Shown here: positions 1 to 29,007 of the stretch, in pieces | Position numbering within the stretch: position 1 is the first letter of the stretch | Layout: every line of letters starts with the position of its first letter | Virus record (IMG/VR): IMGVR_UViG_3300043436_001308 | Span: 1 to 29,007 of that record | Reading direction: 5' to 3' (one strand) | DNA: 29,007 nt | Source: a virus | Notes under the pieces: generated by a model | Seen by the model: the letters and a program-made list of their open reading frames with translations, nothing else | What the model was told of the DNA's origin: nothing | The model's database searches: none | Made by a program: the position numbers and the translations under genes

Positions 1-1159
1 AATTTCCTGAAGTTGCCCAAGTGCCAACCAATCCATTTCCTGCCGTTACGGAAGTAACCCTCGCAGTCCCGTTAACGTCAAGTCTAAAGCCTGCGTCTGT
101 GGTGGTGTTGATGCCTACGTTACCTGTGTTGTACAGCCATAGTTGGTTTGGGTTTGTTACCGTATCTAAAAAGCCAGAAGAAAGTAAAATAGGTCTAATT
201 GTTCCCGTGCCACCTTTCCCCGTTGCAAGCGTAAACGAAGAACCCGTAGCACGAACAACCATAGCTTCAAAGTTTGTTCCGTCTGCTATTAAATCAGTTC
301 CCGAAAGAACAAATTGTGCTTTAACATTTGCACTTAATCCCGTACCTTTTGGAATTATTTGAAAATTTTGACCAACATTTGTTCCACTTGATGGATAAAA
401 TGTAGCAGTAGGAAAGTTATCGCTTGAATTGGTTAGCCTAATATCGGTGCTTCTATTCGTTCCGCTTGTGTTGTTAAGCGTTACCGTACCACTCACCCTC
501 GCAGTACCATTGACGTCTAAACGGAAGCCTGCATCGGTTGTTGTGTTTATTAGGACGTTGCCGTTTCCGTGTATTCGTAGCCTTTCGTTTACACCACCCG
601 TAAAAAAACGAATATCGCCTGTTGTTGCTTTGTTGGCCGTAAAGTTTATACCATCTAAATTGCTTGCGCTAAAAAAGTAACCTCGATTTTGGAAGGCATC
701 ACCTGTGGCAGTACCACCGATACCCATATACATTCTATCGTTAGAAGTGCCTGCATTGTTAAAACAATTGATTTCGGTATAACCATTTGTAGCGGTGTTT
801 CTCAATTTTACACCAACTACATCTCCATTTAAAGTACCTTGAATGTCTAAGAATTGAGCGGGGCTACTCGTACCAATCCCTAAGCGGTTGTTAGTGCCGT
901 CCCAAAATAAAGACGAACTCTGCTGCAACACATTCCCCGTACCTTGAAACAATACCCGTCCTATTGTACCCGAAGCTATCGGTGTAGTGCCTATGGTTAA
1001 ACCCGTTGGCGGTAGTGGTATTGCGTCGATGAGTTCTTGACCAGTAATTGACTTAGTAACGTAAGAACCGCCTTCTAAAGTTGAGACTTCTATTAAATCC
1101 GTAGCCGCTAGGTCTGCCCCTTTTGGGGTCATTTGGCTAATTTTCTGTGTTAGGTTCAT
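1..1159 (-). CDS. Tail fibre protein, N-terminal part (runs off the left edge)
   Basis: An open frame of 386 codons starts at the ATG 1159-1157 and has no stop before the window edge, so only the N-terminal part is seen. The protein is rich in Gly, Thr, Asn and Ser. It carries three copies of a fibre-shaft repeat of the type (L/V)GI(G/N)T...LDVNGTARV near residues 92-110, 199-221 and 346-368; the last two are also clearly repeated in the DNA. Such repeats are common in trimeric fibres and adhesins of Bacteroidota phages and bacteria, so a receptor-binding role at the tail tip is inferred. The start is fixed by the TAATATTGTT motif directly before the ATG. It follows the tail-completion-like gene by 13 bases and would be the last gene of the tail block. 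The C-terminal receptor domain is not visible. Confidence 0.85.
   Translation of the reverse strand, partial: MNLTQKISQMTPKGADLAATDLIEVSTLEGGSYVTKSITGQELIDAIPLPPTGLTIGTTPIASGTIGRVLFQGTGNVLQQSSSLFWDGTNNRLGIGTSSPAQFLDIQGTLNGDVVGVKLRNTATNGYTEINCFNNAGTSNDRMYMGIGGTATGDAFQNRGYFFSASNLDGINFTANKATTGDIRFFTGGVNERLRIHGNGNVLINTTTDAGFRLDVNGTARVSGTVTLNNTSGTNRSTDIRLTNSSDNFPTATFYPSSGTNVGQNFQIIPKGTGLSANVKAQFVLSGTDLIADGTNFEAMVVRATGSSFTLATGKGGTGTIRPILLSSGFLDTVTNPNQLWLYNTGNVGINTTTDAGFRLDVNGTARVTSVTAGNGLVGTWATSGN
58..145 (-). repeat. Fibre-shaft repeat, left copy
   Basis: About 88 bases similar to 496-583; both begin CCCTCGCAGT on the plus strand and encode the same NTTTDAGF...LDVNGTARV shaft segment. It is an imperfect direct repeat within the fibre gene. 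Confidence 0.75.
496..583 (-). repeat. Fibre-shaft repeat, right copy
   Basis: Partner of 58-145, diverged mostly at synonymous positions, with the segment NTTTDAGFRLDVNGTARV conserved. A more diverged third copy, recognisable only in protein, lies near bases 830-885. Confidence 0.75.
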
Positions 1160-1169
1160 AACAATATTA
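1157..1169 (-). promoter_or_regulatory. Start-codon motif TAATATTGTTATG (fibre gene)
   Basis: One of six copies of a TAATATNGTT element abutting an ATG. It marks the fibre start. It lies in the 13-base gap after the preceding stop codon. Confidence 0.6.
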
Positions 1170-1172
1170 CAA

Positions 1173-1622
1173 TTAATTTGGAACTTGTTTAAGCGGTACG
1201 GCGCAGTCTGTCCAGTTGTTTACGGCGTAAGTTGCTGTCATTACCCAACCCGCTGCATAGTCTAGTAAGTCGTTGTTTAACGGCTCAAAAGTAGGGGTGT
1301 CTACTAGATCAAAAGAATAGTTATTCGAGTTTATGAAGTACGTGTAAAGGTCGTACAGAATTTGTTGGCAGTCGCTTAGAATTACGTTAATATTCGCGCG
1401 GTCTTTTTGAATAATGTCAAAGCAATAAATTTCTAGGACAAAGTCGTTCGTGTTTTCGGTGGCTAAAGCCGTCACGGGTACAATGTAAACAATAGGGTAT
1501 TTTTCGTCTTTGGTGGCGAAGTTAAACATTTGTTCTTTGAAGTCCGACCCTACCTTTTTTACTTGAATATGGTTGTCGTAAAACGTTGTTATTTCGTTTA
1601 TAAGTGCTTGGTAACTTGTCAT
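1173..1622 (-). CDS. Putative tail completion/terminator-like protein
   Basis: 149 residues, soluble, without signal peptide or membrane segment. The start ATG overlaps the tape-measure stop as ATGA, so the two are probably translationally coupled. The N-terminal helix (MTSYQALINEITTFYDNH) is followed by an alternating beta pattern (YPIVYIVPVTALATENTNDFVLEIYCFDI). That layout resembles small tail-terminator or completion proteins of siphophages, but no diagnostic motif is visible. Position between tape measure and fibre supports a tail role. The functional label is inference; virion association is more secure than the exact job. Confidence 0.55.
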   Translation of the reverse strand: MTSYQALINEITTFYDNHIQVKKVGSDFKEQMFNFATKDEKYPIVYIVPVTALATENTNDFVLEIYCFDIIQKDRANINVILSDCQQILYDLYTYFINSNNYSFDLVDTPTFEPLNNDLLDYAAGWVMTATYAVNNWTDCAVPLKQVPN

Positions 1623-3649
1623 AATTCAGAACCTTGTTTGATTTTATTTATTTTCGTTTGTGTGCTTGTTATGTCCGTTTCGCTTACAACCGCTTGCACT
1701 ACAAAACTAGGTGATGCACTTGCGCTTTTTGGTTGTCCTGCCGTGTTTAAGTTATTGCCTTGTCCGAACAAATTAATTTGCGGTACAATAGACGCAGCAC
1801 TTGACGAGCTAGCAGTATCATTACCACCGCCGCCACCTGCCGAAACTGAGCCGCTAGGGTTGCTTAATAGTTGCTTTGCCTTAGCTATGTTTGTGGTAAT
1901 TTGAATAATACCGCTAGCGAATTGCGCAATACCAGCCGCACCCGCCGAAACCCCGTTAAAAGGGTTTGATTGAGACGCAGCAACCAAAGCCGAAATGGCC
2001 TTAGCCGTGTCGATACCAATTTGAACTAGCGCGCTGGCCTTGTTAAATTGTTCTAGTTTCTTTTGGTCTTTAATAAAGGCATTGCCTAAAGCTCCTACGC
2101 CGTCTACTATGTCACCTGCTAGGGTTATTTTAGCGTCGCGTTCGGCCTTAGCCGCTTCGATTTTAGCCAAAGACGCGGCCTTTTCGTCGGCTACGACTTT
2201 GTCGTTTATTGCTTTAATTTCGGCGGCTCTTTTTTCTTCTAAGAATTTCGTGTCCGTTCCGTATTGCTCGGCTAAAGCTATTAACTCAAAGTAACGCGTT
2301 TGTATTTCGTCTTTTTGTCGTTCGGTTTCGCTCATGCGTAACACTCGCATTTGTTCTTCAAAGTCTTCTTGCGCTTGTAGCTGTACGTTTTCGTTGTCCC
2401 GAATAGCTTTGTTAATGTCAGCTTGTCGTTTTAAGTCGGCGTCTTTTTGTACTTGCGCTGCCTTGTCTAGTTCGGCTTGCTTTTGGTCGTTGTAAAGTTT
2501 GGTTAAACGTACCTTTTCCGCACCCGTTAAGTTTTCGTTTTTCTTTACGTCTTCGATTAGGCGTTTGTACTTTTCATTTGTGGCGGCTAGTTCGCGTTCG
2601 GTGTCGTCTGCAATCAAACCTATTTCTATGTCCTTAATAGTGCGCTCTGCGTCTAGTCGGTTCTTAGCGTAAGCCTTTGCGTTTTCCTTTCGTTTTTCCG
2701 CTGCGGCTTTGTCTTTTTCCGCTTGTTCGGCTGCGTCGTCTATTTCTAGCAATTGGCGCTCTTTACGTCCGTCGGCTAGTATTTTCTTTTCGGCGGCAAT
2801 TTGTTCGCGTAATTTCTTGCGCTTTTCTAGGTTGTCTTTAGATGCAATCTTTTGAAGTGCTGCGTATTCCTTTTGCGTGTCTTTTAAACGGCCCTCAGCT
2901 TCTTTGCTTATGGCTTTGGACTTGGCTATTTCCAGATCCGTTGTGTCTTTACCCGCGGCTTTTGCTTTGGCTATTTCTATGTCGTAAGAATCTGCAATCT
3001 TTTCGGCGCGTTTCTTAGAACTTGCGGCGGCCTTTTCGTTGGCCTTACCCATTTTTTCTGCGTTTTCTTCGGCGGCAAATTGTGTCAAACCTAGCCAGTC
3101 GGTCATTTCTTTAAACCCGTCAATAATTGCGTTAATGGGTATCATTAAAATATCTAATGCTTTTTGTAATACGCCAATTTTAGACAAGAAAACCACTATG
3201 GCAACCACTATTGCAGTAATAACTGCGACAAGTAAAAAGATAGGGTTAGCTAGTATTTGCATGCCTAGTTTAACGAAAGCCCCGCCAAGGGTTTTAATAG
3301 TTCCTGTAATGCCTTTAATTGCGCCCGAAATGTCCGCTTTACCAATCTTACCCAAGTTGCTAGCGAAGACCTGCGACTTTTGGCTAGCTTCTTCGAAGTC
3401 CAAAGACATTAAACTCGACTTAATGCCGTCAAATGAATTGCTAACTTGTTCGAATTTAGACCCCGAAGCAAAGACGTTTACTGCGTCGTTTGCGTCTTTA
3501 ATTCTGTCGGAAAGTTCACCCGCTTTTTTTGCGAGCATTTCCATTTGTGCGGGGTCAGTAGCCGCCGCTATTTCGGCTTTTAACTGCCTTAACTCGGCTT
3601 TCATTGAGCCGACACCCGTAAGCTTTAAAGGAATAGTAACTTCATTCAT
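1619..3649 (-). CDS. Tail tape-measure protein
   Basis: 676 residues. After a helical N-terminus (about 1-125) comes a strongly hydrophobic stretch at about 133-157 (NPIFLLVAVITAIVVAIVVF). A long Lys/Glu/Ala-rich coiled coil fills about 190-505. The Gly/Ala/Ser-rich C-terminal region includes ALVQIGIDTAKAISALVAA and a Gly run near 610. Hydrophobic segment plus long coiled coil is the classic tape-measure layout: these proteins fill the tail tube, set its length and enter or approach the host envelope at DNA ejection. By the usual rule of about 0.15 nm per residue the tail would be near 100 nm (inference). The start is supported by the TAATATAGTTATG motif. Unusually, two large tail proteins lie upstream of it. 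Confidence 0.88.
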   Translation of the reverse strand: MNEVTIPLKLTGVGSMKAELRQLKAEIAAATDPAQMEMLAKKAGELSDRIKDANDAVNVFASGSKFEQVSNSFDGIKSSLMSLDFEEASQKSQVFASNLGKIGKADISGAIKGITGTIKTLGGAFVKLGMQILANPIFLLVAVITAIVVAIVVFLSKIGVLQKALDILMIPINAIIDGFKEMTDWLGLTQFAAEENAEKMGKANEKAAASSKKRAEKIADSYDIEIAKAKAAGKDTTDLEIAKSKAISKEAEGRLKDTQKEYAALQKIASKDNLEKRKKLREQIAAEKKILADGRKERQLLEIDDAAEQAEKDKAAAEKRKENAKAYAKNRLDAERTIKDIEIGLIADDTERELAATNEKYKRLIEDVKKNENLTGAEKVRLTKLYNDQKQAELDKAAQVQKDADLKRQADINKAIRDNENVQLQAQEDFEEQMRVLRMSETERQKDEIQTRYFELIALAEQYGTDTKFLEEKRAAEIKAINDKVVADEKAASLAKIEAAKAERDAKITLAGDIVDGVGALGNAFIKDQKKLEQFNKASALVQIGIDTAKAISALVAASQSNPFNGVSAGAAGIAQFASGIIQITTNIAKAKQLLSNPSGSVSAGGGGGNDTASSSSAASIVPQINLFGQGNNLNTAGQPKSASASPSFVVQAVVSETDITSTQTKINKIKQGSEL

Positions 3650-3659
3650 AACTATATTA
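3647..3659 (-). promoter_or_regulatory. Start-codon motif TAATATAGTTATG (tape measure)
   Basis: Copy of the TAATATNGTT element directly against the ATG. It occupies the 14-base gap after the upstream stop codon. Confidence 0.6.
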
Positions 3660-3663
3660 AAAT

Positions 3664-6354
3664 TTAGTAGGTGCGAATTTCTAGGGTGGTATTATTTAGT
3701 ATGCCGTCGGCGTGTTGGTGGTTCTGGGTGTTAGTAGTTTTAACTATAATGTCTCCGTCAGTGTTTATAAACGCGCTATTCAAATGGTCATGTTCGTTGC
3801 TATTGATCATTACGAAAGTATACAACGGGTCGAACGGGCTTATAGCAACACCTTTGTATTGACCTTGTGCTACCCGTGTCCATGTTACCGCCCCTATGTT
3901 ATTGCTTAAGTCTATGGCTGTGGGTGCAGCCGTTCCCGTTTGAGTAAGATTAACGACGTAGTTTGTACGTTGTACTGGTAGGCCGTTAATTCTAGGGGTT
4001 ATTATACCATCCTCATTTAACGTTTGCCCGTCGCCAATTACAATACCTCGAACGCCTTGCGCTATGGTGTTACCGCGTCCCATGACAGCAACCTGCGAAC
4101 CTTCTAAGATTACATTTCCTGAAATAGTCGAAGACCTAAGCACGGAATTTAAAGCGGCTTGTACGTTCGGGCTAGGTGTAGGGTTGCCCGTGTTTGTAAT
4201 AAACGGGGCTAGTTCTAGTTCGCTGTCGACGCTTATAAGTTCGACTTTCGTTAGGCCGTCCGTGTTTGCATTGTAGTCAATTACGCGGTTAATATTCCAC
4301 CATGAGTTGTCGATGCGAATTTTGTCGTTAAGCTTTAAACTATGTATGTCGTTTTCTTTTAAGTAGAAAAACGCGCTTAGCATTTTACCCTCGTTAATTT
4401 GGTTAATTGTACGACGCCAATACATATTGTAAAGCGTGTTGTTTGTTAACGTTTGAGGGTTGTAATAATAAAAGTCACACGTCCCGAAGTTAATGTCAAA
4501 GCTAGGCGTTAACGCGTTGTCGAAATGGGTAATAGCTGGGTATGTCGTTACCCCGTAAGTTCCAATTACACCCCCGTCTATAATAGTGTACGACCCGCAA
4601 GGTTGTTCGCCGCCGTCGTAAAGTATTCTTATATTCGTCTTTGGGGCTTGTCCGTCAATCATTGGCACAATTGCACCAAATGTAGTTTGAGCTATTGGCG
4701 TAGGGCTAAAGATTAATTCCTTTGTGTCTACGTCCTTAACATATTCCGAATTGAAAATGTATTCTTGTTGTCCGTAGATTTCCTTTGTAGCGTCAATATA
4801 AAGCGTGTTAGGCGTGTCTTTGTCTTCTTTGTAAGTTAAGACTAGGCGCTTGTTTGAAACGTCGGGTAAAAATTCTAAATTTTGTTCGCGGTCTTTGGCT
4901 AGTTTGTATGTCCAGTCGCGCTCAGTTCCGTTGTCGTAATACTCGTCTCGGTGTGTTAAAATTATATTGTTTGGTTGGCTTGGGTCTACGTCTGCGAATA
5001 GGTTGTACATTTGGAAAATAGACTTCACAAAGTCGCTTTGCTTTATCTTTTGCGGTACGTATTGGTTCATTGTGATCACCCCGCCAATTGGTTGCACGTA
5101 GCTATTCGGTTTTATTTCTATTCGTATGTCCGTAATATCTATGTTTACGTCAACTTGCGCCAATACATTGGACGCAGTACGCCACTTGTTGCTAACCTGC
5201 CAATCCGAAGTAATGCCCGTGGCAAAAGTCAAAATATCACCCGTCGAAATGAAACCACTAGGACTAGTTATAACTGAGTTTAAATAGCTGCCGTAAATGG
5301 TCGTACCGCTAGCAATATAATCATTAATAAAAAGCGGCGTTAAATTGGCGTTCGTGCCTACAAAAGACGCGTTTAAAGCTTTAACGTAAGGGGTAAAAGT
5401 TGCGTTTCCTGGGAACGTTCCAATAAATGGTCGCACGGGACTAGCGCTATGGTTAAAAAAAGTTAGGTTGTATTCTATTGTTACGTTGTATTCGTAAGAC
5501 TGCGAAGCCGCGGGGTCTACGTCCGTGGGTGCTGTGTACTGACCCGTCACGGGGTTAAAGATGCCTTGCGGGTCTTCTAATTCAGTCCATGCCGTTATAA
5601 CTTCTTGAAACGTATTAAATGAGCCAGTAGGTGACTGAGCAACCGAAGTAGCGTAAACATTCCTAGCTGTTACTTTGTAGTCGTTCCAATCAATTTGGTT
5701 TTCTTCGCCGTTGTAAGGAATAAGCAATTTATCAAAGCGGGCGTTTTGTAAGTCCGTCCACGTGTAGGTAAAGCCAGCGTTTGCGAAGATGCGGTCGAAA
5801 TAAGTCTTAGCATAAATAGCGGGCTTAATTTGGCGAACGTTGTAAAGGTTGTCCGTGTCGTAAGGTAAGACGTATTTGTAGCCGTTGGCCTGCGTAAAAC
5901 TAAAGCTGCCAATTATAGCGCTCGAATTTGAAAAATGGTTAAGGTCGCTAAAGTCTATGTCCGTAAGTTCGGCGTTTGTTATGGCCGTGAATAGCTCGGC
6001 CTTCGTGTCTTTTATTAGAACCTCGTAGTTGACCACTTGTTCATGTGCGTCTGTAAGTTGTGACTTGTTTACGGCAATGAGTTGTAAAATTGCGTTGTCT
6101 AAAATTACAACTTCGTTTTGGGTGACTTGGCAATACGTCAACTGCGAAACGTCGAACGTACCCGCGTCTATATTGACGTCGTAGTAGTGATTTAAAAGTT
6201 GGTTGTTGTTGTCCGTTCCCGCTAAGACTATGGTTTTTGAAAATGTACCCGTTCGTTTTGTAATATCCCTAATTTCACCAACTGAAAAGGTAAGCGGAAA
6301 ACTAACGTCTTGGCGCACGTCAAGTACGCCCGTGTCTAAAATAATTTTAACCAT
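3664..6354 (-). CDS. Large tail protein, probable tail-tip/baseplate component
   Basis: 896 residues. The N-terminus contains DVSFPLTFSVGEIRDITKRT followed by GTFSKTIVLAGT, a signature I associate with a large tail protein of Bacteroidota siphophages. The middle (about 430-530) has a segment with MYNLFADVDPSQPNNIILTH and the charged stretch DREQNLEFLPDVSNKRLVLT, reminiscent of hub or tail-lysin-like proteins. The C-terminal third is Gly/Asn/Ile-rich (VILEGSQVAVMGRGNTIAQG), like a beta-structured fibre connector. No peptidase motif was recognised. The start overlaps the preceding gene by 8 bases (ATGGTTAA). A structural tail-tip role is inferred from size, sequence type and position between terminase and tape measure. 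Confidence 0.7.
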   Translation of the reverse strand: MVKIILDTGVLDVRQDVSFPLTFSVGEIRDITKRTGTFSKTIVLAGTDNNNQLLNHYYDVNIDAGTFDVSQLTYCQVTQNEVVILDNAILQLIAVNKSQLTDAHEQVVNYEVLIKDTKAELFTAITNAELTDIDFSDLNHFSNSSAIIGSFSFTQANGYKYVLPYDTDNLYNVRQIKPAIYAKTYFDRIFANAGFTYTWTDLQNARFDKLLIPYNGEENQIDWNDYKVTARNVYATSVAQSPTGSFNTFQEVITAWTELEDPQGIFNPVTGQYTAPTDVDPAASQSYEYNVTIEYNLTFFNHSASPVRPFIGTFPGNATFTPYVKALNASFVGTNANLTPLFINDYIASGTTIYGSYLNSVITSPSGFISTGDILTFATGITSDWQVSNKWRTASNVLAQVDVNIDITDIRIEIKPNSYVQPIGGVITMNQYVPQKIKQSDFVKSIFQMYNLFADVDPSQPNNIILTHRDEYYDNGTERDWTYKLAKDREQNLEFLPDVSNKRLVLTYKEDKDTPNTLYIDATKEIYGQQEYIFNSEYVKDVDTKELIFSPTPIAQTTFGAIVPMIDGQAPKTNIRILYDGGEQPCGSYTIIDGGVIGTYGVTTYPAITHFDNALTPSFDINFGTCDFYYYNPQTLTNNTLYNMYWRRTINQINEGKMLSAFFYLKENDIHSLKLNDKIRIDNSWWNINRVIDYNANTDGLTKVELISVDSELELAPFITNTGNPTPSPNVQAALNSVLRSSTISGNVILEGSQVAVMGRGNTIAQGVRGIVIGDGQTLNEDGIITPRINGLPVQRTNYVVNLTQTGTAAPTAIDLSNNIGAVTWTRVAQGQYKGVAISPFDPLYTFVMINSNEHDHLNSAFINTDGDIIVKTTNTQNHQHADGILNNTTLEIRTY

Positions 6355-7816
6355 TGATTGCGTCGTTATTTGCTAGCTTGACAACTAGGGTTTGTTTGAT
6401 TAGGTTCTTGTTTCGTTCTTTAAACACTTCGTAAGAATTATTAGTCACAATTACGGGTAGGTAATTCGTGCTTTCAGGAACTCGAACGGGGCAGCCGTCT
6501 TCGTCAATGACTGGTATGCCGTCTTCGGTTGTTAGGTAGGTAACAAGCTTAAAGAATACTTGCGGGCTAGTTACTAGTTCTTCGAAATATGTTGCCATGT
6601 TTTGGCTCATCCAGTTGCTGTTTAGTTCTAGCGTCTTTACGACGTTTATATTGAACGTGCTAAACCCAAATTCTTCGTAATTATAATTCCATTGGCCGTC
6701 GCTTACGAAGCCTTGAACGTCTTTATTGTACTCGTCGCGTTGTACTTCGCCACGTTCGTAGCTCTTAAGTTGAAACGCAAAGCTTGACCATGAACCCATG
6801 CGATCCAAAAAGCACAAATGGTATTCGTTAATTTGTACACGTCGGTCTATATTGACGCGGTACTTAACAGACTTTTGCCCGCCGTCGTCGTAATAAAAGT
6901 CGTAATAGGTTGTATCTGGTTTGACTAGGGGTAAAGTTCCCGCAGCTATGGTAAGAACACCCGCGTTGTTCGGGCCTACCGCTACACCTTCAATAGTTGT
7001 ATTGTTAGTAAGTAGTTTTGTTAGGACGTCGCCGTTCGAGTTTTCAAAGACTATCTTTTTACCTATGCGACCCCTTATGTTTAACCAAAGGTCCTGACCT
7101 AAGGTTGCGTAAAATTCAGTTTGCGGTTGGTTGGTAACCCAAAGCTTTGTAACGCCGTTAGGGTTGTACGTGTTTTCGTCGTATGTAGGAAATTCTATAA
7201 AGCGTCTAGCGCCGTTAAAAACGCGTTTAATGTCGAAGTCCGTAATGTCGTACGTTACTACTTTGCGGTTGTCAGCATATACCACCGACCCGTTAACGTT
7301 GGCATCGGTTACGCTAGTCCATGACACGCCAATTTCAAACCATGAGCCGCTAGAATTAGTTACGGAATGTAAGCCCTCAACTAAAGGGTTAGCCACACCG
7401 CCGTCCGCTTGGGTTATGTTTATTTGGTCACCAATTGCGAACGTATTTGTGACATTCACACGAACAAAGCCCGCCGAGTTTGTAAGTGCTGAGGTGTAAT
7501 TGAATTGCGCTAGGTATTCTTCACCCGTCTTTACTTCGTAGTTGTAGTAACTATTGACCGCGTCGTAGTCCGTTGTTACCAAAGGTTGAAAATCCCAGCT
7601 AACGTATGAGCTTAGAAACTTAGATAGGTCAAGTTCGCCGTAACCCGTGCCAAAGGTTGGTAAGACCTTAAAGCGTCCTATTAGGGTCGCGCCGTTGTAT
7701 ACGTCAAAAATGTACTTGAAGCCGTCTAGGTTCTTGTTAGTTGAGTCGACTATAAACTTTACGGGGTTGTAAGCGGGTGTAAAGCTTTGGGGTTGTGCTA
7801 TTATTGTTTGTGCCAT
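6347..7816 (-). CDS. Tail protein, possible distal-tail component
   Basis: 489 residues, beta-rich, with no signal peptide or membrane segment. The N-terminal region (NLDGFKYIFDVYNGATLIGR, then GYGELDLSKFLSSYVSWDF) and the central part (GARRFIEFPTYDENTY) look like a virion protein. It is translationally coupled to the 896-residue tail protein downstream, and the two may form a tail-tip complex. It starts at an ATG preceded by TAATATAGTT, 28 bases after the large terminase stop. No family with a known activity was recognised; the tail assignment rests on context and general composition. Confidence 0.6.
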   Translation of the reverse strand: MAQTIIAQPQSFTPAYNPVKFIVDSTNKNLDGFKYIFDVYNGATLIGRFKVLPTFGTGYGELDLSKFLSSYVSWDFQPLVTTDYDAVNSYYNYEVKTGEEYLAQFNYTSALTNSAGFVRVNVTNTFAIGDQINITQADGGVANPLVEGLHSVTNSSGSWFEIGVSWTSVTDANVNGSVVYADNRKVVTYDITDFDIKRVFNGARRFIEFPTYDENTYNPNGVTKLWVTNQPQTEFYATLGQDLWLNIRGRIGKKIVFENSNGDVLTKLLTNNTTIEGVAVGPNNAGVLTIAAGTLPLVKPDTTYYDFYYDDGGQKSVKYRVNIDRRVQINEYHLCFLDRMGSWSSFAFQLKSYERGEVQRDEYNKDVQGFVSDGQWNYNYEEFGFSTFNINVVKTLELNSNWMSQNMATYFEELVTSPQVFFKLVTYLTTEDGIPVIDEDGCPVRVPESTNYLPVIVTNNSYEVFKERNKNLIKQTLVVKLANNDAING

Positions 7817-7826
7817 AACTATATTA
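7814..7826 (-). promoter_or_regulatory. Start-codon motif TAATATAGTTATG (489-residue tail protein)
   Basis: Copy of the TAATATNGTT element directly against the ATG, in the 28-base gap after the large terminase gene. Confidence 0.6.
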
Positions 7827-7844
7827 ATTTGCGCCCGTCTTTAA

Positions 7845-8996
7845 TTAGAAAGCGAAGTAGGCGTCGTCGGTGAAGTATTGTTCTTTTATGTAGGTCGTCG
7901 CGTAACGTGTCGCGTCCATTGCGTCGTCGTACAGCTTCACGGGTTCGTCTAGAATCTGATCACCTACCTTTTTCCATTTGTAGTTTTGATATTCTTTTTT
8001 TAGGTGTTCGTTTTCCAAACATATTACCCCGAATGTCTTTATATTGTCGATGCCTTTCTTTACGGACTTGTTCGCGTTTAAAACATTATAACCCGCGTTG
8101 TTCATTTCGGCAATGATTTCAGGGCGTGCGTAGTCGGCTATTATTTCGGTTTCCTTTTCTATGTTTAGGTCAGCTAGGCGGTCGATTAGGTTTGAGGTTG
8201 TAAGGTAGCTTTCGTATATTACGGGTTCAATGAAAATGTCTTTTTCGTGCCAATAGACGCGAACCAACGCGGTGGGGTGATTGTACCCAAAATCGCAGCC
8301 GTATACAAACTGAGTAAAGCGTGAGGGTCGGTGCGGTAAAAATGTCCAGTTCGAGTATATGTTACTTTTGCTTATGGCCTTTTCACCTAGCGCATAAATT
8401 TGGTAAAGGGCCTCGTCGGTTCGTTTGAGGTCTTCAATTTGTCTTTTGATGCTGTCGGGTAAAAAAGGGTTGTCGCGATACGTGCTTTTGATTAGGACGC
8501 TTTCGTTTTTTGGTAGGTCGTAAAGCCATGAGGTCGAATCCGACGGGTTGTAGTCAAAGATTAGCTTTGTTTCGGTACGCATGTTTAACTGCGTGAAGTC
8601 GTCGTAAAACAACTCATTGGCCTCATTACACCAAGCTAGGTTACGCTTGCGCCCCCTAATCTTTTGCTCATCGTCAACACTAAAAAATTCAACCATTGAG
8701 CCATTAGGGAACGTGTAAATGTGTTCGCTCATGTTATGGCTAGCCTTGTCGTAAATTCCCGACTCTTTAAGCACTTCGAAAAAGTCGCGCATTGCCGTTG
8801 CCCTAAGCGCTGGGAACGTCTTACGAATAATAGAAACGACGACGCCTTTGTTTTGTAGGCAATAGACTAAAATGAGCTGACAAAGCGAATACGTCTTACT
8901 TGAACGGCTGCCACCCTCGTTAATGATAAAACGCGCCTCGTTATTGTAAAGCGCGTCGTAATTCTTTTCAAATACAATTGTAGATTGTAAGTCCAT
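7845..8996 (-). CDS. terL: Terminase large subunit
   Basis: 383 residues; the ATPase-nuclease motor that packages DNA into proheads through the portal. The Walker A-type loop is EGGSRSSKTYS (residues 27-37, Lys34-Thr35). The following acidic motif is NLAWCNEANEL (Glu125/Glu128). The RNase H-like nuclease domain shows VYGCDFGYNHP (Asp235), EIIADYARPE (Asp288) and LYDDAMDATRYA (Asp357/358/361), the three expected metal-binding acidic clusters. It resembles the PBSX/Terminase_3 group. The start codon overlaps the small-subunit stop (TAATG), the usual coupling of the pair. It lies far from the portal gene on this linear map. Confidence 0.95.
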   Translation of the reverse strand: MDLQSTIVFEKNYDALYNNEARFIINEGGSRSSKTYSLCQLILVYCLQNKGVVVSIIRKTFPALRATAMRDFFEVLKESGIYDKASHNMSEHIYTFPNGSMVEFFSVDDEQKIRGRKRNLAWCNEANELFYDDFTQLNMRTETKLIFDYNPSDSTSWLYDLPKNESVLIKSTYRDNPFLPDSIKRQIEDLKRTDEALYQIYALGEKAISKSNIYSNWTFLPHRPSRFTQFVYGCDFGYNHPTALVRVYWHEKDIFIEPVIYESYLTTSNLIDRLADLNIEKETEIIADYARPEIIAEMNNAGYNVLNANKSVKKGIDNIKTFGVICLENEHLKKEYQNYKWKKVGDQILDEPVKLYDDAMDATRYATTYIKEQYFTDDAYFAF

Positions 8997-9424
8997 TACT
9001 CTAGTTCCTTAGTGTCGGGTCTAATTATCGAAATTTTGATTTCGTTTATGTTTTCGCCGTTGCTTGTTACGTCCGTCTTTTCGGTCAACGCGTTTAAGCG
9101 GGCAACTATGTTTTGTTGGTACTGCCCAACTAGCGCCCCTTCGACTTGGTCGTTTCGGATTTCTTCTTTAATGCGCGTAACGATGCTAATAAATGCGTCG
9201 AACACCCCCCCGACGTTGTACCAATAATTATTTATTTCTTGCCCTTGTTTATTGCAATACGTTTTAAAGCCGTCAATTGTAAGGGGTGGCACGTGTTCTT
9301 CGTACAATACTCCTTTGTTTGTTGCTTTGGGTACTTTACGGGTTCGGCTCTTTGTTTCTATTACGTAGTTTTCGAATAGGGTGTAAAGTTCTTCGGGTTC
9401 TTTTAAGTGTCTAGGCCTTGCCAT
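8996..9424 (-). CDS. terS: Terminase small subunit
   Basis: 142 residues, mostly helical, immediately upstream of and overlapping the large terminase by one base. The N-terminus (MARPRHLKEPEELYTLFENY) and the later helices (GGVFDAFISIVTRIKEEIRN, LVGQYQQNIVARLNALTEKT) fit small terminases, with a DNA-binding helical N-terminus and an oligomerisation segment. It would recognise the packaging site and recruit the large subunit. Assignment rests on position and overall character; a helix-turn-helix is not sharply visible. It overlaps the preceding 64-codon gene by 14 bases. Confidence 0.82.
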   Translation of the reverse strand: MARPRHLKEPEELYTLFENYVIETKSRTRKVPKATNKGVLYEEHVPPLTIDGFKTYCNKQGQEINNYWYNVGGVFDAFISIVTRIKEEIRNDQVEGALVGQYQQNIVARLNALTEKTDVTSNGENINEIKISIIRPDTKELE

Positions 9425-9605
9425 TTTTGTTCGTGTTTTTAAAGTGGTCTAAAAATTCGTCTTCGGTTACAAATTCGATGCAAATAAGGTTGTCCATGTC
9501 GGTAAGATACAAAACGTAATGCACCCCGTCGCGTTCTAGCTGATCTTGTACTGCGTTACAATAAGCGGCCATGTTCTTACCCATGTCAACAACTGCGTAT
9601 TTCAT
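9411..9605 (-). CDS. Small unknown protein (64 aa)
   Basis: A 64-residue acidic protein beginning MKYAVVDMGKNMAAYCNAVQ and ending in a Lys/Asn-rich tail. The start overlaps the upstream stop as ATGA, and the 3' end overlaps the small terminase by 14 bases, so it is embedded in a tightly coupled string. The alternating hydrophobic pattern (HYVLYLTDMDNLICIEFVTEDEF) suggests a small alpha/beta fold. No family was recognised. Confidence 0.65.
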   Translation of the reverse strand: MKYAVVDMGKNMAAYCNAVQDQLERDGVHYVLYLTDMDNLICIEFVTEDEFLDHFKNTNKNGKA

Positions 9606-9778
9606 TTCTTTAGGCTCTTAACGTATGCGGTCATTGCTTCGCGGGCGTGTGTTTCCCATACTCGATTGCATACAGCAAAACGTTGGTCTTCTTTAGGGAA
9701 TGAATCCACGCGTTCTTGTTCGACCATACAACGTTTTATAAACGTGTCTTTCTTTTCGCCTTTAATTGGTTGTGACAT
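9602..9778 (-). CDS. Small phage protein with RCM...QR.AVC..W signature (58 aa)
   Basis: 58 residues starting at ATG 9778-9776. The sequence contains TFIKRCMVEQERVDSFPKED followed by QRFAVCNRVWE. A pattern of this kind (F-I-x-R-C-M...P...Q-R-x-A-V-C...W) recurs in many phage and mobile-element proteins, often near head genes, and its function is unknown to me. The two cysteines and the tryptophan could form a small fold or bind metal (inference). It is coupled by ATGA overlap to the next gene and overlaps the previous one by 17 bases. Confidence 0.7.
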   Translation of the reverse strand: MSQPIKGEKKDTFIKRCMVEQERVDSFPKEDQRFAVCNRVWETHAREAMTAYVKSLKK

Positions 9779-10049
9779 TTGTTTTACGTTTACGTGTTTT
9801 TGTAGCTGGTTTCTTACGTGTTTCCGTTGGTTCTACTGCCTTAGGTGCTTCTACTGCGTCAGACTGCGCCGTTTCGTGGTCTATTCCCGTGTAGGCAATG
9901 GTAGGCTTTTCGAATAAGTAACCTAGTCCCATAGATACGTAATAAGTAAAACGTCGAGTGTCTATTTTGTCCACTTCGATTTTGCGTTGACCTAAGACCG
10001 AGTCGTAGATTACTATGGTTTTTCCTTTGTGTTCGTCTTTTATTTTCAT
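9762..10049 (-). CDS. Unknown protein with basic C-terminal tail (95 aa)
   Basis: 95 residues. The N-terminal half (DEHKGKTIVIYDSVLGQRKI) looks like a small beta fold. The C-terminal third is low-complexity and highly basic (TETRKKPATKTRKRKTNVTT), preceded by an acidic/Ala/Pro linker. The layout resembles small phage proteins placed shortly before terminase genes. The basic tail suggests nucleic-acid contact (inference). The start overlaps the preceding stop as ATGA. Confidence 0.65.
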   Translation of the reverse strand: MKIKDEHKGKTIVIYDSVLGQRKIEVDKIDTRRFTYYVSMGLGYLFEKPTIAYTGIDHETAQSDAVEAPKAVEPTETRKKPATKTRKRKTNVTTN

Positions 10050-10216
10050 TTGTTTTCGTTTTTGTGTAGTTCTTCGTCAAAGCGCCCAAGTACATAGGCA
10101 CAAACTCCGACACCGAGAATTTGTAAATAGGCCGTTTCGCCTTCGTAGGTCATTGCTACACCCATAGATAAAAAAGCTAGGGTAGCGACGGCGTAAAGTA
10201 GTTTAAAAGCGCTCAT
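10046..10216 (-). CDS. Small membrane protein (56 aa)
   Basis: A 56-residue frame with two hydrophobic stretches (LLYAVATLAFLSMGVAM and AYLQILGVGVCAYVLG) and a charged C-terminus (RFDEELHKNENK). It would sit in the inner membrane as a helical hairpin. The start lies 14 bases inside the sigma-like gene and is preceded by AATATTGTT, a near-perfect copy of the start motif seen at virion genes. The stop overlaps the next start as ATGA. Function unknown. Confidence 0.7.
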   Translation of the reverse strand: MSAFKLLYAVATLAFLSMGVAMTYEGETAYLQILGVGVCAYVLGRFDEELHKNENK

Positions 10217-10775
10217 AACAATATTGAATTTTACGGATTTTTTGTTTTAAGTCTCTGATCATGTAATGCGCTGAGGTTCGGCTAACGTTAAAAAAGTCGG
10301 CCATTGCCTCGGCTGTTTGTTTTTTGTCGTCGAAGTAGACTTCGGCTATTCGTTTTTCTACTGGGTTGGTAATTTCGCTGCGGTATTTTTGTATGCACCA
10401 TTTGCGAAAGTTGTAAACGTTTTCTATTTGGATTTTGTCTAGTACGTCGTCGTTGTCTGGTTCGTCTAGTAGGTCGGGAACTTGGCTATTTATGTCATCT
10501 TGTTTATGACTTAAAGACGTGTTCCAAATAATTTGGTATTTTATGGTGTTTAGTAGGTAAGATTTTACGCTGTTTGCGTCCGTCTTTTCGGTGTCAATGG
10601 TCAAAACGTGCAAGTAAGCGTTGTTTATGCAGGTGTCAGCGTTCAGCATCGAACAAGCTAGCTTTTTATTATTGACGTAACGGGTCAAAAAGTAATTAGC
10701 GTAAGCCCTTACTTCGTCGTAGTTTGCCGACACGTAAGCGTCAAGCGTTCGCTTCAAACCACTGCAAGAACTCAT
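10203..10775 (-). CDS. Sigma-70 family (ECF-like) transcription regulator
   Basis: 190 residues. The N-terminal half (about 45-86: CINNAYLHVLTI ... NSVKSYLLNTIKYQIIW) resembles sigma region 2, and the C-terminus (about 152-185: KQTAEAMADFFNVSRTSAHY) is a clear region-4-like helix-turn-helix. An acidic linker (about 100-115) joins them. This two-domain layout is that of ECF sigma factors or the sigma-like regulators of phages. It could direct host RNA polymerase to other promoters or act as a simple DNA-binding regulator. It is transcribed just before the terminase and tail genes, which suggests a role in late expression (inference). It overlaps the preceding gene by 35 bases. Confidence 0.75.
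   Translation of the reverse strand: MSSCSGLKRTLDAYVSANYDEVRAYANYFLTRYVNNKKLACSMLNADTCINNAYLHVLTIDTEKTDANSVKSYLLNTIKYQIIWNTSLSHKQDDINSQVPDLLDEPDNDDVLDKIQIENVYNFRKWCIQKYRSEITNPVEKRIAEVYFDDKKQTAEAMADFFNVSRTSAHYMIRDLKQKIRKIQYCYERF
10214..10226 (-). promoter_or_regulatory. Start-codon motif CAATATTGTTATG (small membrane protein)
   Basis: Variant copy (C for the first T) of the TAATATNGTT element against an ATG. Here it overlaps the end of the sigma-like gene. Confidence 0.5.
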
Positions 10776-10944
10776 TGTAAAATTTTATTCGGTCAGGCGC
10801 TCCGCATAAACACCGCGTGTCACGTTCACCCGTTGCCTTATTTCGTATGGCTTGCAGCTTACGTAAGTGCATTTTACTTAGCCTTTCGGGCTTTAAGTAG
10901 GCTAGTATTCCGTTTATTTCTAGTAATTGAGCTTCGCTAAGCAT
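10741..10944 (-). CDS. Small unknown protein with C-x-C motif (67 aa)
   Basis: 67 residues from the ATG at 10944; a longer start at 10980 would add 12 residues (MPSFFMFLRSRH) lying wholly inside the preceding gene and is less likely. The helical N-terminal half (LSEAQLLEINGILAYLKPER) is followed by TRCLCGAPDRIKFYNEFLQW, whose paired cysteines and terminal aromatic helix recall small phage proteins of unknown function. It overlaps both neighbours. Confidence 0.65.
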   Translation of the reverse strand: MLSEAQLLEINGILAYLKPERLSKMHLRKLQAIRNKATGERDTRCLCGAPDRIKFYNEFLQWFEANA

Positions 10945-11171
10945 ATGTCGAGAACGTAAGAACATAAAGAAACTAGGCACGCGGTAAGAAATTCACCGCT
11001 AACGAACCACGTAACCCAAAAACCCATGCACTTAGGACAACCGAAGGCCCCGTGCAAATAGATTGTAAAGCGATTTAACGGCATTTCGGTAAAGATGCGG
11101 TCTAGCAGGTCCTGCAATGGTTCAAAGTTCGTTAAAAACCATGCAAGCGCAATGTAAAGTAGTATTTCCAT
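10920..11171 (-). CDS. Small membrane protein with C-x-x-C..FW motif (83 aa)
   Basis: 83 residues with three hydrophobic segments (about 3-13, 50-58 and 62-77). At 45-52 is CPKCMGFW, a motif like that of DUF1360-type small membrane proteins found in phages and spores. It is the first gene after a terminator (11229-11252) and a -7 promoter element (11188-11195), so it leads the transition operon that includes the sigma-like gene and the terminase. Function unknown; membrane location is inferred from hydropathy. Confidence 0.75.
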   Translation of the reverse strand: MEILLYIALAWFLTNFEPLQDLLDRIFTEMPLNRFTIYLHGAFGCPKCMGFWVTWFVSGEFLTACLVSLCSYVLDICLAKLNY

Positions 11172-11187
11172 TTGGTTAAATTCTAAA

Positions 11188-11195
11188 CAAATATA
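11188..11195 (-). promoter_or_regulatory. Promoter -7 element TATATTTG for the transition/late operon
   Basis: TATATTTG matches the Bacteroidota -7 consensus TAnnTTTG and lies 17 bases before the ATG at 11171, just after a terminator. No good TTTG is seen 19 bases upstream (ATGT there), so the -33 part is weak. Confidence 0.55.
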
Positions 11196-11228
11196 AGTTT
11201 AATTTCTAAACATAACATTTTTTAAATA

Positions 11229-11252
11229 AAAAAGCCCCTTTTTACGGGGGCT
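11229..11252 (-). terminator. Intrinsic terminator ending the early operon
   Basis: On the minus strand AGCCCC (11252-11247) pairs with GGGGCT (11238-11233) around an 8-base loop and is followed by TTTTTT-ATTT. It lies just after the HTH gene stop. Confidence 0.85.
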
Positions 11253-11257
11253 AGTTA

Positions 11258-11464
11258 CTAGTGTAGGTGTTTATAAAGATACTCGTCTAATTTAATGAGG
11301 GTCGAAAGTGCTACGTCTTTGCCGTCTAAGAAATTGTTAATTTGAAAATGGTGAAACTTACCCGTTTTTTCTTTTATTTCGTTTACTATTTGGTTTCGGG
11401 TTCGTGTTTTCAATAGGTCTTTAATACCACGCCTCAGCGCCTCATCTTGAATGAACATGATCAT
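11258..11464 (-). CDS. Small helix-turn-helix DNA-binding protein (68 aa)
   Basis: 68 residues. The stretch TRNQIVNEIKEKTGKFHHFQ INNFLDGKD followed by STLIKLDEYLYK has the pattern of a Cro/C1-type helix-turn-helix with a recognition helix ending at the NNFL segment. It would bind DNA as a small repressor or Cro-like switch. It is the last gene of the early block, directly before the terminator. A second ATG two codons in is a possible start. Operators are not proven; the repeats at the early promoters (14521-14562 and near 19065) are candidates. Confidence 0.65.
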   Translation of the reverse strand: MIMFIQDEALRRGIKDLLKTRTRNQIVNEIKEKTGKFHHFQINNFLDGKDVALSTLIKLDEYLYKHLH

Positions 11465-11467
11465 AAG

Positions 11468-11695
11468 TTAAAATGGTAAGTCGTCGTTTGCAACTACTGG
11501 GGCTGTTTGTGGCGCTACGTAAGGTTCGGAAAAAGACGCACTAAAATAACTATTTCCAGCGCTAGACGTTTTAACCCAAAGGGCTATTTCCATTTCTTTG
11601 CCGTTTACGTTTACTTTGCCTCGGTAGTCGGGTTGGTTAGCGCTTGTTTTTTTGTCGTTCTTAAAAATTGCGCCTGAATTTGGTTTGTTTTCCAT
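11468..11695 (-). CDS. DUF736-like protein with SSB-type C-terminal tail (75 aa)
   Basis: 75 residues. The core (NSGAIFKNDKKTSANQPDYR, GKVNVNGKEMEIALWVKTS, YFSASFSEP) matches the general pattern of small DUF736-type single-domain beta proteins. A flexible linker then ends in DDLPF. The acidic-hydrophobic DDLPF/DDIPF ending is the tail by which bacterial SSB recruits replication and repair partners. I infer a single-stranded-DNA-associated protein that mimics or replaces host SSB during replication or recombination. It sits at the end of the block with ERF annealase and exonuclease. Confidence 0.65.
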   Translation of the reverse strand: MENKPNSGAIFKNDKKTSANQPDYRGKVNVNGKEMEIALWVKTSSAGNSYFSASFSEPYVAPQTAPVVANDDLPF

Positions 11696-11706
11696 TGTAT
11701 TTGGTT

Positions 11707-12114
11707 TTAAAAGTTACTGATAAATGCAATAATCATGGCAATACAAAGCGCCGTTACAATAATCATTGTGCCAATTGCGGCTAGTTGTTCGCGGCTTTGT
11801 CGTTTGTCCATTTGTTTTGGTTTGGTTGTTTTAAAATTTAGCTTTGTTTGTATGTCTTTTTTGTCCTTTTGACTAGACGCCCAGCTTTTGCGGTATTCAA
11901 TTGTAAGCATTGCCACACGTTTGGCAGTTGCGCGGGTTGGTTTCTTAGCTACCCAAGTGTAAAGGGCTTTGTCTACTTTTTTAATATAGCCGTTCGTCTT
12001 TAAGACGTTGAACACGTCCCAACGCGTTTGGCTAAGTTCGTCAAAGCGAAAGTGCGGCTTTTCGTTCATTTCGGTTAATAAGTCTTTGTAAGACTGCAGG
12101 TTAAATTTTTTCAT
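11707..12114 (-). CDS. Unknown protein: winged-helix-like N-terminus and C-terminal membrane segment
   Basis: 135 residues. The N-terminal part (about 20-56: FRFDELSQTRWDVFNVLKTN GYIKKVDKALYTW) resembles a winged helix. A basic linker follows, and then the C-terminus (about 111-135: LAAIGTMIIVTALCIAMIIA) forms one membrane helix. An in-frame ATG at 11811 (Met102) is preceded by an A-rich ACCAAAACAA, like true starts nearby, so a 34-residue membrane protein may also be made. The gene starts in an ATGA overlap with the preceding small gene. Function unknown. Confidence 0.6.
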   Translation of the reverse strand: MKKFNLQSYKDLLTEMNEKPHFRFDELSQTRWDVFNVLKTNGYIKKVDKALYTWVAKKPTRATAKRVAMLTIEYRKSWASSQKDKKDIQTKLNFKTTKPKQMDKRQSREQLAAIGTMIIVTALCIAMIIAFISNF

Positions 12115-12269
12115 TGTTCTTCGTTTATTATTTGTAAGCTTCCGTCAAAATGGTAGCCAGTTAATTTAATTAGCCTTTCAAGGTAATAAAGCAATTCGTC
12201 TAGGTCGACGTCTTCGTGTCCAAATTCGTAACTTGACGTATGGCCGTATTGGGTTATCTCGATTTTCAT
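12111..12269 (-). CDS. Small acidic unknown protein (52 aa)
   Basis: 52 residues, starting MKIEITQYGHTSSYEFGHED and continuing with an acidic helix (VDLDELLYYLERLIKL). The start is preceded by AAACAAGAACA, a context shared with other genes of this block; the stop overlaps the next ATG as ATGA. No family recognised. Confidence 0.6.
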   Translation of the reverse strand: MKIEITQYGHTSSYEFGHEDVDLDELLYYLERLIKLTGYHFDGSLQIINEEQ

Positions 12270-12281
12270 TGTTCTTGTTTT

Positions 12282-12446
12282 TTAAAGGTTTACTTGTATT
12301 AAAGTTCCCGAAATAATCATCATACCCACTATTGCAAACCAAAGAGTTGAAAAAGATATTATTCTTGTTTCTCTTTTATAGTTTACCGCATACCACATAA
12401 TAGTAAATCCTATTACTTGAAGTATAAATTCTACTGCTGTTTTCAT
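12282..12446 (-). CDS. Small membrane protein (54 aa)
   Basis: 54 residues with two hydrophobic helices (AVEFILQVIGFTIMWYAV and LWFAIVGMMIISGTL) joined by a short basic loop (NYKRETR). A two-helix inner-membrane hairpin is expected. The start is preceded by AACAACAAGAACA. Function unknown; possibilities such as superinfection exclusion or host-membrane modulation cannot be told apart from sequence. Confidence 0.6.
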   Translation of the reverse strand: MKTAVEFILQVIGFTIMWYAVNYKRETRIISFSTLWFAIVGMMIISGTLIQVNL

Positions 12447-12489
12447 TGTTCTTGTTGTTTACATTTCGTGTTTAGATATGTGGCAATTT

Positions 12490-12741
12490 TTACCCCTTAT
12501 ACTTGTCCATGTTGCTCAACTCAATTAAAGCTGCCTTTTGCTTCGCTTTGTATTCGTCTTTTAGTCGTTCCAAATAAAGTACAAAGTCCATTGCTTCTTC
12601 TTGTGCGTGTGTGAGCCATTCTAAGGTGCTTAGGTCGCTTCTTTCTAGCGTTGTGTTGTACTTCTTTATTCCGACTTGCGAACGTTCGGCAAAACGGCTT
12701 AAAACGCGTAAAACTATTTGGTCTTCTATTTGCTGGTTCAT
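12490..12741 (-). CDS. MazG-like/DUF5664-type nucleotide pyrophosphohydrolase candidate (83 aa)
   Basis: 83 residues, all helical. It shows GIKKYNTTLERSDLSTLEWL followed by THAQEEAMDFVLYLERLKDE. EExxD (QEEAMD) is the metal-binding half-motif of all-alpha NTP pyrophosphatases (MazG, dUTPase and DUF5664-type phage proteins). The preceding KYNTTL-...-W pattern is typical of the phage branch. It may hydrolyse nucleoside triphosphates or alarmone-like nucleotides to adjust pools during replication; only half of the usual metal site is visible, so dimerisation or a different role is possible. It overlaps the preceding gene by 4 bases. Confidence 0.6.
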   Translation of the reverse strand: MNQQIEDQIVLRVLSRFAERSQVGIKKYNTTLERSDLSTLEWLTHAQEEAMDFVLYLERLKDEYKAKQKAALIELSNMDKYKG

Positions 12742-12968
12742 AGCTTTTCGATTTCTTCTTTAATTTCTTGAATGTATAAAAACTTATCAAATGCTTCCGA
12801 TAAATCACCCGTAATAAATTCCTTTGAAAATTCAATTGTAATTAATGCGCATTTTTTAGCTATTTCATTATAAGGCTGTTTGTATTGGTCATTTGTATCG
12901 AAGTCGTACTTTACTAATTCTGTTAAATACGTTTCGAATAATTCTAGTGCTTTTTCTTTTGGTGTCAT
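12738..12968 (-). CDS. Unknown small helical protein (76 aa)
   Basis: 76 acidic, helical residues starting MTPKEKALELFETYLTELVK; the core NEIAKKCALITIEFSKEFI resembles a widespread phage protein type (MTPKEKA...AKQCAL) with no known activity. The start is coupled to the exonuclease stop and the end to the MazG-like gene. Confidence 0.6.
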   Translation of the reverse strand: MTPKEKALELFETYLTELVKYDFDTNDQYKQPYNEIAKKCALITIEFSKEFITGDLSEAFDKFLYIQEIKEEIEKL

Positions 12969-13645
12969 AAGAAATTATAAAGGGTTTCGTAATACTCGCG
13001 GCATAGTTCGACGCGTTCTTTTATTTGTTCTATTACTTCGTCGTCACGTTCGACCTCAAAGAACTTAACGCGGCGGTTGTCGGGTATATGATCGAAGTTG
13101 TGGCGCTTTGTTACTTGTTCGATTAGTTCATGGTCTTCTTCTAAAAGTTTAGCGTTCCAATGGGCGCGTCTTACCTCATCTTGCACCATGTCTTCGGGTG
13201 TGTTGACTAGGCAATAGACAAGTAAGCTTTTTTGCTTACCCGTTAGCCACATGTAGCCTTGTAATTGGTAAAAATAGTCTTTAGTCGGTATTTCAGTGGC
13301 AAAGAAAGGAAATGTCGTAGCGTCCCAAGAACTTTTTACGTCTAAAAGTATGTCGTCCGTGTTTACGTCGGGTGTACCCGTTAGCCAGTCGTTTGTGAAG
13401 TGTTCGTCGTTTTTGATTAAGAACCCTAGTTCTAGGGCTTCGCTTGCAATTCTTATGCTTTCGTCTTCGACTAGGTTACCTTTGTCGGTGTAACGGGAGC
13501 TAAAGGTTTTTCTTATTCCGTATTTCGCTAGCAATACTTGTTCTTCGACGTAGGTCTTAGCCGTTTGGCTTAGTAATTCGTTTTTAGAACGCGGTGATGT
13601 CATGATTTTACCAATCGCTGAGCATCGAACTTTAAAAGTATTCAT
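12965..13645 (-). CDS. YqaJ/lambda-type 5'-3' exonuclease
   Basis: 226 residues with the PD-(D/E)xK nuclease layout: a helical start (VRCSAIGKIMTSPRS), Glu in NLVEDESIRIASEA (about 60-62), then TGTPDVNTDDILLDVKSSWD with Asp93, Asp102 and Lys104, and the helix YFYQLQGYMWLTG with Gln127/Gln129. This matches YqaJ-family viral recombinases related to lambda exonuclease, which resect double-stranded ends to leave 3' single strands. The upstream gene, coupled by ATGA, encodes an ERF annealase, so the two form a Red-like pair acting in replication and end repair. Length is normal for the family. Confidence 0.88.
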   Translation of the reverse strand: MNTFKVRCSAIGKIMTSPRSKNELLSQTAKTYVEEQVLLAKYGIRKTFSSRYTDKGNLVEDESIRIASEALELGFLIKNDEHFTNDWLTGTPDVNTDDILLDVKSSWDATTFPFFATEIPTKDYFYQLQGYMWLTGKQKSLLVYCLVNTPEDMVQDEVRRAHWNAKLLEEDHELIEQVTKRHNFDHIPDNRRVKFFEVERDDEVIEQIKERVELCREYYETLYNFL

Positions 13646-14160
13646 AAAGCGTTCAACATTTCGGTTTGTGACTCAGTTAAAGTGAAACTAGACGTAATCT
13701 TTTCTTTGGTTACTTTGCCGTCTACAATTGCTTTGCACGCATCTTGAAAGCGTTTTGTATCAATAGCGGGTAATTTCTTTACTTGTTCGCCGCTTGCGTC
13801 CGTGTCTTTGTCCGTGACAAGTCCTAAAGACGAACTAAGAGCATAACGTCGGTAATATGTAACCCCAGACCCGAAGCTTTGGTAGTCGTTCATACCTTTA
13901 AGCGTTACGTGTGGTATTGCAACCTTACTTTCTAGGCTTTCGCCGCTTTCGACGTGGAAAATAAGCGTAACAATGTAGTCGATGCCTTCTTTAGTGTCTA
14001 GCATTTGGGTAAAGCCTAGCCCGTGTTTTTTTAGTAGCGGGTTAATCTTGTCAAAAATTGCGGGTAAGTCGGCGTAAGAATAGCCAAACCCTTGCGTTCC
14101 TTTGTGGATCACTGGTACTTCTTGCTGAAAAGCCGCAAGCGCTTTAAATAAATTTTTCAT
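13642..14160 (-). CDS. erf: ERF-family single-strand annealing protein
   Basis: 172 residues from the ATG at 14160; an upstream in-frame ATG at 14196 would add 12 basic residues, but the 14160 start is preceded by ACAAGAAC like its neighbours. The sequence shows the ERF pattern: FGYSYADLPAIFDKINPLLK KHGLGF near 25-50, and FGSGVTYYRRYALSSSLGLV with DKDTDAS near 97-123. ERF proteins anneal complementary single strands for recombination and genome circularisation. It is coupled to the exonuclease downstream. The C-terminal 40 residues are a variable helical tail. Confidence 0.88.
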   Translation of the reverse strand: MKNLFKALAAFQQEVPVIHKGTQGFGYSYADLPAIFDKINPLLKKHGLGFTQMLDTKEGIDYIVTLIFHVESGESLESKVAIPHVTLKGMNDYQSFGSGVTYYRRYALSSSLGLVTDKDTDASGEQVKKLPAIDTKRFQDACKAIVDGKVTKEKITSSFTLTESQTEMLNAL

Positions 14161-14207
14161 GTTCTTGTTTTGTTTTCGTGCGTTACGGATTCGCACCCCC
14201 CGTTTAA

Positions 14208-14462
14208 TTAGTAACTATCGGAGTAATACTTTTGAACGCCGTCTATAAATAAATAACGTTCTTTGAGACCTCCCCTTTCGTCTTTAGCGTCGACGTAGAC
14301 TTTTTCTTTTGCGCGCCAACCTTCCGAATTTAAGCCCTCCGCGTTATGCTTCTTACTTAACTTAACTGCCAGTTTTAATGCTGCGCTTTTTGTTTTCCGT
14401 TTGTGCCATTGCAGTATGTCAGTACCGCCGTCAATGCTACAAACTTCAATTGAATAAACCAT
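14208..14462 (-). CDS. Unknown basic protein (84 aa)
   Basis: 84 residues from ATG 14462, rich in Lys and aromatic residues (MVYSIEVCSIDGGTDILQWH; AALKLAVKLSKKHNAEGLNS). An in-frame ATG at 14504 lies between two candidate -7 elements, so the downstream start is preferred, but a near-leaderless start at 14504 cannot be excluded. It is the first gene behind the promoter and repeats at 14492-14562. No family recognised. Confidence 0.6.
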   Translation of the reverse strand: MVYSIEVCSIDGGTDILQWHKRKTKSAALKLAVKLSKKHNAEGLNSEGWRAKEKVYVDAKDERGGLKERYLFIDGVQKYYSDSY

Positions 14463-14491
14463 ATCTTTATTTTTATCAATGAACTTATACA

Positions 14492-14545
14492 CAAATATAA
14501 GCATTAATTAGATACAAATATAAATTTTAACAAAAAATTAACAAT
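14492..14545 (-). promoter_or_regulatory. Promoter region of the recombination block
   Basis: TATATTTG occurs at 14522-14515 with ATTG exactly 19 bases upstream (14545-14542), close to the Bacteroidota TTTG-N19-TAnnTTTG consensus. A second TATATTTG lies at 14499-14492. The upstream half overlaps the TAAATTTTAAC repeats. Confidence 0.65.
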
Positions 14546-14562
14546 TTTAACTAAATTTTAAC
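14521..14562. repeat. Four tandem TAAATTTTAAC-type repeats at a promoter
   Basis: Plus-strand units TAAATTTTAAC, AAAAAATTAAC, AATTTTAAC and TAAATTTTAAC follow without spacers (11, 11, 9, 11 bases), about one helical turn each. They cover the -33 region of the promoter. Operator, upstream A/T element or iteron are all possible. Confidence 0.7.
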
Positions 14563-14576
14563 AACTTGATTAGTTT

Positions 14577-15110
14577 TTAATCAGTAGCTTGTTTAATTTC
14601 TAAACACTTTTTTTTGTAGGTGTGTATTAAATACTTCAATTCGTCGGGTGTGTACTTGCGTGTTTCGTGGGCTTTTTCGTGCAATTCTAGTAAACGTTCA
14701 GGGCCTATGCGTTTTTCAATGCCTATTTGGTATTCTAATAAATTTCCGTGTTTGTATCGGTTGCACGTAACACATTGCGCATGTACGTTGTCTTCATTGA
14801 ATGTAACCGCTTTGTGTCCGCCCATGCTGAAATAATGCCCAGCGTCGTACTTTTCACCTAAAGAACCTCCGCAACTTACGCAAGGCTTACCGCGATCGCG
14901 AAGACGAACAAACGTATTAAACACCTTTTGGGCTTCTTTGAGCCAGTCTGTGGTAGTTTTAAGGTCGTTCTTTAGCTTTACCTTAGTCTTTTTCCATTGA
15001 GCCGCCTTAGCTTCTTCTACAAAGGCTTTTATACATTCGTCTTTTAGGCAGTATTTGTGGTTAAAGCGTATCGGTTCGAACTTGTCTTTACAATTTTTAC
15101 AGCGTGGCAT
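14577..15110 (-). CDS. ninG: NinG/Rap-like recombination endonuclease
   Basis: 177 residues. The N-terminus is a zinc-ribbon-like segment with Cys4, Cys7, Cys21 and Cys26. After a basic helical linker comes an HNH-like core: CVSCGG (Cys77, Cys80), YDAGHYFSMGGH (His92), NEDNVHAQCVTCNRYKHGN (Asn108, His110, Cys113, Cys116, His121). This is the arrangement of lambda NinG (Rap), a structure-specific nuclease that cuts recombination intermediates and aids Red-type recombination. It fits beside the ERF and exonuclease genes. It ends the replication block, before the AT-rich repeat and promoter. Confidence 0.87.
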   Translation of the reverse strand: MPRCKNCKDKFEPIRFNHKYCLKDECIKAFVEEAKAAQWKKTKVKLKNDLKTTTDWLKEAQKVFNTFVRLRDRGKPCVSCGGSLGEKYDAGHYFSMGGHKAVTFNEDNVHAQCVTCNRYKHGNLLEYQIGIEKRIGPERLLELHEKAHETRKYTPDELKYLIHTYKKKCLEIKQATD

Positions 15111-15393
15111 CTTTGTATTTTAGTTCGTTTTTTAGTTCGTCGTAAGCTACTCTTAGTTGTGCGTTGCGTCTAGCTAGTTGGTTAAGCTCGCGGTTCAAAC
15201 TTACTATTTCGTTTTGCATTTCAATTAAAACAAGTTCGGTTTTTAATAGCATTTCTTCGCTGTCCTTACCGCCGTTAATATAGTCCTTTGCGTCTGGCTT
15301 GTCCTTTTCGAGTTTTACCCTTACATTTTTAATTCGTTCGCGGACTACCCAAATGGTGTTTTTCGCCCATAGTATTTTTAAGTCTAGATCCAT
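15097..15393 (-). CDS. Coiled-coil protein of unknown function (98 aa)
   Basis: 98 residues, basic, with a long heptad-like helix (LLKTELVLIEMQNEIVSLNR, then ELNQLARRNAQLRVAYDELK). It lies between the helicase and the NinG-like gene, overlapping the latter by 14 bases, so an accessory role in replication or recombination is plausible. No catalytic motif was seen. Confidence 0.65.
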   Translation of the reverse strand: MDLDLKILWAKNTIWVVRERIKNVRVKLEKDKPDAKDYINGGKDSEEMLLKTELVLIEMQNEIVSLNRELNQLARRNAQLRVAYDELKNELKYKDATL

Positions 15394-15394
15394 T

Positions 15395-16408
15395 TTAAAA
15401 AGTGTTTAAGTTGCGTAATTTTTGGCTTGTTGACATAATGCCGTCGGTTATTGTTTTTTGGCTTTCTTTTTTGTAGTACGTTCCCCTATTGGCGTAAACT
15501 CGTTTTCCTTTGTGGTCTAGCATGTAGTATTGGTATCGGTCTAAGTCTAAGAACATTTTGTAAGTTCCGTTTTTTGATACGCCTTTAGGCTTACTCTTAG
15601 CTACTTTCAAATGTACTTCGTTTTTTTCTGCGCCCGTTCCGTCGCTGTTTGTTAGCCCGTAAGGTGGTCGCCACGGAATTAACACGCTTAGACCCTTTCT
15701 AAACCATACTTGCCCACCCGCAAAGTCCCTAGCGCTAGGAATAGGGAAATAGCTTACGTCCGTTCCAGCAATTGTCTTAGCAGTTACCATAGGTTGGTCG
15801 CGAACGTGGTTAATTACGCAGTTGTGGCGGTTTGTTTTACGTGCGTTCTTACGAACTAGTCCTAGAATACGGCTCAAATACTTGTCTTCGCGTCCTAAGT
15901 CTGAGGCTATAAGTTCTTCGGTTAATTCGTTCCACGGGTCAATAGTGGTGGTATGTATTTTAATACCTTCTTTGCGTTCGATTTCGTCTACTAGGTCATA
16001 AAATTTCGTAATAGTTAGGTCTTCGTCTATGGGATCAATTACAATGAAATGCTGGTTAACAAACATTTCGGCGCTTATTTGTTCCCCGTTGGTCATTGAG
16101 TTTTGACCTTGAACGTAGGGCTTACCTATGTACTTGTAGCATAGTTCGGCAAATATTTCCGCACTACTTCCCGTTTCAGGACTAAATACAACGTGGTTCC
16201 AACCATGCAAACATGAAAGGTTTATAAGAAACTCAAACCATAGTTCCGTTTTTCCGCTTGCGGGCGCTGCGCCTATGTACGTCGTAGTTCCTTCTTTGAT
16301 TGTAAAGGGTAACATATCCCAATCCCAACCCACGGACTTACCCCTTACGTCTACTTTTTGACGAACGGCGAACATTTCGGCGTTTAAGTCTGTTAGTCTT
16401 TTGTACAT
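15395..16408 (-). CDS. RecA-fold replicative helicase/ATPase
   Basis: 337 residues from ATG 16408, three bases past the preceding stop. The Walker A motif is IGAAPASGKTEL (Lys53-Thr54) and Walker B is HTTTIDPWNEL (Asp156). Further RecA-fold features follow, including NCVINHVRDQP near 205-215 and the region GGQVWFRKGLSVLIPWRPP. It resembles DnaB/RAD55-like single-domain phage helicases without a primase domain. Together with the upstream organiser-like protein it probably opens the phage origin and drives fork movement. No primase or DNA polymerase gene is visible, so host enzymes would be needed. Confidence 0.83.
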   Translation of the reverse strand: MYKRLTDLNAEMFAVRQKVDVRGKSVGWDWDMLPFTIKEGTTTYIGAAPASGKTELWFEFLINLSCLHGWNHVVFSPETGSSAEIFAELCYKYIGKPYVQGQNSMTNGEQISAEMFVNQHFIVIDPIDEDLTITKFYDLVDEIERKEGIKIHTTTIDPWNELTEELIASDLGREDKYLSRILGLVRKNARKTNRHNCVINHVRDQPMVTAKTIAGTDVSYFPIPSARDFAGGQVWFRKGLSVLIPWRPPYGLTNSDGTGAEKNEVHLKVAKSKPKGVSKNGTYKMFLDLDRYQYYMLDHKGKRVYANRGTYYKKESQKTITDGIMSTSQKLRNLNTF

Positions 16409-16410
16409 TT

Positions 16411-17052
16411 TTAGCCCTCCCAAATTTCAGTTGGTAAATTTACTTTTGGTTTGTTACGTTCTTGAACATTTTTATTCCAACGTTTTAGCCTTAATTCTAA
16501 GTTGAAGCTACTTTGTTTTTCAAACCTCATCTTTTTGTCATGTTCGCCGTGTTCCGTCCAGTAGTCGTAAAATTCCCTAATCATTTCCTTACCATAAGTT
16601 TCTAAATAAAAGGCTAATGAATGAGCAAAAGACTTTTTGCGAATATCAAAAGTTGCGGGGTTTTTCTTATTATCTTTTTCTACTTCTTTATCTACTTCTT
16701 TAATGCTAGAGCCTTGCTTTAGCGACGCTTTAGCCTTGCTTAAGCCACCCTTACGCCCCGACTCACTGAGTTTCAAGCGTTTAGACTCGATTTCTTTTCG
16801 CTCTTTATCCAAAAACGAAATTACAATTTTATTTTTTTTCGTCTTTAAATAATTTTTTTCAATCAAAATTTCGACTATTGTAGCGTTCCTTAAGCGAAGC
16901 TTAGCCTCGTCAATGGATAGGTCGTTATTCCTATTCCAGTATTCCGCGCACACACTAATAAATGCGCCTTGTAACTCAAATGATTCATAGCTTATATTGC
17001 CCGTGATCCATTCAGTAGCGTTAAACTTAAAAAATGGCAGCTCTTTACTCAT
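16411..17052 (-). CDS. Replication organiser/helicase-loader-like protein
   Basis: 213 residues. The N-terminal domain begins LPFFKFNATEWITGNISYES and FELQGAFISVCAEYWNRNND, the pattern of winged-helix replication initiators (DUF1376/DnaD-like N-terminal domains). A basic, Ser-rich linker (about 85-125: SGRKGGLSKAKASLKQGSS) leads to a C-terminal helical part with MRFEKQSSFNLELRLKRW, a motif like that of helicase-loader proteins of Bacteroidota phages and prophages. It lies directly upstream of the helicase gene, as replisome organisers usually do. The role in origin binding or helicase loading is inferred from domain type and neighbours. Confidence 0.72.
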   Translation of the reverse strand: MSKELPFFKFNATEWITGNISYESFELQGAFISVCAEYWNRNNDLSIDEAKLRLRNATIVEILIEKNYLKTKKNKIVISFLDKERKEIESKRLKLSESGRKGGLSKAKASLKQGSSIKEVDKEVEKDNKKNPATFDIRKKSFAHSLAFYLETYGKEMIREFYDYWTEHGEHDKKMRFEKQSSFNLELRLKRWNKNVQERNKPKVNLPTEIWEG

Positions 17053-17218
17053 TGCTAAAACTTTCTAAAGTTTTTATTAATGTGTAGGCTTGCTTAATAT
17101 CAATGCAAACCGTTTTTGATTCTTGACCCTCGATAATTTCAAAGCAAATAAATTCACCTTTAGAAACAATCATTTGGTCTTTGTCATTAAATTGACATTT
17201 GAAATAAATTTCGTTCAT
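17045..17218 (-). CDS. Small unknown protein behind the structured RNA (57 aa)
   Basis: 57 residues (MNEIYFKCQFNDKDQMIVSK; CIDIKQAYTLIKTLESFSNE), acidic, predicted alpha/beta. It is the first gene downstream of the leader RNA and terminator at 17237-17326 and overlaps the replication organiser by 8 bases. If the terminator is regulated, this gene heads the controlled operon. It is too short to be a type III toxin. No family recognised. Confidence 0.65.
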   Translation of the reverse strand: MNEIYFKCQFNDKDQMIVSKGEFICFEIIEGQESKTVCIDIKQAYTLIKTLESFSNE

Positions 17219-17236
17219 TTTGTAATTTTTAGTAAT

Positions 17237-17289
17237 AAAAAAACCCTCGCAAATCCGTAGGCTCTCACATCTACTTCATTACAAGGGTT
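17237..17289 (-). terminator. Terminator/attenuator of the structured RNA
   Basis: AACCCTTG (17289-17282) pairs with CGAGGGTT (17249-17242; one G-T pair), and a run of seven T starts inside the last two bases. The 32-base loop is unusually long and contains hairpin 2, so folding, and thus termination, may be conditional. Confidence 0.6.
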
Positions 17290-17326
17290 AATAATACCTT
17301 TAGGTTCTATGGTGTGAGAGCGAACC
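17237..17326 (-). ncRNA. Structured leader or small RNA with complementary hairpin loops
   Basis: About 90 nt between a promoter element and a U-tract, with no credible ORF. Hairpin 1 pairs GGUUC (17326-17322) with GAACC (17307-17303). Hairpin 2 pairs GUAG (17274-17271) with CUAC (17260-17257). The loop of hairpin 1 holds GCUCUCACA (17321-17313), perfectly complementary to UGUGAGAGC (17269-17261), which is nearly the whole loop of hairpin 2. This gives a 9-bp kissing or pseudoknot interaction. The terminator stem (AACCCUUG/CGAGGGUU) encloses hairpin 2 and so interleaves with the kissing pair. It may be a free-standing RNA, an attenuator of the replication operon, or a self-dimerising antisense-type regulator. 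Expression is inferred from promoter and terminator only. Confidence 0.62.
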
Positions 17327-17331
17327 ATGTA

Positions 17332-17339
17332 CAAATATA
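17332..17339 (-). promoter_or_regulatory. Promoter -7 element TATATTTG for the structured RNA/replication block
   Basis: Perfect TAnnTTTG element whose expected transcription start falls at the first bases (GGUUC) of hairpin 1. The -33 region (CAAC at 19 bases) is poor and overlaps the end of the DnaA-like gene. Confidence 0.6.
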
Positions 17340-17344
17340 ACGCT

Positions 17345-17776
17345 TTAACTCGAAATAAGTTGCTCGTCTTCTAAAATTTCTTCGTAAAAACCCATTTTTA
17401 CCCGTCTTTGAATACGTTTAAAGGACACCATGTTATTGGCTTTGAGTATGTCCGTCTTTATGTCGTAGTCTTTTTTCGTCCTAAATATCTTAGAAATGTT
17501 TGGTAGTTCGGAGCCGTCTAAGTAGGCTTGAAGCGCGCACGTTTCGGCTATGTAGTCAGCATCTCGGTAACTAATTAAGTCTTTGTGTATACGTAACCCG
17601 TGTAAAATTGTAGCGTGGTTCTTGTCAAAGTAACGGCCTATGTCCGAAAGGCTCAGCCCGCAAATTCTTAACTCGTTGTAAAGGTAATAACGCTTGTAAA
17701 GTACGTCGCGACGTCTAGACTTGTTAAGTAGTCCGTATTTTTCGATGAGTTCGTTTATTAATGCTAATCTGTTCAT
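17345..17776 (-). CDS. Stand-alone DnaA domain-IV-like DNA-binding protein
   Basis: 143 residues. Residues about 22-66 (RRDVLYKRYYLYNELRICGL, then SLSDIGRYFDKNHATILHG) match the C-terminal DNA-binding domain of DnaA, including the signature IGR-F-x-x-(D/N)H-(A/T)-T-(I/V)-x-H that reads DnaA boxes. The AAA+ ATPase part is absent. The remaining 75 residues are basic and not recognised. It may mark the phage origin, compete with host DnaA or regulate promoters. It ends just before the promoter of the structured RNA and replication genes. It overlaps the upstream small gene by 4 bases. Confidence 0.75.
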   Translation of the reverse strand: MNRLALINELIEKYGLLNKSRRRDVLYKRYYLYNELRICGLSLSDIGRYFDKNHATILHGLRIHKDLISYRDADYIAETCALQAYLDGSELPNISKIFRTKKDYDIKTDILKANNMVSFKRIQRRVKMGFYEEILEDEQLISS

Positions 17777-18048
17777 AAAAATAAGTTTTCTAGTTCGTCA
17801 ATTTTTTCTTGTAGTTTGCCAAAAACTCGGTCTACACCTTTATTGTATTGCTCATTCATTAGGTTATTTTCATGGTTTAATACATGGCCTAAAAACAAAG
17901 CTTTTGTTTCGTCTAGTTCTATGTTTAATTCGTTTAAAATAAATACTTCAATCATTTGAACGGGTGTTAATTTGTATTTTTCAGCTTTTCGTATCATATT
18001 TTCAGCGTCTTTATGGTGGTTAACGCCTTTTTCCCATTGTAATTTCAT
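17773..18048 (-). CDS. Unknown helical protein (91 aa)
   Basis: 91 residues, mostly helical, acidic at the C-terminus (FGKLQEKIDELENLFL). The segment NMIRKAEKYKLTPVQMIEVF ILNEL could be a small helical bundle. Overlaps both neighbours by 4 bases, so it is coupled to the DnaA-like gene. No family recognised. Confidence 0.6.
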   Translation of the reverse strand: MKLQWEKGVNHHKDAENMIRKAEKYKLTPVQMIEVFILNELNIELDETKALFLGHVLNHENNLMNEQYNKGVDRVFGKLQEKIDELENLFL

Positions 18049-18191
18049 ATTTGTTCTACTTTAAATTTTCCGTTTTCGTATTGACCCGTTGCTAGTAGGT
18101 CATGTTTTTTCCAATATGCTAGGCTTTGAGAATTTAAAACCCAGCTTTCGACGGCTTTAGATCCGACAAAATAAGTTAGTTTCCATTTCAT
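18045..18191 (-). CDS. Small unknown protein (48 aa)
   Basis: 48 residues (MKWKLTYFVGSKAVESWVLN; LAYWKKHDLLATGQYENGKF), an aromatic-rich beta-like sequence. The stop overlaps the next start as ATGA. The 78 bases before it (18192-18269) hold no gene that I can support. No family recognised. Confidence 0.55.
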   Translation of the reverse strand: MKWKLTYFVGSKAVESWVLNSQSLAYWKKHDLLATGQYENGKFKVEQI

Positions 18192-18269
18192 ATTTGCTGC
18201 ATTTTGATTTCACAAATTCGGTTGTAAAGGTCATGGTTAAACGACGTCCAAAAGCGGTCTATTTGGTAT

Positions 18270-18581
18270 TTATTGAATGCCCCACATATAGCCCTCGTCG
18301 TTGTATTCTTGAATGTAAGCGTCTTCGAAAGTGTTGGCTTCGTAAAGCGTCGTAAGGTAGTCGTCGCAGTCGCGCGTTTGTTTAATGGTAAGTTTTTCAT
18401 TGTAGTCTTTTTTCGTTATTTTATAGTTTGCGTAAGCGTCGTAAATTTCTAGTTCGTATTCGGCTAGTATTTCGCCGTTCGTATTTGTGTCGCCCTCATC
18501 CCAAATGGTGACGTTTAAGTACACTAAATTCTTGTCGCTAGGTCTGTATACCTCAAAGTCTTTTAATTCTGTTACAATCAT
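18270..18581 (-). CDS. Acidic unknown protein (103 aa)
   Basis: 103 strongly acidic residues, start at ATG 18581 preceded by AAATTTAAATAAA. Regions such as DLVYLNVTIWDEG-like strands (NLVYLNVTIWDEGDTNTNGE) and EYELEIYDAYANYKITKKDY suggest a small beta domain followed by an acidic helical end (YEANTFEDAYIQEYNDEGYM). Small acidic early phage proteins often act as inhibitors or DNA mimics of host factors, but nothing specific is seen here. Confidence 0.6.
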   Translation of the reverse strand: MIVTELKDFEVYRPSDKNLVYLNVTIWDEGDTNTNGEILAEYELEIYDAYANYKITKKDYNEKLTIKQTRDCDDYLTTLYEANTFEDAYIQEYNDEGYMWGIQ

Positions 18582-18582
18582 T

Positions 18583-18828
18583 TTATTTAAATTTGTCGTT
18601 ATAAACGTGGTTCATATACTTGTCGTAAGACGGGCTAAGTTCGTAGGTATTTTTTTGGTGGGTTTGTGGGTCGTATGCTTTGGTGTCTAGAACGGGAAAA
18701 GTGTTCGTAGACATGAGCCAAATTATAAACGAAAAACCTATAATTGCAATAATGCCACCGCCTAAAATTTGCTTCTCGTCTGTGTTTAAGTCCTTAAATA
18801 AAAACGAATATTTGTTAAGTGTCTTCAT
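18583..18828 (-). CDS. Single-pass membrane protein (81 aa)
   Basis: 81 residues with a charged N-terminus (MKTLNKYSFLFKDLNTDEKQ), one hydrophobic helix at about 22-39 (LGGGIIAIIGFSFIIWLMS) and a polar, Tyr-rich C-terminal half. An inner-membrane location is likely. Second gene of the first early operon; one base separates it from the next gene. Function unknown. Confidence 0.6.
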   Translation of the reverse strand: MKTLNKYSFLFKDLNTDEKQILGGGIIAIIGFSFIIWLMSTNTFPVLDTKAYDPQTHQKNTYELSPSYDKYMNHVYNDKFK

Positions 18829-18831
18829 GTT

Positions 18832-18999
18832 TTAGAATGTTAATTGTTCAACTTCAAAAGTAAATGCGCGCGCGTCGCTAGTTGTGTCTAAAATGCTTCG
18901 GCCTTTTTTACTAGCTTCTAAATAACCCTCAGCGTTAATGTTCATGAAGAATAACGTTTCGCGTTTGTAGTCTAAAATTGTAAGTCTAAATGTTTTCAT
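18832..18999 (-). CDS. First early gene, small unknown protein (55 aa)
   Basis: 55 residues (MKTFRLTILDYKRETLFFMN; INAEGYLEASKKGRSILDTT), an alternating pattern suggesting a small beta-rich domain. It lies 29 bases behind the best promoter in the window (TTTG-N19-TATATTTG at 19058-19028) and is therefore probably the first gene expressed after infection. No family recognised. Confidence 0.65.
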   Translation of the reverse strand: MKTFRLTILDYKRETLFFMNINAEGYLEASKKGRSILDTTSDARAFTFEVEQLTF

Positions 19000-19027
19000 G
19001 TCGTTGTTTTTGTTAAAAGATTATATG

Positions 19028-19058
19028 CAAATATAGATACTATTCACAACCTACCAAA
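19028..19058 (-). promoter_or_regulatory. Main early promoter, perfect Bacteroidota consensus
   Basis: TTTG (19058-19055), 19 bases, then TATATTTG (19035-19028), the exact -33/-7 pattern of Bacteroidota primary-sigma promoters. Directly upstream are two GTTAAAAA elements like those at 14521-14562. Confidence 0.82.
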
Positions 19059-19274
19059 CTTTTTAACAACTTTTTTTAACATTTTTTTATATTCCTAGTA
19101 TTTACGGGGGTTGTAGACGCAAACTTTTTTTTGAGTTTTAAGGTTTTACCCTTACTTTATTACAAAATAGTCACATTTTTACCCTGATTTTGTGACATAA
19201 TGTATTATATAAGGTACAAACTAGGGGTGTTTTGTGTATTTAAATACCCGTTAGGGTGCAATATAATGTGGGTT

Positions 19275-19295
19275 TAATCGGTTTATACCCGATTA
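19275..19295. repeat. Inverted repeat TAATCGG-N7-CCGATTA
   Basis: Perfect 7-base arms around a 7-base AT-rich centre, a 14-base repeat-to-repeat spacing suited to a dimeric DNA-binding protein or a small hairpin. Confidence 0.6.
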
Positions 19296-19299
19296 GGTA

Positions 19300-19316
19300 C
19301 GCAAATGTTCGCAAAT
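19300..19316. repeat. Direct repeat CGCAAAT x2, 10-base period
   Basis: CGCAAAT at 19300-19306 and 19310-19316, one helical turn apart, just beyond the inverted repeat. Confidence 0.5.
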
Positions 19317-19332
19317 ATCCTATTATAGTACG

Positions 19333-19359
19333 AAAAAACCCCATCCGTATAGAATGGGG
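19333..19359 (-). terminator. Intrinsic terminator of the short RNA
   Basis: CCCCAT (19359-19354) pairs with ATGGGG (19344-19339), followed by TTTTTT (19338-19333). Confidence 0.82.
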
Positions 19360-19398
19360 CGATCAACTTAGATTTACTTTATTTTGGAATTACTAAAG
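19333..19398 (-). ncRNA. Putative short intergenic RNA (about 65 nt)
   Basis: A promoter element (TATATTTG, 19411-19404) is followed about 45 bases later by a strong terminator hairpin, with no ORF between. The 5' part can form ACUUUA/UAAAGU (19399-19394 with 19381-19376), though the predicted start falls at the edge of this stem. The middle is unpaired and A/U-rich. It may be a small regulatory RNA or simply a short terminated transcript. Confidence 0.5.
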
Positions 19399-19403
19399 TA
19401 GTA

Positions 19404-19434
19404 CAAATATAAAACAAAAAAGCCAACCCCGAAA
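19404..19434 (-). promoter_or_regulatory. Promoter of the short intergenic RNA
   Basis: TTTC (19434-19431), 19 bases, TATATTTG (19411-19404). The -33 lies in the loop of the late-operon terminator, so terminator and promoter are interleaved. Confidence 0.55.
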
Positions 19435-19442
19435 GGCTGGCT
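19415..19442 (-). terminator. Intrinsic terminator of the late operon
   Basis: AGCCAGCC (19442-19435) pairs with GGTTGGCT (19428-19421; one G-T pair) around a 6-base loop, followed by TTTTTTG. It lies 32 bases after the metallophosphoesterase gene. Confidence 0.88.
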
Positions 19443-19473
19443 TCAAAACAGAACTAGAAAAAAGTGTTGCAAT

Positions 19474-20574
19474 TTACTTAAAAAAGTATTCGTTTATGCT
19501 TTTTGTTAATAACCCATAGTTAAAGTGTATAAAACCCGAACGTCCTAGCTGAAAGTTTGTAGCTACCCAGTTGCTAGACGGGCTAAACGCGGGGTAATTG
19601 TAATACTTAAACACGTCCGAACTTGACGCATCGAATAAGTATTGGTGACTATCCCCTTTTTCGAAAATGATTTCGTACCCTTTATTAAGTAGGTCTTTAC
19701 TATGCAAGAACCCGACTATTTTATTTATTTGGTTTGGATCAATCTTTGGCTTAAACCCGTGTTTTAAATTGTGGGTGTCTTTGCCGTGCGTCGAAATGAA
19801 ACAATAGTTACCGACAAGTTCCCAGTCAATGAACGACGTTTGGTTAATTACTTTGACGTTCTTTAATTGGCTTTCAATGTATGACTTTACAGCCTGGTTA
19901 ACGAAGTACGCAAAGTCGCCTGCGTGGTTATCATTACATACGCTTCTAAAAACAATCAATTTGTAGTGTGGCGCGAGGGCTTCTAAAAGACGAACCTTAA
20001 ACATAAAGCCAACGTCAAACGCTTTTTGGTTACTCATGTTTTGAGGCAACGTATGCCCGCCCCTAGTTGTTTGCCCGTTAAACCCGTCTAAAAAGTCGCC
20101 TAGATCCGAAATGTAAAGTATGTTACTTTCTTGTTTTTCTAGGGTAAAGTTCACCATTTCCGTAAGACGTTCAAATAGTAAAGCTTCGTTCCATTCGGTT
20201 GGGTACATTGAACGGCCTTTGTCGCTTGCGTCCATTCCGATATGTACGTCGGTAAATACTAGCTTGTCAAATTCGCCCTTAAATTCAATTTTCTTTACGC
20301 GCTCAGTAGCTAACGGGGGTACGTCTTCAAATAGTTTATTAAAGTCAATCTTATTAACGTCGAACTCATTACCAAAAGACGGATTTTTAAAGAACAAACT
20401 AGCATCTTTTGACTTAAGCCACCCGTGTTTCACGTCTTTTTCGTCTAGTCCTAACCCGTTGGCTTGTTCTTTTATTGCGCGGTATTGATTAATTAACGCG
20501 AGTTCGTCTGGCCTTAGTCTTATTCGGGGTACACCCTGACTAACTACTGGTCGGCCACCTTTGTTTTTCTTCAT
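19474..20574 (-). CDS. Calcineurin-like metallophosphoesterase with basic N-terminus
   Basis: 366 residues. The metallophosphatase motifs are in order: FTDVHIGM (Asp109, His111), YISDLGDFLDGF (Asp157/Asp160), VCNDNHAGD (Asn216, His217, a variant of GNHD), STHGKDTHN (His263) and KGDSHQY (His310). These bind two metal ions for phosphoester hydrolysis. The N-terminus [16 protein letters not shown] resembles an AT-hook (GRP) and is followed by a helical region, suggesting a nucleic-acid substrate (inference). It is the last gene of the late operon, overlapping the spanin-like gene by 4 bases. DNA end processing or anti-defence roles are conceivable, but the sequence does not settle this. Confidence 0.82.
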   Translation of the reverse strand: MKKNKGGRPVVSQGVPRIRLRPDELALINQYRAIKEQANGLGLDEKDVKHGWLKSKDASLFFKNPSFGNEFDVNKIDFNKLFEDVPPLATERVKKIEFKGEFDKLVFTDVHIGMDASDKGRSMYPTEWNEALLFERLTEMVNFTLEKQESNILYISDLGDFLDGFNGQTTRGGHTLPQNMSNQKAFDVGFMFKVRLLEALAPHYKLIVFRSVCNDNHAGDFAYFVNQAVKSYIESQLKNVKVINQTSFIDWELVGNYCFISTHGKDTHNLKHGFKPKIDPNQINKIVGFLHSKDLLNKGYEIIFEKGDSHQYLFDASSSDVFKYYNYPAFSPSSNWVATNFQLGRSGFIHFNYGLLTKSINEYFFK

Positions 20575-21020
20575 AAAGGATTTTTATAATGTCTAAGTAG
20601 GTAATTCGTAAAGATACCCACCGCGAAACCTAAAACTAAAAGTAAAATATTAGGCTTAGTGTTCTTATGCTTTTCCGTTTTCCATTTGACGACCTCAACT
20701 TTTTGTATCATTTTAAGGGTGTCGCGTTTTAATCTGTACTCGATACGCTTTTCAAATCGCGTTTGAGGCACTTTAGAGACCTTGTAACGCACTATTGTAT
20801 CTTTTTGGACTAATACCCTTTCCCACATTATAGAATCTCTTAAAACGTACGGGATTGAATCTATCGAAGTTATTTGAATTGTATCAGCAACCTCGTCGCA
20901 GCGGTAACCCTTTTTAAAGGCTTTACGGACATGGTAATTAACACCGCAAGATGTCGCAAATATTGCCAATATAAGCGACAAAATGAGTTTACTTGGCGAT
21001 TTCAAAGTGCATCCAGTCAT
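20571..21020 (-). CDS. Unimolecular spanin-like lipoprotein
   Basis: 149 residues. The N-terminus has a lipoprotein signal ([15 protein letters not shown], lipidated Cys25). The C-terminus has one hydrophobic helix (about 125-143: [20 protein letters not shown]) and a short basic end. The middle is basic and strand/helix-rich (about 60-115). An outer-membrane lipid anchor plus an inner-membrane helix in one chain is the layout of u-spanins such as T1 gp11, which fuse the two membranes in the last lysis step. The position right after the endolysin supports this. The start overlaps the endolysin by 32 bases; a TTG five codons in is an alternative. Confidence 0.72.
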
Positions 21021-21453
21021 AATTTTTTTCTTTACCTAGTGAAACAAACCCGTGTTTATAAAAAATGTCAATCATTGGCGCGTATTCTGGGCGTGCAAAC
21101 CGCGCAGTTTTAGAAGTTTCTTTTAATGTGTTACGTGCGGGGTCTAAGTCTATTGCAATACCCCAAGCGTGACGAGACCATGAAGAACCACCGCGCATTT
21201 TTCTAAACGCAAAACAGCCCCCGAAAAGGTCTATTCCTAGTTCGACCAAACGTTCGTACCCATAGACTTCTAAAAGTTCGTTAAACACGCTTAAAAACGC
21301 ATCTGCAACCAATTTGTGGCAACGCATCTTTGTTACTTTCATGTCTAAGTCCCATGCTATGCGCATAGGGTAAGGCAAATTAATAGTAATTAAATACGTA
21401 CCTCGTTCGTTAGGTTGTCCGTATTTCGCTAAGGCTTGTGCTGTTGTTATCAT
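20989..21453 (-). CDS. M15-family endolysin (peptidoglycan peptidase)
   Basis: 154 residues. The zinc peptidase motifs are [15 protein letters not shown] (His95, Asp102; pattern SxHxxGxAxD) and YDWMHFEI (His149), typical of the M15 D-Ala-D-Ala carboxypeptidase / L-alanyl-D-glutamate peptidase group used by many phages as endolysins. No signal peptide is seen, so release through a holin is expected. The gene follows two small membrane-protein genes after a weak hairpin and precedes the spanin candidate. Length is normal for single-domain M15 endolysins. Confidence 0.9.
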
Positions 21454-21483
21454 TATTAAGTGTTTTTCACCAACATTAAGTAA

Positions 21484-21510
21484 TAAACCCCGTCAACTTT
21501 ATCGACGGGG
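21484..21510 (-). terminator. Weak terminator-like hairpin before the endolysin
   Basis: CCCCGTC (21510-21504) pairs with GACGGGG (21494-21488) around 9 bases, followed by TTTATTA. The poor T-tract suggests partial termination or an RNA-stability hairpin between holin and endolysin. Confidence 0.55.
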
Positions 21511-21522
21511 GGTTCTCGGTGT

Positions 21523-21762
21523 TCAGTATTCCTGGGCAGTCGAGTGGGGTGCTTTTATTTTTTTATTCCATACGCTTAGACCTAACGACGTAGCCGAGTA
21601 AGTAAGCAATCCAATAAAAACAAATTCGTGTACTTTAAACTCAGTAACCAAAGGCGCAAAGCCGTAAAGAACCGCGATCCAAAACGACGTAAAAGCGGAC
21701 AGCCTTTTAATAGACCATTTGCCGCTAGGCCTTAGGGTTTCGTTTATAAGTTTTTTTATCAT
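21523..21762 (-). CDS. Holin-like two-helix membrane protein (79 aa)
   Basis: 79 residues from ATG 21762; an upstream in-frame ATG adds only five residues. A basic amphipathic N-terminus (MIKKLINETLRPSGKWSIKR) is followed by two membrane helices (about 22-39, SAFTSFWIAVLYGFAPLV, and 46-65, EFVFIGLLTYSATSLGLSVW) and a hydrophilic tail. Size, topology and the endolysin next door make it the best holin candidate. It overlaps the upstream gene by 38 bases. Confidence 0.7.
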   Translation of the reverse strand: MIKKLINETLRPSGKWSIKRLSAFTSFWIAVLYGFAPLVTEFKVHEFVFIGLLTYSATSLGLSVWNKKIKAPHSTAQEY

Positions 21763-21952
21763 TTGGTAAGACTGCAAATAAGCGTTCGGGTAGGTCTATT
21801 CGTGTTTTGGTTGCTTGTCTAAAGCTTTGAGTTTTGTAGCAGTCGTAAAGGGCCGTCTCGACCTTGTTAAGTCGGTTGTCCGTGTGCCATAACCAAAGGC
21901 ATAACACACCCGTAACGCCGTACTTTTTTACTATGGTTACAAACTCAGTCAC
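21725..21952 (-). CDS. Small protein with N-terminal membrane segment (75 aa), GTG start
   Basis: 75 residues. It begins at a GTG that shares one base with the upstream TAG stop. One short hydrophobic segment (about 10-22: KYGVTGVLCLWLWHTD) precedes a helix (NRLNKVETALYDCYKTQSFR) and a basic tail. It could be a second lysis protein (XhlA-like or antiholin) given its neighbour, but the hydrophobic part is short and the label is uncertain. Confidence 0.55.
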   Translation of the reverse strand: MTEFVTIVKKYGVTGVLCLWLWHTDNRLNKVETALYDCYKTQSFRQATKTRIDLPERLFAVLPNDKKTYKRNPKA

Positions 21953-22509
21953 TAGAATACCATTATAGCGTTGTTATACCCGTTGTCATTGTAACGCTGG
22001 CCGCAACGTCCCCAGCATGTACCTACGCAGTCGCACGCGTCAATCTGTGGGCGTAAGTCCGTGTCTTTATTTGTTTGGCTAGTGAATTGCGGGTACAAAT
22101 TTTTGTTAGCTAGCAGGTATCTAATTAAACGTTGTTCGTAGAAGCTGGCTTTTTGTGCGTAATGCTCCATTGAAAAGGCAACCTCAGCACGTGAAACGCT
22201 GCCCGAATAGTCGCCAAATTGCGTTTGAATACCTTTGTTTTTAAGTTGGTAAGAAAGCCCAAAAACAGCATCTTCAGCACTACGCCAAGCCACAACGGGT
22301 TGAATAAATTCTACTAGCGTCTCTTCGTCGTTTGTCAAAGTCTGCGTATTGTACGCGTTTAACATGTACTTATAAAACGTTGTACCTAGAATTGGTTGTA
22401 CTCTTAAGTCCGACTGCGTAGCAATGTATGGTGTTACGTCTGTTACGTCTACGTTTGCCGTAATAGGCGTGTTCGTCTTTAGGTAGGTTTCAGTTATGAA
22501 GTAAATCAT
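21952..22509 (-). CDS. Head-tail connector/adaptor candidate with cysteine-rich C-terminus
   Basis: 185 residues, helical. N-terminal TETYLKTNTPITANVDVTDV TPYIATQSDLRVQPILG resembles the connector-like structural proteins (DUF6712-type) that follow the portal in Bacteroidota phages. The C-terminus has a compact cluster CDCVGTCWGRCG (four or five Cys in 12 residues), possibly binding metal or forming disulphides. The start overlaps the portal stop as ATGA. A head-tail joining role is inferred from position. Confidence 0.65.
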   Translation of the reverse strand: MIYFITETYLKTNTPITANVDVTDVTPYIATQSDLRVQPILGTTFYKYMLNAYNTQTLTNDEETLVEFIQPVVAWRSAEDAVFGLSYQLKNKGIQTQFGDYSGSVSRAEVAFSMEHYAQKASFYEQRLIRYLLANKNLYPQFTSQTNKDTDLRPQIDACDCVGTCWGRCGQRYNDNGYNNAIMVF

Positions 22510-23819
22510 TTCTTAAATGTTTGGGCGGGTTGTTGTGAAGCTACTATGTCGCCACCTTCAACGGGTGGTAAGCTTGCAAGTGCGCGGATTTCGTTAGGTG
22601 TCATTGTGTCCAAAACTTTAGTAGCTACAAGCGGGCTCATTGCGTTAAGTGCATCTTGTGTTTTACTAGCGTCGCCTTCTACTTCTACAATTGTTTCGTT
22701 AATTATTTGGAAATTCTTAATTGTAAAGTCAGCTTTGAGCCTAGAAATGTTTAATAGTTCCGTGAATATTTCGGTAACCATTTCGCGCAACGGAATAACT
22801 ACGTTTTTTTCAAAGATTACGTAACCTTGTTTAATGTCAGCGCCACCGCCTAAACTACCCGTTGTGCGCACACCCATTAAAATAGGGTCGATTGTATGGG
22901 CAAAACAAATTTGCTCGGTGTTAAGCGTGCTAGCTTCTTGAAAAAGTTTGTCATTTTGGTTGGTTGGTATACTTTCAATTTTAGGTAGTTGGTCGGCTGA
23001 GTTTGCAAAGAAGGCCACACCTTTACCAGCGTTTGCCGCGCCTTTCATTCGGTCGATTGTGTCACGTAATACTTTCTTTTCTTCTTCGCTTTGCGGTCTC
23101 TTAGGAAACATCATTGCGAAAGCTGGGAAAATACTATTTTGAATGTTCGACTTTGCGAAGTACGAAAGTTCACCCGACAAAAAGGCGAAGTTTAAAGCAC
23201 TTGAATACTGCGGTAATGAGTAATAATCTTGTCCAATGCTAGGTAATTCGTAGCTATAAAGCTGGCATCTGTCCGTGTTAAGCGGGTGGTATGGTTTTAC
23301 TTGTTCTACGTCAATACGGCTAGCCCAGTCGTCGCACAAATAGTAACAAGTTTTAGTGTTGTTTATACGGACTTTTTCAGGGCTTACGTTTTCTATTCTG
23401 TGTAGCTTGTTTTTGTCGTCAAAATGCAACTTAAAGTAGACGCGGTTGTGCATTACTAGTTGTTTTGTAACGGCTTTAACCGACTTGGCTAGGCGCATTT
23501 TCTTTTCCCAAGTGTAAATGTCTAGGAGTTCTTGCGGTGTAAGCTTGTCCGTTTTTAGTTCGTAACCCGCGCCAATAGCTGCGTTTACTTTAAAGTCTAC
23601 AATAGCCCCATGTAAAGGCGACGTGTAATAAAGTTGGTTTAAAGTTTCGGGAAATAGGTTGTCTGATCCAAAAGGCACATAGCCTGCCACCTGGTAACGT
23701 CCATTAACGTAAGGAAGCGACAAGTCACCGCGTCCGATTTTACCGAAAGGCGTACTAAAAGACTGATAGCCTTCTATTACTTCGGGTTTTTGTTGTTTGA
23801 ATCTATCGAAAATTCCCAT
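22506..23819 (-). CDS. Portal protein
   Basis: 437 residues from ATG 23819, where MGIFDRFKQQKPE begins; upstream frame sequence is inside the preceding gene. The chain shows the portal pattern: LYYTSPLHGAIVDFKVNAAI near 77-96, NRVYFKLHFDDKNKLHRIEN near 139-158, the long stem helix region, and ICFAHTIDPILMGVRTTGSL near 320-340 before IFEKNVVIPLREMVTEIFTE. Portals form the dodecameric ring through which terminase pumps DNA. The gene lies downstream of capsid and tail-tube genes instead of next to the terminase, which is unusual. It is followed by a connector-like gene. Confidence 0.85.
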   Translation of the reverse strand: MGIFDRFKQQKPEVIEGYQSFSTPFGKIGRGDLSLPYVNGRYQVAGYVPFGSDNLFPETLNQLYYTSPLHGAIVDFKVNAAIGAGYELKTDKLTPQELLDIYTWEKKMRLAKSVKAVTKQLVMHNRVYFKLHFDDKNKLHRIENVSPEKVRINNTKTCYYLCDDWASRIDVEQVKPYHPLNTDRCQLYSYELPSIGQDYYSLPQYSSALNFAFLSGELSYFAKSNIQNSIFPAFAMMFPKRPQSEEEKKVLRDTIDRMKGAANAGKGVAFFANSADQLPKIESIPTNQNDKLFQEASTLNTEQICFAHTIDPILMGVRTTGSLGGGADIKQGYVIFEKNVVIPLREMVTEIFTELLNISRLKADFTIKNFQIINETIVEVEGDASKTQDALNAMSPLVATKVLDTMTPNEIRALASLPPVEGGDIVASQQPAQTFKK

Positions 23820-23823
23820 TTTA

Positions 23824-24174
23824 TTAGTCGTATATGCTAGAAATAGAACCGCCCGCAACAACTAAGCGCCCTTCTTCTATTAAATTAAGTCCGTTTGTAT
23901 TCGTGTTTTCGTCTACTATTATTTCTTCGTCGCTTTCGTAAACTGAGTACGTGTATTGACCGCGCGTTAGTTCGAGGTCTACACCTTCTTCTAAAGTGAA
24001 AAGGTTGTATCTAGTCGGAAAGTTTGACGTGTCAACACCCGACCACAAAACGGGTTCGGTTGCCGTGTTAAATTCGCCCTCAAAGACGAATAAATAAAAA
24101 GGGTCTACTAACGTCGTTACTTCGCTTAAAGTAAGTGCAAACGTGTTTATTTCGCCTTTTTCAATGTAAATCAT
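23824..24174 (-). CDS. Small structural protein of unknown role (116 aa)
   Basis: 116 residues from ATG 24174, fixed by the TAATATTGTTATG motif; an in-frame ATG at 24207 lies upstream and is less likely. The sequence is beta-rich and acidic (MIYIEKGEINTFALTLSEVT; PFYLFVFEGEFNT; YTYSVYESDEEIIVDE). A pattern of this kind occurs in small virion-region genes of Bacteroidota phages; Ig-like or decoration folds are possible. It lies between tail-tube and portal genes. Confidence 0.6.
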   Translation of the reverse strand: MIYIEKGEINTFALTLSEVTTLVDPFYLFVFEGEFNTATEPVLWSGVDTSNFPTRYNLFTLEEGVDLELTRGQYTYSVYESDEEIIVDENTNTNGLNLIEEGRLVVAGGSISSIYD

Positions 24175-24184
24175 AACAATATTA
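24172..24184 (-). promoter_or_regulatory. Start-codon motif TAATATTGTTATG (116-residue structural protein)
   Basis: Copy of the TAATATNGTT element against the ATG; it decides this start over the upstream ATG at 24207. It follows a terminator by about 25 bases. Confidence 0.6.
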
Positions 24185-24207
24185 AAATTCGTTTGGGACT
24201 TGTTCAA

Positions 24208-24233
24208 ACAGAAAACCCCCTACTAAGAGGGGG
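24208..24233 (-). terminator. Terminator after the tail-tube gene
   Basis: CCCCCT (24233-24228) pairs with AGGGGG (24221-24216) around 6 bases, followed by TTTTC. The T-tract is short, so read-through is likely. Confidence 0.7.
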
Positions 24234-24257
24234 CTAACTATGTTTGGTAAGGAAAAT

Positions 24258-24773
24258 TTACACTAATAAACCTGGCACAATTGCCGCGTCTACTTCAAAT
24301 GCGAGGGTCTCATTTTCAGCCAAAAGTGTAAGGCTGTATTTACTGCCATCTGCACGGGCCACACCTGAACCTTCGCCGTAAGCGCTAACTTGCAAGAATG
24401 GGAAATACCAAAATTTGCCGTTTGCGTCACCTACAACCGCTGTTAAGTATTGTTGACCAGCGCCAAGAACTTTAATAGCCTTAGACTTTTCTTGGTCGCG
24501 TCGGTGAAACATTAGGTTAATAGTTTGAGTAACGTAAGAAGAACCATTCACTAAGTCAATTGTTCCGTCTTCGGTAAAGCTACCCGTATTGCGTTTAAAC
24601 TCCATCGCAACAAAAGGAGAAGTGTAGTTAATGTCGGTTACTTCCCAGTTCGTGCCCGTTTCGTTGGTAGTAATTCCCGTAATGTTATCCTGTTGGTTAA
24701 TTAGTAGGGTATAAATTCCCCCGCTATTTGAATCGCACCCCTTGAGGATCTCTAATAATGTACTGCATGCCAT
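24258..24773 (-). CDS. Major tail (tube) protein candidate
   Basis: 171 residues. The N-terminus ACSTLLEILKGCDSNSGGIY TLLIN and the beta-rich body (SPFVAMEFKRNTGSFTEDGT; QTINLMFHRRDQEKSKAI; FWYFPFLQVSAYGEGSG) fit the tube proteins of Bacteroidota siphophages. Their subunits stack into the tail tube. The gene is flanked on both sides by terminators, which would uncouple its high expression from its neighbours. The assignment is from sequence character and location after the capsid gene, without a sharp motif. Confidence 0.68.
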   Translation of the reverse strand: MACSTLLEILKGCDSNSGGIYTLLINQQDNITGITTNETGTNWEVTDINYTSPFVAMEFKRNTGSFTEDGTIDLVNGSSYVTQTINLMFHRRDQEKSKAIKVLGAGQQYLTAVVGDANGKFWYFPFLQVSAYGEGSGVARADGSKYSLTLLAENETLAFEVDAAIVPGLLV

Positions 24774-24796
24774 GATTTCGAATATTTTTTTGTTAT

Positions 24797-24825
24797 AAAA
24801 AAGGGCGGCGTTTTATGGCCGCCCC
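24797..24825 (-). terminator. Intrinsic terminator after the capsid gene
   Basis: GGGCGGC (24824-24818) pairs with GCCGCCC (24809-24803) around 8 bases, followed by TTTTTT (24802-24797): a strong GC-rich terminator. Confidence 0.88.
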
Positions 24826-24850
24826 GTATATTTTAAAGTGTGGTTAACGA

Positions 24851-25777
24851 CTAGTCGAAACAAACGTTGTAAACTACAATTTGTGAAGGGTTCGTGTAGT
24901 GGAAACCAGCTTTAAGGTTCGCACGTGTACGAATGTAAGGCTCAGCAACTGAATCAGAAAGGTTAACCGCTTTCAATGCTTTAGCGTCGCCCTCTGCGTC
25001 AAACGCGTAGATAAGGTCTGTTTTCAAAGCAAGAACCATTGTGTTAACTGGTGCGCCTTCTGCAAGAACAATTTTGATACCTAAGAAAGTAGGTGCAAGT
25101 GGTGCAGTAACGTAAGTCATGGTGTTACCAGAAGCGGCAGCAATTTGGTAGTTTACGAATACGTCGCTAGAAACGAACAAACGAAGATCTGCACGCTTAG
25201 ATTGAACCGCCGCTGGTGAAGCTTGAAGAACGCTAGTCATGCGAGCCAATACGTTAGACGAAGTAATAGCGTCTGTGTAAAGACCTACTACGTCTGTGTC
25301 AGCACATAATTTTTTAAGGTAGCCGTCACACAAAGAAAGAACAGGGTCAGTACTTTCTGTGTCACCTTGCCAACGAATAAGCTCTAAGTCGTTACCGATA
25401 CGGCCAGCCATTTCGTTCCAATAGTAAGCCATGAAAGAAGGTACGCTAAAGTCGCCGTTTGAACCTTGCGACATTTGCAAAGCCAAGAAAGATTGCTCTA
25501 AGTCGAACTGACAAATTTGGCTCATTGCTGAAAGCGCACATACGTCGATGTCTACTGCGTCGAGGTTGTCAGTAGGGGCAGTAAAGTTACAAGTAGATGC
25601 AGCCAAAAGGTTGCCGAAAGTAACGTTAGCCAATTTAGTAGCTGACTTAATACCAGGAAGCGTGCGGTAGTTGTCCGCGATGTCTTCGGTTAAGTAAGCT
25701 TTTGAGTAGAACTCGTCTGGGTTAGGACATAACAACGCGTTTGTTTCTACGTCCAAGTCAAATTTAAGATTTCTCAT
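24851..25777 (-). CDS. Major capsid protein
   Basis: 308 residues. The order protease-scaffold, then this gene, then a strong terminator marks it as the major capsid gene. The sequence is Ala/Leu/Asp-rich, with an extended N-terminal arm (MRNLKFDLDVETNALLCPNP), a long central helix region (ICQFDLEQSFLALQMSQGSN) and a C-terminal part with LGIKIVLAEGAPVNTMVLAL and a closing beta strand pair. This fits the HK97 fold in length and pattern, although the fold is inferred. The start is preceded by an A-rich AACCAAACAAAA stretch. Codon usage looks smoother than in neighbours, as expected for a highly expressed gene (impression, not measured). Confidence 0.8.
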   Translation of the reverse strand: MRNLKFDLDVETNALLCPNPDEFYSKAYLTEDIADNYRTLPGIKSATKLANVTFGNLLAASTCNFTAPTDNLDAVDIDVCALSAMSQICQFDLEQSFLALQMSQGSNGDFSVPSFMAYYWNEMAGRIGNDLELIRWQGDTESTDPVLSLCDGYLKKLCADTDVVGLYTDAITSSNVLARMTSVLQASPAAVQSKRADLRLFVSSDVFVNYQIAAASGNTMTYVTAPLAPTFLGIKIVLAEGAPVNTMVLALKTDLIYAFDAEGDAKALKAVNLSDSVAEPYIRTRANLKAGFHYTNPSQIVVYNVCFD

Positions 25778-25809
25778 TTTTGTTTGGTTTTTATTTTGTT
25801 TTTATTTGT

Positions 25810-26781
25810 TTACTTGTTTGATGCACGAAACATTTTGAACTTGTCAAATGCTGACAACTTTGTGTCTTTAGCCATTTCGATTTCTTCTTCTTCTTTGATT
25901 ACGCCTAGTTCTTCAATTTGGTTTTTTAGGTCTGCAATCATTCCGATTAAAGCGCGTTCGCGTTCTTCGATTAAAGGCATAACAATAGCCATGATAGCTT
26001 CAGAATCTGCCGCAGGATCAATAGCCATTTCTGTTGCTACTTCTTCTTCTACGACTTCTTCTTCGGTTACGCTTGTGTCTTCCATAGCTACTTCTTCGGT
26101 AACTTCTTCTGTTACTTCGGCCATTTCGACTTCTTCTTTTTCTACTTCTTTGATTTCGATTACTTCGCCGTCTTTGACTACGTAAATCTTACCTTCGATA
26201 AGGTGTTCACCATCTGGGAAATTCATATTATTTTGTTTTAAGTGTTTACTTAATTTCATTCCCAAAAAGCCTTCGATTGAAAAACCTACTTGTTCGTCTT
26301 CTACTAGCTTATTGTAATAGTCTACGTCGGTAATTTGTGCCGTAAGCATTAAAGTGCCTTTAGGAACGTCAATGCCATAGGTTGTAAGTGCTTTATCTTG
26401 GGTAGGGTTTTCGACTATCCACGCTTCTAAAATGTAAGCGGGAACTTCTTTACTTTGGTCATGTTCTAAGTTGAAGACGTTTCTATTAGAAAGGTCCTTC
26501 ATGAACTTGACGTAAATTTGTTCTATGGTTTGTTCGTCGAATTGTACGTAATATTCGCCGTCATCGTCGCGTCTGTAAATTTCCATAGGAATCATTGCGG
26601 GCGCAGTAACGCGGTATTTTAAACTATCGCTAAAGAAACGCTTTGCAACGTTTTCAAAAGCTAACCCGCGCACTTTTATAGCGGGGTTTGATGTGAAGGC
26701 AATTTGTTCGATGCCTAAGTCTTCGCCGTCTGAGTATTCAGGGTCGATAGTTATTTTGTAAATGGGTAAGTCATTAACCAT
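25810..26781 (-). CDS. XkdF-like prohead protease fused to a scaffold-like domain
   Basis: 323 residues from ATG 26781. Residues about 1-180 match the XkdF-type prohead protease: NVFNLEHDQSKEVPAYILEA (His107), then VPKGTLMLTAQITDVDYYN, and VGFSIEGFLG (Ser168), a plausible catalytic His/Ser pair. From about 205 to 255 the chain is extremely acidic with repeated (T/V)EEV units. A coiled-coil stretch (EERERALIGMIADLKNQIEE) and a basic end (KFKMFRASNK) follow, as in scaffolding proteins. Such fusions build the prohead core and then degrade it during maturation. It lies just upstream of the capsid gene. The start is preceded by TAATATGGTT; an ATG two codons earlier lies inside that motif. Confidence 0.85.
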   Translation of the reverse strand: MVNDLPIYKITIDPEYSDGEDLGIEQIAFTSNPAIKVRGLAFENVAKRFFSDSLKYRVTAPAMIPMEIYRRDDDGEYYVQFDEQTIEQIYVKFMKDLSNRNVFNLEHDQSKEVPAYILEAWIVENPTQDKALTTYGIDVPKGTLMLTAQITDVDYYNKLVEDEQVGFSIEGFLGMKLSKHLKQNNMNFPDGEHLIEGKIYVVKDGEVIEIKEVEKEEVEMAEVTEEVTEEVAMEDTSVTEEEVVEEEVATEMAIDPAADSEAIMAIVMPLIEERERALIGMIADLKNQIEELGVIKEEEEIEMAKDTKLSAFDKFKMFRASNK

Positions 26782-26791
26782 AACCATATTA
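26779..26791 (-). promoter_or_regulatory. Start-codon motif TAATATGGTTATG (protease-scaffold)
   Basis: Copy of the TAATATNGTT element, in the 39-base gap between divergent genes; it marks ATG 26781 as the start. Confidence 0.6.
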
Positions 26792-26800
26792 AAAAACCCT

Positions 26801-26808
26801 TATATTTG
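26801..26808 (+). promoter_or_regulatory. Plus-strand promoter -7 element TATATTTG
   Basis: The only promoter-like site found for the plus strand. Transcription would begin about 6 bases before the ATG at 26821, giving an almost leaderless mRNA. No TTTG is seen 19 bases upstream. Confidence 0.55.
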
Positions 26809-26820
26809 TTCAAAAAAATC

Positions 26821-27366
26821 ATGATAACAATTTGTAACAAAGACATTCCGAACGAGTTAAACGAGCTAACCATTCAGCAGTTTGAAGACATTACGGCTAT
26901 TCACTCAAACGAAAAGCTAGACAACGTTGAAAAGCATCTAGAAGTATTTAAGTACATGGGTGTTCAAGAAGTTGAAGACATGGAATTCGAAGATTTTAAA
27001 GAAGCAATCCGTCTTTTTAACACGGCTAAAGCGCCTGAAGGTATTTTATTAAAACGTTTTGAAGCGGACGGGTACACTTACCAAGCCTACGAAACCGAAT
27101 TTAAACTAACGGCTAAAGACACAAAGCATATTGAAAAGATTTTAGCGCATAAGCACAAAGGGTTTGTTTCCGAAGCTATTGCCGTTATTTTTAAAAGAAC
27201 GGACCTAAGCAAAACAGAACACTACACCGACGCGCATATCAAACTAAAAGCTAAAATTATTCGTGAAATGCCTGCCGAAGTTGCCGTGCCTTACCTAGTA
27301 GCCATTGCCGAAACAATTAACAAACAAGTTCAGTCTTTAAATGAAAGTTCCGAAGGGGTGGCATGA
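26821..27366 (+). CDS. Plus-strand paralogue 1, possible tail-assembly chaperone
   Basis: 181 residues from ATG 26821; a TTG at 26806 is in frame but would fall inside the promoter element. The protein is helical and acidic (LTIQQFEDITAIHSNEKLDN; EHLEVFKYMGVQEVEDMEFE-like helices), then DGYTYQAYETEFKLTAKDTK and FVSEAIAVIFKRTDL. The same plan recurs in the next gene (see there), so the two are tandem paralogues. Size, helical character and overlap recall tail-assembly chaperone pairs of siphophages, but this is inference. It is one of only two genes on this strand. Confidence 0.65.
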   Translation: MITICNKDIPNELNELTIQQFEDITAIHSNEKLDNVEKHLEVFKYMGVQEVEDMEFEDFKEAIRLFNTAKAPEGILLKRFEADGYTYQAYETEFKLTAKDTKHIEKILAHKHKGFVSEAIAVIFKRTDLSKTEHYTDAHIKLKAKIIREMPAEVAVPYLVAIAETINKQVQSLNESSEGVA

Positions 27367-28123
27367 AGTTAAGTTGTACCAATTTAAGGAACTTCGCGAA
27401 CTCAAAGACGCCGAGGGTTTTTTCAATACACAACTAGAAACGCTTGCAATACTTTTAGACCTACCTACCGAAGACCTAGAAGAACTTTCACTAGAAGAAA
27501 TAGGCGAACTATTCAAGTCGGCTAAATGGGTTCTCAGCGAGCCTAAAAAGGGCCATGCAAGCGAAGTAATTATAGACGGCGACACGTACATTTTAAAGCC
27601 GTTTAAGAAGCTAACACTAGACGAGTTTATAGACCTTAACTTTTTCTTGTCAAATGATTACTTAAAGCACATTTCGCATATTGTTTCCGTGTTTTATAGG
27701 CGTATCAATACCGACAACTGGGGTAATATTGAATTTGAACCCTATGTATTTAACCCGTTCGACGTTTACGACAAGTTCGACGACCTTAAAATCACCCAAG
27801 TTTACGGGCTTATTCCTGAATTCTTAAAGTGGCGCGAAGACTTTTTAAAGAAATACGAAAATTTGTTTAATGAAGACGACGAAGACGACGACGAACCGCT
27901 AGACGTTAAAGACTTTGACAGCCTAGAAGAATATAAGGAAAGTTTGAAGGCCCAAGAACAAGCCAAGAAGTCTAAAAAGTGGGGGTGGGAATCTTTATTG
28001 TTTGACCTTTGTGAAGGTGACATAACAAAAATAAAGGCAGTCGGTGAACTGCCCTTAATTTTCGTCTTTAATATGCTAAGTATGCGTAAAGAAATGGGCT
28101 ACTTAGAAACCCCTAAATTTTAA
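27341..28123 (+). CDS. Plus-strand paralogue 2, possible tail-assembly chaperone
   Basis: 260 residues. The N-terminus (PKGWHEVKLYQFKELRELKD; LETLAILLDLPTEDLEELSL) parallels the previous protein. IDGDTYILKPFKKLTLDEFI and LKHISHIVSVFYRRI align with DGYTYQ...LTAKD and FVSEAIAVIFKRT there. A strongly acidic linker (EDDEDDDE, about 180-187) and a helical C-terminal extension are added. The gene overlaps its partner by 26 bases in the +1 frame with its own ATG. No obvious slippery sequence was seen. Its 3' end overlaps the convergent gene at 28103 by 21 bases. Confidence 0.65.
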   Translation: MKVPKGWHEVKLYQFKELRELKDAEGFFNTQLETLAILLDLPTEDLEELSLEEIGELFKSAKWVLSEPKKGHASEVIIDGDTYILKPFKKLTLDEFIDLNFFLSNDYLKHISHIVSVFYRRINTDNWGNIEFEPYVFNPFDVYDKFDDLKITQVYGLIPEFLKWREDFLKKYENLFNEDDEDDDEPLDVKDFDSLEEYKESLKAQEQAKKSKKWGWESLLFDLCEGDITKIKAVGELPLIFVFNMLSMRKEMGYLETPKF

Positions 28124-28534
28124 TGCGTCGGTAAAGTCGCCGCCAATAGGTGCGAAAGTGTAAACAAGGCTTTTCTTTTGGCCTAAAATTGTAGCTACTT
28201 GCAAAATTGGGTAGCGCTTAGCCATCCATTCAGTATACTGCTGATAAATTTCAGCGGTTGTGCCCTCGGCGTTTAGGCGTTCGGTAAGCTTAGCGCAAAG
28301 GTCGAAAGGTAACATGTTTCTAGTTCCGTTGTTCAAAAACCCGAAATAGTACATTGCGACTATTTGTATTTCTAATTCACCCAACGCGGGAATTTTAGCA
28401 TTGATCCGAATTGAATCATAAAGCGCCTCGGTGTCGATTAAGTTTTCTTCGGCAATGATACGGCGCAAGGTCTTAGCAATCTTGTTACGCGTTTTGTAAA
28501 GTACGTTGAACGTTCCGTTATTCTTGTAAGCCAT
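28103..28534 (-). CDS. Putative head-tail joining/tail-completion protein (143 aa)
   Basis: 143 residues. IDTEALYDSIRINAKIPALG followed by EIQIVAMYYFGFLNNGT resembles neck or tail-completion (gp10-like) proteins, in which an N-terminal helix carrying LxDSI is followed by beta strands ending in a YxxFLNxGT-type turn. The C-terminal half is helical and then beta. It overlaps the preceding 48-residue gene by 17 bases and the convergent plus-strand gene by 21 bases at its 3' end. The role is inferred. Confidence 0.6.
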   Translation of the reverse strand: MAYKNNGTFNVLYKTRNKIAKTLRRIIAEENLIDTEALYDSIRINAKIPALGELEIQIVAMYYFGFLNNGTRNMLPFDLCAKLTERLNAEGTTAEIYQQYTEWMAKRYPILQVATILGQKKSLVYTFAPIGGDFTDALKFRGF

Positions 28535-28664
28535 TTTCTTCGTCGGTTTTTTGGTCTTCGACTAGCTTTTGTAAATACTGCAAAATTGGTAAACCATACA
28601 TTGTAGGTATTTGGTTTGCATAGTCTGTTAGTTCCTTTACGTTTTCTTCGCTTAAATTAATCAT
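28518..28664 (-). CDS. Small acidic helical protein (48 aa)
   Basis: 48 residues (MINLSEENVKELTDYANQIP; YGLPILQYLQKLVEDQKTDE). Starts 5 bases after the preceding stop at ATG 28664 and overlaps the next gene by 17 bases, so it is part of a coupled string of virion-region genes. No family recognised. Confidence 0.6.
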   Translation of the reverse strand: MINLSEENVKELTDYANQIPTMYGLPILQYLQKLVEDQKTDEENGLQE

Positions 28665-28669
28665 GTTTC

Positions 28670-28939
28670 TTAAATTAAAGTTACGCCAATAGCGGCTGCA
28701 ACGACTTGGTTAACGTAGTTGTTGTCAGTACCCCACGCTGCGAACTGCTCAGGTGTTAAATCGTAGTTGTCATCTGCTACTACTTTTCCGTCTTCAGTTA
28801 GTAACTGCCAGTACGTTGTGCAAGTCGTTGCTTCAGTTGTAAAGTTAAGAACTAAAACGGACATTTGCGTTGCCGTTCCTGCGTTTAGTGGGTATACAAT
28901 CGGTTCAATTGCTACTCCTTGTGTTGGTTGTGTTTTCAT
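28670..28939 (-). CDS. Small unknown protein downstream of the fibre end (89 aa)
   Basis: 89 residues from ATG 28939; the in-frame upstream ATG at 28981 lies inside the preceding gene. The chain is beta-rich (AIEPIVYPLNAGTATQMSVL; FTTEATTCTTYWQLLTEDGK) and ends in a hydrophobic helix (VNQVVAAAIGVTLI). It begins 8 bases after the stop at 28948. A small structural protein is likely from its place, but no family is recognised. Confidence 0.6.
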   Translation of the reverse strand: MKTQPTQGVAIEPIVYPLNAGTATQMSVLVLNFTTEATTCTTYWQLLTEDGKVVADDNYDLTPEQFAAWGTDNNYVNQVVAAAIGVTLI

Positions 28940-28947
28940 ATTTTTAT

Positions 28948-29007
28948 TTAAACTATTTTTAATGTTCCTGCATCGTTCCATATATCGCCTGCTGAAAGAC
29001 CTGCGCT
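28948..29007 (-). CDS. 3' end of a fibre-like gene (partial)
   Basis: The last 60 bases read in frame as SAGLSAGDIWNDAGTLKIV and a TAA stop. A C-terminal ending of the kind GLxxGDxWxxxGTLKIV is common in fibre and other surface proteins of Bacteroidota phages. It may be the far end of the fibre gene that leaves the window at base 1, on a circular or larger molecule. The gene runs off the right edge, so its size is unknown. Confidence 0.65.
   Translation of the reverse strand, partial: SAGLSAGDIWNDAGTLKIV

Follow-up and report, generated by a model that had tools for sequence, protein, structure and literature searches.

Between a gene for a DnaA-like protein and the replication genes of the window (the whole 29,007-base virus record analyzed here, which has a tailed-phage layout), a putative promoter is followed within a short distance by a strong putative terminator, and this arrangement raises the question of how the genes beyond it come to be read. 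Our analysis points to a leader RNA, about 90 letters long, with a first hairpin, P1, whose loop pairs with that of the terminator hairpin; natural selection has maintained this RNA, as judged from the covariation described below. This RNA is probably a switch deciding whether the replication genes are read.

All the features of the locus lie on the minus strand. The upstream gene (17345-17776) carries a DnaA C-terminal (domain IV) helix-turn-helix (PF08299, E 1.5e-6; at 28.5 bits the match is slightly below the 31.5 cut-off), and it gave tblastn matches to annotated phage DnaA-like genes. On the other side of the element, a gene for a 57-aa protein of no known family (17045-17218), whose ATG at 17218 stands 24 nt past the terminator stem, opens the replication/recombination module. 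It is followed by a conserved replication-module gene for a 213-aa protein (16411-17052), whose relatives in cultured Bacteroidota phages adjoin DnaC-like, primase or replicative helicase genes, and by the gene for a 342-aa, DnaB/primase-helicase-like ATPase (15395-16423; phrog_239, DNA primase/helicase, E 8.5e-13). The window also encodes a portal protein (22506-23861), a tape-measure-like protein (1619-3649), an ERF recombinase and NinG. In the loci collected, a DnaA-like gene is often found upstream of the element, and the genes for the 213-aa protein, the ATPase, NinG and ERF follow downstream in a single direction.

Along the minus strand the order is promoter box, P1, linker, terminator arm, P2, terminator arm and seven U, the promoter and terminator assignments being consensus and folding predictions. 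The putative -7 element, TATATTTG (17332-17339), fits TAnnTTTG, the published Bacteroidota -7 consensus, which was confirmed in Flavobacterium johnsoniae (PMC7366714). Hairpin P1 (17303-17326; GGUUC at 17326-17322 paired with GAACC at 17307-17303) is supported by folding and covariation and would form the 5' end of the transcript; a spacing of 5 nt between box and P1 in 79 of 99 homologues fits a predicted start at the foot of this hairpin. The P1 loop contains the first pseudoknot strand, GCUCUCACA (17313-17321), the complement of 17269-17261. A linker, UAAAGGUAUUAUU (17290-17302), which in its first part shows weak complementarity to the 5' arm of the terminator and might form an antiterminator helix with it, leads into the terminator stem P3 (17242-17289, arms 17289-17279 and 17252-17242), identified by folding and covariation. 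Inside P3, at the tip of the terminator, covariation identifies the hairpin P2 (17257-17274; GUAG at 17274-17271 paired with CUAC at 17260-17257), the loop of which presents the second pseudoknot strand, UGUGAGAGC (17261-17269), supported by a re-pairing test and covariation. A tract of 7 U (17237-17243) completes the putative intrinsic terminator. The minus strand of the window has five more TATATTTG boxes that appear to be intergenic, at 19411, 19035, 14522, 14499 and 11195; they are likely to be further phage promoters, and the generic scan described below placed a kissing-loop terminator behind none of them.

In the minimum-energy fold of the minus strand (-26.3 kcal/mol, z = -2.7), exactly P1, P3 and P2 form, and the P1 and P2 loops, which stay open, are perfectly complementary over 9 nt. 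The terminator hairpin folded alone gives -17.6 kcal/mol, and an 8-bp pseudoknot duplex would contribute about -12.6 kcal/mol with the loop penalty not yet counted. A structure on the plus strand was rejected, as the U-tract and the neighboring genes are on the minus strand. An earlier note on this DNA had described a promoter box, two hairpins, a 9-nt loop match, an enclosing terminator and a U-tract, all of which we found on this strand; the interleaved 1-2-1'-2' order that it proposed is borne out as well, since P3 encloses P2 and the P1 loop pairs with the P2 loop.

A blastn search of the region against annotated phages gave a 76% match to an unannotated gap of Tenacibaculum phage Gundel_1, exactly over the element. 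Using loci found via the 213-aa neighbor protein and via the loop pattern, we built an alignment of 43 distinct sequences, and a covariance model made without the pseudoknot served to gather and align at least 99 distinct homologues, so that the pairs of the pseudoknot had no influence on the fit. The compensatory changes on which the earlier note had made its structure depend are abundant in these alignments. Covariation was detected in all four helices with the 43 sequences and again with the 99 homologues, the loop-loop pseudoknot among them. In the larger set, standard pairs occupied 94.5% of the cells and both sides had changed in 693 cells vs. 181 in shuffles, counts that are not independent events since the homologues are related (model E-values are likewise rough). 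The covariation score was 0.737 vs. 0.214 in shuffled alignments, and it fell below 0.1 when the structure was slid by 1-3 columns. Double-sided compensatory changes were found at 5/5 pairs of P1 (99.8% of cells paired), 4/4 pairs of P2 (98.2%), 8/11 pairs of P3 and 7/8 tested pairs of the pseudoknot (94.2%), whose last two pairs, A-U and C-G, are nearly constant.

The loops are specific for each other. With homologues clustered at 80%, the longest helix between loop 1 and loop 2 averaged 8.0 bp, vs. 3.9 bp after re-pairing the loops between homologues. The pseudoknot, 6-9 bp in length, is hypervariable with compensatory changes, as the matched pairs GCUCUCAC/GUGAGAGC (window), GGCUCGAC/GUCGAGCC, CAUCCGAC/GUCGGAUG, GGCUUCAC/GUGAAGCC and CAUCCUAC/GUAGGAUG illustrate. 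All homologues have a linker of 13-17 nt, and nearly all have a U-tract 3' of the stem; in Gundel_1 it is interrupted (UUUCUUG). These results disfavor the idea that the complementary 8-9 mers are two sites of a DNA-binding protein, which we regard as extremely improbable: a pair of inverted repeats separated by about 60 bp and close to a promoter would suit it, but the repeats stay complementary as their sequence varies freely, the further stems nested around them show RNA-like covariation with G-U pairs, and a U-tract lies behind them.

The distribution of the element was examined with a generic scan, which looked for a TAnnTTTG box followed by a k-mer and a U-tract terminator, the apical loop of the terminator being the complement of that k-mer. 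In the 29-kb window it returned the element, as a 9-mer, and one 6-mer coincidence only. It yielded 190 matches in 1.74 Mb of related phage DNA vs. 2 in the reversed control, and 1 match in 612 kb of mostly bacterial loci, all of these being lower bounds, as the Gundel_1 copy was missed because of its interrupted U-tract; the numbers of homologues and loci in our collection are also lower bounds. Among loci found via the neighboring replication protein, the scan located the architecture at most 1.3 kb upstream of a replication gene in 64 of 74. The model search of 37 whole phage records (18-43 kb), which were selected as element carriers and hence give copy number and not prevalence, found a match in every one, nearly always one strong match; G432, G434 and G436 had only weak matches, divergent or of the class 2 type discussed below, and G414 and G419 had a second, weak match besides the first. 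As for bacteria, the element was present in 1 of 397 genomes of one family and in one further copy in a single-cell Vicingaceae assembly, and there was no true case of a host gene with the element among 395 genomes of the phylum, where the sole match (L604) was rejected because it is a terminator next to a tRNA and has no pairing between loops. Judging from these searches, the element belongs mainly to phages. Its cultured carriers are Tenacibaculum phage Gundel_1, Flavobacterium phage morran9-1 and Cellulophaga phage phi13:2, the last with loops CUCUCACAA/UUGUGAGAG and a different sequence in the rest; the cultured phages 11b, Arctus_1, Nekkels_1 and phi19:1 gave no scan match in the stretches examined.

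Several individual loci are worth pointing out. The gene that follows the Gundel_1 copy (L002, 8001-8115) encodes an antirepressor and not a replication protein. Two elements with differing loops precede different genes in L463 (1764+ and 5509+), L415 (954+ and 2828+) and L450 (10081- and 8458-), and the same holds for L099, L135, L171 and L044. In morran9-1 (L327), a strong match to the DUF805b RNA of Rfam (RF02914; 12838-12872, plus strand; 52.1 bits, cut-off 35.6) precedes a phage gene by about 20 nt and the kissing-loop element by 1.3 kb. A short hairpin-like AGGU...ACCU stretch lies between terminator and ATG in both L327 (about 14295-14330) and L450 (near 8370); its presence in two different phages suggests an extra layer at the start site.

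The surroundings of the element give clues to what it does. By consensus-based prediction, an intrinsic terminator lies between the promoter and a first gene that depends on read-through. On the coding strand, the TAnnTTTG boxes that come after 17339 and before about 14.5 kb (15615, 15203 and 14916) are all within ORFs, so that the first replication genes apparently need read-through, either from the 17339 promoter or from one farther upstream. As a strong terminator separates promoter and genes with no other intergenic promoter visible, passage must be conditional. The distance from stem to ATG is nearly fixed (median 25 nt, IQR 23-26, in 132 distinct elements), and the first gene after the element is highly diverse, with dozens of start peptides (MAKDKKGF, MSKELPFF, MNEIYFKC and the EIWKD- proteins are examples). 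One such gene, MAKDKK..., occurs behind nine different pseudoknot sequences, which implies that the pseudoknot sequence depends on its partner strand and is independent of the gene. A trans target of these loops inside phages with the window's class of element (class 1) was rejected: pseudoknot 7-mers were not enriched elsewhere in the phages (83 vs. 82) nor at other start sites (23 vs. 18.6), and the loop 7-mers have no additional copy in the window. A pseudoknot that varies freely, has no second target in the phage and is unlinked to the downstream gene points to an intramolecular function in cis.

We therefore favor a cis-acting transcription attenuator of the replication/recombination operon, working by loop-loop contact, and give this reading a probability of roughly 0.55. 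The earlier note had offered three readings, a kissing-loop attenuator, a pseudoknotted sensor and a dimerizing copy-control RNA. Covariation has established the kissing loop, or pseudoknot, and the attenuator is the best supported of the three given the later boxes inside ORFs, the near-fixed ATG spacing and the variable pseudoknot with no second target; dimerization has found neither direct support nor contradiction.

Under the attenuator reading, the polymerase would start near 17327 and make P1, the linker, the terminator 5' arm and P2, and the P1 and P2 loops would kiss before the terminator 3' arm emerges; that the kissing strands are complete by then gives the order needed for a decision. 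If kissing is held, the terminator stem of 11-12 bp would be completed late and the polymerase would enter the replication genes; if it is not, the terminator would form and an RNA of about 90 nt would be released, the balance being set by some factor or condition. This direction, with kissing leading to read-through, is the least certain step, and we rate it somewhat short of an even chance. By rough geometry, kissing need not oppose termination, as a linker of 13-17 nt is long enough for pseudoknot and full stem to exist together. For an alternative helix formed by the linker and the 5' arm of the terminator, a general test over the homologues gave no support, and a narrower test chosen afterwards gave weak support (p about 0.01 or less) to an AAGG/CCUU type of it.

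Weak model matches led to a second class of elements, with the same architecture and the same genomic position but unrelated sequence. Class 2 is composed of a short P1 with a loop of 6-7 nt, a linker containing AAAACAUU, a terminator tip hairpin with the complement of loop 1, and a U-tract. In L007, L016, L046 and L047 it precedes the same replication gene as in the phage of the window, the 213-aa proteins being 76-93% identical to that of the window over the matched stretch (81% for L007). Ten class 2 elements contain a third copy of loop 1 (L007:4894+, L016:3665+, L046:4892+, L047:4177+, L397, L401, L407, L473, L572 and L585): in all 10 members with an xxxCAG loop (GUGCAG, AGGCAG or GAGCAG), the loop-1 hexamer is repeated a few bases from the downstream ATG. 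Such a copy before the ATG is found in 10 of the 19 class 2 elements, vs. 2.0 by permutation. By eye it is also present in the weak match L105 (GGUACAG) and absent from L132 (GAGCAG), and class 1, the window included, does not have it. In class 2, a free loop 2 would also mask the ribosome site through the loop-1 copy at the start codon, while a loop 2 held by loop 1 would leave that copy free, so that kissing would mean ON for both transcription and translation. Still other versions of the architecture occur in L079, L081, L077, L095 and L463.

The comparison of the two classes bears on the strongest rival, a leader that senses a protein or a ligand, in which the pseudoknot would be the scaffold and the conserved single-stranded bases the binding site. 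Such a leader could be a riboswitch, or it could be recognized by RNA polymerase or an antitermination factor, as are the put RNAs of phage HK022. The unpaired bases of class 1 (ACA..AUA, AAAGGAAUUAUU, AAUGAA/GGAUUU) are well conserved and several are near-invariant, and the near constancy of the last two pseudoknot pairs also agrees with this proposal. These bases, however, differ in class 2 at the same genomic position, and no ligand pocket is common to both classes. We consider a sensing leader a real but minority possibility, with odds of about three to one against it.

Conserved unpaired bases also speak for a stand-alone, fully terminated small RNA of about 90 nt whose trans targets would be RNAs or proteins of the host, with the downstream genes served otherwise. 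The unit does begin exactly at a predicted start and end at a strong terminator, and P1 at the 5' end together with the terminator at the 3' end would make the RNA stable. Yet the fixed ATG spacing would be needless for such an RNA, its most obvious seed regions, the loops, vary freely, the boxes ahead of the next genes lie inside ORFs, and the unpaired bases of class 1 are not kept in class 2. We hold this explanation to be unlikely.

Less likely still is a copy-control or immunity RNA. Once released, it would pair with a second transcript from the same phage, at loop 2 or in the leader, and its accumulation would reduce replication-gene expression; the loops would then have diversified to escape cross-talk, as in plasmid incompatibility. 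The wide loop diversity (31 types in class 1), the different loops in 6/6 two-element loci and the loop-1 copy at the start codon of the 10/10 xxxCAG members of class 2, which could pair with loop 2 of another molecule, speak in its favor. Nevertheless, class 1 has no such target in the leader or elsewhere in the phage, and both complementary strands reside in one molecule, where they would be satisfied internally first.

Returning to the attenuator, we propose with little confidence two further ideas taken together: that the loop sequence is a free 'address' matching the RNA of each phage to itself, in a Bacteroidota phage switch defined by its architecture, and that this architecture was reinvented, or diversified past sequence recognition, into at least two classes and several singletons. 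If so, the onset of replication would be coupled to the level of the phage's own RNA, and cross-talk between co-infecting phages would be avoided. More generally, the element represents an uncatalogued RNA family with unusually clear covariation, at the putative replication switch of many Bacteroidota phages, a group in which regulatory RNA is hardly known. The dozens of matched loop pairs constitute a natural set for studying how loop-loop contact at the tip of a terminator alters termination, the cultured carriers phi13:2, morran9-1 and Gundel_1 make the element open to direct testing, and the hypervariable loops are possible orthogonal parts for synthetic attenuators.

With regard to known systems, the earlier note had recognized no riboswitch or ribozyme in this stretch, and a search of Rfam release 15 (4227 families) agrees: the window had no match at gathering score, the best hit reaching 15.5 bits vs. 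a cut-off of 40, and ten class 2 or otherwise divergent loci had no match at the element. The literature on flavophage leader RNAs and loop-loop terminators that we consulted contained no description of it. The c4 antisense RNA of phages P1 and P4 is encoded in a leader and has hairpins, and it pairs with a target and not with itself; the element resembles it as a phage leader RNA with hairpins, in the class 2 complement beside the start codon and in the antirepressor gene of Gundel_1, but no target of the class 1 element was found in the phage. The put RNAs of HK022 form a two-hairpin phage leader by an early promoter that governs read-through; the put sites are not known to include a terminator or to engage in loop-loop pairing, both of which are predicted for the otherwise similar two-hairpin element. 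Type III toxin-antitoxin RNAs such as ToxI comprise a promoter, a pseudoknotted RNA in tandem repeats, a terminator and an ORF. The element has the same succession of parts, but it is a single unit, its downstream genes are diverse, and the first downstream gene of the window gave no toxin match, which sets it apart from type III antitoxins.

The closest likeness is to kissing-loop riboswitches. In the guanidine-IV riboswitch, a kissing loop between P1 and P2 competes with the elongation of P2 into the terminator and favors read-through (PMC11611296). Both are 5' leaders with two kissing hairpins, the second of which is the upper part of an intrinsic terminator, and compared with the published description, covariation supports the same architecture here, the P1 loop kissing the loop of a P2 that extends into the terminator. 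The pseudoknot of the element, in contrast, is hypervariable, no ligand pocket is shared, and the hosts, the genes and the sequence bear no relation to those of guanidine-IV; the element has no Rfam match by sequence and structure, the level at which the two were set apart. The ZTP, fluoride and preQ1 riboswitches form a kissing loop or pseudoknot on ligand binding (PMC11611296). As in these, a pseudoknot near the terminator region would take part in the switch. Their binding pockets are conserved in sequence, whereas the paired strands of the element are not. In its functional kind the element is a structured leader with a terminator, as are the kissing-loop riboswitches; as a family it is new, distinguished by loops that are hypervariable but strictly matched, by its distribution in phages, and by its recurrence as sequence-unrelated classes at one genomic position.
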